From Clostridiaceae bacterium (lineage in GTDB: Bacteria; Bacillota; Clostridia; Saccharofermentanales; Saccharofermentanaceae), in assembly GCA_012718915.1 (NCBI GenBank), contig JAAYBI010000086.1, forward strand, positions 1-60,512: 60,512 nt of DNA, read 5' to 3'. This document shows, in pieces, positions 1-60,512 of this stretch; positions within the stretch are counted from its first letter, which is position 1, and each line of letters opens with the position of its first letter. The notes below the pieces were generated by a model, which saw nothing but the letters and a program-made list of their open reading frames with translations, was not told the origin of the DNA and searched no databases. The position numbers and the translations under genes were made by a program.

Positions 1-50
1 CCTTCCATGAGGGCTATTTTATATAATGCGTCGTTCTTGATTTCTTCCAT
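1..50 (-). CDS. possible 5' end of a further gene (partial)
   Basis: Downstream of the M15 peptidase stop, the minus strand has an open frame that runs off the left edge. From a candidate ATG at 48-50 it reads MEEIKNDALYKIALMEG. The frame stays open upstream to about position 125 without a convincing start, and the ribosome binding site before the ATG is poor. I do not recognise the product. It may be the start of the next gene in the operon or a chance open frame. Confidence 0.25.
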   Translation of the reverse strand, partial: MEEIKNDALYKIALME

Positions 51-149
51 CCCTACATCAACGCCATGCAAATCTATCGCGTTTGGAGCCAATTCTCCGG
101 GAGGATCACAGCAATATACATCATAGATATCAATTCAATTCTGACAACT

Positions 150-1103
150 CTAGGACTTGACAAAGTGTTGATAATCTTTCGAATTGCTCCAATCTCCCCC
201 CCATTTAAACCCGTGCTGATTGAAAAGTTGATAGCATAGGTCGTCATGGTCAATGATATACGGACAATCAACCTGTCGATCCACGTAGGGCTCAGCCCCC
301 GGCGGGTCAATGATTGTGACGCCATCACGTTCATAAATCCAAGGGTTGTAAAGTGGATTTATGTCGATCGCCAGTCCTAGCGCATGCTTAGAAAGCGAGT
401 TTGTCCCTGCAACGCGTCGAAAATTGAAACAAGACGTATTATTGTCCGCCATGGATAGATTGTCATCTGCATCATATTCATCAATCAGAACGATTTTTTC
501 GATAGGATACTTTGCGAGATATAAGTCGTAAAAAATATCCACAAAATCTTGTGCGATATTTTTATTCGCAACTATCTCTCCCACTCTGGTATTTCCTTCA
601 AAATCTGTATGAAGCACTCTGATATAAAGAAGATCTGAACGCTTCGTCGTGCAATCTGAGTTAAATGACTTTCCTTCCATTCTCATGAATACTTCATCAG
701 AAATTTCTTCAGAATAGAAACAATCACGAATTTCAGACTCGTTCAATGATGACACATCAACAACAGAAAACGCCGATAAATCCGAAATCGGCGGAATTGA
801 TTCGGTGGGTATTACGAGTTCTGTCGTGATTCTAGTTTCTTCTGTTTTTGACTGAAGAGATATTTCTGAATATTCAGAAACGGCAACATTCGTTTGCGGT
901 ATGGATTCTGATTCTGATAATTCAATTTCTGTTAGCCTTGAGTCCATTGAACACCCTGCTACTTGCATGACCATTAGTATCGCAACAACGCTACACAACA
1001 TGAAGTGATTACTATTTTGCTTTAAGAAAAAAGTCTCTCCGATAATTGATCGAACAAACATTTCTGAATATGGAGAAATCCATTTGAACCATCTACTATA
1101 CAA
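150..1103 (-). CDS. M15-family (VanY/CwlK-like) D,D- or L,D-peptidase lipoprotein
   Basis: Predicted extracytoplasmic peptidoglycan peptidase of 317 residues. A hydrophobic signal segment ends in a lipobox with Cys51 (VAGC), so the mature protein is probably a lipoprotein. A Ser/Thr/Glu-rich linker follows. The C-terminal zinc domain has the M15 signature SxHxxGxAxD at about residues 236-247 (His240, Asp247), then GGDW near residue 302 and the last ligand His in YQHF near 313. This spacing fits the M15C/M15_4 group that cleaves peptide stems of peptidoglycan. The start is a TTG preceded by AGAGG; internal ATGs at residues 15 and 35 are alternatives and would shorten an unusually long pre-lipobox segment. 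The exact bond cleaved cannot be read from the sequence. Confidence 0.85.
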   Translation of the reverse strand: MYSRWFKWISPYSEMFVRSIIGETFFLKQNSNHFMLCSVVAILMVMQVAGCSMDSRLTEIELSESESIPQTNVAVSEYSEISLQSKTEETRITTELVIPTESIPPISDLSAFSVVDVSSLNESEIRDCFYSEEISDEVFMRMEGKSFNSDCTTKRSDLLYIRVLHTDFEGNTRVGEIVANKNIAQDFVDIFYDLYLAKYPIEKIVLIDEYDADDNLSMADNNTSCFNFRRVAGTNSLSKHALGLAIDINPLYNPWIYERDGVTIIDPPGAEPYVDRQVDCPYIIDHDDLCYQLFNQHGFKWGGDWSNSKDYQHFVKS

Positions 1104-1171
1104 AAGATAATACCTCTACCGAGATTTATCACATAGCGGTCGAACAAATCATTTACTCGCCGATATGCACA

Positions 1172-2344
1172 CTATGTACGCTTCGTAAAATAACTACCGG
1201 GGCGCATTGCCGCCTTCTGCGCTGTAATATCGTCCGGCTTGACAATACACACAAAAGAATTATCAATACCATACTCAAGAGAAACTTTGAGTCTTTCAAG
1301 TTTCATCGTCGAGCTTGGCGCTTTGACCGGCTTAATGCCGCGCCAAGTATTACGACCACCGCTTTTAGACAGATACATTGCCTGATCCGCAAGATCAACA
1401 TGCTCTTGAATCGTTATGGAAGTATTTAATTCATCATAAAGTGGGAAAGGCGTATATCCAATACTACAAGTGACCGCACGCACCTCTTTGGTCTTGGCGG
1501 AAGTGACGAACACTGACTCACAGAATGCACTTCGAATCGCCTCAGCATATTTTGTATAATCCATCGGATACGAATGTGCAACAACAAGCAGGAACTCTTC
1601 TCCTCCGTAACGGATAACCGCACCTTCTGAGCCCACGCAATCGCGAAGCGTTCTGCCAACTTGCGCGAGTACCTGATCACCGTAAATATGACCGAATTCA
1701 TCATTAATTGCTTTAAAATAATCAATATCGATGAGGTAAAAAGCATAGCAAATGGTATCAATAGTTCGTGGCATTTTACGGTTGGGAATCGCGACCATCA
1801 TTTGTGTTTTCAATATTTCGGTTAATACGCCGGTAAGATATTTCTTATTAAAGCAACCGGTCAAATCATCAAAGTAACGGTCGTTGGATGCCGTCTGCAT
1901 GTATTCTTTGACTCTGTCGATCCAGGATTCTTGCGGATTATATAGGTCGAGTGGACTGCTCTTTCCACCACGAAGATAGAACTCAACTTTGCTGGATAAT
2001 CCTCTGTACCCCGAAGTCTTCTCAATTTCGGCAAGCAATGACTTAACGGGTCTGTAAATAATACGATCATACAATTCCAACAGAATAAGCGTGAAAAATA
2101 TGGAAAACAAAAACATGCTGATAGAAAGTCCGAAAATAAAAGAGGCTTGCAAACTAGAATTCTCTTGCCACGCTGAAAAAGGATTCTGATGAACCCACAA
2201 ACTCACGAATATATAAATGAATAAGCCAATCAGAAGCGCAAACGAGACAATCCAGATATACAGGAATACCGCCGCTTGCCACATGAACTCCCAAGAACCG
2301 AGAGTTTGAATACCTTTAATTTTTCTAAATGTGTTTTTCTTCAT
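1172..2344 (-). CDS. membrane-anchored GGDEF diguanylate cyclase
   Basis: Makes cyclic di-GMP from two GTP. The 390-residue protein has two N-terminal transmembrane helices (about residues 20-48 and 70-95) around a short extracytoplasmic loop, a linker, and a GGDEF domain with an intact catalytic RYGGEEF at about 245-251. The inhibitory I-site RxxD expected five residues before the signature reads GSEG, so product inhibition through that site is unlikely. A basic C-terminal tail of about 60 residues follows the domain. I chose the ATG at 2344 because it is preceded by TGAGGTG; the frame is open 13 codons further upstream without a ribosome binding site. No EAL or HD-GYP protein is present in this window. 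Confidence 0.9.
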   Translation of the reverse strand: MKKNTFRKIKGIQTLGSWEFMWQAAVFLYIWIVSFALLIGLFIYIFVSLWVHQNPFSAWQENSSLQASFIFGLSISMFLFSIFFTLILLELYDRIIYRPVKSLLAEIEKTSGYRGLSSKVEFYLRGGKSSPLDLYNPQESWIDRVKEYMQTASNDRYFDDLTGCFNKKYLTGVLTEILKTQMMVAIPNRKMPRTIDTICYAFYLIDIDYFKAINDEFGHIYGDQVLAQVGRTLRDCVGSEGAVIRYGGEEFLLVVAHSYPMDYTKYAEAIRSAFCESVFVTSAKTKEVRAVTCSIGYTPFPLYDELNTSITIQEHVDLADQAMYLSKSGGRNTWRGIKPVKAPSSTMKLERLKVSLEYGIDNSFVCIVKPDDITAQKAAMRPGSYFTKRT

Positions 2345-2383
2345 TGATATGAACACCTCAAAGATATTCAAATTTACAATCAT

Positions 2384-2720
2384 TATACGATTATATCAGC
2401 CCAAATATCATGCCAATCACAATAATCATCAATGATTCACAGTTTCTAAACACTTTATTAATACTTTTTAGCCGCCAAATAACAAGAAAATTAGCGGTTA
2501 GAAATTAATCTTTACCAATTAGTAATAGAGGACAACATATACTAATTTATATTTGCAAACGCGCCAATCTTCTATATATCGCCGCATTATTTTCATTAAA
2601 TTCCATATTCACTCTCATTGGGAAGCTAATATAATCTGTACATATTTGTGTGAAACGTGTTATTATTCTCACTGATTGTTTATTCACAAGAAATTATCTA
2701 TTCATTTAGGAGGAAAAATC
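2384..2720. other. 337-bp AT-rich intergenic region between divergent genes
   Basis: This gap holds the leaders of the minus-strand cyclase and the plus-strand pfp. On the minus strand two TATAAT-like boxes lie close together near 2384-2400. A weak imperfect stem (TAGCCGC near 2469, GCGGTTA near 2494) is visible. I see no recognisable riboswitch or small gene. Confidence 0.5.
2608..2635 (+). promoter_or_regulatory. candidate sigma-A promoter of pfp
   Basis: TTCACT at 2608-2613 and a perfect TATAAT at 2630-2635 are separated by 16 bp. This predicts a leader of about 80 nt before the pfp ATG. Inferred from consensus match only. Confidence 0.45.
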
Positions 2721-3968
2721 ATGACAGCTCTCAAAGGCAACTTAATGTTTGGTCAGTCCGGTGGCCCGACATCCGTAATCAACGCATCGGCAGCAGGTGT
2801 ATTTATTGAGGCACTCAAGCACAGCGAAGTTATCGAAAAGGTATATGGCGCCGCCAACGGCATCGTAGGTATTCTTAACGAGAAATTTTATGACATCGGC
2901 CAAGAGGATCTTAATGAGCTCGAAATGCTCAAGTATACGCCTTCTTCAAGCCTTGGCTCCTGCAGATATAAATTGGCAGATGCCGCCAAGGATGACACGG
3001 ACTACAAGCGCCTTCTTGAAGTCTTTCAAAAATATAACATTCGCTATTTTTTCTATAACGGCGGAAACGACTCTATGGATACATGCAATAAAATATCTAA
3101 GTTCATGCAAAATGCAGGTTACGATTGTGTGGTTATGGGTGTGCCGAAGACCATTGATAACGATCTTTTCGGCACGGATCATTGCCCGGGCTTTGCTTCT
3201 GCGGCTAAATATATCGCGACAACTACTATGGAAGTCTATCAGGATGCTCGTGTATACGACACCGGAATGATCTGCGTCATCGAAGTCATGGGACGTCATG
3301 CCGGCTGGTTGACTGCCGCCACTCGTCTTGCTAACGAAAAAGGATGCGGCCCGGATTTGATTTATCTGCCGGAAGTGGCCTTCGATATGGACAAAATGTT
3401 AGCCGACGTAAAGAAGATCTACGCCGAAACCGGCAAAGTCATAATTGCCGTATCTGAAGGAGTTCAAACAAAAGACGGTGTATTCATCCCTGAACTGGTT
3501 GCCAAAGATGATGTTGCTGTCGATTCATTCGGGCACAAACAACTCGGCGGAACTGCTTCTGTCTTGGCCGAATTCTTAAAAAAAGAGACCGGTGCAAAGG
3601 TTCGCGGCATTGAGTTGTCTCTGATGCAACGTTGCGCTTCACATTGCGCTTCACAAATTGATATTGATGAGTCTTTCCTCGCCGGACGCACAGCCGTTAT
3701 CAAGGCACTTGAAGGAATGACGGATTACATGGTTGGATTTGAGCGTGATTCCGGAAGCGAATACAAGTGTAATATTAAGATGATTCCGCTTAACGACGTT
3801 GCTAATACAGAAAAGAAGGTCCCGCTTGAGTGGATCAACAAGGAAGGCAACTTCGTCGGTCAAGAATTTGTTGATTATGCTTTACCGCTGATCAAAGAAG
3901 AGACCAAGCAGATTAAGGAAGACGGGTTACCGCGTTTTGCAAAGCTGAAAAAAGTTCTCGTCAAGTAA
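2721..3968 (+). CDS. pfp: diphosphate-fructose-6-phosphate 1-phosphotransferase (PPi-PFK)
   Basis: Reversible glycolytic phosphorylation of fructose 6-phosphate, most likely with pyrophosphate. The 415-residue protein carries the PFK signatures GQSGGPTSVINAS at the N terminus, NGGNDSMDT near residue 115 and PKTIDNDLFGTDH near 145. The Lys in PKTIDND, where ATP-dependent enzymes have Gly, and the Asp in GGND are hallmarks of PPi use. MGRHAGWL follows. The start at 2721 has AGGAGG nine bases upstream; the frame is open 15 codons earlier without a ribosome binding site. It is monocistronic, with its own promoter and terminator. Confidence 0.93.
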   Translation: MTALKGNLMFGQSGGPTSVINASAAGVFIEALKHSEVIEKVYGAANGIVGILNEKFYDIGQEDLNELEMLKYTPSSSLGSCRYKLADAAKDDTDYKRLLEVFQKYNIRYFFYNGGNDSMDTCNKISKFMQNAGYDCVVMGVPKTIDNDLFGTDHCPGFASAAKYIATTTMEVYQDARVYDTGMICVIEVMGRHAGWLTAATRLANEKGCGPDLIYLPEVAFDMDKMLADVKKIYAETGKVIIAVSEGVQTKDGVFIPELVAKDDVAVDSFGHKQLGGTASVLAEFLKKETGAKVRGIELSLMQRCASHCASQIDIDESFLAGRTAVIKALEGMTDYMVGFERDSGSEYKCNIKMIPLNDVANTEKKVPLEWINKEGNFVGQEFVDYALPLIKEETKQIKEDGLPRFAKLKKVLVK

Positions 3969-3998
3969 TATATTTTTAAAAGTAACACCACTCAAAAG

Positions 3999-4025
3999 AG
4001 TCCGGAATTAACCGGACTTTTTTTT
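3999..4025 (+). terminator. intrinsic terminator of pfp, probably bidirectional
   Basis: A 7-bp stem AGTCCGG/CCGGACT with a 6-nt loop is followed by eight T on the plus strand. A short A-run on the other side lets it also serve the convergent flavin reductase gene, whose stop codon lies inside the loop. Confidence 0.85.
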
Positions 4026-4661
4026 ATGGTTTCTATTCATTTCATCAAGACGACGTTTGAGTGCCTTTGGAGATGCGACGGAATAACCAAAGAAACCCAA
4101 GACATCACCAAGCTCATAATAATGTCCATGAGAATATGCAACTAGTTCAGCATTCTCCAGACACAATCTCCCCTTCTCATCCATTAATTCCGCATTGACT
4201 GTGACCGACTCTATTCGAGCCATAAATAAATCATGCGCACCCAACTCATAAACCCCGGCTACCTTGCACGAAATACTCACCGGAGATTCAGCAATGGCGG
4301 GCGCCGACGATAAAGAATCCGCAGGAATTGAAGTCAGATGACATTCCTGAAATTTATCATAATCTCTACCGGAACGTACACCACAGAAATCACAAGCTTT
4401 GAGAAGATTGCGCGAGACAAGATTTACAACAAATTCCCCCGACGCAGAAACGATTTCGTGTGACAATCTGGACTTCCGAATAGAAATAGATAGCATCGGC
4501 GGATCCGAACAAATCGTACCAGCCCAGGCAATAGTAATTATATTGGGTCTACCCTCATTAAAATCTTTATGCGAACATGAAACCATAATCGCCGGAACCG
4601 GGTTAAGCATTGTATTTGCCGGCATGACGATTTTATTTTCTGAATCATTGAATTTAGACAT
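4008..4661 (-). CDS. flavin reductase family protein (flavoredoxin-like)
   Basis: A 217-residue FMN-binding split-barrel protein of the flavin reductase-like/flavoredoxin family. The N-terminal block NTMLNPVPAIMVSC and the central stretch TIAWAGTICSDPPMLSISIRK followed by FVVNL are characteristic of the family, which binds FMN and reduces it or passes electrons. The partner and substrate are not evident. Its ATG overlaps the stop of the upstream alkyltransferase fusion (TAATG), so the two are translationally coupled. Its 3' end lies within the shared terminator with pfp. Confidence 0.85.
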   Translation of the reverse strand: MSKFNDSENKIVMPANTMLNPVPAIMVSCSHKDFNEGRPNIITIAWAGTICSDPPMLSISIRKSRLSHEIVSASGEFVVNLVSRNLLKACDFCGVRSGRDYDKFQECHLTSIPADSLSSAPAIAESPVSISCKVAGVYELGAHDLFMARIESVTVNAELMDEKGRLCLENAELVAYSHGHYYELGDVLGFFGYSVASPKALKRRLDEMNRNHKKKSG

Positions 4662-5764
4662 TATGCATGTTCTCCTTTTGAATCCGTATTTCTAAAAAAA
4701 CCAAATATTTCGTGGTCCAGCAAAAATTCCTTGATCTGTATTCCACCTGAAAACCCAACAAGTTTCCCGTCTTTTCCAATGACTCGATGACAAGGCACGA
4801 TAATCGGTATCGGATTTTCCGCACAGGCAGAACCGACCGCTCTGGAAAGATTTCGAGCTGAAACACGGTCGTTCGCTGTCAATACCAACGCGATATCTTC
4901 GTAACTGACCGTTGATCCGTATGGAATTTTTTGAATCTCATTCCAGACATGTCTTTGAAACTCACTTCCCTGAGAAAATGCTACGCGCACAGAAAATCGT
5001 GTTCTGGATTTTCGAAGATATTCCTTCATCTCACGAACGGCCTTGGACAATTCTTCAGGTAAATGGGATTGGATTTGAATCGAATCCGATAATTCGTCCG
5101 TCAAAACATTGCCTTGAGCAGACGCAAAACCAGTTCGAATAGCCACGGAACGATCGAAAATATCTTCAATTTTTTGGCCGATAGCATAAAATCGAACGGC
5201 CTCGATATGCGTTTGGCTACCTCTGATTGCTATAAGGCCTTTTGCAAAACGAACAAAAGCTACCGAATAATCCGGATACTCCGATGCAAGCATAGAAAAT
5301 AGCCCCGCATCTGAGAAAAGTTCATTTTCGAATACGACTTCTTCCAAAATTGCTTCTTGTCTCATGCCACAATCGAGAGCAATACTTTCAGACTCAAAGT
5401 CTTCAATTCGAATAATCCAGCTCACCTTATGAAGTTGCATTTGAAAAAATACGTGACGTAATACGCAGTCCAATACATTTTTTCTCAGCAAACGATCATC
5501 ATCGGAATATCTTAATTCACTCGAAAAAGAAAACCCTAACATGGTGTTTTTGTTATTCGAATCAATTGAATATAGACGAACTAACGCAAGAAATCTGGAA
5601 TCTGATGATTCACCAACAGAGGCAACGAACCACAATTGTGATGAGTCCGAAATACTCTGTCGAATAAATGAAGCGACCTCATGAATAGCGTTTTTTTCAT
5701 AAAGCGCATCTCGAACTCGTGCCGCATCGCCGATTCGAACCGGAGATAAAAAAACCTCGTTCAT
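4661..5764 (-). CDS. GNAT-like acetyltransferase fused to O6-alkylguanine-DNA alkyltransferase
   Basis: A 367-residue two-domain protein. The C-terminal part (about 265-350) is a suicide DNA repair methyltransferase: the helix-turn-helix region SYEDIA is followed by active-site IIVPCHRVIG (Cys near 325) and GFSGG. The N-terminal ~170 residues resemble a RimJ/RimL-type GNAT fold (start VFLSPVRIGDAARVRDAL, later DCGMRQEAILEEVVFEN), without a clear acetyl-CoA loop, so that activity is inferred. The start at the sixth in-frame codon is favoured because AGGTGG precedes it and overlaps the stop of the upstream gene. This gene sits between an orphan binding protein and the flavin reductase in one operon. 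Confidence 0.85.
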   Translation of the reverse strand: MNEVFLSPVRIGDAARVRDALYEKNAIHEVASFIRQSISDSSQLWFVASVGESSDSRFLALVRLYSIDSNNKNTMLGFSFSSELRYSDDDRLLRKNVLDCVLRHVFFQMQLHKVSWIIRIEDFESESIALDCGMRQEAILEEVVFENELFSDAGLFSMLASEYPDYSVAFVRFAKGLIAIRGSQTHIEAVRFYAIGQKIEDIFDRSVAIRTGFASAQGNVLTDELSDSIQIQSHLPEELSKAVREMKEYLRKSRTRFSVRVAFSQGSEFQRHVWNEIQKIPYGSTVSYEDIALVLTANDRVSARNLSRAVGSACAENPIPIIVPCHRVIGKDGKLVGFSGGIQIKEFLLDHEIFGFFRNTDSKGEHA

Positions 5765-5771
5765 ATTCCAC

Positions 5772-7247
5772 CTACGCACTCAACAATACATCAGCCATTT
5801 CCTTTAGAATATCATTACTTAATTCTTCAGAGAGCAAATCTTGAGAATATGTTCGCAGAAGATATAAAAACTGACCGTACAATTTCTGATCAGATACTTT
5901 GGGTGAGAAATACGCATGATTCATATATTCTTTATAATACAGTAACGGCGAAGAGTATGTTGCGTTTTCAAAATATCTCGTCCAAACACGATTAGATTTG
6001 ACAGTCGGGAGAAATCCTTCACTACCTTCCAACCGCAGCCGAAGCAAAATAGCATCCTCATCCAGAGCAATAAAAGCAGCAAACTTAGATGCCAGTTCAG
6101 GATAATTCGTTGTCGCGGATACACAAAGAGGATATACAGTTAAGCAAGGTGGCGTTATCACTCCAACTTCATCAGATGGAATCTGAACCATTTGTAAGGT
6201 ATAGGGCATGTAGTTTGCCCAACGCATAACATCAGAAGAATCACCGGCCCACATCGCAATCCTCTTCGAAATTATGGGATCAAAAGTACCAAACAATTCA
6301 AGTTTATCTTCCTCTGACAATAAATCTATCGAATAGCCAAGTTCGGCATAACGTTTGAGAAAGCGTACGGAGTCTTCAAAACCAGGCACAAAAGTCTTCG
6401 TAGTCTTATCAAAACTCATATAATGATACGAATCCGCATACGAAGCACCCAAAAATGGAAGAAGATCTTCTACGCGATAGAACGGGTATGACGGCGGCAA
6501 TTCCGAATTGTCGAAATAATCCGAAATATTCTCGGAAGCTTTTTGAAAAGAGTTCGAATCCATGACAAAAGAAGGAAGTTCGGTATCACTGGTTCGGAAA
6601 ATCTCTTGATTGATATATATTATTTCAACCGATGACATAAGCGGAATGCCAAAGAAATCACCATCAGTCGATAGGACATTGAACATACCGATATAAATAT
6701 TCGAGGGATTCAATAACGAATCATTTGAAAGATATGGGTTAAGAGAGAGCGAGATCTCATTCTCAAAAGAAGCATAAAGGGAAGCAGAATAAAACACATC
6801 CGGCATAGCATTACTATTATTCCAGTCTAGAATCGTATCCTTCGTTGCGCCCGTAGCCGGAGTCGAGATTGCTTCAACAACAAAGGGCGGGTCAACACTA
6901 TCAAGAAATGAGAGTGATACATTATCTCCGTTAACCCCCGCGCCGAGCAAACCCTGAGACTTGGCTGAATAGAGACGCGACAAATAATTGAGCGTATCTT
7001 GTGAAAAGGGCGACGCCATTTGAATGACCGGAAAAGTCTCCTCTTCTGATGCAGACAAAGACGGCTGGATCGATTCCGAAACAGAAGACTCCGTACTGAT
7101 TGTTGGTATGCTTGGAAAATCAGACGATTGATTAGAGCAAGCAGTCAAATTTAATAGAGAAAAACAAACACACAACATTACACACGTCCGAACAGATGTG
7201 CGAAAAAACAGCATTAATGACATAACTGATTGTGATTTTCTGCCCAC
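5772..7247 (-). CDS. extracellular solute-binding lipoprotein (family 1-like)
   Basis: A 491-residue exported protein. A GTG start preceded by AGG is followed by a signal peptide with lipobox LTAC (Cys near 37) and a Ser/Thr-rich linker. The rest resembles ABC-transporter family 1 substrate-binding proteins, with conserved-looking blocks such as GDFFGIPLMSSVEIIYINQE and a late segment resembling the hinge of sugar-binding proteins. No permease or ATPase gene adjoins it, so the ligand and partner transporter are unknown. An extended -10 (TGATATAAT near 7278-7286) lies upstream on the minus strand. Confidence 0.75.
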   Translation of the reverse strand: MGRKSQSVMSLMLFFRTSVRTCVMLCVCFSLLNLTACSNQSSDFPSIPTISTESSVSESIQPSLSASEEETFPVIQMASPFSQDTLNYLSRLYSAKSQGLLGAGVNGDNVSLSFLDSVDPPFVVEAISTPATGATKDTILDWNNSNAMPDVFYSASLYASFENEISLSLNPYLSNDSLLNPSNIYIGMFNVLSTDGDFFGIPLMSSVEIIYINQEIFRTSDTELPSFVMDSNSFQKASENISDYFDNSELPPSYPFYRVEDLLPFLGASYADSYHYMSFDKTTKTFVPGFEDSVRFLKRYAELGYSIDLLSEEDKLELFGTFDPIISKRIAMWAGDSSDVMRWANYMPYTLQMVQIPSDEVGVITPPCLTVYPLCVSATTNYPELASKFAAFIALDEDAILLRLRLEGSEGFLPTVKSNRVWTRYFENATYSSPLLYYKEYMNHAYFSPKVSDQKLYGQFLYLLRTYSQDLLSEELSNDILKEMADVLLSA

Positions 7248-7365
7248 TCGATACCTGATCCCTATTTTATTGAAATAATTATATCATTAATCTTGAATCC
7301 GGACTTTCGGAATAAAAAAACACAGTTCGTTTTAGATGATTTTTGCAAGAAAAACCGGATACATT

Positions 7366-7401
7366 AAAAAAACGAACCGCAAATGCGAACATTTGCGGTT
7401 C
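7366..7401 (-). terminator. intrinsic terminator of the tRNA-Thr gene
   Basis: A perfect 12-bp stem (7374-7385 with 7390-7401) is closed by a UUCG tetraloop in the minus-strand transcript and followed by seven U. It begins just past the tRNA CCA end. Confidence 0.93.
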
Positions 7402-7403
7402 AT

Positions 7404-7478
7404 TGGAGCCGATGGTGAGAATCGAACTCACGACCTATTCATTACGAGTGAATTGCTCTACCCCTGAGCCACATCGGC
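7404..7478 (-). tRNA. tRNA-Thr (anticodon CGT)
   Basis: The minus strand folds as a complete cloverleaf: acceptor GCCGATG/CATCGGC, D arm with GGCTCAGGGGTAGAGC, anticodon stem ATTCA/TGAAT with loop CTCGTAA, T arm GTGAG-TTCGATT-CTCAC, and an encoded CCA end. Anticodon CGU decodes ACG. Confidence 0.96.
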
Positions 7479-7501
7479 ATTCCGGATCAGGCACGAATAA
7501 A

Positions 7502-7530
7502 ACTATACATATATATCAGAATCATGTCAA
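7502..7530 (-). promoter_or_regulatory. sigma-A promoter of tRNA-Thr
   Basis: On the minus strand a perfect TTGACA (complement of 7525-7530) is followed after 17 bp by TATAGT (complement of 7502-7507), about 24 bp before the mature tRNA 5' end. Confidence 0.85.
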
Positions 7531-7538
7531 GACCGAAC

Positions 7539-8861
7539 TCAAGCGCCCGCGATTCGTCTCGACCGCGTCATTGTCTCGTGGCGAATTTTATCTATATCAA
7601 TGGTCAAAAGATCATTTTTATATTTGAGAAAATTGCCGGCTACCATCACACTCTCGACACAAGAAGTCGTTGCGCTATAAACGATTGCTGATTCAGGCTG
7701 ACCCACTGGCCAAATCGAAGGATTGAGCAAATCGATTATTTGGAGATCTGCGTTCATTCCTGCTTCGAGAACACCGGACTTATTAAAGCCCATACTGTGA
7801 TAACCCGCACGAGTAGAAATATCAATTAATTCTTTTGCATTGAGTGCCGCAGCATCATCACAAACTATCTTTGCAATAAACGAAGCTAGTCTAATTTCTT
7901 GAAACATATTGAGATTATTATTGCTAGCGCTGCCATCCGTTCCCAGGGTAACATTGACCCCCTCTGCAATCAGTGATCGAACGTCACATAAGCCGGAAGC
8001 CAGCTTCATATTGCTTGAAGGATTATGTGCAATTGTAACCTTTTTCTCGGAAAGAATTTTGCGATCCGAATCACTTAAGTGAACTCCATGAGCACCAATA
8101 CAAGGTCGGTCAAATATACCAAAATCACGAAGCGCTTCAACGGGCGTACGACCATACAATCGAATAGAATTATCAACTTCTACTTGAGTTTCACTTATGT
8201 GAACTTGAATTGAAGTATTCAGAGACTTTGCCATCTCTGACAACTGCGGATAAAGATATTCAGGGTACAAATATATGGAGTGAACCATCAACGACGTTCG
8301 GATCATTTCGGAATCCATATTCGATATCGATCTGGAGAATTCAGAAAAACCTTTTTCGTCGGTGTACCAATAATCGTCTTTCTTATATTTACCGTCATGA
8401 CACAAATTGATTCGGAAGCCTGCTTCAGAAGCCGCTCGAGCCGTATTTTCGGCCATAAAATACATATCCGCAGTTGCACCGATACCGGACTGTATCATTT
8501 CAGCAATACCGAGTAAAGATCCAAAATATATATCGTCAGAATTCAGATTTTCTTCTCTGGGTAAAATATGATTAAAAAGCCAATCTTCAAGTGGTAAGTC
8601 ATCCGCCGAGTTTTTTAGTAAAGACATCGGCAAGTGTGAATGACCGTTAGCAAATGTAGGCATTATCAACTTGTTTCTGCAATTAAACATATCAGCCGAA
8701 GAAGGATTAAGAAGAGAATTCTTCGCTTCTTCCTCCGAAGTGCCGACATACGAAATGATTCCATTATCAACCGCAAGATGAGCATTATTCATCGTATGAA
8801 TATTTCCACTCAAGTCCGGAGAAACTATGCAGGCATTCAGAAACAGCGACGCTTTGCTCAT
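7539..8861 (-). CDS. mtaD: 5-methylthioadenosine/S-adenosylhomocysteine deaminase
   Basis: Cytosolic amidohydrolase of 440 residues that deaminates MTA, SAH or adenosine to the inosine forms. Metal ligands and substrate residues of the MtaD/SsnA family are visible: GHSHLPMSLL (HxH), HVHISET, GAHGVHLSD and TDGSASNNNLNMF. The ATG at 8861 overlaps the ahcY stop (ATGA) and is preceded by GGAGGG. It is the last gene of the secA-punA-ahcY-mtaD run, so it is placed to handle SAH, adenosine or MTA generated by the same cassette. Which nucleoside it prefers cannot be told from sequence; a generic guanine or chlorohydrolase relative is the alternative. Confidence 0.88.
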   Translation of the reverse strand: MSKASLFLNACIVSPDLSGNIHTMNNAHLAVDNGIISYVGTSEEEAKNSLLNPSSADMFNCRNKLIMPTFANGHSHLPMSLLKNSADDLPLEDWLFNHILPREENLNSDDIYFGSLLGIAEMIQSGIGATADMYFMAENTARAASEAGFRINLCHDGKYKKDDYWYTDEKGFSEFSRSISNMDSEMIRTSLMVHSIYLYPEYLYPQLSEMAKSLNTSIQVHISETQVEVDNSIRLYGRTPVEALRDFGIFDRPCIGAHGVHLSDSDRKILSEKKVTIAHNPSSNMKLASGLCDVRSLIAEGVNVTLGTDGSASNNNLNMFQEIRLASFIAKIVCDDAAALNAKELIDISTRAGYHSMGFNKSGVLEAGMNADLQIIDLLNPSIWPVGQPESAIVYSATTSCVESVMVAGNFLKYKNDLLTIDIDKIRHETMTRSRRIAGA

Positions 8862-10120
8862 TCTCCCTCCAGTGACCAACTGTTAATATAGTGTTCTTGT
8901 GCCGAAGTCAAAGTATCTATCTGAATACCCTTAGTGTTCAAAAAAAGTTTCGCGACTGTATCATCAATTTCTTTCGGAGTATCATAAACTTTCTTTTCAA
9001 GAGACGCATGATTTTTGAGCACATATTCCGCGCTCAGAGCCTGCAACGAAAAACTCATGTCCATGATTTCTACCGGATGTCCGTCTCCTGACGCAAGATT
9101 CACCAGTCGTCCTTCAGCAAGAATATAAACCGTACGATGATCACTCAGCCGATATCCGATGACATTCGGTCTGGCTTCATAATCGGATACAGACATTGCC
9201 TTCAATTCATTGATATTGACTTCAACATCAAAGTGTCCGGCATTGCAGCATATCGCTCCGTCTTTCATTTTTGCAAAATGCTTCTTAGCAATGACATCTT
9301 TACAGCCGGTAACCGTAACAAATAAGTCGCCTATTTCCGCTGCTTGTTCCATCGGCATAACGGAATATCCTTCCATCAAGGCCTCTGATGCTTTGACCGG
9401 GTCTATTTCCGTAACGACTACGAGCGCACCTAAACCTTTTGCGCGCATGGCAACACCCTTGCCACACATGCCGAAACCCGCAACGACAACGGTCTTACCC
9501 GAAACAACCAGATTCGTCGTGTCCATAATCGCCGTCCATACTGACTGACCGGTACCATATCTATTATCGAAAAGATGTTTGCATTGTGCATCATTAACCG
9601 CAATGACCGGATATGTCAATTTGTTCGATTCCTCTAAAATACGAAGACGATGCACACCCGTTGTGGTTTCTTCGCATCCACCTAAAAGCTTAGCCGCTTT
9701 ATCTGACTCACTGGTATGTAATAACGCCGCAAAATCTCCACCATCATCAATAACAATATCCGGACCGATGCTTAGCGCATCATGAAGATGTTTACTATAA
9801 AGCGAATCATCCGCACCGTGAACACAAAAGACACTCATGCCATCGGCGACCAAAGCCGCCGCGACATCATCTTGCGTTGATAGCGGATTGCATCCCGTGA
9901 GATATACTTCTGCACCACCGGACCGGAGAACACGAGCTAAACAAGCCGTTTTAGCCTCAACATGAACGCTTACCGCAATTTTCTTGCCGGCAAAGGGTTT
10001 TTCCTTAATGAAACGCTCTTCAACGGATCGTAAAACAGGCATATTGCGGTATGCCCAGTCGATTTTTTGCTGACCTGCGGGTGCTAATGAGATATCTTTG
10101 ATATCGTATTTGTGGCTCAT
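8858..10120 (-). CDS. ahcY: adenosylhomocysteinase
   Basis: Reversibly hydrolyses S-adenosylhomocysteine to adenosine and homocysteine in the activated methyl cycle. The 420-residue length is typical of the shorter bacterial/archaeal form. Family marks are DIKDISLAPAGQQKIDWA at the N terminus, VNDAQCKHLFDNRYGTGQS in the middle, and the NAD-binding Rossmann loop GFGMCGKGVAMRAKGLGA. The C-terminal helix that reaches the NAD of the partner subunit is present. It follows punA by 13 bp and overlaps mtaD by 4 nt, so the three are probably co-translated. Confidence 0.96.
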   Translation of the reverse strand: MSHKYDIKDISLAPAGQQKIDWAYRNMPVLRSVEERFIKEKPFAGKKIAVSVHVEAKTACLARVLRSGGAEVYLTGCNPLSTQDDVAAALVADGMSVFCVHGADDSLYSKHLHDALSIGPDIVIDDGGDFAALLHTSESDKAAKLLGGCEETTTGVHRLRILEESNKLTYPVIAVNDAQCKHLFDNRYGTGQSVWTAIMDTTNLVVSGKTVVVAGFGMCGKGVAMRAKGLGALVVVTEIDPVKASEALMEGYSVMPMEQAAEIGDLFVTVTGCKDVIAKKHFAKMKDGAICCNAGHFDVEVNINELKAMSVSDYEARPNVIGYRLSDHRTVYILAEGRLVNLASGDGHPVEIMDMSFSLQALSAEYVLKNHASLEKKVYDTPKEIDDTVAKLFLNTKGIQIDTLTSAQEHYINSWSLEGE

Positions 10121-10133
10121 GTGTAACTCCTAT

Positions 10134-10985
10134 TTATTCTCCAAGCGAGAACGATGTATTCATTTCAGAAACGAAAGCCTCTATCAGTTTGATTGTGTTC
10201 TGAGCAACAGAAGCAGCTGTCTCCACCACTTCCTGATGCGTCAGAGCTTGTCCTGACATGCCACTCGCCATGTTTGAAATACATGATATGGCTGCGACCT
10301 TCAATCCACAGTGAGACGCAACAATGGCTTCAGGAACCGTAGACATACCCACTGCTGAAGCACCCATCATACGAAGTGCTCGAATTTCAGCAGGAGTTTC
10401 ATATTGCGGACCACGCATATAAGCATAAACGCCCGTTTTATAAGGAATTTCAAACCGGTCGGCGATGCTCTTTAATTTCTCGATATAATCTACGGTATAT
10501 ATAAAAGTCTGATCCGGAAAACGAGTGCCATAACGCTCAAGGTTAGGTCCTCTAAGAGGCGAGGGACAATGAAACGACAGATGATCCGTAATCAGCATCA
10601 ACATTCCGGGGGTCATATCCGTGTCAATTCCGCCAGCAGAATTTGTTAATAATAAAGATTTGACTCCTAGACCTGCCAAAACACGAATAGGAAACGTGAC
10701 TTCATATTCATCATATCCTTCGTAGTAGTGAAAACGCCCTTGCATGACGTAGACGCAGATACCGCTAATGCTGACGACAACCAATTTCCCCGGATGACCT
10801 TTTACCGTGGTAAGTGGAAAACCGGGAATATCCGCGTAAGGAATACTTGCTATGACGTCAGAATTATCAATAATATCTGAAAGACCGGATCCTAAAATTA
10901 TCGCGACCTTGGGAAATTGGTTCAATCGCATACGAATCGATTCCGAGGCCAGATCAATCTTATCAATATATTTTTGGAAATCCAT
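10134..10985 (-). CDS. punA: purine-nucleoside phosphorylase (trimeric, PNP-I type)
   Basis: Phosphorolysis of inosine/guanosine to base and ribose 1-phosphate. The 283-residue protein shows AIILGSGLSDI (phosphate loop), KGHPGKLV, MQGRFHYYEGY, LTNSAGGI and the base-site stretch AISCISNMASGMS, whose Asn is the residue linked to 6-oxopurine preference in trimeric PNPs. A Glu corresponding to the purine-binding EAIVA motif is present. The ATG at 10985 overlaps the secA stop (TGATG), so translation is coupled to secA. It fits a salvage cassette with ahcY and mtaD. Confidence 0.93.
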   Translation of the reverse strand: MDFQKYIDKIDLASESIRMRLNQFPKVAIILGSGLSDIIDNSDVIASIPYADIPGFPLTTVKGHPGKLVVVSISGICVYVMQGRFHYYEGYDEYEVTFPIRVLAGLGVKSLLLTNSAGGIDTDMTPGMLMLITDHLSFHCPSPLRGPNLERYGTRFPDQTFIYTVDYIEKLKSIADRFEIPYKTGVYAYMRGPQYETPAEIRALRMMGASAVGMSTVPEAIVASHCGLKVAAISCISNMASGMSGQALTHQEVVETAASVAQNTIKLIEAFVSEMNTSFSLGE

Positions 10986-13777
10986 CAAGACTCCTTCCCG
11001 CAGCAGTTTTTGTATTTTTTCCCACTGCCGCAAGTGCATGGATCATTCCGGCCGACCTTAGAGGAATCTCTTTTGACCGGCGCAACGGAACTACGTTGGT
11101 CAGCTCGATTCTGAGCTGCGGACTTTGGCGCCGCAGTCGGAGCCGACGACCCATGACCCTCAACAACATTTCGAACTGCTTTTTTGCTTTCAATTCGTTG
11201 GTCTTGAGAGATATTTGCTCTCATAATCATACGAACCGTATCGTTTTGGATAGAGCCATTCATCTCTTCAAACATTTCTGATCCAACCAGACGGTATTCG
11301 AGAACCGGGTCTTTTTGTCCTACGCTCTGCATACCAATCGCCGTGCGCAGTTGATCCATAGCGTCGATATGGTCCATCCATTTTTGGTCTACATTATAAA
11401 GAAGTATTTGACGCTCTGCCTCTCTAAATACATCATGTCCAACCAGTGCTTCCTTCGTCTCAATTAACTTCATGCATTGGTCAATCAACTTCTCTTCAAT
11501 TTCCTCAGAGGCAAATATCTCAGAAGAAGAAGATCGTATTTCTTCGATCAGAGGCAAATTGCCAAACAAATCGCTGAGCTTAATCGCTAAAGCAACAGCT
11601 TCATTCTGTTGAATTCTTCCGTCAAGCGAATATGAATCAATAGTTGAAGAAGCAACATTCTTAATCATTTTAATGATGGTATCATGAATATCTTCGCCGT
11701 GAAGAACTCTTCTTCTTTGGTCATAAGTTAGGTTGCGTTGGACGTTCATAACATCATCGTACTCTAAGACATGTTTTCTGGAACTGAAATGTAATCCCTC
11801 GATTTTCTTCTGAGCAGATTCCATTTGACTGGATAAAGCTCTTGATTGCAGCTCCATAGAGTCGTCAACACCCAGCCTATTGAATAAAGCATTCGAGCGT
11901 TCTCCGCCGAACAAACGCATAAGATCGTCGTCCAAAGCAAGATAAAATTTGGTTCGCCCCGGATCTCCCTGACGCCCGGCACGACCCATCAATTGATTGT
12001 CAATTCGGCGCGACTCATGACGCTCAGTTCCGATGATTAATAGACCGCCGGCCTCAATCACTTTTTGGGCCTCGGCCTGCGTTTGCTTCTTGAAATCTGC
12101 TTCGAGAACGGCAAAACGTTGGCGTGACTCAAGAATGACCTGATCATCCGTCTCATTATGCGCAGTAGATGCATCAATCAACTCATCAGAATAACCAAGT
12201 TTTCGCATCTCCTGCTTCGCCATATATTCAGGGTTACCACCGAGGAGAATATCCGTTCCACGTCCGGCCATGTTCGTGGCAATGGTAACTGAACCAAAAC
12301 GACCTGCCTGAGCAACAATTTCAGCCTCACGCAAATGGTTTTTGGCATTAAGAACATTATGCTTAATGCCCGCTTTGGAAAAGACTTTAGAAAATAACTC
12401 AGACTTATCAACATTGACCGTACCAACTAAGACAGGTTGGCCTCTTTTATGCGCTTCAATCACTGTGTTAAGCACAGCCGTAATCTTACCCTTTTGACTC
12501 TTAAAAATTGAATCCGGCTCGTCCACGCGAACGAGCGGTCGATTAGTCGGAATCTGAATGACATCAAGGTTATAGATTGAACGGAATTCGGATTCCTCGG
12601 TATATGCAGTACCTGTCATACCCGAGAGTTTGCTGTACATTCTGAAGTAATTCTGGAAAGTAATAGTCGCAAGTGTTTTGCTCTCGTTTTCGACCTTAAC
12701 ACCTTCTTTTGCCTCAATCGCTTGATGCAAGCCATCACTAAAGCGTCTTCCCTGCATAAGTCTTCCGGTGAACTCATCAACAATTACGACTTCATCGTCT
12801 GCAACGACATACTTCTGATCTCTCTCCATTGTACCGTTTGCTTTTAACGCATTATTTATATAATGCTGCAAATCAAAATTATCCGGATCAGATAGATTAG
12901 TAACATTGAAGTGCTTTTCAGCTTTTGCAACGCCGTTAGCCGTGAGAACAGCTGATTTCGCCTTCTCATCAACAACATAATCACAGTCTCCGACAATCTG
13001 ATCCATATCAATCTTATCATCAGTCTCAACAACTACGAACTTCTTAAGTCCCTTAACAAATCGGTCCGCTCGAACATAATTTTCGGAAGAAGCTTCACCT
13101 ATTCCGGAAATAATCAGAGGTGTTCTCGCTTCATCAATCAAAATGCTGTCCACTTCATCGACGATTGCAAAATTAAGATCTCTCTGGACCATTTTTTCTT
13201 TTCGGTCGACCATATTATCGCGAAGATAATCAAATCCAAATTCATTGTTTGTTCCGTAAGTAATATCACTATTGTAAGAAATGCGTCTTTGCTCGTTCTT
13301 AAGATCATGCACAATTAAGCCAACGGATAGACCGAGGTAACGATATATTTTGCCCATCCATTCACTGTCACGTTTTGCCAGATAATCGTTGACGGTAACA
13401 ACATGAACACCTTTTCCCGTAAGGGCATTGAGGTAAACCGGCATTGTTGCGACCAAAGTCTTACCTTCACCGGTCTTCATCTCTGCTATACGTCCCTGAT
13501 GAAGGATGATTCCACCGATAACTTGTACCTGATAAGGCTTCATGCCAAGCACTCGAACCGAAGCCTCACGAACTGTTGCAAATGCTTCCGGAAGAATATC
13601 GTCGAGCGTCTCGCCTGAATCCAGCCTGGCCTTCAATTTAGATGTCATCTGCTTAAGGTCTGATTCGGACATCGCTTCAAACTGTTCACTTAAATTTTCA
13701 ACCTGTTGAACAATCGGCATGATTCTTTTGATTTCATGTGAACTATGCGTCCCGAATATTTTGGTAATTAAACTCAT
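10985..13777 (-). CDS. secA: preprotein translocase ATPase SecA
   Basis: The motor ATPase of the Sec export channel, acting at the inner face of the membrane. The 930-residue protein has Walker A MKTGEGKTL near residue 100, DEVDSILIDEARTPL, the preprotein cross-linking region, TNMAGRGTDI and the QLMGRAGRQGD helicase motif. A C-terminal linker ends in the zinc-binding CxCxnCC tail ([15 protein letters not shown]), which binds SecB or ribosomes in other bacteria. Its start overlaps the stop of the TrpR-like gene (TAATG) and its stop overlaps punA, so it is embedded in a tightly coupled operon. Confidence 0.98.
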   Translation of the reverse strand: MSLITKIFGTHSSHEIKRIMPIVQQVENLSEQFEAMSESDLKQMTSKLKARLDSGETLDDILPEAFATVREASVRVLGMKPYQVQVIGGIILHQGRIAEMKTGEGKTLVATMPVYLNALTGKGVHVVTVNDYLAKRDSEWMGKIYRYLGLSVGLIVHDLKNEQRRISYNSDITYGTNNEFGFDYLRDNMVDRKEKMVQRDLNFAIVDEVDSILIDEARTPLIISGIGEASSENYVRADRFVKGLKKFVVVETDDKIDMDQIVGDCDYVVDEKAKSAVLTANGVAKAEKHFNVTNLSDPDNFDLQHYINNALKANGTMERDQKYVVADDEVVIVDEFTGRLMQGRRFSDGLHQAIEAKEGVKVENESKTLATITFQNYFRMYSKLSGMTGTAYTEESEFRSIYNLDVIQIPTNRPLVRVDEPDSIFKSQKGKITAVLNTVIEAHKRGQPVLVGTVNVDKSELFSKVFSKAGIKHNVLNAKNHLREAEIVAQAGRFGSVTIATNMAGRGTDILLGGNPEYMAKQEMRKLGYSDELIDASTAHNETDDQVILESRQRFAVLEADFKKQTQAEAQKVIEAGGLLIIGTERHESRRIDNQLMGRAGRQGDPGRTKFYLALDDDLMRLFGGERSNALFNRLGVDDSMELQSRALSSQMESAQKKIEGLHFSSRKHVLEYDDVMNVQRNLTYDQRRRVLHGEDIHDTIIKMIKNVASSTIDSYSLDGRIQQNEAVALAIKLSDLFGNLPLIEEIRSSSSEIFASEEIEEKLIDQCMKLIETKEALVGHDVFREAERQILLYNVDQKWMDHIDAMDQLRTAIGMQSVGQKDPVLEYRLVGSEMFEEMNGSIQNDTVRMIMRANISQDQRIESKKAVRNVVEGHGSSAPTAAPKSAAQNRADQRSSVAPVKRDSSKVGRNDPCTCGSGKKYKNCCGKES

Positions 13778-14097
13778 TATTTATCCCCTTTAATTATAGA
13801 ATTATTATCGTCTTCGCCGAGCCTCGAAAGAACGTTTTTATAACCGTCAGCACCATACTCCAGGCAACGATTGACACGACTAATCGTCGCTGTGCTGACA
13901 CCGGTTGCCACAGAAATATCTGAATAGGTATAACCCTTAGATAGCAAAGAAGCAATGTGAAGACGTTGTGCTAATGATTTAATCTCGGAAACCGTGCAAA
14001 GATCTTCAAAAAGCTGATAACACTCTTCTCGATTTTGCAGCGACATTATTGCATCGCATAATTTATCCGTAGTCGAATCCTTCCATTTGTCTTTCAT
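13777..14097 (-). CDS. YerC/YecD-type TrpR-like DNA-binding protein
   Basis: A 106-residue member of the TrpR/YerC/YecD superfamily. The helix-turn-helix lies around residues 55-80 (LLSKGYTYSDISVATGVSTATISRV), very like the B. subtilis YerC family, which is distinct from true tryptophan repressors. I chose the ATG at 14097, six bases after AGAGG. It overlaps secA by one base. Its target is unknown; its fixed place before secA suggests control or coupling within this operon, but that is inference. Confidence 0.82.
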   Translation of the reverse strand: MKDKWKDSTTDKLCDAIMSLQNREECYQLFEDLCTVSEIKSLAQRLHIASLLSKGYTYSDISVATGVSTATISRVNRCLEYGADGYKNVLSRLGEDDNNSIIKGDK

Positions 14098-14110
14098 CTG
14101 CATCCTCTAA

Positions 14111-14413
14111 CTATTTCAGAAATGAATCCACAATATAGTCCACCGCATTTTCAAATTTACCCGTGAGAACACCATATGTCAGAGCTCCGACAAGCAATAG
14201 ATAAATCACAATCCATACAATTTGACGAATTATCAAGCGTTTATTGGCTTTTCGTAATACGTCCCCGACACTAAGATTAGAGTCGAACTGACTCTCGACA
14301 TTAGTGGCTCTCATATATGCAGGCATCCGAACTTTGTTATTGGCTTGTCTCAAGGCATACCTCCACAACTTGAACTTGATAAACAAACATACATATATTA
14401 CCGCAAGAAACAT
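14111..14413 (-). CDS. small membrane protein of unknown function
   Basis: A 100-residue protein with a hydrophobic N-terminal segment (about 1-15) and a strong transmembrane helix at about 64-88, separated by a basic stretch. I do not recognise the family. It begins after a 121-bp gap containing a 10-bp inverted repeat and ends 13 bp before the TrpR-like gene. The ribosome binding site is weak. Confidence 0.55.
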   Translation of the reverse strand: MFLAVIYVCLFIKFKLWRYALRQANNKVRMPAYMRATNVESQFDSNLSVGDVLRKANKRLIIRQIVWIVIYLLLVGALTYGVLTGKFENAVDYIVDSFLK

Positions 14414-14464
14414 AAGGTTACAATCCTTGACGCCTTAAAGATAATCATTTGATATCTCTTGCGG

Positions 14465-14515
14465 TTTTGAAAATCTTATTCTATAGCTTTATATACAAAT
14501 CGAATATTTTCAAAA
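14465..14515. repeat. 10-bp inverted repeat in the gap before the small membrane gene
   Basis: TTTTGAAAAT at 14465-14474 and ATTTTCAAAA at 14506-14515 are perfect inverted arms around a 31-bp AT-rich spacer that contains a further GAAT/ATTC pair. It could be a binding site or an mRNA stem. No U-run follows on either strand, so it is not an obvious terminator. Confidence 0.5.
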
Positions 14516-14534
14516 TCATTAACAAGCATTGGTG

Positions 14535-15605
14535 TTATATATATTTTTCCGATACACCGTAAGTTTCTATTACAAGAACGATTCCTTTGCTATCTGCAAG
14601 ACTAACACATTCCTGCAGCACTTTCCTCCTATCATCCTGCGAATTATCCGGAATAATCACAATTAGTTCTCTGGATGTAATCTGCGACTCATTAACTACA
14701 ATTTTGTCTTTTCCCCAGGGATTCTCTGTCCCCGCGAAATCTGCTAATTCGTCAATATGTATACTGATTTTTTGCAAAATATCTTTATCTGACGAGTAGA
14801 TCGGAGCAGTTAAATCAACGCTCTTGATTGAGGTAGCCTTTCCGTTATTCCACCCTGCAATGACCGGATAATTGAATGGTAAATTGGCGCCATATTCTTT
14901 TCTAAAATATATACCTCTGCTAAAATTAGACTCTTCCCAAATTTCAGAATTGTCTTTTGCTTCTACGCTGTCAAAAATATCATAGAATAATTCTCCGTAG
15001 ACAGCCACACTTGAGGCAATCATTTTTTCCTTTGTGCCAAACGGCGAAACCAGTTTGTAATATACTCGAATGTTTAATAAATGAGCATTTTTATCAAAGT
15101 CCAGATAGACACTTATGTCACTGATTGCGTCGACAATTAATTGTGATTCCCCAAGACTTTTAAATTCGGATTCTATTCTTGTTTTCACGTATTGGCCGAA
15201 TAGCACGGTTGAAGCAATATCTTCAATATTTATATCAAAATGCTCTAAAACTGAAGCGATCAATCCGGTAACCTGTCCTGCTTTTTCTAGTATTGGGGAT
15301 CCTTCATTCGAATCCTTATTTGCATCATCAGAATCTCCCGCAAAAGCACACAGGGCCTCAACAGATGCGTCAATTGCCATTGCACCGGCATCCATTACCG
15401 GAAATGCCATACTTAGTTCATTTGATACTTGATCAACGGCATGCGTAAAAATGACCTCCGACCTTACAAGATTCACCGCTATTAGAATGATAGCGATGAC
15501 CGAGATAAATATCGGCGCCGCTATAGCTGCTTCCAAAACAACTGATGCACGCTTGCTGAATAAGGCAATTTGTTGATCATCATTGTTATTACTTGTATAG
15601 ATCAT
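14535..15605 (-). CDS. TadE-like pilus/pseudopilin protein
   Basis: A 356-residue protein with the hallmark of TadE-type pseudopilins: a basic N terminus, then KRASVVLEAAIAAPIF with the Glu five residues into the hydrophobic segment, then one transmembrane helix. The long C-terminal part is presumably extracytoplasmic. The start at 15605 has GGAGG six bases upstream; the overlapping upstream gene stops at 15589. No TadA ATPase, TadB/C membrane protein or prepilin peptidase is encoded in the window, so assembly would need distant genes. The function is inferred from the N terminus and neighbours only. Confidence 0.65.
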   Translation of the reverse strand: MIYTSNNNDDQQIALFSKRASVVLEAAIAAPIFISVIAIILIAVNLVRSEVIFTHAVDQVSNELSMAFPVMDAGAMAIDASVEALCAFAGDSDDANKDSNEGSPILEKAGQVTGLIASVLEHFDINIEDIASTVLFGQYVKTRIESEFKSLGESQLIVDAISDISVYLDFDKNAHLLNIRVYYKLVSPFGTKEKMIASSVAVYGELFYDIFDSVEAKDNSEIWEESNFSRGIYFRKEYGANLPFNYPVIAGWNNGKATSIKSVDLTAPIYSSDKDILQKISIHIDELADFAGTENPWGKDKIVVNESQITSRELIVIIPDNSQDDRRKVLQECVSLADSKGIVLVIETYGVSEKYI

Positions 15606-16986
15606 ACCCATCCTCCAAAAAATATGCGTGATCTTGATCCTTGAGTTCCAATCGAATCGCTACGGTAATATCTCCACCATTGATACGTTCAAAAATTTTC
15701 AGCATCCGTGTCAAAATTTTATCGTCACTGACAAATAGCAGAAAAAACGTAATATAATCCCTGTAATCAGTGCTTAATGCTCTCCCTAACGCACCATCTT
15801 CAACTTTGCTGTGATGTAATATACTTACCGATTTGCCGGACTTAAGGTGATCCACATCTCTAAACGAAACTGCCATTGCCCAGACTAAGAGAATGACATA
15901 TTGAGCAGATACCGGGTCGATGACTACCGTTCCGGCTGAAAGAAGAGCTACCGTTAGGCATAGTATTTCTGCAACACCCTGAGCTTTGTAAAGCTTCACA
16001 TCATCAAGAAAGAAGGATGAAAGGTTTAAAATCGCGCGAACAAGAAATATGAGTGATGCGGCTTGAAAGTTTGCGGCGGAAGTGCTATTTGCACCGGTGA
16101 GTAAATATTCGATATCTGATTGATTTGTGCTGTTAATCTCTGTGTATGGCGTACCATATGGATTGGTCTCAGGTATAGATTTGCCATCAATATGTATGCT
16201 CTCTAATCTCGAATCAAAATAATTGCCCGCATATGCATTCACATAGAGATGATTTAATGCCGGGTTATCCGATCCTTGAATTGTACTTGTCAAGACTTCC
16301 AATAGTTGTGTAAAAGATGCGGGATTAAACACGTTTAGTTTTTGTTCGGAACCATTCGGATTTTGAAATCTGAGCGTTGCGCTACGCTCAACCACCATCT
16401 TGAAGTTGTCTATAAACTCATAAAATTCGTCTAGTTTGTCATTAAAGTCAATCACATCGACAAGCGACTCAATCCCTTCAATTGCCCACATCCAATTTTC
16501 GGGATCGCCCATGAGTGTTTTTAATTGGCTCATCCAGTAGAATGATTTCTTTCCACCATTTTGATAAATAGCATTACTTTTTACTTCGATAATTGCTCCG
16601 GCAATTCTTGAACCAATGTCCGTGAGCATTATGGTCGGGTACCTCAATGTCATATACTCCGAAATCATTTTTTCAAGGTGTTCTTCGGACAGCTTTTCAT
16701 TCGAGACGCAAGACAGAACTGCGTCTTTGGAGAATCGATTCGTCTTCTCAAAGACAGAAAAATCGCTAATTGTCCGCTCAAGTCCATATAATCCATAGTT
16801 TTTCAGAAGTTTCTCATTGTATTTGCTGAGAATGTATTCCGATTGAAGTTGCATCGTTCTTCTCGCCTCGATTTCTCTATATCGAAGCGAGACTCCGGAA
16901 AAAAGAATCGTCTGAACCAAAATAACCGCAGACAAAACAATGCTCAGGAAGATAATTATTGAACCTTTCTTATTACTTCTCTTCAA
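15589..16986 (-). CDS. Tad-cluster membrane protein (DUF5702/TadG-like)
   Basis: A 465-residue protein starting with KKGSIIIFLSIVLSAVILVQTILFSG-type signal anchor (Lys-Gly-Ser before one hydrophobic helix), then residues such as LRYREIEARR that match the style of Firmicute DUF5702 proteins found next to TadE-like genes. Two more hydrophobic stretches lie near residues 305-320 and 340-370. The start is TTG with GGGAGG upstream and overlaps the previous gene by 4 nt. Probably an exported, membrane-anchored component of a pilus-like or surface structure; the exact role is unknown. Confidence 0.55.
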   Translation of the reverse strand: MKRSNKKGSIIIFLSIVLSAVILVQTILFSGVSLRYREIEARRTMQLQSEYILSKYNEKLLKNYGLYGLERTISDFSVFEKTNRFSKDAVLSCVSNEKLSEEHLEKMISEYMTLRYPTIMLTDIGSRIAGAIIEVKSNAIYQNGGKKSFYWMSQLKTLMGDPENWMWAIEGIESLVDVIDFNDKLDEFYEFIDNFKMVVERSATLRFQNPNGSEQKLNVFNPASFTQLLEVLTSTIQGSDNPALNHLYVNAYAGNYFDSRLESIHIDGKSIPETNPYGTPYTEINSTNQSDIEYLLTGANSTSAANFQAASLIFLVRAILNLSSFFLDDVKLYKAQGVAEILCLTVALLSAGTVVIDPVSAQYVILLVWAMAVSFRDVDHLKSGKSVSILHHSKVEDGALGRALSTDYRDYITFFLLFVSDDKILTRMLKIFERINGGDITVAIRLELKDQDHAYFLEDGYDLYK

Positions 16987-17270
16987 AATGACTTCACCTC
17001 CCTAACTACAATCCTCACGGCATCGGTTACGGAATACACGATGTATTGAAGTCTTTCTGCTGAGCAATAAAGCGAATCCGCAGAGGCAGAACCATAATGA
17101 ATGCTATCCGTAGACATTACTTCTTTGTTATTAATTAGGTTATTCTTGTAAAGCGCGAATAGTCTTGCACTGGAGTCAGCTTGGATATAGAGTATAGGAC
17201 CTGCAGCGACACATGAGACGATGACAAAGAATACAATTGTAAAACAGAGCGCTGATTGCAAAGTAGACAT
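16983..17270 (-). CDS. small Tad-like pseudopilin candidate
   Basis: A 95-residue protein with an N-terminal hydrophobic helix (about residues 7-28) and a short extracytoplasmic remainder. It is the first of three co-directed overlapping genes with this architecture, which supports membership in the pseudopilin-like set. Its ribosome binding site AGGAGGTGG lies inside the 3' arm of a strong hairpin (see 17272-17308), so initiation should be restrained. Confidence 0.5.
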   Translation of the reverse strand: MSTLQSALCFTIVFFVIVSCVAAGPILYIQADSSARLFALYKNNLINNKEVMSTDSIHYGSASADSLYCSAERLQYIVYSVTDAVRIVVREVKSF

Positions 17271-17271
17271 A

Positions 17272-17308
17272 GAAAACCACCTCCTGCAACAACTTTAGCA
17301 GGAGGCGG
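17272..17308 (-). terminator. pheT-distal hairpin that also buries the Tad-like gene's ribosome binding site
   Basis: In the minus-strand transcript an 11-bp GC-rich stem (arms 17298-17308 and 17277-17287, one G-U pair, 10-nt loop) is followed by UUUUCU. It can act as a modest intrinsic terminator after pheT. The 3' arm contains AGGAGG, the Shine-Dalgarno of the next gene, seven bases before its ATG. Confidence 0.7.
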
Positions 17309-17357
17309 TCGCTATTTATTATTAATTATACGACAATAAATCGACAAAACGACAACG

Positions 17358-19769
17358 TTAACGTAACACCGCTCCAAAATCCTTTTCCAGGACTGAAAGG
17401 ATACCGTCAACTGCCGACTTGATATCGGAATCCGAAAGCGTACGTTCCGGAGATTGGAAATACAAATTGAATGCAACCGACTTGACATTATCTGAAATCT
17501 GTTTGCCTTGATAAACATCAAACAAACGGCAGTCTTTAAGTAATGCGCCGCCTTCGCTGACAATAGTTTTTCTTAAATCTCCGACCAAGATGCTCCGGTC
17601 AACGATTAGTGCTAAATCTCTCGATATTCCCGGATATTTGGGAATAGACTCATACTTCTTTTGTGGCTGAGCCATTGAGGATAATTTTGAGATATCCATG
17701 TTAAGCAGCACAGTTGATATCGGCGCATCAAATCGATCTGCAACTTCAGGGTGAATATATCCGAAATACCCAATTCTCTCTTTCCCAACATATACATCAC
17801 AAGTACGTCCCGGATGCATATAAGAATATGATTCGGTAGGAACATATTGCATATCTTCAATGCCCAGTTTAGCGCAAAGAGATTCGACAGCACCCTTCAT
17901 TTTGAAAAATGATATTGCTTTCTCAATATCCTCCGTAAGGTCATAACGCATAGCAGAAACAACATGCTGCTCCGTCGGAAGTTGATTTGACTCATTAGGA
18001 AGGTAGACATACGCAACCTCAAACACATCCGCAGAAGCGACGGCACGAGAGTTGTTTCTGCCGGCAATTCTAAGCATCGACGGTGCCATTGACGTTCTCA
18101 TGACCGAAAAATCTTCTCCCAAAGGATTCTTAATGACCACTTGATTCCGAAGAGCATCCCCCTCAGAAATCATAAGCTTGTCTAAATCTTTCGGGCTTTC
18201 AAATGAGTACGTCATTGCTTCGTAAAAACCTTGAGAAATAAAGGCGTCTTTTACGACTTCAACACATAACTGATATTTTGAACGACCACCGAGAGTGGTC
18301 TGCTTGCCGGAAAGCATGGTTGGTAAAATGTTATTGTAATCATAAAATCTTGCAACTTCTTCAGCTAAATCTGCCAACACTAACAAATCAGGACGATATG
18401 TCGGTGGAGTGCAAATGATGCCCGAATCATTGACAATCAACTGACATCCGACTTTTTTAAGGATATCGAACATAAATGCTTCGTCAAGCTGGGTTCCCAG
18501 TAAATTGTTTACCTTTGAAACAGAAAATGATATCTCCGGAACACTGAGTTTTGTAGGATAAACATCAATGACTCCACAACAGACCTTTCCGCATTCGAGC
18601 AGTTCAACAAGCTCACATGCTCGATTGAGCGCTCTCAGTGCGTTTTCGGGATCCAGGCCCTTTTCGTATCGCGAAGAAGCCTCAGTTCTCAGACCATTCA
18701 TGATTGCGGTCTTTCGGACCGAAGTCGGGCTAAAACAAGCCGATTCGAAAAGAATGGTCTTCGTGTCTTTCGTGACTTCGGAGTTACTTGCTCCCATTAC
18801 TCCGGCAATTGCACATACCTTCGTCTCGTCAGCTATCACGAGCATTGAGTCATCCAGTTTTCGCGTAACACCATCTAGTGTTTCTATGGACTCGCCTTCG
18901 TTTGCCGTTCTCACAATGATGTGCCGGCCTGATAAATGATCTAAATCAAAGGCGTGCATGGGCTGTCCCATTTCAATGCAAACATAATTAGTAATATCTA
19001 CAAAATTATTGATGGGGCGAACGCCAGCAGCACGAAGCAGGTTCTGCATCCACGAAGGAGAAGGCTGAATGCTTACATTCTCTACTACTCTGGAACAATA
19101 GCGATAGCAGAGTTCAGGCGCGAGGATCTCAATACGTGCAAGCTGATTAGCTTGTCCCGGCCCTTCCTCTTTCACTATGGGCGAAATGCCGAAAAAAGGC
19201 TGTTCCAAAGTAATGGCGGCTTCACGAGCCAGACCCTCGATTGAAAAGCAATCCGGACGGTTGGATGTAATTTCGAAGTCGACAACGACATCATCCACAC
19301 CGAGATATGTTGCGAATGCTTGCCCCGTTAACGCATTATCCTCGAGCACCCAAAGACCATCCGTATCGGCACCGATGAAGTCTTTTTTATCGAAACCGAG
19401 CTCATCCGCGGCACAACACATACCGAAACTTTCGACGCCGCGAAGCTTAGCCTTTTTAATCTCAAAGCCCCCGGGAAGTTTGGCGCCAATCTTCGCAACC
19501 GGGCACTTCATATGAAGTTCAACATTGGGAGCGCCACAGACAATTTGAAGAATTTCGTCCCCGACATCCACTTTCAAAACATGCAAATGATCAGAATTAT
19601 CATGGTGGCGGATATCAACGACCTGTCCGACAACGACACTTCTCAAGGTCTCACCCAACTCGATTATAGCTTCTACCTTTGAACCGGACAGCGTCATTTT
19701 GTCCGCAAAAGACTTGGGTGATACATCGACTTTCGTCATTGTATTGATCCAACTGAGTGGTGCTTTCAT
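17358..19769 (-). CDS. pheT: phenylalanine-tRNA ligase beta subunit
   Basis: The 803-residue beta chain of the alpha2-beta2 enzyme that charges tRNA-Phe. Domains in order: EMAP-like tRNA-binding domain (about 40-150), B3/B4 editing region with MGQPMHAFDLDHLSG and EGLAREAA, B5 domain, the core domain, and the C-terminal anticodon-binding FDX-ACB domain (YPGISRDLALIVD near residue 715). It follows pheS by 37 bp in the usual order. Confidence 0.97.
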   Translation of the reverse strand: MKAPLSWINTMTKVDVSPKSFADKMTLSGSKVEAIIELGETLRSVVVGQVVDIRHHDNSDHLHVLKVDVGDEILQIVCGAPNVELHMKCPVAKIGAKLPGGFEIKKAKLRGVESFGMCCAADELGFDKKDFIGADTDGLWVLEDNALTGQAFATYLGVDDVVVDFEITSNRPDCFSIEGLAREAAITLEQPFFGISPIVKEEGPGQANQLARIEILAPELCYRYCSRVVENVSIQPSPSWMQNLLRAAGVRPINNFVDITNYVCIEMGQPMHAFDLDHLSGRHIIVRTANEGESIETLDGVTRKLDDSMLVIADETKVCAIAGVMGASNSEVTKDTKTILFESACFSPTSVRKTAIMNGLRTEASSRYEKGLDPENALRALNRACELVELLECGKVCCGVIDVYPTKLSVPEISFSVSKVNNLLGTQLDEAFMFDILKKVGCQLIVNDSGIICTPPTYRPDLLVLADLAEEVARFYDYNNILPTMLSGKQTTLGGRSKYQLCVEVVKDAFISQGFYEAMTYSFESPKDLDKLMISEGDALRNQVVIKNPLGEDFSVMRTSMAPSMLRIAGRNNSRAVASADVFEVAYVYLPNESNQLPTEQHVVSAMRYDLTEDIEKAISFFKMKGAVESLCAKLGIEDMQYVPTESYSYMHPGRTCDVYVGKERIGYFGYIHPEVADRFDAPISTVLLNMDISKLSSMAQPQKKYESIPKYPGISRDLALIVDRSILVGDLRKTIVSEGGALLKDCRLFDVYQGKQISDNVKSVAFNLYFQSPERTLSDSDIKSAVDGILSVLEKDFGAVLR

Positions 19770-19806
19770 TAAATGTCCTCCCGATTATTCCGTATCGAAT
19801 TAGGTC

Positions 19807-20838
19807 TCACCTGAATTGGCGAAGGAAACGCATATCATTTTCATAAAGAAGACGAATATCATCAATTCCAAAACGACCCATTGCCGTCCGCTCAACACCG
19901 ATTCCGAAAGCAAATCCGCTGTAAACTTCAGGATCAATACCACAGCCGGACAAGACTTCCGGATGTACCATTCCGGCTCCGAGGACCTCAATCCAGCCCT
20001 CATTCTTACATATTCTGCAACCTTTTCCGGCGCAGCCCCAACACGAAATGTCCACCTCGCAAGAAGGCTCCGTAAACGGGAAATGATGGGGACGAAGTCT
20101 GATATCCGTAGAATCGCCAAATAACTTTTTGGCAAACAGTTGCAAAGAGCCGATGAGATCTCCCATTGTAACATTTGTATCTACAACTAAACCTTCAATC
20201 TGGTGAAAAATCGGAGAATGTGTACTGTCCAGAGTATCTGCCCGGTAAACTTTGCCGGGGCAAACAATCTTAATCGGCGGCTTAGATACTTCCATTACTC
20301 TCACTTGAACCGGCGATGTCTGAGGGCGAAGCAAAATATTATCGGTAATATAAAATGTATCCTGAGTATCTCTTGCCGGGTGACCTTTAGGCAAACGAAG
20401 ACGCTCAAAAGCATACTCGTCGAATTCGACCTCAGGCCCTTCAGCTATTTGGTAACCCAATCCAAGGAAAATATTGCATATTTCATCAATGACTTGCGTT
20501 AAAGGGTGCCTCGATCCCGTCTGAGACATAATCCCAGGCAAAGTCACATCTATTTTTTGCTTTTTTAAACGATCCGAAGCTTCCAATGCAGCTATTTCAG
20601 ACAATTTTTCAGCCAAACTCTGCTCAATAAATGAACGAACTTCATTGGCTTGTTGTCCGACGATGGGTCTCTGTTCCGCCGTAAGGCCGCCCATCACTCT
20701 TAATACAGCAGTTAATTCACCTTTTTTCCCCAAAAAACGAACTCTTGCCGCCTCTACATCCGCGGTTGAAGAAAAAGCGGGAATCGATGAAGCAAATTGC
20801 TCTTTAATAGACGCCAATGATTGTATGATTTCACGCAT
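19807..20838 (-). CDS. pheS: phenylalanine-tRNA ligase alpha subunit
   Basis: The 343-residue catalytic alpha chain. It has an N-terminal coiled-coil arm and the class II synthetase motifs: SRHPLTQVIDEI, motif 2 region HSPIFHQIEGL, HFPFTEPSCEVDI, and motif 3 GIGVERTAMGRFGI. The ATG at 20838 has GGAGGG upstream; the open frame reaches 20856. Only 26 bp separate it from the upstream MBL gene, so there is no room for a T-box leader here. Confidence 0.97.
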   Translation of the reverse strand: MREIIQSLASIKEQFASSIPAFSSTADVEAARVRFLGKKGELTAVLRVMGGLTAEQRPIVGQQANEVRSFIEQSLAEKLSEIAALEASDRLKKQKIDVTLPGIMSQTGSRHPLTQVIDEICNIFLGLGYQIAEGPEVEFDEYAFERLRLPKGHPARDTQDTFYITDNILLRPQTSPVQVRVMEVSKPPIKIVCPGKVYRADTLDSTHSPIFHQIEGLVVDTNVTMGDLIGSLQLFAKKLFGDSTDIRLRPHHFPFTEPSCEVDISCWGCAGKGCRICKNEGWIEVLGAGMVHPEVLSGCGIDPEVYSGFAFGIGVERTAMGRFGIDDIRLLYENDMRFLRQFR

Positions 20839-20864
20839 TGTGATCCCTCCGATCAAAACAATGC

Positions 20865-21533
20865 CTAAATGATATCATTGTAAAATGTAGGTGTAAAGTA
20901 TGGATTACACTGCTTTTCACGACCTATTGTCGACGATTCACCATGTCCTGGGTAGATAATCACCTGATCTTGCAACATGGAAATTTTTGCAATTGATCGA
21001 CGCATATCATCCATGTTTCCACCGATATCCGTTCGTCCGATCGTTCCGGCGAATAATGTGTCGCCCGTAAACAAATGCTTTTGAGGACCCTTTTCGTCCG
21101 GAAAATCAAAAAGCAAACACATTGAGCCTGATGAATGTCCGGGAGTATGAATAATGCGAAGCACAAAATGCTCGTCATTAATGCCAAAGTCCGCAGTAGA
21201 CAGCACATCTCCGTCTTTGAGCAACAGCATATGATTCTGAATTGATGTTTTGCTGTTAGTGAATAACAAAGATCCGTTCTTGATGGGGTCTTTGAAGTAA
21301 GCTTGCTCCTTATCCAGGGCGAACAGAGGCGCACCGGTAATATCTGCAATATTATCCGCTTCAATGATATGGTCATAATGAGCATGCGTCATGAATATCC
21401 CTGCGACTTTGAATTTCTTCAAATCCAATGATTCCATATTCACGCAAGGATCAATAATAAAAGCGTGATTTTTTAGGAAAAGAATATAAAGATTAGCCTG
21501 TAAAGGGCCAAACGGATACGTCTGGATGTTCAT
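20865..21533 (-). CDS. metallo-beta-lactamase-fold hydrolase (glyoxalase II-like)
   Basis: A 222-residue protein of the YcbL/glyoxalase II-like family. The zinc motif THAHYDHI is at about residues 51-58, followed by HTPGHSSGSMCLL, FTGDTLFAGTIGRTD and the final YPGHGESS. Cytosolic thioester hydrolysis is the family role, but the short form lacks the C-terminal glutathione-binding part of true glyoxalase II, so the substrate is open. It lies between mgsA and pheS; proximity to methylglyoxal synthase hints at aldehyde detoxification. Confidence 0.85.
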   Translation of the reverse strand: MNIQTYPFGPLQANLYILFLKNHAFIIDPCVNMESLDLKKFKVAGIFMTHAHYDHIIEADNIADITGAPLFALDKEQAYFKDPIKNGSLLFTNSKTSIQNHMLLLKDGDVLSTADFGINDEHFVLRIIHTPGHSSGSMCLLFDFPDEKGPQKHLFTGDTLFAGTIGRTDIGGNMDDMRRSIAKISMLQDQVIIYPGHGESSTIGREKQCNPYFTPTFYNDII

Positions 21534-21572
21534 ATAACCTCCAAAAGGGAAAAATCGTCATAAAATGATTCT

Positions 21573-21965
21573 CTAATCTCGAAGCAAGTCTCGCCAGTCC
21601 AAATCGCCGCGATCTATCGCAAGAATAAGTATCTCGGCACCGGCAATATTTGTAGCATACGGAATACTATTGTAATCGCAAGCACGTATTAATGGATTCA
21701 GAGCCTCGTAACTTGAAGAATGTGTATCTCGCAAATATATGACGGCATCCATCTCGTTATACATGGTTCGTGACGCTATTTGATCCAGACCACCGGAGTA
21801 ATCGGTTGAAAATCCAAAAACGTTCAACTCTGTTGAGGACTCCAATAAGCTAGAGGTATTTACCAGCGAAAACAACGCGTGCTTTGACAACATATTGCGA
21901 TACGCGATACAGAAATTGACCAGGAGTTCATTCTTGGTGCTGTCAGCCATTAGCACGATATTCAT
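21573..21965 (-). CDS. mgsA: methylglyoxal synthase
   Basis: Converts dihydroxyacetone phosphate to methylglyoxal and phosphate, a glycolytic bypass. The 130-residue length is typical. Family features are GGLDQIASRTMYNEMDAVIYLRD with the catalytic-region Asp in GGxDQ, and the C-terminal CDYNSIPYATNIAGAEIL. In many Clostridia this gene closes the mreBCD-mrdA-minCDE-rodA cluster, and here it directly follows mrdA. The ribosome binding site is GAGGGGGG. Confidence 0.9.
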   Translation of the reverse strand: MNIVLMADSTKNELLVNFCIAYRNMLSKHALFSLVNTSSLLESSTELNVFGFSTDYSGGLDQIASRTMYNEMDAVIYLRDTHSSSYEALNPLIRACDYNSIPYATNIAGAEILILAIDRGDLDWRDLLRD

Positions 21966-21997
21966 AGATACCCCCCTCTAATCGATTCCTATTAAGC

Positions 21998-22026
21998 ATT
22001 TTACAAATACTAAGATCAAACTTCAA
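21998..22026 (-). promoter_or_regulatory. candidate promoter of mgsA
   Basis: Minus strand TTGAAG (complement of 22021-22026), 17-bp spacer, TAAAAT (complement of 21998-22003), about 33 bp before the mgsA start. It would start an mgsA-MBL-pheS-pheT unit. Confidence 0.5.
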
Positions 22027-22073
22027 CAATAATTTCGTTATTAAATGCCCTGTCTTGAATAATGTGGCTGCAA

Positions 22074-24392
22074 TCAACCACCGTTGACATAATAATCTCC
22101 CAAAACCGGGGTGCTCTCTTCACTGCCGACAGAAGTTTCAATCGGCAGGTCGAAATATACTCTGAGCAATTCCTCTGCGATGACCGCCGTTGATGAACCC
22201 CACTCACCTCGCTCAACGACTAAAGCAATAGCTATCTGCGGATCATCCGCAGGCGCATAGCAGACAAACAAACCATTTGAATATTCCTTGCGAATCTCTT
22301 CCCAACCGGTTTCTGCCGTACCGGTCTTTGCTGCAAGCGGAATCTGACCCGAAAAGAGCCTTAAGCTCACGTATTTATATATGGTACCTTGTTCACTGTC
22401 AACAACTTGCTTCATGCCATCTTGGACCAGTTTGAGATCTGCTTCGTTAATTCCCAGAGGGATTACATCTGTGTTTCCTGAATAAAGAATCGTTCCGTCT
22501 TCTGCAACGACTTCCGAAATAACATGAGGAGTAACTAAGTTGTTTGTTGCAACTGCCGCAGTATATCTTGCCAATTGAATAATAGTATACAAATGGTCAA
22601 ATTGGCCGATGGCACTTTGCGCAGTATCCGCAGGCATCCATTTACGGTCATACTCGTCTTCGCGCAGTAACTTTTTAGTCTCGCGATTGGAGCGAATACC
22701 GGACATCTCACCGGGCAAATCTACACCGGACAACTCTCCGAGACCCAATAATTTACCCATAGCGTCCAATTCATTAATACCGGTATCATGTCCGATTTTT
22801 TGAAAGTAAATATTGCAGGAAGTCGCCATCGCATCTCCCAATCTCAAAGGTCCATGTCCGCCATTGGGACGGCTTAAACATTTAAATTTCCAGCCGCCGA
22901 CAATTGATGGGCTATCGCAGGTTTCCCAGCTGTTTGACGGAGTAATGACGCCATTTTTCAGTGCTGCCAAAGCCGTTACCATTTTGTACGTCGAACCGGG
23001 CGCGTACAATCCCGAAATGGCACGATTGAATAGAGGTTTATCAGTTTCCGTGATTTTCTCGTATCCATCGATGCCCAAATAGTATTTGATTTGCTCGTTG
23101 GCTTGAGCATCCCCTTCCATAGCAAGAATAAAATCATTAGGATCATAATCGGGATATGATCCCATGCCAAGTATTGCTCCGGTCTTTACATCCAATACGA
23201 CAAAAGCTCCGGCGTTCGCCGTCTTATATCCGGGCACTTTTTTGGGGGAATTGGCAGCCTCTTCAATATACTCTTTCATAGCCTCTAACCCGGCTTGCTG
23301 TAAATCAGAGCGAATCGTCAGATAAACATCCGCTCCAGGGACAGGCTGAATACCCATGTCCTCCGCATAGAAAGCACCTGATTCAGCACTGCTCGACCAA
23401 ATATTATACGGCTGTTTGCCCTGAGTGCCGTGAAGATATCTTTCCATCTGTGCTTCAATTCCGGATTGACCGACCAAGTCGGTCGGCGTATATCCGATAT
23501 CTTTAAGCTCAGCCAGACGTTCTTCAGAAATCTTTCCTAAATAGCCGACAACATGCGAAGAATACTTTGCCAAGGGAGAATAAATACGCCTGTAATCCTT
23601 GGATGCGATTATCCCTTGATATTTGAAATTCTGCTCTAACAAAATCTGAATCAGCGCCGGACTGACATCCGTCGCGATGGCAACCGGATTGCCGTTTTGA
23701 AAGCCCCAATTATCAGTAAAGATTTGATAACGAAGTCGAATAATCCGATATGCCTCGTCCGTCGTATAGGCACCGTCGATTTTAAACAAGTCACGCAAAT
23801 ACAAGAAAAAGACCTGAGGATCGAGTTTAACATAGTCATCGTTATACGTTACAACAATACCGGGAGCCGGCTCTTTGAGGATAAATAAATTCTTGCCGGT
23901 CTGCCAAAGTATTAGTTCATCCTCATCCTTCAAAAATTCAAACGGTTCGGCAGAATAATATTGGTCTAGACCTGATATCGTCGTCACATTGTATTCATCG
24001 AAAAGATAAGACAGTTCTAAGAGCATTGCATTGAAGTCATCTTCAAACATGCCCGAGTTTGCAATGAGCAACGTATTAACCTCTTGCGTTGAGGCAAGCG
24101 CAACCCCGTTACTGTCATAAATATTCCCTCTGGGGGCAGGCACGTTGTATTGTCTGGGAACACCCTTTTCTGCGGTAGTCACCAAATACGATGTGCCTTG
24201 AAATTGCAGGACGGAAGTCTTGAAAAATATGGCAAGACCAAATACAGAAAAAATGACTGCAAGAATAAAATATCGATTACCGACAAATGCCATAATAATA
24301 TCCAGGATACTAGGCTGATCGATTTTTCCCTCTGAGGTATGATCCTGATCAAAAACATACAGTCCATTCTCATCTACTATGCGATTTGCCAT
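22074..24392 (-). CDS. mrdA: penicillin-binding protein 2 (class B transpeptidase)
   Basis: Cell-elongation D,D-transpeptidase, 772 residues. One transmembrane helix lies at about 41-58, then a PBP dimerisation domain with RGNIYDSNG, then the transpeptidase domain with active-site STYK at 467-470, SCN at 525-527 and KTGTAE near residue 690. It overlaps mreD by 16 nt, as expected for the mreCD-mrdA operon. Confidence 0.96.
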   Translation of the reverse strand: MANRIVDENGLYVFDQDHTSEGKIDQPSILDIIMAFVGNRYFILAVIFSVFGLAIFFKTSVLQFQGTSYLVTTAEKGVPRQYNVPAPRGNIYDSNGVALASTQEVNTLLIANSGMFEDDFNAMLLELSYLFDEYNVTTISGLDQYYSAEPFEFLKDEDELILWQTGKNLFILKEPAPGIVVTYNDDYVKLDPQVFFLYLRDLFKIDGAYTTDEAYRIIRLRYQIFTDNWGFQNGNPVAIATDVSPALIQILLEQNFKYQGIIASKDYRRIYSPLAKYSSHVVGYLGKISEERLAELKDIGYTPTDLVGQSGIEAQMERYLHGTQGKQPYNIWSSSAESGAFYAEDMGIQPVPGADVYLTIRSDLQQAGLEAMKEYIEEAANSPKKVPGYKTANAGAFVVLDVKTGAILGMGSYPDYDPNDFILAMEGDAQANEQIKYYLGIDGYEKITETDKPLFNRAISGLYAPGSTYKMVTALAALKNGVITPSNSWETCDSPSIVGGWKFKCLSRPNGGHGPLRLGDAMATSCNIYFQKIGHDTGINELDAMGKLLGLGELSGVDLPGEMSGIRSNRETKKLLREDEYDRKWMPADTAQSAIGQFDHLYTIIQLARYTAAVATNNLVTPHVISEVVAEDGTILYSGNTDVIPLGINEADLKLVQDGMKQVVDSEQGTIYKYVSLRLFSGQIPLAAKTGTAETGWEEIRKEYSNGLFVCYAPADDPQIAIALVVERGEWGSSTAVIAEELLRVYFDLPIETSVGSEESTPVLGDYYVNGG

Positions 24393-24994
24393 TTTTTCTC
24401 CTTCCCTTCACCGACGTCCGGAAGCATTCTATTTATTCCGGATTTATATGGACCAAGGTATCTGAGACAAAGAATAATCGGAACGGCTGCAATCATATTG
24501 AGAAGAGTTTGCGGGAAAATGCTTTGAAATACAACCTGTGAAAACGTTAAGTACGTCGAAGATCCGGAAGATACAGTTGTAAAAATATACGCAAAAATGT
24601 GTCCGATTATTTTGTAAATCAGAGAAAACAATAATACCTGAACAAAAGCCATCGACAATCTGCGATGAAAAGTTTTCGCAAAAATGAGAGAAGCGAATAC
24701 GCCTAAATAAAAGAAACCCAACATCCCTACACCAATGAGTGCGCTCGGTCTGTCAGATGACATTGTCCACGCAGGACCGGCATAATAATCCCTCATAAGC
24801 CCAATTAATAATCCTACAATCGCGCCATCGTATGTTCCGAACAGATAACCGGTAACAACAACAAACAATAGCATAAGGTCAGGAGTATACCCATTAAGCG
24901 GGGCGGGCAACAAAAATGATACCTGCACTGCCGGTATGAGAAGAATGTATACAGCATAGACTAGTATTTTCCGAACGCGTTCTTTTCTGGTCAT
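24377..24994 (-). CDS. mreD: rod shape-determining protein MreD
   Basis: A 205-residue integral membrane protein with about five to six helices and the MreD-like stretch YTPDLMLLFVVVTGYLFG followed by a GLLIGLMRDYY segment. It links MreC and the elongation peptidoglycan machinery. It starts 22 bp after mreC and overlaps mrdA. Confidence 0.9.
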   Translation of the reverse strand: MTRKERVRKILVYAVYILLIPAVQVSFLLPAPLNGYTPDLMLLFVVVTGYLFGTYDGAIVGLLIGLMRDYYAGPAWTMSSDRPSALIGVGMLGFFYLGVFASLIFAKTFHRRLSMAFVQVLLFSLIYKIIGHIFAYIFTTVSSGSSTYLTFSQVVFQSIFPQTLLNMIAAVPIILCLRYLGPYKSGINRMLPDVGEGKEKKWQIA

Positions 24995-25016
24995 ATGTTA
25001 ATCATCCAATCTGATC

Positions 25017-25910
25017 TCAAGTAGCCGTATCAGATGCAATCTGAATACTTTCGGAGGAATCATCATCAGAAGGCTCTGGAATCATCACAAAGACGTCCTT
25101 TATTTCGTATAGGTTTGTGTAGGGACGAAGCGTCGCATAACGGTTAAGTTCTGAATCATTATGTACAGAATCAATGACACCAATGGGGATTCCCGCGGGA
25201 AAAACTCCACCTTTTCCACTTGTAACCAGCACATCACCGACATTAAGTGACATACCTTCGGGAATCATTGATACCTTGCACAAGCCGGATTGTTTGAGTT
25301 GGTTTTCTCCGGTTACACGAACAACAATTCCATTAACCGTATCAACCTTGGCACTGACAGAAAATCCTTCATGCAAAAGCGGAAGCACTTTGGCAGTATC
25401 GTTATCTGAAGAAATGACTCTTCCGACGAGGTTCATTCGTGCGTCTACAGCAGCAAAGGCATCATACAATTCAAAATTCAGGCCATCCTTAGAACCTGAG
25501 TCAATTCGAATAACACTAAACCACTCATCCGCTTCACGAGTCAGAATAGAGGATCCGATAATTTCGTATTGCTCGAAAGTATCCTTAATCTGAAATGCAT
25601 CTTTCAACTCTTCCCATCGACGAGTCGCCTCCTCCGATTGGGATAACTCATATTCAAGCTTTGCGATCTCTTCCTTCAATTCTTGGTTCTCCTCGCGTAT
25701 ATCCATACCTTCTGTAACCGCCGAAAAAAATGATCCGATCCGGTCTCCAACAAAAGATACGGCATTCTGAATCGGATTCAGAACAACAGACAAGGGGCGA
25801 GTCAACGAATGAATCGGATTTCCGGGAATTGAGCTGAATATAATAACAATAATAATCAAAACCGTCACAAGAACGGTAATGAATATTTTGCTTGATATAA
25901 TTTTTTTCAA
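25017..25910 (-). CDS. mreC: rod shape-determining protein MreC
   Basis: A 297-residue bitopic protein: one N-terminal transmembrane helix (about 8-25), a coiled coil (about 70-105, ENQELKEEIAKLEYELSQ), then the beta-domain with IGSSILTREADEWFSVIRID, GLVGRVI-like and LLVTSGKGGVFPAGIPIG blocks. It scaffolds elongation enzymes outside the membrane. radC lies directly upstream; mreB, which normally sits between radC and mreC, is absent. Confidence 0.94.
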   Translation of the reverse strand: MKKIISSKIFITVLVTVLIIIVIIFSSIPGNPIHSLTRPLSVVLNPIQNAVSFVGDRIGSFFSAVTEGMDIREENQELKEEIAKLEYELSQSEEATRRWEELKDAFQIKDTFEQYEIIGSSILTREADEWFSVIRIDSGSKDGLNFELYDAFAAVDARMNLVGRVISSDNDTAKVLPLLHEGFSVSAKVDTVNGIVVRVTGENQLKQSGLCKVSMIPEGMSLNVGDVLVTSGKGGVFPAGIPIGVIDSVHNDSELNRYATLRPYTNLYEIKDVFVMIPEPSDDDSSESIQIASDTAT

Positions 25911-26005
25911 ATGAATGATCCTCCGAGTAAAGATCTAATTTATAACTGCACTATTTCTTATCGAAGTATACCACAGAACGAATGTATCAATATACCGTGT
26001 GTTGC

Positions 26006-26698
26006 TCACAGCAGTCCTTCACGCTTCATACTGATACTTCGGCCGCGACCGACAACTAAGTGATCCACAAGGTCAATCCCAATCATAGTCGATGTTTTAA
26101 GTAGTGATTGAGTCGTCTTAATATCATCAGCACTCGGTTGCGGATCACCGCTTGGGTGATTGTGCGCCAGAACGATAGCGGATGCATTGGATTTGATTGC
26201 TTCCCGAAATAATTCTCTCGGAAAGACTCCGGTAGACGCAAGCCCTCCTGAAGAGATTACAACACTTCGAATGATTCGGTGCCGAGTATCCAGTAGCAGA
26301 ACATGTACTTCCTCTCGTTTTAACTGACTCATTCTTTGTTCGAAATATAATATCGCATCGTCGGGATTCGAGATCTGATGGTTCTTCCAGAACGGCGTTA
26401 CCGACATCGAGCGACGACCGATTTCAATTGCTGCTTTGATTGTAATGCCTTTTACTCGACCTACGCCTTTGCACTCGCAAAGTTGTTCCAGCGAAATATC
26501 TCTTAAAAAGGAAAGTCCTTCCCTCGCTTCATCGAGTGAAAGGACTTGATTTGCTACTTCGATTGAAGACATACCGGATACTCCGGTTCTGATTAGAATC
26601 GCCAATAACTCCGCATCGGAAAGTGACGATTCTCCGATTTGTTCCAATCTTTCGTAAGGACGAACAGAAATATGCATTTGACTGATTCGATGATCCAT
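26006..26698 (-). CDS. radC: RadC/YeeS-like JAMM domain protein
   Basis: A 230-residue protein with an N-terminal helix-hairpin-helix (LLAILIRTGVSG, then CKGVGRVKGI) and a C-terminal JAMM/MPN+ metal site (LAHNHPSGDPQPSADD at about 187-202 with upstream Glu in KREEVHVLLLD). The biochemical role of RadC remains unclear despite its name. It occupies its usual clostridial place upstream of the mre genes. Confidence 0.94.
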   Translation of the reverse strand: MDHRISQMHISVRPYERLEQIGESSLSDAELLAILIRTGVSGMSSIEVANQVLSLDEAREGLSFLRDISLEQLCECKGVGRVKGITIKAAIEIGRRSMSVTPFWKNHQISNPDDAILYFEQRMSQLKREEVHVLLLDTRHRIIRSVVISSGGLASTGVFPRELFREAIKSNASAIVLAHNHPSGDPQPSADDIKTTQSLLKTSTMIGIDLVDHLVVGRGRSISMKREGLL

Positions 26699-26754
26699 TA
26701 TTCACCTCCAGGTTGAATTCAAAATCATCTAACCCAAATCATATTACGAATTCA

Positions 26755-27270
26755 TCATTTATTGATACAACACTTCTTATACTTCTTGCCACTTCCGCAA
26801 GGACAAGGGTCATTGCGTCCCACCTTATCGGAGTGTGCCATATTGGACAGACGAAATTCGATCTTCAACGCATCTATGATCTCCTGATCAAACACTTGAT
26901 TCCAACTCGCCAATTTATAAAGCCAATCGGCCTTTGCATCCAACATGTTCAGATAAAGCTTCTTGTAATCGATATCCAATTCGATTACGGAGTCGTCAAC
27001 AATATCTTCAACTACTATTGTATTATTTATACTGTTCTTTATGCCATCCAAAAAACCGACAAACACTTCCATTTCTGTATAAGGAAACCCGAGCTTTTCC
27101 GCCATTTCCTTGGCCGTACCGGAAAGCAACGCTTTGTTGTCGGGATATTGTGACAATATTAGATCATATGCTGATTTTTCGAGGTCATAATATCTCTGAA
27201 CATACGCTCTGTAAATCTGCTCGTTTTCGACATTTTCGGACTTAATCGTCCAGTCCTGATAATAACTCAT
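26755..27270 (-). CDS. SEC-C metal-binding motif protein
   Basis: A 171-residue protein of a Firmicute family with an alpha-helical body and a C-terminal SEC-C zinc tail, [18 protein letters not shown], the same motif that ends SecA in this window. The body ([22 protein letters not shown] and later [15 protein letters not shown]) matches a family often annotated as SEC-C domain-containing. The role is unknown; ribosome or SecB-like contact is possible by analogy. Confidence 0.8.
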
Positions 27271-27283
27271 ATTGATGCCTCAC

Positions 27284-28483
27284 TTATTTTAATCTTTCTG
27301 CGACTGCCTCAAGGAATTCTTGAGTGTTAACGACCTTTTTATCGGGATGATCCATAAGGCAATTCAAGTCTCCGGTGATGATTCCTGCTTCAATCGTATC
27401 AATTGAAGCTTGATCGATTCGATCCGCAAATGATTCAAGATCCGATAGCCCGTCTAATTGAGCTCTTTTACGAAGAGCACCGGACCACGCGAATAAGGTC
27501 GCCATTGGATTCGTTGAAGTCTTCTCGCCTTTGAGGTATTTATAATAATGCCGTGTTACTGTTCCGTGGGCCGCCTCATACTCATATTTGCCGTCCGGAG
27601 ATACGAGAACCGAAGTCATCATTGCCAGGCTTCCGCAAGCCGATGCGACCATGTCAGACATAACATCACCATCGTAGTTTTTGCAAGCCCAAAGGATTCC
27701 GCCTTCAGAACGCATAATCCTTGCAACGACATCATCAATAAGCGTATAGAAATACTCGATGCCTTTGTCTTCAAAAGCATCTTTGAACTCCTGATCAAAA
27801 ATATCTTGAAAAATGTCCTTGAATCGATGGTCATATACTTTAGAAATTGTGTCTTTTGTGGCAAACCAAAGATCTTGCTTGATATCCAAGGCATATCTGA
27901 AACAAGCTCTCGCAAAGTTTGAAATCGATTCATCGGTGTTGTGCATACCGAGTATGATTCCTGCACCATCAAAATCATGAATTTTCTGAATCTGGGTCTG
28001 ACCATTCGGGTAAGTAACGACCAACTCAGCCGTTGCTTTGCCGGTAATCTTCATCTCAGAATCGCGATAAACGTCACCATAAGCATGACGAGCAATAGTA
28101 ATTGGTTTTTTCCAAACCGAAACAAAGGGTGTTATCCCTTTGACCAAAATCGGAGTGCGAAATACCGTTCCGTCCAATATGGCACGAATGGTGCCGTTCG
28201 GACTCTTCCACATCTCCTTGAGACTGTATTCTTCGACACGCTGTGCGTTAGGTGTAATGGTCGCACATTTAACGGCTACGCCCAACTCTTGAGTTCGTAT
28301 CGCAGAGTCAATCGTTACTTTATCATTGGTCTCGTCACGGTGAACGAGCGATAAATCATAATACTCTGTCTTTAAATCGATAAATGGCGTAAGTACGATA
28401 TCCTTTATCTGTTGCCAGATAATACGGGTCATCTCGTCGCCGTCCATTTCTACTAAAGGGGTTGTCATTTTGATTTTTGCCAT
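27284..28483 (-). CDS. icd: NADP-dependent isocitrate dehydrogenase (eukaryotic-like type)
   Basis: Oxidative decarboxylation of isocitrate to 2-oxoglutarate. The 399-residue protein belongs to the homodimeric type II family shared with eukaryotes and some bacteria: [61 protein letters not shown] and [10 protein letters not shown]. It has its own consensus-like promoter and GGGAGG ribosome binding site. No citrate synthase or aconitase adjoins it, so it probably serves glutamate precursor supply. Confidence 0.94.
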
Positions 28484-28512
28484 GTGAGATACCTCCCTCT
28501 ATAACCGTGATA

Positions 28513-28541
28513 ATACTACATGATTCGTGATTGAGCGTCAA
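28513..28541 (-). promoter_or_regulatory. promoter of icd
   Basis: Minus strand TTGACG (complement of 28536-28541), 17-bp spacer, TAGTAT (complement of 28513-28518), about 30 bp before the icd start. Confidence 0.6.
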
Positions 28542-28566
28542 TTATCATAGATCAAAAGGCACACAA

Positions 28567-29631
28567 TTATGAAAAGCTTGTTGCTTGCGAAACTGAAATA
28601 AGAAGCACCTCAAGTGCTGTTCGTTCATCGATTTGGCCTGTTTTAATCAGAAGATCGGTCTGAAAACATTGATCTAAAGCATCGACGAGCTGCTCACGGG
28701 AAAATCCTGACGCTTGTCGAGATAGATTTCTGGCAACAAACGGGAGCACTTTCAATTTCTGCACGATAGCATCGGAGTTCCTAATGTCTTTGGCGCATAT
28801 CAAATGTCGAAAATGTCTTGATAACATAAATCGAATTCTGGGTATCGGTTCTTTTAATGCAATCAGATAATCCAAAATCCGAAATGCATCCTCCACCTTG
28901 CGAAGCCCGATTGCATCAGTCATCTGGAAAACCGAACCTCGTATATCCGGTGCACAGAGCTTTTCGACAATCCTAGTGTCGACCATATTGGTGTTACTTC
29001 CGTGACAGTAGAGAGTGATCTTTTCGATGTCGTTCTGCAATGCCCGCATATCACTGTCGTTTCGAGATATTAAGCTGTTAATCGCATCTATAGTAATTGA
29101 AATCTCATCTCTATTTAGAAGCCCGGCAATCCATCGACATAACATGTCATCCTGCTGCTTAATGACCTCAACAACAGCTCCGAAATCAAGAAACAGCTGA
29201 AGCAGAGCTTTCTTGCGCTTATCTATCTTTTCCTCTAGAAAGACCAGGCAAACCGAGTCCGGCAGACCCTTAAGCCACGACTCCAGTTTTGCCGTGTCAT
29301 CTTTTGAAAATTCAGAAGCAAATAGACCCAGGTTACGAACTACCACCATCCTCTTTTTTGATAAGAATGGCGGTGTAAATGCTTGTGTACGAATATCTTC
29401 GGATAGGCCCGAAGACTTCTTTACCTCAAAGGAATAAAAATCGACTGATTCGCTGCCCGGCGCGATGAGATTTTTTCGCAATGCAGCAATTATCTTGTCA
29501 GTAAGATACGCCTCATCGCCATATATCAAATACAGATTCCGGAAAATTCCGGCTTTGATTTCAGCCGACACGCCCGAAAAATCAATAACTCCCTTTGCCT
29601 TATCGTCTTTGTTGTATTTGTTTGTTGCCAA
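28567..29631 (-). CDS. holA: DNA polymerase III delta subunit
   Basis: Clamp-loader delta subunit, 354 residues. The N-terminal YLIYGDEAYLTDKII matches the HolA opening (LYGEExYL), followed by the weak AAA+-like and C-terminal collar domains. The start is a TTG eight bases after GGAG at the comEC stop. It follows comEC, the common Firmicute pair; rpsT, which often comes next, is not here. Confidence 0.9.
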   Translation of the reverse strand: MATNKYNKDDKAKGVIDFSGVSAEIKAGIFRNLYLIYGDEAYLTDKIIAALRKNLIAPGSESVDFYSFEVKKSSGLSEDIRTQAFTPPFLSKKRMVVVRNLGLFASEFSKDDTAKLESWLKGLPDSVCLVFLEEKIDKRKKALLQLFLDFGAVVEVIKQQDDMLCRWIAGLLNRDEISITIDAINSLISRNDSDMRALQNDIEKITLYCHGSNTNMVDTRIVEKLCAPDIRGSVFQMTDAIGLRKVEDAFRILDYLIALKEPIPRIRFMLSRHFRHLICAKDIRNSDAIVQKLKVLPFVARNLSRQASGFSREQLVDALDQCFQTDLLIKTGQIDERTALEVLLISVSQATSFS

Positions 29632-29636
29632 TTAAT

Positions 29637-32207
29637 TCACTCCAACATCGTCTCAATTTTATAGTAATTATTATATACATAAACGATCACAGCGCCATCA
29701 AAATCTGTCCGAAATATTTCTGAACCTGCATTTTTCAATCGATTTATCGCATCTTCAGAAGGGTGTCCAAAATAGTTTTTCCCCACACTGATTACTGCAT
29801 TTTTCGGATTAATCATTTCCAGAAATTCATCGGATGTCGATAATTTACTTCCATGATGTCCAACCTTCAGCAAATCTATCTCTCCGATTCTTTCAAACAG
29901 CTGTGAATACTGATGTATAATTCTCTGTTCCGTCGCAAATCCCGAATCCCCCATGAGTAATGCCGTAAAATCAAGAGCCTGCAATAAAATGACGAGTGAG
30001 TCCTCGTTGCCGCCGTTCTCAACAGGAATTATCGGAGAAAGAATCTGTATTTTCACGGCATCGGATATTCGAACCTCGCTATAAGCTTTAACTTCGAATA
30101 AATCAATTGCCTTCATCGGTTGAATATCTTGAAGAATGTTATCTTCAGAACTCTCGAAATATGGGGTTCCGACATACTGAATGCGATCTTGACTCGCCGC
30201 CTCTAACAGTCCGACAAAGTGGTCTCTGTGAAGATGAGTCAACAATGTCAAGTCCGGTCTGTAGATGCCAAAATAGTCCAATATCGGAAGTAATGCATAC
30301 TCACCATTCTTTTCGTCGCCCCCGTCGATCACAATGCATCTTGTCTTTGTTATCAAAATTATGCAGTCCCCTTGACCGACGTCAGCAACAATGAGCGTTG
30401 CAATCGGTTGTTGATATTGTGTTGATAAAAACATAAACAACCCCAGAAAAATTGACAATATGACGCCAACAACAATTATTCGCAGTGCCCTTCTTCTCTT
30501 GCAATAAAATATTGCCGATATTAGTATTGCTCCAAAAATGCAAAACACAGATATGTCCCGTAATGCTGTCGCAGAATAATATGCTTTTTGACCGATTGAG
30601 GATAGAAAGGTTAGAATGTCAGACAAAAAATACAAAGGAAGCAATATAGTTTTTGCCAATATCAGATCGGTAGCAATCACATTAATTATCATTGCCAGAA
30701 CGGTTAACGGAAACGCAAGAAAGCAAATCGCCTGAGCCGGCATAGCTGCGACCAAAGAGATAAATACTAATATCGTCGATTGCCTGCCGGGCATCTGAAT
30801 CAGAGTCGGAAACATTCCGATTTGAGCCGCACAAAATGTTGCAAGCAAGGATGAACAGCATTGATGAACTCCGATTTTTATAAGACAATCTTCAATCTTT
30901 TTCGAAAAAATAATGATTCCGAATGTCGCCGAAAATGATAATGTGAATCCTTGATTCCCGATATAATATGGACAAATATATAGCAATATCAGTGACGAAA
31001 AACACAGGTTATTTATGGGCGAATTTTTTCGATTAGTTGCTGAATTAAGAATCGACAGAAGATTCATAAGTACGGCTCTTGACACCGAAGGAGTGTATCC
31101 GGTGAGAAAACCCAAGAATATCAACGCTACTATGCCAATGGCTTTCTTACTGTTTCGATCAATTCCGGTCATCGATATCAACGAAATAACCGGTGCAATA
31201 ATCATCGAAATATGGAGTCCGGATACTGCAACTAAATGTGACAGATTACTCATACGCATCGCAGATTTGACATCAGAATTCATGCCTTCCTTGATACCAA
31301 ACATCACTGCGCTAAGAAAACCGGCTTTGTCTTGCCCTATAACCTCTCCCCAGAATAATACGATGTCATCACGAATTTTTTCGGAAATCCCAAAAGCGCT
31401 ATTGATAATTCTTTGCACTACTGAAGGATTTGAAATGATGATTAGATTGTTTTTTGTGAAAACGGAGTAGAAAATGCCACGACTGCGATAATACTTCGCT
31501 AAATCGAAGCCTCCGGGGTTCCGAAGGCCGGGGAACGCATTTATATCCCCCAAAAACTCAATGCCTTGTCCGCATAGTAATTCGGTGTCAGGTTTCGTAT
31601 ACAGAAGTACTTTGACGCCATCATTTATTCTAATAATATATGAGCAATATTGATCCGTCTCTTTTTCTTCAGAAATGACCAAACCGCGAAGCTCATGCGT
31701 TGAGTTTTCCGTCGAAAGTTTATCAAATCCCTCCGCTTTAATAATATCCGAACGGATCCCTTGATACGTCAACATGAAAGACATCATATGTAACACAGCT
31801 AAAAACAAAACATTCATCGGAAAATGTTTATATCCGGGTTTTCTTACCAAACCAATGAATTGCAAGGATATCAACCGGATACCGCTTCCATATAATGCCC
31901 GGAAGAGTCCGAACGCATAACGACAAACCAAGAATGTCATAAACAAATAGATCAAAAAAGGATGAACTGAAGAAAATGCAGCAAAGTATCCGAAAACAAT
32001 TGACACGGTTAGTGTCGCGAAGGGCATTCGGAATATGACTTGGTATGAACACTCAATTCTCGCTATGAAAACTAAGCGATGATGGCGCAACGCTGCTATT
32101 AAAGATGAGAGAAATATACGAGTATCATTCGTCCGATACACATCCGGATTCCTTTTTCCATAAGTGTAACGAAAAGAAGATTCCGTCTGAAAGGATAGTT
32201 TCGACAA
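29637..32207 (-). CDS. comEC: ComEC/Rec2 DNA-uptake channel protein
   Basis: An 856-residue membrane protein for transport of single-stranded DNA during transformation. In order: N-terminal helices and DUF4131 region with an OB-like segment (LRGLVISEEK), the ComEC/Rec2 competence domain (NLSHLVAVSGLHISMI near residue 325), more helices, then a C-terminal metallo-beta-lactamase domain with LTHLHRDHFVG near residue 660 and KVGHHGSKLSTS. The frame is uninterrupted. The TTG start has AGGA five bases upstream; no other competence gene is present here. Confidence 0.92.
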   Translation of the reverse strand: MSKLSFQTESSFRYTYGKRNPDVYRTNDTRIFLSSLIAALRHHRLVFIARIECSYQVIFRMPFATLTVSIVFGYFAAFSSVHPFLIYLFMTFLVCRYAFGLFRALYGSGIRLISLQFIGLVRKPGYKHFPMNVLFLAVLHMMSFMLTYQGIRSDIIKAEGFDKLSTENSTHELRGLVISEEKETDQYCSYIIRINDGVKVLLYTKPDTELLCGQGIEFLGDINAFPGLRNPGGFDLAKYYRSRGIFYSVFTKNNLIIISNPSVVQRIINSAFGISEKIRDDIVLFWGEVIGQDKAGFLSAVMFGIKEGMNSDVKSAMRMSNLSHLVAVSGLHISMIIAPVISLISMTGIDRNSKKAIGIVALIFLGFLTGYTPSVSRAVLMNLLSILNSATNRKNSPINNLCFSSLILLYICPYYIGNQGFTLSFSATFGIIIFSKKIEDCLIKIGVHQCCSSLLATFCAAQIGMFPTLIQMPGRQSTILVFISLVAAMPAQAICFLAFPLTVLAMIINVIATDLILAKTILLPLYFLSDILTFLSSIGQKAYYSATALRDISVFCIFGAILISAIFYCKRRRALRIIVVGVILSIFLGLFMFLSTQYQQPIATLIVADVGQGDCIILITKTRCIVIDGGDEKNGEYALLPILDYFGIYRPDLTLLTHLHRDHFVGLLEAASQDRIQYVGTPYFESSEDNILQDIQPMKAIDLFEVKAYSEVRISDAVKIQILSPIIPVENGGNEDSLVILLQALDFTALLMGDSGFATEQRIIHQYSQLFERIGEIDLLKVGHHGSKLSTSDEFLEMINPKNAVISVGKNYFGHPSEDAINRLKNAGSEIFRTDFDGAVIVYVYNNYYKIETMLE

Positions 32208-32242
32208 TATGTCCTACAATTGACGAATGGCATCCCACTGGT

Positions 32243-32839
32243 TTACGAAGGGAAAAGATACTCGGATATTGCTTGTCTTAAATCCTCTAATCCTTCTTTT
32301 TTTTCGGCAGAGATCGCAAAACAATGGGCGGTATCCTTGATATCCATCTCATCGCGAATCTCTAGAATCCTCTTGCGACGCTGCTCCTTGGATAATTTGT
32401 CAGCCTTGGTAAATATTGTGAAATATGGTAATCGATGATCATTCATATACTGAATCATCTGCACATCTTCTTTAGAAGGACGATGGCGAATGTCAATCAA
32501 GTGCAAAACCAAATGAATCGGTCGACCGGATGCAAAATATTGCTCTACAAGAGAAGAATACGTTTTTTGAATTTCTTTTGGCGCTTTGGCATATCCGTAG
32601 CCCGGGAGATCTGTGAAATAGAATTTATTGTCGACATCAAAATAGATAACCAGCCGAGTTTTTCCCGGCGCGCTACTGACACGGGCTAATTTTTTGTTAT
32701 CGGCAAGCGCATTAACCAAAGAAGATTTACCGACATTTGATTTGCCGGAAAGGACAACTTCAGGTCGATCAGACGGCGGACATGAGGAAACATCAGCAGC
32801 GACGCCCCAAAATGAAATATTTCGGAATTGAACGTTCAT
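32243..32839 (-). CDS. ysxC: YsxC/EngB (YihA) ribosome biogenesis GTPase
   Basis: A small Ras-like GTPase of about 198 residues needed for late 50S assembly. P-loop GKSNVGKSSLVN, G2 region SSAPGKTRLVIYF, G3 DLPGYGYAKAP, and G4 FTKADKL are intact. The second of two adjacent ATGs is favoured by AGGTG spacing. It starts the long minus-strand block, divergent from the PRPP synthetase genes. Confidence 0.95.
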   Translation of the reverse strand: MNVQFRNISFWGVAADVSSCPPSDRPEVVLSGKSNVGKSSLVNALADNKKLARVSSAPGKTRLVIYFDVDNKFYFTDLPGYGYAKAPKEIQKTYSSLVEQYFASGRPIHLVLHLIDIRHRPSKEDVQMIQYMNDHRLPYFTIFTKADKLSKEQRRKRILEIRDEMDIKDTAHCFAISAEKKEGLEDLRQAISEYLFPS

Positions 32840-33151
32840 CATTCACCTACTCATATTATATTGCTTTTAAGACTATCATGAATTAATCCATATATAAACA
32901 TTGATATTTTCCCTTCACAATAATATTGAGAAATGAATCGTTTTACTCTATACTTGGAAATCGTGTGAGATAGCATGAAAATTACCATTCTACGGTCACT
33001 TTATCGAATGCAACGTCCAATTCAATATTATTTTCGTGCATTATTGTGCATACACAAAAGAGAAAAATAGCGATATACTAATTACTGTATGCGCGAACGA
33101 GTTCTTATACATATATTTCATTCGTAATACGGCGGGATTTAGAGGAGTATG
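32840..33151. other. AT-rich divergent promoter region between ysxC and prs
   Basis: About 310 bp without a gene. On the plus strand TACACA (33051-33056) and TATACT (33074-33079) are 17 bp apart and could drive the PRPP synthetase genes. On the minus strand a TATAAT lies very close to the ysxC start. GTGCAT occurs twice near 33036-33051. I see no PurR box or riboswitch fold. Confidence 0.45.
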
Positions 33152-34375
33152 ATGACAGCGTCACCAAATAACCAAGAGATTGTCGCCCCTTCTTCAGACT
33201 ATCAGGGATACCTATTGGAACCTTTTGGTCCAATCGGCATTATTGCACACACTGCGAACGAGTCGTTTGTTCGTCAGGTCAATGATATACTTTACGAAAA
33301 ACGCCTGAAACGCAAAAACGAACGGATTAATCCTTATGTTGACAGCGCCGGTTATCTTCGCAAAGATTACCAGATTCAGACCAACATTGTTCGATTCACT
33401 ACAGGCGAAGGTAAAGTCACTCTCAACCAGACTGTAAGAGGCCATGATCTTTTCATTATTTCAGATGTGCTTTCTCATCAAGCAACCTTCCCGATATTTT
33501 CAGAGGAACATAACACCAGTCCGGACGATCATTTCCGCGACCTACTCAGAATTATCATGGCATCCAGCGGCAAGGCCCGAAGAATTAATGTTATTATGCC
33601 GTTTCTTTACGAAGGGCGACAAGACAATCGCCAGTCAAGAGAATCTTTAGATTGCGCGGCCATGCTTCAACAATTATATAACTTAGGTGTTGCAAACCTT
33701 ATTATTTTCGACCCACACGACCCTCGTATCGTTAATGCCGTGCCCTTAATGGGCATCGAAATGCCGAAATCAGCATTTAAAGCGATCAGCACCCTGATTG
33801 CAGTCAATCCGAGTCTTAAGATAGACCGCGACTCAATGATGGTCGTGAGTCCGGACGAATCCGGAATCTCCAGAGCTATTTTCTATTCTTCTCTGATGGG
33901 AGCGCCTCTTGGTATTTTTTACCGCCACAGAGACTATTCTGTACGAGTTGAAGGCGAACACCCGATAAAAGAACTCCGTTTTCTTGGCGAGCCGATTGAA
34001 GGCCGAGATGTTCTGATCATTGATGACATGATTAATTCAGGCAAGACGATGATTAACACGGCAACTGTGATGCACGAAAATGGCGCGAAAAACATTTACT
34101 GTATTGCCCCTTTCGGACTTTTTACAGATGGTATCGACGCCATGCAAGACGCCGTCGATAAGGGAATCATTAAGCAAGTGCTTTGCACAAATCTCATCTA
34201 TCGAAAACCTGAACTTCTGAACGCGCCATGGTATGTTGACGTTAATATGACGCCTTTTGTCGCCAGACTTATCGATGCTATTAATGTCGACGAGTCTTTG
34301 GGCGCACTAATTAACCCGAGCTGCAAAATTTCGGATCTCTTGAACCAAATTCGCATCGGAGAGCTTTTTGAATAA
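33152..34375 (+). CDS. prs: ribose-phosphate pyrophosphokinase paralogue 1 (divergent)
   Basis: PRPP synthetase family, about 407 residues, longer than the usual 315 owing to an extended N-terminal half typical of a clostridial branch. It keeps the ATP-site stretch FLYEGRQDNRQSRESLD, the His in DPHDPR, and a PRPP loop VLIIDDMINSGKT. The flexible catalytic loop, normally KRR, reads RHR (FYRHRDYS), so the lysine used in catalysis is replaced. It may be a low-activity or regulatory paralogue. The second ATG is preferred from GAGGAG spacing. The next gene is its paralogue. Confidence 0.85.
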   Translation: MTASPNNQEIVAPSSDYQGYLLEPFGPIGIIAHTANESFVRQVNDILYEKRLKRKNERINPYVDSAGYLRKDYQIQTNIVRFTTGEGKVTLNQTVRGHDLFIISDVLSHQATFPIFSEEHNTSPDDHFRDLLRIIMASSGKARRINVIMPFLYEGRQDNRQSRESLDCAAMLQQLYNLGVANLIIFDPHDPRIVNAVPLMGIEMPKSAFKAISTLIAVNPSLKIDRDSMMVVSPDESGISRAIFYSSLMGAPLGIFYRHRDYSVRVEGEHPIKELRFLGEPIEGRDVLIIDDMINSGKTMINTATVMHENGAKNIYCIAPFGLFTDGIDAMQDAVDKGIIKQVLCTNLIYRKPELLNAPWYVDVNMTPFVARLIDAINVDESLGALINPSCKISDLLNQIRIGELFE

Positions 34376-34404
34376 AAACGGATCACTTTGAGGGGGACTA
34401 CAGC

Positions 34405-35616
34405 ATGAATTCGACATCATACACTGCAGACGAAAAAGCATATTCAAGATATAACCAGTACGGTGATAATCCGATGGCACCGGTAGGACCGATTGGCATC
34501 ATTCCGCTAAAAGGAAGCGTCGAATTTTCTGAAAGCGTGAATTATTTTTTGAACAAACGACGCTCCGAATATCAAGAGCACCAACTCATCAGTAAGTATC
34601 CCGGTTTTTTCCGTTCTGATTATCGTATTGAAGTGAACAACACACGTTTCTCATCCGGCGAAGGCAAGGCAGTCATCACCAACTCCGTTCGCGGTCACGA
34701 CCTATTCCTCATCAGTGATGTCATGAATTTTTCATGTAAGTATAAGATGTTCGGCAAGGAAAACAATATGAGTCCGGACGATCACTACCAAGACTTAAAG
34801 CGAGTGATTCTGGCTTGCTCAGGAAAAGCTCGTCGAATCAATGTCATCATGCCCTTCTTATATGAGAGCAGACAGCACAAGCGCAACGCCAGAGAATCTC
34901 TGGATTGCGCATTTGCACTTGAAGAAATATACAATCTTGGTGTTGAGAATATTATAACGTTTGACGCTCATGACGAGCGGGTTGCTAATGCCATTCCGAC
35001 TTCCGGGTTCGAAAGTCTTTCGGCTTCGTACCAGATTATTAAGGAAATGTTCCGAGCCATCCCGGACTTGGATCTTTCCGGTGATAAATTCATGATTGTA
35101 AGCCCGGACGAAGGCGGCATCACTCGCGCTATGTACATGGCCTCGGTTCTCGGTGTTCCTCTCGGTACTTTTTACAAGCGTCGCGATTACACCCAGGTCG
35201 TTAACGGTCGCAACCCGATTATCGCTCACGAATTCCTCGGCGATTCTGTTGAGGGTATGGATATTCTGATTGTTGATGATATGATATCTTCCGGAGACTC
35301 TATTCTTGATATCGCTTCTGAGATGAAAAATCGTGGTGCAAGGAATATTTACTGTGCCGTAACGTTCGGATTATTTACTGAGGGCGTAGAGCACTTCCAA
35401 GATGCTTATGAAAGGGGTATAATCAATAAGGTTTTCGCTACGAACCTGATATACCGACGTCCGGAACTCGTCAATGCTCCCTGGTTCTATGACGTCAATC
35501 TTACTAAGTTCGTTGCTCTACTGATCGATGCGATCAATCACGACGCATCACTATCCAATCTCATCAACCCGACCGAAAAAATACAGAAACTATTAAACAC
35601 ACGAAAAAACCAATAA
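34405..35616 (+). CDS. prs: ribose-phosphate pyrophosphokinase paralogue 2
   Basis: PRPP synthetase family, 403 residues, collinear with the preceding gene over its whole length. It has the catalytic loop FYKRRDYT with the KRR intact, PRPP loop ILIVDDMISSGDS, and DAHDERVANAIP. Its ATP-site stretch reads SRQHKRNARESLD, where classical enzymes have RQD. As the loop lysine is present, this is the better candidate for the active PRPP synthetase. The start has GAGGGGG upstream; the gap to copy 1 is 29 bp, so the two are co-transcribed. Confidence 0.9.
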   Translation: MNSTSYTADEKAYSRYNQYGDNPMAPVGPIGIIPLKGSVEFSESVNYFLNKRRSEYQEHQLISKYPGFFRSDYRIEVNNTRFSSGEGKAVITNSVRGHDLFLISDVMNFSCKYKMFGKENNMSPDDHYQDLKRVILACSGKARRINVIMPFLYESRQHKRNARESLDCAFALEEIYNLGVENIITFDAHDERVANAIPTSGFESLSASYQIIKEMFRAIPDLDLSGDKFMIVSPDEGGITRAMYMASVLGVPLGTFYKRRDYTQVVNGRNPIIAHEFLGDSVEGMDILIVDDMISSGDSILDIASEMKNRGARNIYCAVTFGLFTEGVEHFQDAYERGIINKVFATNLIYRRPELVNAPWFYDVNLTKFVALLIDAINHDASLSNLINPTEKIQKLLNTRKNQ

Positions 35617-35641
35617 TTATCTTTTTGAGGAGGAGAACTCA

Positions 35642-36835
35642 ATGGAAATTCTTGCCGAGGTCTTTAAAGGTGTACTCTATTTTGGGCATGGTGACAACTG
35701 GAAAGCATTGATCATGTATCTGATCGGTGGTCTTCTGATTTTTTTGGCAGTAAAATTTGAGTACGAACCGGCCCTGCTTTTACCAATTGGTTTTGGCGCA
35801 ATTCTCGTCAATCTACCTTTTAATGTCGTCGGTCGAGTAACCAATCTCTTTGGTATAGAGACTGCCGAAGTCGGTTTTCTTGAAATTCTTCGCGAAGCCG
35901 GAATTTCGACCGAGTTATTTCCGATCCTGATATTCATTGCCATTGGTGCAATGATTGATTTTACTCCTCTTTTCAAAAATCCATTTATGATATTTTTCGG
36001 TGCTGCCGCGCAGTTTGGTATTTTCGCAACTTTTCTTTTATGCCTATGGCTTCTTCCGACGTTCTTCGGCATTCATGGAGACGAGGCCCTTAAGCTCTCA
36101 GCTGCAGTCGGTATCATTGGTGCTGCGGACGGACCTACGACAATTTATGTCGGCAACTACTTCAACCTGGTCAAATACATGGGACCGATCTCCGTCGCCG
36201 CCTATTCATACATGTCTTTGGTTCCGATTATTCAACCCCCAATCATTAAATTATTGACTTCCAAAAAGGAACGTAAAATTCGAATGGATTATTTTGAAGA
36301 AAAAGTTCCCAAAGTCGTAAAGATTCTTTTTCCTATCGTCGTTACCATAGTTGCTGGCGTTTTGGTTCCTATGAGCGCTCCTCTTGTCGGTTCTCTGATG
36401 TTCGGTAACTTAATTCGCGAATCGGGTGTCCTTGAGCGCTTGAGTCAATCTGCGCAAAACGAACTTGCCAATTTGGTCACCTTACTCCTCGGTATCACTA
36501 TTGGTTCGACCATGTTGGCTGATCGTTTTATTGATCCGATAACCGCCCTCATTATGGGCTTGGGATTACTTGCTTTCATTTTTGATACAGCAGGAGGCGT
36601 TCTCTTTGCAAAGTTCCTGAATTTATTCCTCAAGAAAAAAATTAACCCAATGATTGGAGCGGCCGGCATCTCTGCGTTCCCGATGTCTGCCCGTGTTGTG
36701 CAAAAGATTGCCAAAGAAGAAGACCCGACGAATTTCATCTTGATGCAGGCCATTAGTTCCAACGTATCCGGCCAGTTAGGTTCAATCATCGCCGGTGGTC
36801 TGGTCATAGCACTCGTCAGCATGTTTGTTAACTGA
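35642..36835 (+). CDS. oadB: sodium-translocating decarboxylase beta subunit
   Basis: A 397-residue membrane protein of the OadB/GcdB/MmdB family, which couples decarboxylation of a carboxybiotin to outward sodium pumping. About nine to eleven helices are visible. The family mark GAADGPTTIYVGNYF lies near residue 160, with its functional Asp, and GNLIRESGVLERLS with following NLVTLLLGITIG near residue 280. It has a strong GAGGAGG site, 25 bp after prs copy 2. The alpha (carboxyltransferase) and biotin subunits are not in the window, so the substrate acid cannot be named. Confidence 0.92.
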   Translation: MEILAEVFKGVLYFGHGDNWKALIMYLIGGLLIFLAVKFEYEPALLLPIGFGAILVNLPFNVVGRVTNLFGIETAEVGFLEILREAGISTELFPILIFIAIGAMIDFTPLFKNPFMIFFGAAAQFGIFATFLLCLWLLPTFFGIHGDEALKLSAAVGIIGAADGPTTIYVGNYFNLVKYMGPISVAAYSYMSLVPIIQPPIIKLLTSKKERKIRMDYFEEKVPKVVKILFPIVVTIVAGVLVPMSAPLVGSLMFGNLIRESGVLERLSQSAQNELANLVTLLLGITIGSTMLADRFIDPITALIMGLGLLAFIFDTAGGVLFAKFLNLFLKKKINPMIGAAGISAFPMSARVVQKIAKEEDPTNFILMQAISSNVSGQLGSIIAGGLVIALVSMFVN

Positions 36836-36853
36836 TAAGGAGGAATTCGGCAT

Positions 36854-37042
36854 ATGTTTACAACAATAAGTTACCTTTTATCTGAGTCACTACTCAATCA
36901 GGGTTTAATCGTTGTCGCTTTTGGTTTGGTAGGCGTTTTTCTGATATTGCTTCTCTTCTTTGTCCTCATAATCGTCATGCAAAAGGTTTCCGAGGCCATT
37001 GAAAATTGGATATCGAAGAAAGAGGCTCAAAAAGCAGAATAG
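36854..37042 (+). CDS. OadG-like decarboxylase gamma subunit
   Basis: A 62-residue protein with one transmembrane helix (about 18-44) and a charged C-terminal tail, matching the OadG gamma chain that stabilises alpha-beta contact. It follows the beta gene by 18 bp with AAGGAGG upstream. Family assignment rests on size, topology and neighbour. Confidence 0.75.
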   Translation: MFTTISYLLSESLLNQGLIVVAFGLVGVFLILLLFFVLIIVMQKVSEAIENWISKKEAQKAE

Positions 37043-37123
37043 TATTTCGGTTCGACATTGCTATGATAAGACCGTACTTATTCTGGTATACTGAAATATA
37101 TCATTTGAAAGGTGGTCTCCGCT

Positions 37124-37471
37124 TTGTCGAACCAATCCCGTTCTTCTTCTCGTAAAACTACAACGCGAAAGACTTCAACCCCAAAGAAATCTACGCGAAA
37201 TAATTCTTCAAAGCCCGGACAAACGTCTGTTGCAAATAACGGAAGCACTTTCGCTGAAATCTTATACATTGCCCGCAACACTCTCGCGGGCAAAATTCTT
37301 TTGACAGCAATTCTCCTGTCTATTCTTTTCGGTTTAAATTTATTGTTTTCAATGAATCGATTTGATCGGTTCTTTACCCTTCTCGGCGTTGAACTGGTCA
37401 TAGGAATCCTAATCTTTTGGGTGGTTTATTTATTCCGAGAGCATAAGAAAAATGATAACGAGGACAATTAA
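37124..37471 (+). CDS. small basic membrane protein of unknown function
   Basis: About 115 residues. The first ~45 are very rich in Ser, Thr, Lys and Arg (probably disordered and cytoplasmic), followed by two transmembrane helices (about 60-80 and 87-107) and a charged tail. The TTG start at 37124 has AAAGGTGG eight bases upstream; a GTG at 37112 is in frame but overlaps that site. Its stop overlaps the rqcH start (TAATG). I do not recognise a family. Confidence 0.6.
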   Translation: MSNQSRSSSRKTTTRKTSTPKKSTRNNSSKPGQTSVANNGSTFAEILYIARNTLAGKILLTAILLSILFGLNLLFSMNRFDRFFTLLGVELVIGILIFWVVYLFREHKKNDNEDN

Positions 37472-39375
37472 TGCCATTAGACGGAGTGACGACCTATCTT
37501 CTTTCCGAAGAACTTAACTCTTCACTGAACGGCGCCAGAGTAGATAAAATATATCAACCGGATAAAAAATCTATAATACTACTCTTACGCGCTTTCAACA
37601 AAAACTCGAAACTACTCTTATCTGCAGACCCGGATTTTCCGCGGGTTCATATTACCGATGTCGCCACTACGAACCCGTCTACACCACCCGGATTTTGCAT
37701 GGTACTTCGTAAATATCTGAGTGGTTCGCGGATTTCACGAATCAGCTCCCCTGGTTTTGAACGAATAATTGAAATCGAGTTTTCTTCCGTCGACGAAATT
37801 AAGGACAATGTATCATATCGATTGATTATCGAAATGATGGGTCGCTACAGCAATATCATCCTTCTTAATCAAGACAAGCGCATCATTGACAGTATTTTTC
37901 ATGTAGACGCACAGATGAGCCGCGTCCGGGAAGTTATGCCGGCACGACCTTACGACTATCCGCCTTCTCAGAACAAACTCAGTCCTTTGATGGCCGTTAC
38001 AGATCTCGAAAACCGACAGTTTCATTTTCCTGATAAATTGAGCGGCCGTCCTGCTGAAAAAGCTATTCTCGAAACATTTACGGGAATTTCTCCGTACTTT
38101 GCATCCGAAATCTGTACGATTGCCGATATTGACGGCAAAAAATGCATTGCTGATTTTAATGCACAAGAATACGATAATCTCTGCAACGTACTCATTTCTT
38201 TGTTTGTCAGAATCAAAGACCAAGTTTATTCACCGGGGGTCTTTTTCAAAATAAATCAAGAAGTCCCTTACGATTTTCATGCTCTGATTTTTCCAAAAGG
38301 TTTGCGATCAATAAAGACGGATTCCATTTCTAAAGCGATAGACTTGCTGGTTGTTCCGGGACAGATCATGAATGATTTTTACCAAAAAAAGCATCCTCTC
38401 ATAAAATTCGCCGAATCCGGATTGGCTCATGCCGTCCGCAAGCACAATGTACATCTGACCGACCTTTCAGATTCAGAAGACTATGAGACTCTTAAGCTTC
38501 TTGGCGACTTATTGCTTACCAATCAATATGCAATACCTTCGAAATCAAAGCACTTTATATGTCAAGATTATTCTGATCCCCCGCAACAGTTCACCATTGA
38601 GCTCGACGAGAATTTATCGCCGACGGATAATGCACAACGGTACTATCGAAAATATCGAAAAGCCAAGACAAAATATGACAAGACGGTTTCCTTTCTAAAA
38701 GAAGACGAACTAGCAATAGAATATTTCAAGTCACTGTTGAATGCTGCAACTCAAGCTTCAGACATTAGTGATCTTCTGGCAGTCAAACAGGAAATTGAGT
38801 GGCTGAATACCAAGGACCAATCCGATTCAAAAGCGGATGCAAACATCAATCACCCCGGAAAGTCGAAGACCGGGAAACAGAAATCCCGAGCGATTCGTGC
38901 CGCCATGCAAGCTGCAAAGGCCAAAAGCCGGACGAAACCGGTCGCTGATAATGCACACACAACGAGCGCGATTCAATCCTATCGCACTTTTGAACTTACC
39001 GGCGGCGAACTGATTATGTGCGGCAGAAACAACATACAGAATGACTTCCTGACCTTCAAAGTTGCATCCAAAGACGACTATTGGTTTCACGCCAAAAACA
39101 TCCCGGGTTCACACGTCATCCTCCGAAATTTCGGCCAAATACCTTCGGATCAGGTGTTCGAAATATCAGCAGCAGTTGCTGCCTATTATTCATCCGCCAA
39201 CACTGATTTATCTAAAGGAATTCTTTCGAAGGATACGCCAAATTACAAAATTGAAGTCGATTATTGTATGGTCAAACACGTCAAAAAAATTCCCGGCTCC
39301 AAACCGGGAATGGTGACTTACAGTCATTTCAATACCATGCTGATTCAACCATCGCTACCTTCAAACGAGCGATAA
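37471..39375 (+). CDS. rqcH: RqcH/NFACT ribosome quality-control protein
   Basis: The 634-residue NFACT protein (also called FbpA) that adds C-terminal alanine tails on stalled 50S peptidyl-tRNA complexes. NFACT-N starts with LDGVTTYLLSEEL and contains IIEMMGRYSNIILL; HhH and coiled-coil regions follow (about 400-480); NFACT-R holds DYWFHAKNIPGSHVIL near residue 545. A Lys/Gln/Ala-rich linker precedes NFACT-R. It is translationally coupled to the small membrane gene and converges on queH with a 31-nt coding overlap. Confidence 0.95.
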   Translation: MPLDGVTTYLLSEELNSSLNGARVDKIYQPDKKSIILLLRAFNKNSKLLLSADPDFPRVHITDVATTNPSTPPGFCMVLRKYLSGSRISRISSPGFERIIEIEFSSVDEIKDNVSYRLIIEMMGRYSNIILLNQDKRIIDSIFHVDAQMSRVREVMPARPYDYPPSQNKLSPLMAVTDLENRQFHFPDKLSGRPAEKAILETFTGISPYFASEICTIADIDGKKCIADFNAQEYDNLCNVLISLFVRIKDQVYSPGVFFKINQEVPYDFHALIFPKGLRSIKTDSISKAIDLLVVPGQIMNDFYQKKHPLIKFAESGLAHAVRKHNVHLTDLSDSEDYETLKLLGDLLLTNQYAIPSKSKHFICQDYSDPPQQFTIELDENLSPTDNAQRYYRKYRKAKTKYDKTVSFLKEDELAIEYFKSLLNAATQASDISDLLAVKQEIEWLNTKDQSDSKADANINHPGKSKTGKQKSRAIRAAMQAAKAKSRTKPVADNAHTTSAIQSYRTFELTGGELIMCGRNNIQNDFLTFKVASKDDYWFHAKNIPGSHVILRNFGQIPSDQVFEISAAVAAYYSSANTDLSKGILSKDTPNYKIEVDYCMVKHVKKIPGSKPGMVTYSHFNTMLIQPSLPSNER

Positions 39376-39932
39376 ATCTTGTCTTTATACTTAGATTCTT
39401 CCAACGAAAAAATACATCCGCAAAACTTCTGCCTATAGAGGCCGTCTTCTCGAGCCATCTCCTGACCTTTTCGAAAGCCATCTCGAAAATCACGGTATAT
39501 GAATTGCACGTTATACTTCTCAGCGGCACGCTTGCCCGCCATTATGATAGCTTCGTGATCCTGGTAGATGCTTACAAGAAGAGTTGTCGTAAAGGCCGAG
39601 AAGCCCATATGCGCCGCAGTTGCTGCCGCCATATCCATTCGCAAATCATAACACATCTCACAACGACTCGAATATGTATCTCTCCATGCTTCTGATTCCC
39701 AGTATGCTTGTTCAAATCTCGGCTCAATATGAAGCGGTAGATGCTTAAGATCAGCGAACGCCTTCAATGTATCCTTGCGTCGCTCCCATTCCATAATCGG
39801 ATGAATATTCGGATTGCCGTAATATAGTGTCAGCGAATAGCCTTCCTGCAACAAGGCCTGTACCGGCCATTCCGCGCACGGTCCGCAACACGAGTGAAGT
39901 AAAATATGATCGGAATTAATAGTGCTATCCAT
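39345..39932 (-). CDS. queH: epoxyqueuosine reductase QueH
   Basis: The last step of queuosine synthesis in many Firmicutes, reducing epoxyqueuosine in tRNA. The 195-residue protein has the adjacent cysteines LLHSCCGPCAEWP near residue 15, CEMCYDLR near 92 and the C-terminal FCGC, matching the QueH iron-sulfur and second metal site. It follows ruvB by 14 bp in the usual ruvCAB-queH order; queA and tgt are not seen. Its 3' end overlaps rqcH by 31 nt on the opposite strand. Confidence 0.94.
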   Translation of the reverse strand: MDSTINSDHILLHSCCGPCAEWPVQALLQEGYSLTLYYGNPNIHPIMEWERRKDTLKAFADLKHLPLHIEPRFEQAYWESEAWRDTYSSRCEMCYDLRMDMAAATAAHMGFSAFTTTLLVSIYQDHEAIIMAGKRAAEKYNVQFIYRDFRDGFRKGQEMAREDGLYRQKFCGCIFSLEESKYKDKIYRSFEGSDG

Positions 39933-39946
39933 TGATATTGATCCTC

Positions 39947-40999
39947 TTAAGTTATGCTGTCGATTGTTAATTGATTATCGCGATCACTCGGGCAATCCAG
40001 GCCGAGATGCTGCCATGCCAAAGGTGTCAAAACTCTTCCGCGTGGCGTCTTTGCCAGAAAACCAATCTGCATCAGAAAAGGCTCATAGACATCTTCAATC
40101 GTCACGGGATCTTCTCCGGTACATGCCGCCAGTGTATCTAATCCCACCGGGCCGCCACAGAAAAGCTCGGCCATACTTCTTATTATTCTTCGGTCTGTCG
40201 CGTCCAGTCCGCGCTGATCGATCTCCAACGCATCCAGTCCATAATCGGCAACCTTGCGGTCGATGACCCCTTCCCCCTTGACCTGGGCAAAGTCGCGCAT
40301 GCGCTTCAGAAGTCGAATCGCAATACGCGGTGTACCTCGACTACGTGAAGATATGGTATCCAGTCCATCTTGAGAAATACTGATATTAAGTATATCCGCA
40401 TCTCTTTTTAGAATTTGCGACAGTTCATCCGGAGTGTATAGCTCCAGCCGATGAATCATACCAAACCGATCCCGAAGCGGCGCAGAAAGAAGTCCGGCTC
40501 GAGTCGTCGCACCAATCAGCGTGAACCGCGGCAGATCCAATCGAATCGACCGCGCAGACGGACCCTTGCCGATCATTATATCAAGGCAGTAATCTTCCAT
40601 AGCCGGATAAAGAATTTCTTCGACGCTTCGATTCAGGCGATGAATCTCATCAATGAAAAGCACTTCACGGGCATTCAGATTCGTAAGAATAGCTGCAAGC
40701 TCACCGGGCTTCTCTATAGCCGGGCCGGTCGTAATTCTTAACGTCACTCCCATTTGCGCTGCAATAATACCTGCCAGAGTCGTCTTTCCCAGTCCCGGAG
40801 GGCCGTATAGCAACACATGATCCAAAGCTTCTTGGCGTTGCGAAGCCGCCTCAATAAATACCTTAAGGTTATCCTTGACTTTACTTTGTCCGGAGTAATC
40901 TTCCCAACACAATGGGCGAAGACTTCTCTCTTCTCTATCTTCGATCAACCGTTCTCTCGCAATTAATCGATCATCTTGATCAAACTCGGAAAAATCCAT
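39947..40999 (-). CDS. ruvB: Holliday junction branch migration ATPase RuvB
   Basis: A 350-residue AAA+ motor that drives branch migration with RuvA. Walker [18 protein letters not shown], Walker [23 protein letters not shown], sensor region [21 protein letters not shown] and arginine finger context are intact, and the C-terminal winged helix has [11 protein letters not shown]. It is 18 bp after ruvA. Confidence 0.98.
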
Positions 41000-41017
41000 G
41001 TCATATCCCCTTATCTC

Positions 41018-41641
41018 TTAGCCGATATATTGCCCGGATGCTGTTCTCAAAGCCGATCGAATCAGCGCCTCTGTACCGACGCCCTCTTGATAAGATTTAG
41101 CAACCAATCGTACCGCCTCGCTCTGTGAATAACCCAAAACAATCATGGCACTGATTGCTTCTTGCATCACTTCATCGTCAGCGGAATACGCCAACGCTGA
41201 AGAAGAACCCTCAGCAACGATGGCGTCTTTCGGAACGAAACCTTTGAGCTTATCCTTGAGTTCTAAAATAATACGCTCTGCGCCCTTCTTGCCTAATCCC
41301 TTAATCTCCGTAAGCTTCTTGATATCACCGGATACGACCGCCAGAGACAATACGCTCGGACTCAAATAGGACGCCATGGTAGATGCAACTTTCGGACCAA
41401 TGCCTGATACTTGCAACAACAACAAAAACAAGTCGAGTTCCTCTTGAGCCGAAAACCCGTAAAGAGCCGCCGTATCTTCTCTGACATAGTGATATGTGTA
41501 TACAATCACATTATCATTAAGGTGTCCGACGCGCTCTTGCATCGGAGCAAGACAATATATAAGGTAACCGACCCCACCCGCTTCAACGACAATATGCTCT
41601 TGTCTTTTCTGGACTAATTGACCCTTGATATATGCGTACAT
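41018..41641 (-). CDS. ruvA: Holliday junction-binding protein RuvA
   Basis: A 207-residue tetrameric junction-binding protein: N-terminal OB domain (MYAYIKGQLVQKRQEHIVVEA), two helix-hairpin-helix motifs (LLQVSGIGPKVA and EIKGLGKKGAERIILEL), and C-terminal domain III that contacts RuvB. It lies between ruvC and ruvB in the standard order. Confidence 0.97.
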   Translation of the reverse strand: MYAYIKGQLVQKRQEHIVVEAGGVGYLIYCLAPMQERVGHLNDNVIVYTYHYVREDTAALYGFSAQEELDLFLLLLQVSGIGPKVASTMASYLSPSVLSLAVVSGDIKKLTEIKGLGKKGAERIILELKDKLKGFVPKDAIVAEGSSSALAYSADDEVMQEAISAMIVLGYSQSEAVRLVAKSYQEGVGTEALIRSALRTASGQYIG

Positions 41642-41677
41642 AATCTGTATACCTCTCTGTCGTCAATGTTAAGAGCG

Positions 41678-42217
41678 CTATTTATTGACATTATCCTTGC
41701 CGTAACGACCATACTGATATCCCGAGACGGCTTTATTAGAAGAAATCATGCCACTATGTGCCTGACAAATCGCAATTGCCAACGCATCCGAGGCATCATC
41801 TTTCTTCGGTAAGTGATCAAGGCATAATATCGTCTTGACCATTTGTGCGACTTGATTCTTATCTGCTCGCCCATAACCGGTGACCGCCAATTTCACCTGC
41901 ATCGGGGTGTATTCAAATACCGGCATGCCGGCCTTGGCAGCAGATAAAATAAGGACCCCACGAGCTTGAGCCGCACCAATCGCTGTCGTCGTGTTTTTGG
42001 AAAAAAACAGTTCTTCGATTGCCATAACCTCCGGACAAAACCTCGACAAAACTGACTCAATCTCAGAAGAAATCGTCAACAGACGTTGTTCAAAAGGCAC
42101 ATGCGCCCGGGTAGTAATGGTGCCATAATCCAAAACTCGAAAACGATTCCCCGAATATTCAATAACTCCATATCCGGTAATCGCATATCCGGGGTCAATC
42201 CCGATAATTATCATCAA
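41678..42217 (-). CDS. ruvC: crossover junction endonuclease RuvC
   Basis: A 179-residue Holliday junction resolvase. Catalytic acidic residues are visible: Asp in IIIGIDPGYAITG, Glu in MAIEELFFSKNTT, and the C-terminal DDASDALAIAICQAH pair. It is the first gene of ruvC-ruvA-ruvB-queH, preceded by a good promoter and a LexA-like box. Confidence 0.97.
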   Translation of the reverse strand: MMIIIGIDPGYAITGYGVIEYSGNRFRVLDYGTITTRAHVPFEQRLLTISSEIESVLSRFCPEVMAIEELFFSKNTTTAIGAAQARGVLILSAAKAGMPVFEYTPMQVKLAVTGYGRADKNQVAQMVKTILCLDHLPKKDDASDALAIAICQAHSGMISSNKAVSGYQYGRYGKDNVNK

Positions 42218-42229
42218 AAAACCTCATGT

Positions 42230-42243
42230 CAAACATTCGTTCT
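42230..42243 (-). promoter_or_regulatory. LexA/DinR-like SOS box before ruvC
   Basis: The minus strand reads AGAACGAATGTTTG, fitting the Gram-positive SOS consensus CGAAC-RNRY-GTTCG at 12 of 14 positions, with a mismatch in each outer half. It lies between the -10 box and the ruvC start, where LexA binding would block transcription. Confidence 0.6.
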
Positions 42244-42249
42244 TTTTAG

Positions 42250-42278
42250 ATTATATCAACATGTCGAAGCGGAATCAA
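42250..42278 (-). promoter_or_regulatory. promoter of the ruvCAB-queH operon
   Basis: Minus strand TTGATT (complement of 42273-42278), 17-bp spacer, perfect TATAAT (complement of 42250-42255), about 33 bp before ruvC. Confidence 0.75.
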
Positions 42279-42332
42279 GATATAAACGAATTCGCATATC
42301 GAACATAATTCAACGCCGCGAAAAAGAGATAC

Positions 42333-43658
42333 TCACTTCATGACTACAATCTCGTCATCCGTGCTCAAAACCGGCTCGGATGATATAACGATGCCTGCTT
42401 CGAGAATCTCTATGGCTTCTGCAACGCGACTCGAATCCTTCGGATGAGATTGACCCATGAAAAGCGCACAAATCTTATCTCCGAATTCTACGGCATCACC
42501 GACTTTTTTTGAGAATACAATACCGGCACCATAGTCAATCTTGTCACTTTGCTCACGTCTACCCGCACCAAGCACGACCGAAGCCCTCCCGACTTGCTCG
42601 GCCGAAATAGATTCGACATAGCCCTTTCGCCCGGAACGCATCGCTTCAACCTCAACAGGGACATCACAAAATATCGGATTTCCGGATGCATCCACCTGCC
42701 CACCCTGAGCAACGATGAATTGCGAGAATTTCTTCCATGCCGATCCACTGCGAATCTTCTTCTCACAAAGACTTCTCAGACTATCCGGCTGATGCTCGGC
42801 CGCTTTATCCGAAAGCAAAATCATTTCGACCGCGAGACGAATACAAATCTCCAACAAATCATCCGTTCCGAAGCCCTTGAGTGTGTTGACCACCTCTTGC
42901 ATTTCAAGAATATTGCCGACCGCCTTACCCAAAGGCTGATTCATCGGACTTAAGACACATGTGACCTTGCGCTTGGATAAATGTCCGATTCGAATCATCT
43001 TCTCGGCCAGCGCGATAGCGTCTGTCTTGTTCTTCATAAATGCGCCATTCCCATACGTCACATTCAGAACAATGGCATCCGCTCCTCCGGCGAGCTTCTT
43101 GCTCATGATGCTCGAAGCAATCAGCGGAATAGAATCAACAGTACCGGTCACATCGCGCAATGCATATAAAACCTTATCCGCAGGTGCCAGGTCCGGCGTC
43201 TGTCCGGATAACACCATGCCGACTTTCTCAATCTGACCCGGAAAATCATCAATCGGTATCTCCGTATGAAAGCCACAAATAGATTCGAACTTATCGACGG
43301 TTCCACCCGTAAAACCCAGACCGCGCCCGGATAGCTTAGCGACGGGGATATCAAAAGACGAGACCAGCGCGAGCAGGATCGGTGTACATTTGTCACCGAC
43401 CCCCCCGGTGCTGTGCTTATCAACCTTCTTGCCGGGTATGGCGGAAAGATCCACAGTCTTGCCTGACTCTGCCATAAACAAAGCCAGCGACGTGGTCTCC
43501 TCATCATCCATGCCATTGAGAACAATCGCCATCAGAAGCGCAGATATCTGGTAATCCGGAATACTCATATCTGTTACAGAATCTACAAAAAAGCGAATTT
43601 GCTCGTTCGTCAGTTTACGCCCGTATCTTTTCGCCAGAATAATATCCTGAAAATTCAT
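42333..43658 (-). CDS. pdp: pyrimidine-nucleoside phosphorylase
   Basis: Phosphorolysis of uridine/thymidine in pyrimidine salvage. The 441-residue protein has the thymidine phosphorylase family signature with SGRGLGFTGGTVDKFES, phosphate site KHSTGGVGDKCT, and KTDAIALAEKMI, and ends with the C-terminal alpha/beta domain (GAGIVFSKKVGDAVEFGD). Length and sequence match Firmicute Pdp. It is encoded alone, 115 bp downstream of ruvC's leader and divergent from the DUF815 gene. Confidence 0.93.
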   Translation of the reverse strand: MNFQDIILAKRYGRKLTNEQIRFFVDSVTDMSIPDYQISALLMAIVLNGMDDEETTSLALFMAESGKTVDLSAIPGKKVDKHSTGGVGDKCTPILLALVSSFDIPVAKLSGRGLGFTGGTVDKFESICGFHTEIPIDDFPGQIEKVGMVLSGQTPDLAPADKVLYALRDVTGTVDSIPLIASSIMSKKLAGGADAIVLNVTYGNGAFMKNKTDAIALAEKMIRIGHLSKRKVTCVLSPMNQPLGKAVGNILEMQEVVNTLKGFGTDDLLEICIRLAVEMILLSDKAAEHQPDSLRSLCEKKIRSGSAWKKFSQFIVAQGGQVDASGNPIFCDVPVEVEAMRSGRKGYVESISAEQVGRASVVLGAGRREQSDKIDYGAGIVFSKKVGDAVEFGDKICALFMGQSHPKDSSRVAEAIEILEAGIVISSEPVLSTDDEIVVMK

Positions 43659-43788
43659 AATTCACCCTGCCTTATTCAATCTTGCCAATACCATTTTACA
43701 TGAACTCACCGATAAAATGCGGGCCTGTGATAAAATAGTTTCAATTGTAATTTCAAAATCCTGACTACAATTTGAATGAGAGGCCAAT

Positions 43789-45060
43789 ATGCAAGATATC
43801 AACGCATCTGTCTCGCGACTCATGATTTATCGCAATTTTATAGATGACCCGCTCATCCATAGACTTCTATCCGTCCAATATGCAAAAGAAACCTATTTTT
43901 CTTGCAGAGAGAAAAATATAGACACTAAGGCCTCCGAAATGAATTTGCTCGCCCTATATTCGGAGTTTTATTACGCCCTATCCGAAGAACAGAACGCCTT
44001 TTCACCGGATTGGGGTGAATACATTCTCAATTTGTGCCGGAAGGATGATAACCTTTTCGCGCGTCGATGTGCCTATCGAACGGATACGCCCGCATCGGCA
44101 TCCGCCAATCGAATCGAAGACGACTTCGAGCACGCCGTTAAGGAAGAATTAGCCTGCATCCTTAAAATTGCCAATACCTCTTCGGACGCTTACTTGTCAT
44201 GTATCTCGGATTTTGTTGCTTGTCCCGCTTGGAACAACCGTACAACCACCGATATGGACGCCGATCAACTATTTCAATATCTTCTCGATTTTCACACGAC
44301 AAACAGTTTCGGACTATTCGCGATGCACCGTTTTTTCAAGTATCTCGACGGTGAGTGGACGCCCGTTCGCCACCCGGACCCCATTCTGCCGGAAATGCTT
44401 TTCGAGTACGATTACGAGCTTTCGCTTGTAAGGGAGAATACGCTACGTCTCGTTCAGCAGAGACTGGGCGAAAACGTCCTTCTTTTCGGCGCAAGAGGCA
44501 CCGGCAAGTCATCCTCGATCAAAGCGATGGTCAACGCCTATCACGCCGAAGGGTTAAGATTGATTGAAGTCGATAAAGACGGTATCGCCCATCTTCCGTC
44601 TCTTCTTGAAAAACTGTCCGGACTGGCCGCTTACAACCTCTCATTCATAATATTCCTGGACGATTTGGTACTTCAAGAAAATGACGCTCAATTTCGAATT
44701 CTAAAAACTGTTCTTGAAGGCGGAGTTAACACGAGACCACCACACGTCGCCATTTACGCGACCTCGAATCGTCGTCACATGATTGCAGAAAAACACGATA
44801 ATGATATGTACGAAAATGATGCTCGAGAGGAAAAACTATCACTTTCCGATCGATTCGGTGTTACCATACGATTTGCTTCGCCCAATCAGAAGACCTTTTT
44901 ATCAATCGTTTATGGATTATTGGACAAGCATGCTCTACAATATGATGCGGAAGAGATTGCTGAAAAAGCACTGGCTTGGGCTATGCGAGAAAACGGTCGA
45001 TCACCCAGAACCGCCCGGCAGTTTGTCGATTACTATCGAAGCCTCTCACCGAACACATAA
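43789..45060 (+). CDS. DUF815 AAA-type ATP-binding protein
   Basis: A 423-residue protein. The C-terminal ~230 residues are the DUF815 P-loop domain: NVLLFGARGTGKSSSIKAM (Walker A near residue 230), IIFLDDLVL (Walker B), a sensor-like YATSNRRHMI and C-terminal ENGRSPRTARQF. The N-terminal ~200 residues are helical and variable. The family is widespread in Firmicutes but its role is not established. It is followed after 15 bp by a Gfo/Idh oxidoreductase. Confidence 0.85.
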   Translation: MQDINASVSRLMIYRNFIDDPLIHRLLSVQYAKETYFSCREKNIDTKASEMNLLALYSEFYYALSEEQNAFSPDWGEYILNLCRKDDNLFARRCAYRTDTPASASANRIEDDFEHAVKEELACILKIANTSSDAYLSCISDFVACPAWNNRTTTDMDADQLFQYLLDFHTTNSFGLFAMHRFFKYLDGEWTPVRHPDPILPEMLFEYDYELSLVRENTLRLVQQRLGENVLLFGARGTGKSSSIKAMVNAYHAEGLRLIEVDKDGIAHLPSLLEKLSGLAAYNLSFIIFLDDLVLQENDAQFRILKTVLEGGVNTRPPHVAIYATSNRRHMIAEKHDNDMYENDAREEKLSLSDRFGVTIRFASPNQKTFLSIVYGLLDKHALQYDAEEIAEKALAWAMRENGRSPRTARQFVDYYRSLSPNT

Positions 45061-45075
45061 TATAGGAGATCATTC

Positions 45076-46212
45076 ATGACAGATCAACCAGCTCTTCTTC
45101 GCGTTGCAATTATCGGATGCGGTATTGTTTCCAAGAAACATCTTCGCGCGATCATCAAGCTCGCGAACCGTTTCGAACTCGTCGCCCTGGCGGACTCAAA
45201 CCCATCCGCACCCGGTGCGTTGCTCAAAAGCCTCAAGATTAACGATGCAAAGACCTCCAAGATTTTTCCCAAACTAAAATTATTCACGGATTATATCGAG
45301 ATGTTAGAGACACTTCACCCCGATGTGGTTGCCATCACGGTACCATCCGGATTGCATTTTCAGATGGCTAAGCGATGCCTTGAAGGCGGTTCGCATGTTC
45401 TTCTTGAAAAACCAATGACCATGAAGGTCTCTGAGGCTAAAGATTTAGTCGATCTCGCGAGGTCTGCCGACCGCCGCATCGCGATGGGGCACATTTATCG
45501 ATACATACCCCTGGTCGCCGATATTCAGAACGACTTAGCCAGCGGCGTCTTCGGAACCATCACACACGGCAGCGTCATCGTTCGCTGGGGACACGATCAG
45601 AAATATTACGATCAAGCCGCTTGGCGCGGGACATGGCAATACGACGGCGGTGCGTTAATGAACCAGAGTATTCACGCCATAGATTTGATGTATTGGCTGA
45701 TGAACGACAATCCGATATCCGTATCGGGTGTCATCGCCAGGCGTTCGAGAGATATCGAGGCGGAAGATTTGGGAATGGCTGTTTTTGAGATGAAAAACGG
45801 CGCCCTCTGTCAAATTGAAGGCACGACCGCAACCTCCCCGAAAGATCATGAGGCACGCTTTTTTGTCAATGCCGAAAAAGGCCAGGTACGTATCGCTTTG
45901 CGTAAAGGACGACCGGCGCTGGAAATTCGAAACGCCGACGGTCGAAACATGACCATGCGTTATCTTTTCAGGGTATTGAAACGCTACGGCAACTCATTCC
46001 TTACACGAGCGACAAACCCTCATTACGGTATATATGATGACCTTTTCGGTGCAATTCGCGACGGACGTAGCCCGATTGCCGATGCCGCGTCCGGATACCA
46101 ATCCGTACAAGCCGTGATCGGTATTTATAAATCCGCTAAACATGAGAAAAAAATCGCATTACCATTAACCGGAGATGAGTCCACGCTGGATATGACCGGT
46201 TTTTTCAAATAA
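45076..46212 (+). CDS. Gfo/Idh/MocA-family NAD(P)-dependent oxidoreductase
   Basis: A 378-residue dehydrogenase with an N-terminal Rossmann fold (IIGCGIVSKKHLRAI), the conserved EKPMTMKVSEAK with the catalytic-region Lys near residue 116, then GHIYRY and the C-terminal alpha/beta domain containing GGALMNQSIHAIDLMYWL with the typical His. Substrates in this family are sugars, inositols or sugar acids; nothing nearby identifies this one. It forms a pair with the DUF815 gene. GC content in this pair appears somewhat higher than around it. Confidence 0.88.
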   Translation: MTDQPALLRVAIIGCGIVSKKHLRAIIKLANRFELVALADSNPSAPGALLKSLKINDAKTSKIFPKLKLFTDYIEMLETLHPDVVAITVPSGLHFQMAKRCLEGGSHVLLEKPMTMKVSEAKDLVDLARSADRRIAMGHIYRYIPLVADIQNDLASGVFGTITHGSVIVRWGHDQKYYDQAAWRGTWQYDGGALMNQSIHAIDLMYWLMNDNPISVSGVIARRSRDIEAEDLGMAVFEMKNGALCQIEGTTATSPKDHEARFFVNAEKGQVRIALRKGRPALEIRNADGRNMTMRYLFRVLKRYGNSFLTRATNPHYGIYDDLFGAIRDGRSPIADAASGYQSVQAVIGIYKSAKHEKKIALPLTGDESTLDMTGFFK

Positions 46213-46223
46213 TATCAAAGAAA

Positions 46224-46264
46224 AAAACGCCATCCGAGGAGCTGCCCCAAGATTGGCGTTTTCT
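46224..46264. terminator. bidirectional intrinsic terminator between the oxidoreductase and arsR genes
   Basis: AAAACGCCA at 46225-46233 pairs with TGGCGTTTT at 46255-46263, with a 21-nt loop. Seven T follow the stem in the minus direction and a shorter T-run in the plus direction, so it can end both convergent transcripts. Confidence 0.8.
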
Positions 46265-46334
46265 ATCTCATGCAATGCATGCCGCTTAGATACGTCATTC
46301 AATTTGTATTGATCTCAAATGGGATTAGCAAGAA

Positions 46335-46634
46335 TCAAAAACAGTCTTCTTCAGTCATATCAAGACCTATAAACACCTTTTCGACAATATCTCGTGTCAT
46401 GCCGTCAACCACATGATAGCAAATCTGTTTACCGTTCCTCTCACCACGAATAATGCCAACTGCTTTAAGCTTCGCCAGATGCTGAGACAGACCGCTTTGG
46501 CTCAAACCCAACTTATTCTGTAACTGACCGACGTTACATTGATGCCTGCACAAACCATAGACGATACAAAGTCGATCCGGATGCGCGATGGCCTTCAATA
46601 TCTCTGCTCTTCGATCCAATTCAATTTTATCCAT
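46335..46634 (-). CDS. ArsR/SmtB-family repressor with paired cysteines
   Basis: A 99-residue winged-helix regulator: ILKAIAHPDRLCIVYGL, then the recognition helix GLSQSGLSQHLAKLKAVGI and the wing RGERNGKQICYHV. Cys23, Cys29 and Cys33 (LCxxxC-like CRHQC) lie near the helix where ArsR-type sensors bind metal or where redox/persulfide sensors of this family carry cysteines; a further Cys is at residue 98. It is divergent from tlpA-ccdA-trxA, suggesting control of that unit in response to thiol or metal stress (inference). Confidence 0.88.
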   Translation of the reverse strand: MDKIELDRRAEILKAIAHPDRLCIVYGLCRHQCNVGQLQNKLGLSQSGLSQHLAKLKAVGIIRGERNGKQICYHVVDGMTRDIVEKVFIGLDMTEEDCF

Positions 46635-46654
46635 AGTACCTCCCGGATATTGAC

Positions 46655-46712
46655 ATATTCAATTATCATGATATGATTATATTATGAAACGAACACATTT
46701 GAATATTATAAT
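46655..46712. promoter_or_regulatory. ArsR-tlpA intergenic operator/promoter region
   Basis: ATATTCAA at 46655-46662 and TTGAATAT at 46699-46706 form an inverted pair typical of ArsR-family half-sites, though widely spaced; a smaller palindrome ATCATGAT lies between. TATAAT at 46707-46712 could be the -10 of tlpA. A binding role is inferred. Confidence 0.45.
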
Positions 46713-46764
46713 CTAATTATATGTTTGGATGTCTGTTTTGAAAAGATATAAGGTAGGTGATCGG

Positions 46765-47430
46765 ATGAAACCTTTGAAAATAATAGTAGCCGTTATTCTT
46801 ATCGTCTCAATGTTTGGTGGTGCGACGATTCTATATAATCATCTGATGTCAGAAGAAAAAGAGAGTAATATTGCTAAATCAACGACTGCTAAAGAAATCG
46901 CGCAAGTTTCTGACGACCCGGAGGAATCCCGCGATATTGATGTCACTTCGGAATCTATTATCACCACAGTACCTCCGGCGCAGGAAGGCAGGCAGATTGG
47001 AAATTTGGCATACGACTTCACCTTGATCGACGAAAAGAATAATTCTGTCACACTCTCGAGCTTTCGCGGCAAGCATGTCATCGTCAGTTTTTGGATTTAT
47101 GGTTGTTCCGCTTGTTACGCAGAATTCCCGGAGTATCAGAAATTGCATGATAAACTTGAACAAGATCAGATTGAAAACGTCAAATTGTTCAAGGTCTACA
47201 TCAATCCTGAAAATGCTTCGACACCGAACATCAGCGATATCAGACAGCAACTAGACAACAGCGGTTACACCTTCCCGACCTATTGGGACAAAGGAGATGT
47301 TGCCACAAACTATGGCATCTATTACGTACCTCATACATTTGTCATTGACCCGGACGGGCTCATCACGGCATCGATAGTGGGTACAACGAGCTATGAAGCA
47401 CTCGCGGAACTGGTTGGTCTGGAGGAATAA
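46765..47430 (+). CDS. TlpA-like membrane-anchored thiol-disulfide oxidoreductase
   Basis: A 221-residue thioredoxin-fold protein facing outside. One N-terminal transmembrane anchor (about residues 4-26) is followed by a Ser/Glu/Thr linker and a TlpA/AhpC-TSA domain with active site CSAC (FWIYGCSACYAEFPEYQ) and the cis-Pro region YYVPHTFVID. Likely reduces exported disulfides with electrons from CcdA. The start at 46765 has AGGTAGGTGAT upstream; an earlier in-frame start at 46729 lacks one. It overlaps nothing and is followed by ccdA after one base. Confidence 0.88.
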   Translation: MKPLKIIVAVILIVSMFGGATILYNHLMSEEKESNIAKSTTAKEIAQVSDDPEESRDIDVTSESIITTVPPAQEGRQIGNLAYDFTLIDEKNNSVTLSSFRGKHVIVSFWIYGCSACYAEFPEYQKLHDKLEQDQIENVKLFKVYINPENASTPNISDIRQQLDNSGYTFPTYWDKGDVATNYGIYYVPHTFVIDPDGLITASIVGTTSYEALAELVGLEE

Positions 47431-47431
47431 T

Positions 47432-48127
47432 ATGAACCTTTCTATGCTCATTCTCGTTTTTTTAGAAGGTCTGTTAGCATTTATATCACCTTGCATCCTT
47501 CCTCTGTTACCGATTTACTTTATCTACCTATCCGGAAACTCTGCGTCGATTAAAGACGGAGAGACGAAACAAAAACATATATTACTCCGCAACACATCGC
47601 TCTTCATTCTCGGATTCACAATCGTCTTTGTTGGTCTTGGAATTACAGGAAGTGCATTAGGAAGTATTCTATCGCAAAACAGGAACCTGCTCGAAAAGAT
47701 ATCCGGCATACTCATCATTCTGCTTGGCATCTTCATGACCGGAGTCATTCGTATCCCTTTTCTGGAATCTGAAAAGCGGATCAAAATAAATAACAACAAA
47801 CGAAACGCCCTCTCTTCTCTCCTGATGGGCATCGCATTCAGCCTCGGCTGGTCACCTTGCATCGGACCTTTCTTGGGTGCTGCATTGCTAAAAGCCGGAC
47901 AGACTGACACCGTCATACAGGGCGGAATCCTCCTCACCATCTTCTCCCTCGGTCTGGCCATACCGTTTTTCATATCTGCAATTCTCTTAGAACAGTTGAA
48001 GCCTCTGTTCAAGAAACTTAGTGAAAAAGGCAGGATCATCAGACTGGTCAGTGGATTACTTTTAATCCTCATCGGTATCAGTATGTTTATGGGTTGGTTG
48101 AGATTATTTAGCCAATCGATAACATAA
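47432..48127 (+). CDS. ccdA: CcdA-type thiol electron transporter
   Basis: A 231-residue six-helix membrane protein of the DsbD/CcdA family. The two redox cysteines are visible in FISPCILPLLP and GWSPCIGPFLG, one in each half. It carries electrons from cytosolic thioredoxin to an extracytoplasmic thiol protein. The ATG at 47432 follows TGGAGGAAT, which overlaps the tlpA stop. Placed between tlpA and trxA, it supplies the middle of a complete relay. Confidence 0.93.
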   Translation: MNLSMLILVFLEGLLAFISPCILPLLPIYFIYLSGNSASIKDGETKQKHILLRNTSLFILGFTIVFVGLGITGSALGSILSQNRNLLEKISGILIILLGIFMTGVIRIPFLESEKRIKINNNKRNALSSLLMGIAFSLGWSPCIGPFLGAALLKAGQTDTVIQGGILLTIFSLGLAIPFFISAILLEQLKPLFKKLSEKGRIIRLVSGLLLILIGISMFMGWLRLFSQSIT

Positions 48128-48173
48128 AAGATATAATATTAATTAAGCCTTAATGTTCGAAAGGAGATCTATT

Positions 48174-48491
48174 ATGAGCAACACCATTCAACTCACAGCT
48201 AATGATTTCGAAAACACCATCCAATCCGGTTTATCATTGGTCGATTTTTATGCCGACTGGTGCATGCCTTGCCGCATGCTCGCCCCGACCATTGCTGCAG
48301 TCGCCGATGAATTCGAAGGCAAAGCCAAAGTATGCAAGATTAACATTGATGATGCCCAAGAAATTGCCGCCAAGTATGGCATTATGAACATTCCTACTGT
48401 CATCCTCTTCAAGGACGGCAAGCAGGTCGATCAAAAAGTAGGCATGGGCAATAAGAGCCAATATGAAGAAATGATCAACGCTCAACTCTAA
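48174..48491 (+). CDS. trxA: thioredoxin
   Basis: A 105-residue cytosolic thioredoxin: DFYADWCMPCRMLAP with active-site Cys30 and Cys33, and cis-Pro in NIPTVILFKDG. The active site is WCMPC instead of the usual WCGPC, which may shift the redox potential. The start has AAAGGAG upstream. It ends the tlpA-ccdA-trxA unit and is followed by its own terminator. Confidence 0.95.
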   Translation: MSNTIQLTANDFENTIQSGLSLVDFYADWCMPCRMLAPTIAAVADEFEGKAKVCKINIDDAQEIAAKYGIMNIPTVILFKDGKQVDQKVGMGNKSQYEEMINAQL

Positions 48492-48516
48492 TTCATCGCA
48501 ATCTTTATGTATTGAA

Positions 48517-48545
48517 AGCGTCGTCATTATTGGCGGCGCTTTTTA
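48517..48545 (+). terminator. intrinsic terminator of tlpA-ccdA-trxA
   Basis: Stem AGCGTCGTC/GGCGGCGCT (two G-U pairs, loop ATTATT) followed by five T. Confidence 0.85.
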
Positions 48546-48562
48546 TGCCTTTGATGATGTAT

Positions 48563-48593
48563 AAAAAAAGTGCCTGTCGAACGACAGACACTT
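48563..48593 (-). terminator. intrinsic terminator of tRNA-Lys
   Basis: On the minus strand AAGTGTCTGTC and GACAGGCACTT form a stem with a GTTC-type loop, followed by seven T just past the tRNA 3' end. Confidence 0.88.
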
Positions 48594-48599
48594 GATAAC

Positions 48600-48675
48600 T
48601 GGTGCACCTTCAGGGATTCGAACCCGGGACCCACTGATTAAGAGTCAGTTGCTCTACCAACTGAGCTAAAGGTGC
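48600..48675 (-). tRNA. tRNA-Lys (anticodon CTT)
   Basis: A complete cloverleaf on the minus strand: acceptor GCACCTT/AAGGTGC, D arm AGCTCAGTTGGTAGAGC, anticodon stem CTGA with loop CTCTTAA, T arm CCGGG-TTCGAAT-CCCT, and encoded CCA. Anticodon CUU reads AAG. Confidence 0.97.
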
Positions 48676-48717
48676 ATGCCATAAATAAATCGTTTGTATT
48701 TCTAACAAACAAAAGTA

Positions 48718-48746
48718 ATTATAGTCATCCGCCTTATGAATGTCAA
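48718..48746 (-). promoter_or_regulatory. consensus promoter of tRNA-Lys
   Basis: Minus strand perfect TTGACA (complement of 48741-48746), 17-bp spacer, perfect TATAAT (complement of 48718-48723). Confidence 0.9.
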
Positions 48747-48757
48747 CCACAATTTTG

Positions 48758-48785
48758 AGGGTCTGTTCACCAGGGTCTGTTCACC
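48758..48785. repeat. 14-bp perfect tandem direct repeat
   Basis: AGGGTCTGTTCACC occurs twice back to back (48758-48771 and 48772-48785), just upstream of the tRNA-Lys promoter. It could be a duplicated element end or a regulator site; no transposase is nearby. Confidence 0.85.
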
Positions 48786-48886
48786 TATTGTCATAAAGGT
48801 GTTATAAGTGTTAAGGGCTTAACATAATCAGTTTATAAAATTGCTCCTTTTCTGCAGATAGTATTAATTTGTGGTAACGGTTTATA

Positions 48887-49075
48887 ATGTATTTCTCTAA
48901 CTCGTATGTATCTTATAATGCCACTACAATTCATCCTATGAAGTATAAATATAATACCCTTCCCTCATCAATAGTTCCTATAGCTTTGGCAAATCATATT
49001 GTAAACCTATTCCCGAAGAGCCCGCCCAAGGAGCATCAGTGGATTGAGTCACTCCTCGAACAAATTCTACGATAG
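48887..49075 (+). CDS. doubtful 62-residue ORF, possibly a remnant
   Basis: An ATG frame encoding 62 residues that end NHIVNLFPKSPPKEHQWIESLLEQILR-like, without a ribosome binding site. The C-terminal part looks protein-like, but no family is recognised. It may be the tail of a decayed gene or chance. Confidence 0.25.
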   Translation: MYFSNSYVSYNATTIHPMKYKYNTLPSSIVPIALANHIVNLFPKSPPKEHQWIESLLEQILR

Positions 49076-49083
49076 AATAACGA

Positions 49084-52000
49084 CTACTCCCAATCCCTAA
49101 ATATTCGCTTTGCCTTGCTCGAGAGTTTTTCGCCCTTTTGCTTAGAGATCTCGTTCGCTGCAGCCAGGCCAATCAGGATGAGTCCGACCAGGAGTAGGTA
49201 TATCCACCACTCGATCATCGCCCAGAATGCGCGTGTCATATATAGGACCAGGACGAGGAGTGTCACGGTGGCGAGGATGAACCACTGCTTACGTTTAAAA
49301 GCAAAAGATACAATCAGAATCACAAATGAAGCGATTCCGATAATCAGAGCATCAACGATATCCGCACTGGCCATCGCCGCTAATCCGGCTATTGCAAGAG
49401 AAATGCATGTCGACACAAAAACGAGCGACTTGGACACTTTGCTTTTCCAAGAGAAGCGGTCGATCAGCACAAAGAATCCGACGAATGCAATTAAATTTAT
49501 TTCGAGAAGAATGATGTCCGGAATATCAAGTAGCGGTTGAGTCCATACTGCAACCAAGGCAAAGAAACTCGCGAATGTTAGCGCGATGCGTTCTGCATAT
49601 TTTGAACGGGTCCTTTTCACAAAAGATAACGCATATAGCGCGAGTAGCAAGAATGCTACCCATTGAGCATATTTACCCAGCGGAAATAGTCCTAAAGCAA
49701 ACAGGATCGACATCAGAGATGGCCAATCCGTCCGATTGCGAACGTCGAATGATTCATCTATCCGAGAACTAAACACTCTGGGATGCATCCGTCGTCCAAA
49801 CAGAAGTGCTGCAATAAATACTAATGAGAATATGATAATTCCGGCCCACTGAATATTCGGATGCCCAATTTTATCGATGCAAATTATGGATGTTACGAAT
49901 ATAAGGAGCATATCAAGCCATGCAAATCGATGTGAGACCCCTTTTACATAGCGGTAAGCCAACACGGTCAAGACAAAGAGATAAACGACCGGCGTCCAGA
50001 AAATGCTTGCGGAGATTAGGAGCGCACCGATCATCAACGTCGTGAAGAGCGAGAGCCCCACAAACCCGACGCGTCCCATGTGCCTGACCGCCGGTGGCAA
50101 ATCCTTATCAAATGCGGCAAAAAACATCGCAATGACCGTGAATATAAACGCGGCACTTGCAGGGAAAATGAGCGTCGTCATGCCTGAATTCAAATCCATC
50201 CATAATTGCGCAGACAGTAAAAGCGACAAGTATATAGCACCCCCGGCTATTGCGGAATATGCAGCATTGCTTGCGGACGGATTCAGAATTGAGGGATTAC
50301 GCGACTTAAGTACGAGAATAACGCAGAGATAAATAACAGATATCCAGGCAACGACGGGAATCAGAGTGTCTTTACCCGCAGAACTCAGAGCAACGATTAA
50401 GATAGTTCCAAAGATCAGCACGAATACATACGAGCCGGCAGCAAGAGCTCGAGGCAAGCGCAGGCGCCCGGCGTTAAGCGCTGCCCAGATTCCAAAAGTA
50501 CCCATTAGCGCAAAAAAGATGACGAAAATATAAACAGCATCCATATACTCTTTTAAAAAGATGAATACCGGGATTGATATCAAGAATATGATTTCAGGAA
50601 TGAAAGCGGCAGAAATATCAGCGGATAGAGATGAAGTGCCGGAAGAATCCTTTTCGAGCATGAGATAAACTAAAATACTTAACAGGATGAGTAGCGGAAT
50701 GGTTCCGTCAATCAGACTGAGCCCTGCTTGTCCGCTCCCTTCGCCCCATCCATGTGTATTCGCAATGGCCGCACCGATAAAACACCAGAACGAGAACAAA
50801 GCATCCGATATCGGCGTACGGATAGAAAATTCGAGTTTTTTATCCGAGAATACACATAAAGCGAAGAATAATGCCGACAATAAGGCCAGTAAACTTCCAT
50901 GGGGCAATGTCACATGTGCAAACAAGTACACCAAACCGGTAATAAACGTGACCGCTAATACCGGAACGAGATAAAGGATGTATCTCGCCTTGTTACGATA
51001 GGCAACAAATACGAGTGCGACCATCAACACGAATAGAGCGATCAACTGCAGACCGGTCCAACCACCTCGGACAATCAACGACCCAAATTGTATGAGATAT
51101 ACGAGGAAGATGATCACCGAAGTGACCGCAGAAAACCATTTTCGCATTGTATCCGGGAATATGCCCAGCGTACCGACGACAGATAAAATGACGGCACTCG
51201 CAATTAACATCCACAAGGTGACCATCAAATCGCCACCTGAATATAATCGTGCAAATCCTGTCGTCAACATGGCCGCAAACAGAATCGTCCCCGCATAGGC
51301 GTTCTTGCCGCGAAAGAGTTTCGTCAAAAAGAATGGTGCGAAAACGATTGCAGCCATCCCGGGCAGCACCCCCGACCCGGAAATGACGAGTCCGATCATG
51401 GCAATAACGATTGCATGAATGACTGCAAAAACAGGAATTCGACGGGTAATATACTCAAGAGGCAGACGCGATTCACCCTTTTTCCGAATCCACTGACCGA
51501 GAAGCACCAACGCGATCGCATACACATAGAGAAGCAGAATGAAGACAGCTTTCTCGGGCCTAAACGCAGCAATCGCAAAAATATACATCGCGGTCATGCA
51601 ATAGAGACAAGCTTGTGCAAAATAGGCAAATTGATATCTTCGGGCGCCAATCAGACACGCCACACCCAGAACAGCACTCGCAGCGAAGAATATCCAATAT
51701 CGGCCTTCTCCGTCCAGCGAAAAGTAATCACCCAGCAAATTGAAAAATCCAACGGCAAGAACGCTGATCGGCAGGAAAAATGATGCAAGTGTAAAAAAGG
51801 AGACTGCCGTCTTCGGAATCTTCAGCACCTTCTCCGCAACGACAGACGCGACGAAAAAGACACCGGAAAATGAGCATACCGTCAAAATACGAACGATTGG
51901 CGGAAGTATCAGCCAAGTCGTCGTCGCAAATACCGCTCCGGCCAAAATGACAAACAGAACACCGACGATCAGCAGGATATTCATCGCATTGAACGACTTC

Positions 52001-52494
52001 TGCTTTTCGGCAATTGGTGGCCTTGTATTCGTCTGATTTGTATTCAACGGAATGATCGGAGGAGCTAAAGGAGGCGCCTTCGTCGTAGGAGCTACATCCG
52101 GAGCGATCGCCGAATCTTTTGTCATCAGAGCCGCTTCAGATGAGACTGTCACAGCCTCAGTCATTGGAGATACTTCAGGCGCAATCGTCGGTCGCTTATT
52201 CACCGGAAGCGATTCTATTGCTTCCGATGTTTGAACGGTCTGATCGGCTTCAATCGCACGGTTCGTCTGAAGGGGGATGATTGGTTGATTGCCTTTAATC
52301 AACGTATTATATTCCTCATCAGAGATACGCTGCTCTTCATGAAGTCGCTTCAGAAAACGCAAGAGACGATTGGATATGAATTCGCTTTTATCGGCCTTTT
52401 GTTTATAATGCAAGGCGACAATTATCAGTATCAAAACAATACCAAAAACAAGGGGGCCCAAACTGTCCATTAATTTGTAAATAATATATGGCAT
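49084..52494 (-). CDS. giant polytopic membrane protein with SHOCT-like head
   Basis: A 1136-residue protein. An N-terminal transmembrane helix is followed by a SHOCT-like short segment (LKRLHEEQRISDEEYNTLI near residues 45-62), a Pro/Thr/Ala-rich cytoplasmic linker to about 155, then roughly 28-30 closely spaced transmembrane helices to the end. The first block, NILLIVGVLFVILAGAVFATTTW, then LPPIVRILTV, resembles membrane proteins of Firmicutes and Actinobacteria annotated as DUF2157-like or SCO7613 C-terminal. No catalytic motif is evident. The ATG at 52494 has AAGGAAAG upstream. It lies downstream of purM and may be read with it. Confidence 0.75.
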   Translation of the reverse strand: MPYIIYKLMDSLGPLVFGIVLILIIVALHYKQKADKSEFISNRLLRFLKRLHEEQRISDEEYNTLIKGNQPIIPLQTNRAIEADQTVQTSEAIESLPVNKRPTIAPEVSPMTEAVTVSSEAALMTKDSAIAPDVAPTTKAPPLAPPIIPLNTNQTNTRPPIAEKQKSFNAMNILLIVGVLFVILAGAVFATTTWLILPPIVRILTVCSFSGVFFVASVVAEKVLKIPKTAVSFFTLASFFLPISVLAVGFFNLLGDYFSLDGEGRYWIFFAASAVLGVACLIGARRYQFAYFAQACLYCMTAMYIFAIAAFRPEKAVFILLLYVYAIALVLLGQWIRKKGESRLPLEYITRRIPVFAVIHAIVIAMIGLVISGSGVLPGMAAIVFAPFFLTKLFRGKNAYAGTILFAAMLTTGFARLYSGGDLMVTLWMLIASAVILSVVGTLGIFPDTMRKWFSAVTSVIIFLVYLIQFGSLIVRGGWTGLQLIALFVLMVALVFVAYRNKARYILYLVPVLAVTFITGLVYLFAHVTLPHGSLLALLSALFFALCVFSDKKLEFSIRTPISDALFSFWCFIGAAIANTHGWGEGSGQAGLSLIDGTIPLLILLSILVYLMLEKDSSGTSSLSADISAAFIPEIIFLISIPVFIFLKEYMDAVYIFVIFFALMGTFGIWAALNAGRLRLPRALAAGSYVFVLIFGTILIVALSSAGKDTLIPVVAWISVIYLCVILVLKSRNPSILNPSASNAAYSAIAGGAIYLSLLLSAQLWMDLNSGMTTLIFPASAAFIFTVIAMFFAAFDKDLPPAVRHMGRVGFVGLSLFTTLMIGALLISASIFWTPVVYLFVLTVLAYRYVKGVSHRFAWLDMLLIFVTSIICIDKIGHPNIQWAGIIIFSLVFIAALLFGRRMHPRVFSSRIDESFDVRNRTDWPSLMSILFALGLFPLGKYAQWVAFLLLALYALSFVKRTRSKYAERIALTFASFFALVAVWTQPLLDIPDIILLEINLIAFVGFFVLIDRFSWKSKVSKSLVFVSTCISLAIAGLAAMASADIVDALIIGIASFVILIVSFAFKRKQWFILATVTLLVLVLYMTRAFWAMIEWWIYLLLVGLILIGLAAANEISKQKGEKLSSKAKRIFRDWE

Positions 52495-52548
52495 CCCTAT
52501 TCTTTCCTTTGCGACTCTTGAAAAGGCCAATTCATCATAAAGTTTAAA

Positions 52549-53721
52549 TCAATATGTAAACTGCTCTCCGTTGAACTGAATGTGTACTTCATTACATTCG
52601 GGGTCCGAGGAAGCTTCTACACGCCCAACCACTTGTGCCCGAACATTGAAAGAATCAGATATTGCGATGATCTCATCTGCCACCTCCGGCTCACAGTAGA
52701 TTTCAATACGATGTCCGCAGTTAAAGACTTGGAACATTTCCTTGAGCGGAATCTCACCAGACTCATATATCGTCTTGAATATCGGCGGAAAATCGAACAG
52801 ATTGTCTTTAACATAAGACACACCATGCCCGAAGTCTTTGCACTTCGCTAGTCCGCCTCCCGTACAGTGAATAATGCCGGAAATACTTGACCGAAAACGC
52901 GGAATGATCTCTGCCAAAATAGGTAGATACGTGCGGGTCGGTGACAGGATCGCGTCTCCGACCGTCATGGATGATCCCGGAAGCAAGTCAGACAATAAGA
53001 ACTTACCGCAATACGCTTTGTCCTCCGGAATGGTCTCAGAAAGGGATTCCGGATAAGCATGAAGATAATGCTTTGACAAAAGCATATGTCTTGCGGCGGT
53101 CAATCCGTTCGATGAAATACCTGAATTCTCACGGTCTTCGTAAGTCGCTTGTCCAAAAGACGAAAGTCCGACGATTACGTGACCCGGCTTGATATTTGAA
53201 GCATTGATCACATCACTTCTGTTCATACGCACGACGATAGTGGAATCAATAATGATCGTACGCACCAAATCACCGACATCTGCCGTCTCGCCGCCGCACA
53301 TATGAATATTAACACCGTGAGAAGTCAGCGTACGGATAACACGGTCGTAACCCTCGATGACTTTCGCAATACAAGCACCGTTCACACGGTGTGCATTTCT
53401 GCCGATCGTATTGGATAAACTGAAATCCTTAACAGCACCGATACACGCCAGATCATCGGTATTCATTACCAGAGAATCCTGTGCCAACGAAGAAAATACT
53501 TCCGGGTCACCGGTCTCCATATACTTCAAATACCCGACAGAAGACTTCGTCCCCGCACCGTCCGCATGAATCGCCATGCAATAATTCTCATCTCCGGCAA
53601 TATCCTCAATAAGTTTGCAGAACGCGCCCGGAAAAACACCGCCGGACTGATTAGCGACGGCTTTCTTGACATCATCCTTTGTCGGTGACACGCCTCTGCT
53701 TAAATATGATTCTGCTGACAT
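52549..53721 (-). CDS. purM: phosphoribosylformylglycinamidine cyclo-ligase (AIR synthase), long form
   Basis: The fifth step of purine synthesis (FGAM to AIR). The 390-residue protein has the ADGAGTKSSVG nucleotide-binding region, NTDDLACIGA, GGETADVGDL, GLSSFGQATYEDRENSGISSNG and GIIHCTGGGLAKC, all PurM/AIR synthase marks; it is longer than the classical 345, as in a branch found in Bacteroidetes and some Clostridia. The ATG has GAGGAG upstream. It stands alone, away from other pur genes, 50 bp after the RNase P RNA. Confidence 0.92.
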   Translation of the reverse strand: MSAESYLSRGVSPTKDDVKKAVANQSGGVFPGAFCKLIEDIAGDENYCMAIHADGAGTKSSVGYLKYMETGDPEVFSSLAQDSLVMNTDDLACIGAVKDFSLSNTIGRNAHRVNGACIAKVIEGYDRVIRTLTSHGVNIHMCGGETADVGDLVRTIIIDSTIVVRMNRSDVINASNIKPGHVIVGLSSFGQATYEDRENSGISSNGLTAARHMLLSKHYLHAYPESLSETIPEDKAYCGKFLLSDLLPGSSMTVGDAILSPTRTYLPILAEIIPRFRSSISGIIHCTGGGLAKCKDFGHGVSYVKDNLFDFPPIFKTIYESGEIPLKEMFQVFNCGHRIEIYCEPEVADEIIAISDSFNVRAQVVGRVEASSDPECNEVHIQFNGEQFTY

Positions 53722-53770
53722 ACCAATTCTCCTCTTGATGAACCGCAATGCGGCGTAATATGTAATTAAC

Positions 53771-54128
53771 GTTATCTGAGTCAACCTGTAAGCCGGGTTC
53801 TGTCTTAGACGATCATCTATCTAGGCCGAACATTTCTGAACGGCTCAAGCCGCCTCCTCGAGACCTGCGGACCACAGTAATGTCTCTCCATGGCATTGCT
53901 CCGGGTGGGGTTTACATGGCCGAATCGTCTCCGATCCGCCGGTGGGCTCTTACCCCGCCGTTTCATCCTTACCTCTCCGAAAAGAGGCGGTTTGCTTTCT
54001 GTTGCACTTTCCTTAAAGTCGCCTTCACCGGGAGTTACCCGGCACCCTTGTCCTATGGAGCCCGGACTTTCCTCGTGAGCGCTCGTTGAAGCCTTGCCCA
54101 CGCGACCGTCCGGCCGACTCAGATAACA
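53771..54128 (-). ncRNA. rnpB: RNase P RNA (bacterial class A)
   Basis: The catalytic RNA of tRNA 5' processing, about 358 nt on the minus strand. P1 is a 12-bp helix joining GTTATCTGAGTC at the 5' end and GACTCAGATAAC at the 3' end. Universally conserved blocks are seen: GAGGAAAGTCCGGGCTC near the 5' side, the AGACAGAACCCGGCTTA block near the 3' end, and CCCGGTGAAGGC-type and GGTAAGAG-like joining regions. The promoter ends about six bases before P1. No clear intrinsic terminator lies before purM. Confidence 0.96.
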
Positions 54129-54133
54129 TTCCT

Positions 54134-54162
54134 ATGATAAACAAAGCCGTCATCGATGTCTA
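54134..54162 (-). promoter_or_regulatory. promoter of rnpB
   Basis: Minus strand TAGACA (complement of 54157-54162), 17-bp spacer, TATCAT (complement of 54134-54139). It places the start near 54127, at the first base of P1. Confidence 0.8.
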
Positions 54163-54253
54163 GCAAAACAAGTATTTCCAGACCATTCTCGTATCATAGT
54201 TTTCATAGCGACAATATCCGATCGCATATTGAATCATATAAAATAATAGACAA

Positions 54254-55018
54254 CTATTGGCCTGAGTCCGATGCGATGAAATTCGTCGCGATACATACAC
54301 TTAATTCGGAAAATGCATGCGTCAATTTCTCCTGGAGCATCGGCAAGACAACTCTTTCGGTCGCTTCATGACCTGCAATAATAACACGAATACCTCTTGC
54401 CTCAAGATCGACTAAAACATGATGCTTTATCTCTCCTGCGATTAAGACATCGCACTCTCTTGCTACCATTTCCGGTATAACCGATGCATCAAAAGATCCG
54501 CAGGCGAGTGCAACGGTCTGAACCATTGAATTTTTCGGCGAAGATAAAATCAGTCCATTCGAATCCAGCATTTTGCGTACGCGATCCGCTAAGTCAAAAA
54601 ACGGCATTTTCGTGAGCAATCGACCGATCCGAAGATAATCTAAACGAATACACGCACCAAATCCAATCGCCTTTGCCAAGGCATCATTTACGCCGCCCTC
54701 CGCTTTGTCAAGGTTCGAATGCATTGCGTAAACGGTAATATTATTTTCGATGATTCGCTTAATCATCGCGCCTTGAGATTCCGAGAAATCAATCTTCAGA
54801 CATGGCTCGAAAAAAATCGGATGATGCGTAATCAAAAACCGGGCATCATTCTCGATGCACTGGTCAATCACGTCCGGAGTGACATCTAAAGCGAGCATTA
54901 CTTTGGATATCGGATTCTCACGAGTGCCGATCATTAACCCCACGTTATCCCATGGCTCGGCGGATATCGTCGGCGCAATGGTATCCAGATACTCCTCAAT
55001 TTCTTTGAACGAATACAT
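54254..55018 (-). CDS. Nif3-like dinuclear metal-center protein
   Basis: A 254-residue protein of the Nif3/YqfO family, in the short form without the extra PII-like insert. Metal-ligand marks are LITHHPIFFEP near residue 65, TVYAMHSNLDKA near 100, and the C-terminal AGHEATER. The AGGAGGGG site supports the start. It follows trmK by 67 bp; the dnaG-trmK-nif3 order is standard. The biochemical function of the family is still unsettled. Confidence 0.92.
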   Translation of the reverse strand: MYSFKEIEEYLDTIAPTISAEPWDNVGLMIGTRENPISKVMLALDVTPDVIDQCIENDARFLITHHPIFFEPCLKIDFSESQGAMIKRIIENNITVYAMHSNLDKAEGGVNDALAKAIGFGACIRLDYLRIGRLLTKMPFFDLADRVRKMLDSNGLILSSPKNSMVQTVALACGSFDASVIPEMVARECDVLIAGEIKHHVLVDLEARGIRVIIAGHEATERVVLPMLQEKLTHAFSELSVCIATNFIASDSGQ

Positions 55019-55085
55019 AACCCCTCCTAAAAACGTACCTGCATATCCTTGATACACAGTTATGATTGCTGCAATGCAATCGGGC

Positions 55086-55757
55086 CTATAAAGACTGAAT
55101 CACTTTTTCAACATATTCGAGAACCGGACATAGTTCCGGTTGACCGAGCACCTCTTTCTTTAAAGTCTCTAATCGATCTTTCATGAACAGTTCAAAATAG
55201 CAAGGTCGTTCGGAAATAATAACCGGACCCAATACCGCGGAAATAATATCTGTCTGATATGCTCTTCCATTATACACGGCTAATATGCCAACATAATACT
55301 TATCTTTGTCTCTGGCAATTCGTTCATCTCGGATTTCAAAACCCCTGTCTGCCAAGAACGACCTTAATTCGCGAAAAGATCTCTGGGGCTGAAGCAAGAA
55401 CGTTGCACCCAATTCAATCGAATTTCCATCCAATGCATCTGTCAAAATATGTATTATCTCATATCCGCCCATTCCGGCAATTAAGACGGCGTCCGATTTT
55501 CTGACCCGGATAGAAGAAAGCCCATCGACACATAGTACTTGTGAATAATCTGAGAACCCCTGCTGTTTTAAATAATTCGACGTACGCTGCGCAGGGAGAG
55601 CATGAATGTCCGTTGCGATGACACGCTTTGCCAATTGATTTTCTAACACATACGAAGAAGCATATCCGTGATCCGAACCGACATCAATAAATATATCCAC
55701 CGGATTAAGGACGGAGATTAGATTATCCAATCGACTTGGCAGAATCGTCTTTTTCAC
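55086..55757 (-). CDS. trmK: tRNA (adenine(22)-N1)-methyltransferase TrmK
   Basis: A 223-residue SAM methyltransferase making m1A22 in tRNA. FIDVGSDHGYASSYVLEN is the SAM-binding motif I, followed by ATDIHALPAQRTSNYLKQ and IAGMGGYEIIHIL, both typical of TrmK/YqfN. The start is GTG after AAGGAGG. It comes directly after dnaG (9 bp) with no sigma factor gene between. Confidence 0.94.
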   Translation of the reverse strand: MKKTILPSRLDNLISVLNPVDIFIDVGSDHGYASSYVLENQLAKRVIATDIHALPAQRTSNYLKQQGFSDYSQVLCVDGLSSIRVRKSDAVLIAGMGGYEIIHILTDALDGNSIELGATFLLQPQRSFRELRSFLADRGFEIRDERIARDKDKYYVGILAVYNGRAYQTDIISAVLGPVIISERPCYFELFMKDRLETLKKEVLGQPELCPVLEYVEKVIQSL

Positions 55758-55766
55758 CTATCCTCC

Positions 55767-57635
55767 TTAAAACGAGTCCGGCTCGTCCGGTCGAATCTGT
55801 TGCCTCAGGAACTTCAAGTACTGTTCTACTTCACGAAGCAACGCTTGGTTTCGAATGCGATCTTGATTATTTATATGGCCGGAAAGCGAGTCAACAAGCA
55901 TCTTCTTTCGCTTCTTATAGGTTTCAAATCGAATGCGATAGAGCAAGTTAGTAAAAATGTCTATGACTTCAACCGTCAATTCTCTGACAGTGCTTTTCAT
56001 AATCATTCTCGAAAAATAGTCTTTTGCGGGTTTTCCGTTCAGCAATAATTCCGAGGAAATTTCAAGAAGCTTATTCACATCTATTTGGCCTTGCGCTGCT
56101 AACATAAAGACCTGTGTTGCTATCTCTCTCATATTGCCCTGAGAAAAATCCTTTGGCAGAGGCCGATCCGGCAATTTGAGATAAGCTTCCGGCTGCATAC
56201 ATATCATGCCGATAAAACGAATTTCATCTGCTGACGCATAAGACGTATCTGTATCTGACTGAACCGCCTCCTGCTCGCGCTCAGCAACGCTTCTAAAACG
56301 AATGGGTTCGCTGTTCTTGCTCTGGGACTCGGCCCGCTCTACTTCTTGCATTACGCTTGCGACCGAAACACCTAAACGCTCAGCAACTTTGCCGGCAAAG
56401 CGCTCTCGATTAATTGCATTGGACTCCCAGGACAAAAACGCGCAGGCCGTTTCCTGATAGACTCTAGGGTCAAATCGACCATCTACCATACTTTGATCTT
56501 CCGCCACCCCAATCAAGTACGCCATAACCGGAACCGCTTCAGCCGTCACACGGTGAAAAGCTTCAGCACCGTGCTCTCGAATGAATTGATCCGGATCTTT
56601 GCCGTCCGGAACTCGTCCGACGGACAATCGCACTTGGAGCGTGCTCTGGGAAGCCATTTTGGCCATCAACAACCGAAGTCCTCGAACAGCCGCCTCTTGT
56701 CCGGCACGGTCCGAATCATAAAACAGTACTAATTCTTCTGCGTAGCGCGACGCCAAAGTCATTTGCTTTTCGGTCAGTGCGGTTCCCAGAGTTGCCACTA
56801 CATTTTTGACTCCGGCCTGATACATCGAGATAACGTCCATATAACCTTCGACAATAATTAATGTCTTATCTCGAACCGCTTTTGCAAAATTGAGGGCATA
56901 TAGCGTGCTCTTCTTTGAGTAAACCGCGGTCTCCGGTGAATTTATATATTTTGGCATGCCATCCGCCAAAATCGTCCGTCCGCCAAACGCAATGATTTTC
57001 CCCATGGTATCAAAAATCGGAAACATCAAACGTCCGCGAAACAGATCGACCCGATCACCCTTTTTGCTACGGGTAAAAAGTCCGCACTCATCAATAACAT
57101 CATCGGAATAGTTCTTTTCCTTGAGATACCTGTAAAGTCCATCCCGAGAATCCGGTGCATAGCCCAAACCGAATGTTCGAACCGTACTGTCAGAAAGCTC
57201 TCGCTTTTTTATATACTCTTTCGCTCGAGCACCTTGGCTGGATTGTAATGTCTTATAAAAGAATCTTGCCGCATCCAATAGCGCTGAGCGGATTGCATCA
57301 CGTTTTTCGGCAACCAAGCGGTACCCGTCATCCTGCGGCTCAGGAATAGCGACTTGAACTCTTTCAGCTAATAATCTGATGGCCTCCGGATACGTGAGCT
57401 TCTCAATCTCCATGATGAAATTGATGACGTTACCACCCTTGTGACATCCAAAACAATAGTATATTTGCTTGCTGATCGAAACAGAAAACGACGGCGTATC
57501 TTCGGAGTGAAACGGACAAAGTCCAAATTGATTCTGTCCGCTCGTTTTAGTAAAACGCACGTACTCCCCAACCACGGAAACAATGTCACTTCGGGCGACA
57601 ACTTCCTCAATAATGTTCTCAGGAATCCCTGTCAC
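55767..57635 (-). CDS. dnaG: DNA primase
   Basis: Makes RNA primers at the replication fork. The 622-residue protein has an N-terminal CHC2 zinc finger (CPFHSEDTPSF then YYCFGCHKGG), the RNA polymerase core with TOPRIM acidic motif (TLIIVEGYMDVISM near 265, LVLFYDSDRAGQEAA near 320), and a C-terminal helicase-binding domain. The start is GTG after AGGTGGGG. rpoD/sigA, which normally follows, is missing here. Confidence 0.96.
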   Translation of the reverse strand: MTGIPENIIEEVVARSDIVSVVGEYVRFTKTSGQNQFGLCPFHSEDTPSFSVSISKQIYYCFGCHKGGNVINFIMEIEKLTYPEAIRLLAERVQVAIPEPQDDGYRLVAEKRDAIRSALLDAARFFYKTLQSSQGARAKEYIKKRELSDSTVRTFGLGYAPDSRDGLYRYLKEKNYSDDVIDECGLFTRSKKGDRVDLFRGRLMFPIFDTMGKIIAFGGRTILADGMPKYINSPETAVYSKKSTLYALNFAKAVRDKTLIIVEGYMDVISMYQAGVKNVVATLGTALTEKQMTLASRYAEELVLFYDSDRAGQEAAVRGLRLLMAKMASQSTLQVRLSVGRVPDGKDPDQFIREHGAEAFHRVTAEAVPVMAYLIGVAEDQSMVDGRFDPRVYQETACAFLSWESNAINRERFAGKVAERLGVSVASVMQEVERAESQSKNSEPIRFRSVAEREQEAVQSDTDTSYASADEIRFIGMICMQPEAYLKLPDRPLPKDFSQGNMREIATQVFMLAAQGQIDVNKLLEISSELLLNGKPAKDYFSRMIMKSTVRELTVEVIDIFTNLLYRIRFETYKKRKKMLVDSLSGHINNQDRIRNQALLREVEQYLKFLRQQIRPDEPDSF

Positions 57636-57664
57636 AACAACCCCACCTATTTCAAGAAATAAAA

Positions 57665-58327
57665 TTATAGCAGTTGCGTCTGATTAATATACAATTCAAA
57701 TGTCTTGCCCATAAAATTCGCTGCATTTCTGCAAAACTTCATGCGGTGCAAAAATATTTCAAAATAGTCCATAACCGGACAAATCGCCGTATCAATCTCG
57801 ATCTCCAAACGCACACAATTATCTATAACATCAATCACCGACTTCGTAGCGGCATAGTTGACTCGATCGTGAATGTCGAAAGTCTCTTCCTGTCGATTGC
57901 GCACGCGACTACGATGTACATCCGCCTTATCAGCAAGTATCAAAGCGGCCCCGATATGATTGGTCGGGACGCCTTCGCCTTCATCGTGATTGGCAATCGC
58001 CATCATGATCATCGCCGCGTCATCGTAATCCATACCTTTTCGCAACAGCATATCATACGCCAACAGTGCACCCGACTGAGCATGGTTATTGCGACTGACG
58101 GCATTACCGATGTCATGAATATATCCGGCTATCTTTCCAAGCTCAATAACATGCTCGTCTTCGCCGAGTTTCTCTAAAATCTCACCGCACTTATTGGCAA
58201 CTAGACGACAATGACGAAAAGAGTGCTCAGTATAACCAAGCGAGTCAAGCTGAATCTCAGCAGCATGTAAAAGCGAGATGACTTCTCGGCTTTTTTGAAA
58301 ATCTTTGAGCGTTAAAGACTTTGGCAT
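57665..58327 (-). CDS. HD-domain phosphohydrolase
   Basis: A 220-residue protein of the HD family. Metal-site residues are visible as His in YTEHSFRHCRLV near residue 40, the HD pair in GYIHDIGNAVSRNNHAQSG near 70, His in IANHDEGEGVP and Asp in LADKADVHRSR. The role in the cell is not assigned; the closest conserved context is nucleotide-related HD proteins upstream of dnaG. It has GGAGG seven bases before the ATG and is 29 bp upstream of dnaG. Confidence 0.85.
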   Translation of the reverse strand: MPKSLTLKDFQKSREVISLLHAAEIQLDSLGYTEHSFRHCRLVANKCGEILEKLGEDEHVIELGKIAGYIHDIGNAVSRNNHAQSGALLAYDMLLRKGMDYDDAAMIMMAIANHDEGEGVPTNHIGAALILADKADVHRSRVRNRQEETFDIHDRVNYAATKSVIDVIDNCVRLEIEIDTAICPVMDYFEIFLHRMKFCRNAANFMGKTFELYINQTQLL

Positions 58328-58374
58328 ACTTGACCTCCGTGATCGCGAAGCTTTTCAAAAAGATTGTATCATAA

Positions 58375-59820
58375 TTATGAATCTGAAGAAGCGGCCGAGA
58401 GCCAAATCGAGCACTCTAAACGCTTTTTCGCCAATTCACATCCTACCTTATACTCTTCATCCAAAGACCCGGTCGAAAAATATCGATTCGCTGCGCATCC
58501 GCCACCACAGTGATATCGCGCGAAGCAAGTTTTACATGACTCACGGTTGGGCATCAGGCGATCGTAAAAAATTTGAAGCGTGTTCTTGTCTAAAATATCA
58601 GTTGCTTCTTTGCCTTCGATCAAACGCTTATTTTCATCCAATATCGAATATACCGACGATACATTACCCATCAAATACTTCGCTTCACCGACAAACTGAT
58701 GACATGGATAGATATCGCCTTCCGGCGTTACCGCACAATACTCCGCACCCACACCGCAACCCTTAAGACGCTTGTACACACATGGTCCATTTGACATATC
58801 CATGTTGAAATGAAAAAAGTTCACCGGTTCTCCGGCAACTCGGCGTTCGTGAAGATAGCGTGCCAGTTTCTCATACTCGTCGAAAATCTTTGGCAGGTGG
58901 GATTCGTTGATACTATAATCGCAATCATCCGGTGCAACCACCGGCTCAACGGATATCTGGCTGGCTTCCAACACTTCAGCCATGTGCTTCACATCCTCAG
59001 AAAAATCCAGATTGTGACGCGTAAATGTGGCTCGAACATAGTGCTCGTAAAATGACGATTCTTCAGATTGACGCGCCGATGTAAATGCCCTAATACGCTT
59101 CGAAATCGGCTCATAAGAAGGCTTGCCGCCAATCCCCGGACGCATGCGATTGTGGACCTCCGGTCTTCCATCTATGCTGAGAACACAGTTCTTCATATGC
59201 TTATTAATAAACGCAGTCTTCTCTTCATCTAAGAGTAAAGCGTTGGTCGTAATCGTCAAACGGATGTCTTTACCGTGCTTCGGTCCTTGCTCGTTACAAT
59301 AATGCGTCAGCTCTACAACGACCGGCCAATTCATCAGTGGCTCGCCACCAAAAAAATCTATATCAAGATGCTTTCTGTTCCCGGAAGCTGCTATCAGAAA
59401 ATCAATGGCTGCTTTACCGGTCTCAACGCTCAGCATTGAGCGTTGACCTGTTCCGTAGTCCCCGGTGCCCGCAAAACAATACGTGCACCTTAGATTACAA
59501 TCATGGCATATATGAAGACACATGGCCTTTATTCTCGGTTGATCCGGATACAGATGGTGATACTCGTATTCCAACGGCTCGGCAAAAAGCGTGCCTTCCG
59601 CGATAATCGAATCAAAATCATTGCATATTTCTACGAGTTCGGAAAGTGTCGTCTGATGCGATTCGCTTAATACGCTTAGCAATTCAGGACTCGGCCTCAT
59701 GCCGTCAGCGTCAATATATAAACGAATAACATCGTATGAAATCTCATCCAACTCAAAAAAAGCACCGGAATCTGAATCGTAAACTATATGTCGATCTATC
59801 ATAAAAAATGCGTGTACCAA
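58375..59820 (-). CDS. scfB: radical SAM/SPASM maturase of the SCIFF peptide
   Basis: A 481-residue radical SAM enzyme that installs thioether crosslinks in ScfA. An N-terminal peptide-recognition part (HIVYDSDSGAFFELDEISYDVIRL) is followed by the CX3CX2C cluster motif, Cys108, Cys112 and Cys115 (CNLRCTYC), and a C-terminal SPASM domain with CGVGAEYCAVTPEGDIYPC, CKTCFARYHCGGGC and a final Cys. The start is TTG at 59820, six bases after GGAGG; the ATG beside that site is too close. An intrinsic-terminator-like hairpin separates it from scfA. Confidence 0.95.
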   Translation of the reverse strand: MVHAFFMIDRHIVYDSDSGAFFELDEISYDVIRLYIDADGMRPSPELLSVLSESHQTTLSELVEICNDFDSIIAEGTLFAEPLEYEYHHLYPDQPRIKAMCLHICHDCNLRCTYCFAGTGDYGTGQRSMLSVETGKAAIDFLIAASGNRKHLDIDFFGGEPLMNWPVVVELTHYCNEQGPKHGKDIRLTITTNALLLDEEKTAFINKHMKNCVLSIDGRPEVHNRMRPGIGGKPSYEPISKRIRAFTSARQSEESSFYEHYVRATFTRHNLDFSEDVKHMAEVLEASQISVEPVVAPDDCDYSINESHLPKIFDEYEKLARYLHERRVAGEPVNFFHFNMDMSNGPCVYKRLKGCGVGAEYCAVTPEGDIYPCHQFVGEAKYLMGNVSSVYSILDENKRLIEGKEATDILDKNTLQIFYDRLMPNRESCKTCFARYHCGGGCAANRYFSTGSLDEEYKVGCELAKKRLECSIWLSAASSDS

Positions 59821-59840
59821 AATCATCCTCCGTATAACAG

Positions 59841-59873
59841 AAAATAGTGAAGACGAAAAATCGCCTCCACTAT
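59841..59873 (-). terminator. attenuator-like hairpin between scfA and scfB
   Basis: In the minus-strand transcript two 13-nt arms (59861-59873 and 59844-59856, two G-U pairs, 4-nt loop) form a stem followed by UUUUCUG. Partial termination would make more precursor peptide than maturase. Confidence 0.75.
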
Positions 59874-59898
59874 CTCCGATCAATCAAATCAATAATAA

Positions 59899-60042
59899 TT
59901 ATTGGATTGCTTCGCAACTCTGGTTGGCAACGGTGCAACTGGTCTTGCAAGCAGACTGGCAAGAAGTCTGGCATTCGCCGCAAGCATGGCCTCTCTCCGG
60001 AACCTTAACAGTGGCTTTCTGAATCTGCTTAATGTGTTTCAT
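59899..60042 (-). CDS. scfA: SCIFF (six cysteines in forty-five) peptide precursor
   Basis: A 47-residue ribosomally made peptide too short for ordinary gene calling. It begins MKHIKQIQKATVKVPERGHA and has six cysteines at 21, 24, 28, 32, 36 and 43 with the family core CKTSCTVANQSCE. AGGGAGG lies seven bases before the ATG. SCIFF peptides are near universal in Clostridia and get Cys-to-Thr/other alpha-thioether links from the adjacent maturase (ranthipeptide class). It lies between yajC and scfB in the conserved order. Confidence 0.95.
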   Translation of the reverse strand: MKHIKQIQKATVKVPERGHACGECQTSCQSACKTSCTVANQSCEAIQ

Positions 60043-60054
60043 AATAAACCTCCC

Positions 60055-60405
60055 TTATTCTGCGATTTCACGCTTAATGATCGTACTAATAGCCGTCTTC
60101 TTAAATGATACCATTGTGTGCGCAATACTTGTAGTAATTGTAATCTCGTCATCTTTAATGTTGGCAACCGTACCGGTAATACCACCGATTGTTACAATCT
60201 TGTCACCGACCGTTATAGCATCGACCGCTTTGCGAAGTTCTTTCTCCTTCTTTCGCTGCGGACGAATAGAGACAAAATACATTAAGCCAAACACGGCAAT
60301 CAACATCAGTATCGGAATAAGCGTATCTAAAAGACCCATACTAGGCAATGATTCGCCTGTCGCTTCCGTCACAGCCGGTTCTGAAGCCAATAAATAATAA
60401 ATCAT
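60055..60405 (-). CDS. yajC: preprotein translocase subunit YajC
   Basis: A 116-residue Sec accessory protein with one transmembrane helix (about residues 24-45, LLDTLIPILMLIAVFGLMYF) followed by the YajC signature RPQRKKEKELRKAVDAITVGDKIVTIGGI and a small cytosolic domain. The ATG at 60405 follows GGAGG; an adjacent TTG is less likely. It is the first gene of the yajC-scfA-scfB unit; secD and secF, often nearby, are not seen. Confidence 0.94.
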   Translation of the reverse strand: MIYYLLASEPAVTEATGESLPSMGLLDTLIPILMLIAVFGLMYFVSIRPQRKKEKELRKAVDAITVGDKIVTIGGITGTVANIKDDEITITTSIAHTMVSFKKTAISTIIKREIAE

Positions 60406-60442
60406 CAAATTTCCTCCAAAAGTATCTCAAAATGTACAGCTC

Positions 60443-60472
60443 ATTGTAACACTGGAAAACAAAAAGTGGCAA
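60443..60472 (-). promoter_or_regulatory. promoter of yajC-scfA-scfB
   Basis: Minus strand TTGCCA (complement of 60467-60472), 18-bp spacer, TACAAT (complement of 60443-60448), about 38 bp before the yajC start. Confidence 0.65.
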
Positions 60473-60473
60473 G

Positions 60474-60512
60474 TCATTTGTGATTGATGTTCTTCACCTT
60501 GATGTTCTTCAC
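60474..60512 (-). CDS. possible 3' end of an upstream gene (partial)
   Basis: The minus strand is open from the right edge to a TGA at 60474-60476, reading VKNIKVKNINHK. The peptide repeats because the DNA is a 15-bp tandem repeat. It could be the tail of a gene or noncoding repeat sequence; too little is visible to decide. Confidence 0.2.
   Translation of the reverse strand: MKNIKVKNINHK
60484..60512. repeat. 15-bp tandem repeat at the right edge
   Basis: TTGATGTTCTTCACC is present at 60484-60498 and again, cut by the window edge, at 60499-60512. The number of further copies is unknown. Confidence 0.8.

Follow-up and report, generated by a model that had tools for sequence, protein, structure and literature searches.

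A terminator-like hairpin between the SCIFF precursor and maturase genes recurs across Clostridia and probably keeps the maturase scarce

The genes for a SCIFF precursor peptide (scfA) and its maturase (scfB) lie at the right end of a 60,512-nt stretch of clostridial DNA (the window), on the minus strand and in the order yajC, scfA, scfB, and a stable hairpin falls between them. We asked what this hairpin does to the supply of maturase relative to that of peptide, and whether it belongs to the locus beyond this genome. A search of the open literature returned no paper joining SCIFF with a terminator, and PMC6284299 and PMC4289311 contain no SCIFF text.

The yajC-scfA-scfB locus and its neighbours

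As listed in Table 1, the elements named in a preliminary description of this DNA, i.e. a promoter, yajC, a 47-residue peptide with six Cys, a hairpin and a maturase with a TTG start, are all present on the minus strand. ScfA, with six Cys, exceeds the 50-bit curated score for a SCIFF precursor, and ScfB is a full-length radical SAM and SPASM protein scoring above 425 bits, in which the Pfam radical SAM and SPASM domains are also matched. ScfA is the sole SCIFF match in its own genome. Two more radical SAM/SPASM proteins of this genome (G000:C53:18034-19053 and G000:C92:10867-11832, loci L148 and L149) fall below the ScfB cut-off. The locus resembles the CteA/CteB system of Clostridium thermocellum in that precursor and maturase exceed the TIGR03973 and TIGR03974 cut-offs and in that Cys32, Thr34, and Thr37 of ScfA coincide with the cross-link positions reported for CteA (PMC8326336); further, ScfB could be aligned over its length to CteB (structures 5WGG/5WHY, E 1e-131), and the thioether acceptor and donor residues are conserved in ScfA. 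We conclude that ScfA and ScfB belong to known families and that this is an ordinary SCIFF locus, and a Cys-Thr non-alpha thioether is predicted for the ScfA product.

Table 1. Features of the yajC-scfA-scfB locus (positions in the window)
Feature	Position	Strand	Details
Promoter-like site, TTGCCA-18-TACAAT, extended -10 (TGt)	60443..60472	-	consensus scan, 10/12 matches
yajC	60055..60408	-	TIGR00739 80.2 bits (cut-off 44.2); PF02699 over cut-off
scfA, SCIFF precursor, 47 aa, six Cys	59899..60042	-	TIGR03973 71.4 bits (cut-off 50); PF13165 71.6 bits (cut-off 27)
scfA-scfB intercistronic hairpin	59835..59882	-	17 continuous pairs 59877-59861/59856-59840; 21 pairs with one mismatch
U-rich tail (UAUUUUCUGUU)	59836..59846	-	6 U among first 8 after core stem
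scfB Shine-Dalgarno GGAGG	59827..59831	-	6 nt before TTG
scfB, radical SAM/SPASM maturase, 481 aa, TTG start	58375..59820	-	TIGR03974 515 bits (cut-off 425)

The gap between yajC and scfA is 12 nt and holds no terminator. In a relative of the same genus (L032), both hexamers of the promoter-like site and their 18-nt spacing are kept, and the bases between them differ. The window is an entire contig (G000:C77) and ends 104 bases above yajC, so it gives no view of exporter genes upstream; in relatives, queA and tgt occupy this region. A 15-bp tandem repeat (TTGATGTTCTTCACC, 1.9 copies) at 60484-60512 lies exactly at the contig end and perhaps caused the assembly break. At 55086-57635 of the window, trmK and nif3 come immediately after dnaG, with no rpoD, which often sits between dnaG and trmK in Firmicutes. 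Below the nif3 gene, the RNase P RNA (RF00010, 289.8 bits) occupies 53773-54121 on the minus strand, and open reading frames called over this RNA are not genuine.

The preliminary description had read the proximity of YajC, and with it Sec, as a hint to the destination of the peptide; comparison with other genomes did not sustain this. In two other families of the order, f3 and f4, most genomes have both SecD and SecF, but matches in the window's family (f1) are few and marginal, and the genome of the window itself has none. SecD/SecF are thus apparently missing from f1 while YajC, present in 58/58 genomes, is kept. Unlike the CteA/CteB system, the window locus belongs to a family with no convincing SecDF, adjoins yajC, and has no TIGR04086 neighbour. 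Outside the window's order, the gene immediately before scfA encodes the TIGR04086 membrane protein in 30/69 loci, and TIGR04086 genes over cut-off occur in 208/291 genomes of the class and in 0/58 relatives (the window's order); PF12670 is absent from the genome of the window. In the sister genera (g2 and g4), yajC lies on a different contig from scfA, and the scfA-hairpin-scfB unit persists; a hairpin tied to yajC was rejected on this ground. The unit outlives each of its neighbours (TIGR04086, SecDF, and yajC), and the closeness of yajC therefore says little about export.

The hairpin in the window and across the class

The 13-bp hairpin of the preliminary description is found as a core at 59873-59861/59856-59844, but the full helix is larger, with 17-21 pairs. 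Likewise, the U-run said to follow it exists as a U-rich tail but is imperfect. A G-C-closed core stem at 59870-59847 (GUGGAGGCGA/UCGUCUUCAC) leads into a U-tract that is interrupted, with a longest run of 4, and partly pulled into the stem base, and that we regard as adequate; as in an intrinsic terminator, a G-C-containing stem is joined to a U-rich tract on the transcribed strand. The 111-nt stretch containing the hairpin has a minimum free energy of -33.4 kcal/mol (z -5.3), a value equalled by 0/200 shuffles, and among 6046 windows of 60 nt from both strands, the one at the hairpin ranks second in stability. A simple terminator scan did not list the window hairpin, and no known RNA family (Rfam) exceeded threshold near the locus. 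The idea of a dispersed repeat or mobile hairpin was rejected, as this is the sole copy in the genome.

To place the hairpin in a wider setting, we searched for SCIFF in 58 relatives and 291 genomes of the class and found it in 49/58 and 245/291, respectively. These two sets, together with a single scan over contigs of named genomes, yielded 118 scfA-scfB junctions, with a spacer of at least 30 nt in 100/118 and of less than 30 nt in 18/118. A first scan missed stems with loops of more than 9 nt and mis-scored tails at A-U stem bases, and was followed by a strict scan (energy of -7 kcal/mol or lower and 5 or more U in 8); the control was an equal-length stretch upstream of scfA, in place of genome-wide gap statistics. 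The strict scan detected a terminator-like hairpin in 82/100 spacers, compared with 1.5 in shuffles, 1/100 in the upstream control, and 26 on the reverse strand, percentages that are not clean probabilities given the phylogenetic non-independence of the loci. The excess of the coding strand (82 versus 26) indicates that the hairpin is strand-biased. When either scan was accepted, 93/100 spacers, in 35/42 families, carried such a hairpin. The sequences of the hairpins are wholly different between families. The helix was alignable within the window's order, where 96.1% of cells are paired versus 41-65% for slid partners, changes on both sides occur in 9/15 pairs, and no shuffle attains the covariation score. 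The comparison proposed in the preliminary description for an attenuator thus came out in its favour, with a hairpin in close relatives, compensatory changes, and recurrence among families.

How the hairpin may act on scfB

We consider it most likely that the recurrent intercistronic hairpin is a partial terminator, and that it probably keeps the maturase scarce relative to the peptide. For the window, a model that we judge likely as a whole runs as follows. The three genes would be co-transcribed from the promoter above yajC, and RNA polymerase would encounter a partial intrinsic terminator right after scfA. Most transcripts would stop at the hairpin, and the abundant yajC-scfA mRNA so formed would be protected by it at the 3' end; the smaller part would continue into scfB. 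The maturase would then be translated from its TTG start with the aid of a good Shine-Dalgarno sequence, so that many precursor peptides would be made per maturase, which would install the Cys-Thr thioether. Partial termination, its efficiency, the excess of peptide, and the chemistry in this organism are here predicted from sequence. The stem begins at a median of 29 nt past the scfA stop codon and is thus clear of the terminating ribosome. Against the model stand the imperfect U-tract of the window, hairpins without a U-tract in two families, and spacers of 150-330 nt.

First, the long spacers have room for a separate promoter, and the hairpin could accordingly be a full terminator, with scfB served by a promoter of its own. 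Near-perfect terminators in some relatives (18/82 are strong and lie no more than 45 nt from scfB) and the length of certain spacers fit such an arrangement. In the window, however, the distance from the core stem to the scfB TTG is 26 nt, and a consensus promoter scan, the one method applied here, found no promoter-like site within scfA or the scfA-scfB spacer; across the strict-scan junctions, the stem lies at most 45 nt from scfB in 52/82. As 26 nt is too short for another promoter, scfB most likely depends on read-through, and we regard a full terminator as very improbable.

Second, the hairpin could mainly serve mRNA processing or stability: the whole operon would be transcribed, an RNase would cut near the stem, the scfA part would be protected, and the scfB mRNA would decay faster. 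The window helix, with its 17-21 pairs, exceeds what a terminator needs, and very stable hairpins without a U-tract occur in families f25 and f43 (L108, L139, and L131); these particular hairpins are better explained by RNA processing or protection than by termination. As a general account, processing has to contend with the U-rich tail on the coding strand, which the strict scan found in 82 of the 100 spacers as opposed to 26 on the reverse strand, and with the common runs of 5-7 U, and we think it unlikely.

Third, termination could be regulated through an antiterminator, a ligand, or a protein, such that the maturase level would answer a signal. That the device is kept throughout the class despite its changing sequence could be understood in this way. 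The same turnover of hairpin sequence between families nonetheless speaks against it, as does the lack of an Rfam match. Further, over 82 loci the 5'-arm shows no excess pairing with upstream RNA (mean z -0.14, with 2% below -2); this makes a switch less likely and led us to reject a conserved antiterminator. We give a regulated terminator hardly any probability.

Partial termination at such a position would have a counterpart in lantibiotic operons of the nisA-nisB type, in which a hairpin between the precursor gene and the gene of the modifying enzyme is thought to permit limited read-through and to keep the precursor in excess. Those attenuators, however, sit in bacteriocin operons of sporadic occurrence, whereas SCIFF loci are near-universal in the class and the sequence of their hairpin changes from one family to the next.

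The scfB start and the peptide-to-maturase ratio

The preliminary description had paired the hairpin with a weak TTG start of scfB. The TTG itself found support: relatives have M[IV]H.[FY] where ScfB has MVHAFFMIDRHIV, and homology together with Shine-Dalgarno spacing favours TTG 59820 over the other candidate starts, TTG 59883 and ATG 59826. The weakness of the start held up less well, given the strong GGAGG before it. TTG starts occur in 23 of the 47 loci that are family-assigned in the window's order versus 8/71 others, and ATG is used in 59 of these 71. With ATG prevailing in the remaining loci, and with a well-placed Shine-Dalgarno sequence before the TTG of the window, weak initiation does not belong to the device in general; TTG may lower ScfB translation somewhat, as a lineage trait.

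The spacer-less junctions (less than 30 nt) differ from the rest in the Shine-Dalgarno sequence of scfB, which is lacking in 14/18 of them and present in 91/100 junctions with a spacer; scfA has one in 17/18 of the spacer-less loci. The Fisher value for this association (3e-9) is not a clean probability and overstates the case, since the 18 loci are not independent; they are spread over families f2, f3, f4, f5, f31, f36, and f52 and unassigned Clostridia metagenome-assembled genomes. The pattern suggests a second route to scarce maturase. For two Peptostreptococcaceae-type scfB relatives (L045 and L046, upstream of 4001), the roughly 1.4 kb before the gene contain no scfA, and these are possibly orphan or separated maturases.

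The simplest reading of hairpins and spacer-less junctions, one inferred from comparative sequence data, would be that there is an advantage in making little maturase, attained in two ways. Taken further, the scfA-scfB junction could be a selected set-point for the peptide-to-maturase ratio throughout the class, held mostly by hairpins that are rebuilt time and again in new sequence and, in spacer-less lineages, mostly by the absence of an scfB Shine-Dalgarno sequence; we put this forward tentatively, at a little below even chances. If it were true, a large excess of peptide would point to a stoichiometric role (a carrier, a metal or redox store, or a structural part) or to a titrated signal. 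A junction that always favoured peptide over enzyme would mean that the peptide is needed in bulk and would constrain any function proposed for SCIFF, and, with SCIFF in most genomes of the class, the constraint would concern a near-universal RiPP. For C. beijerinckii, SCIFF peptides have been reported to affect quorum sensing and sporulation (Chen et al. 2020, as cited in PMC8102284).
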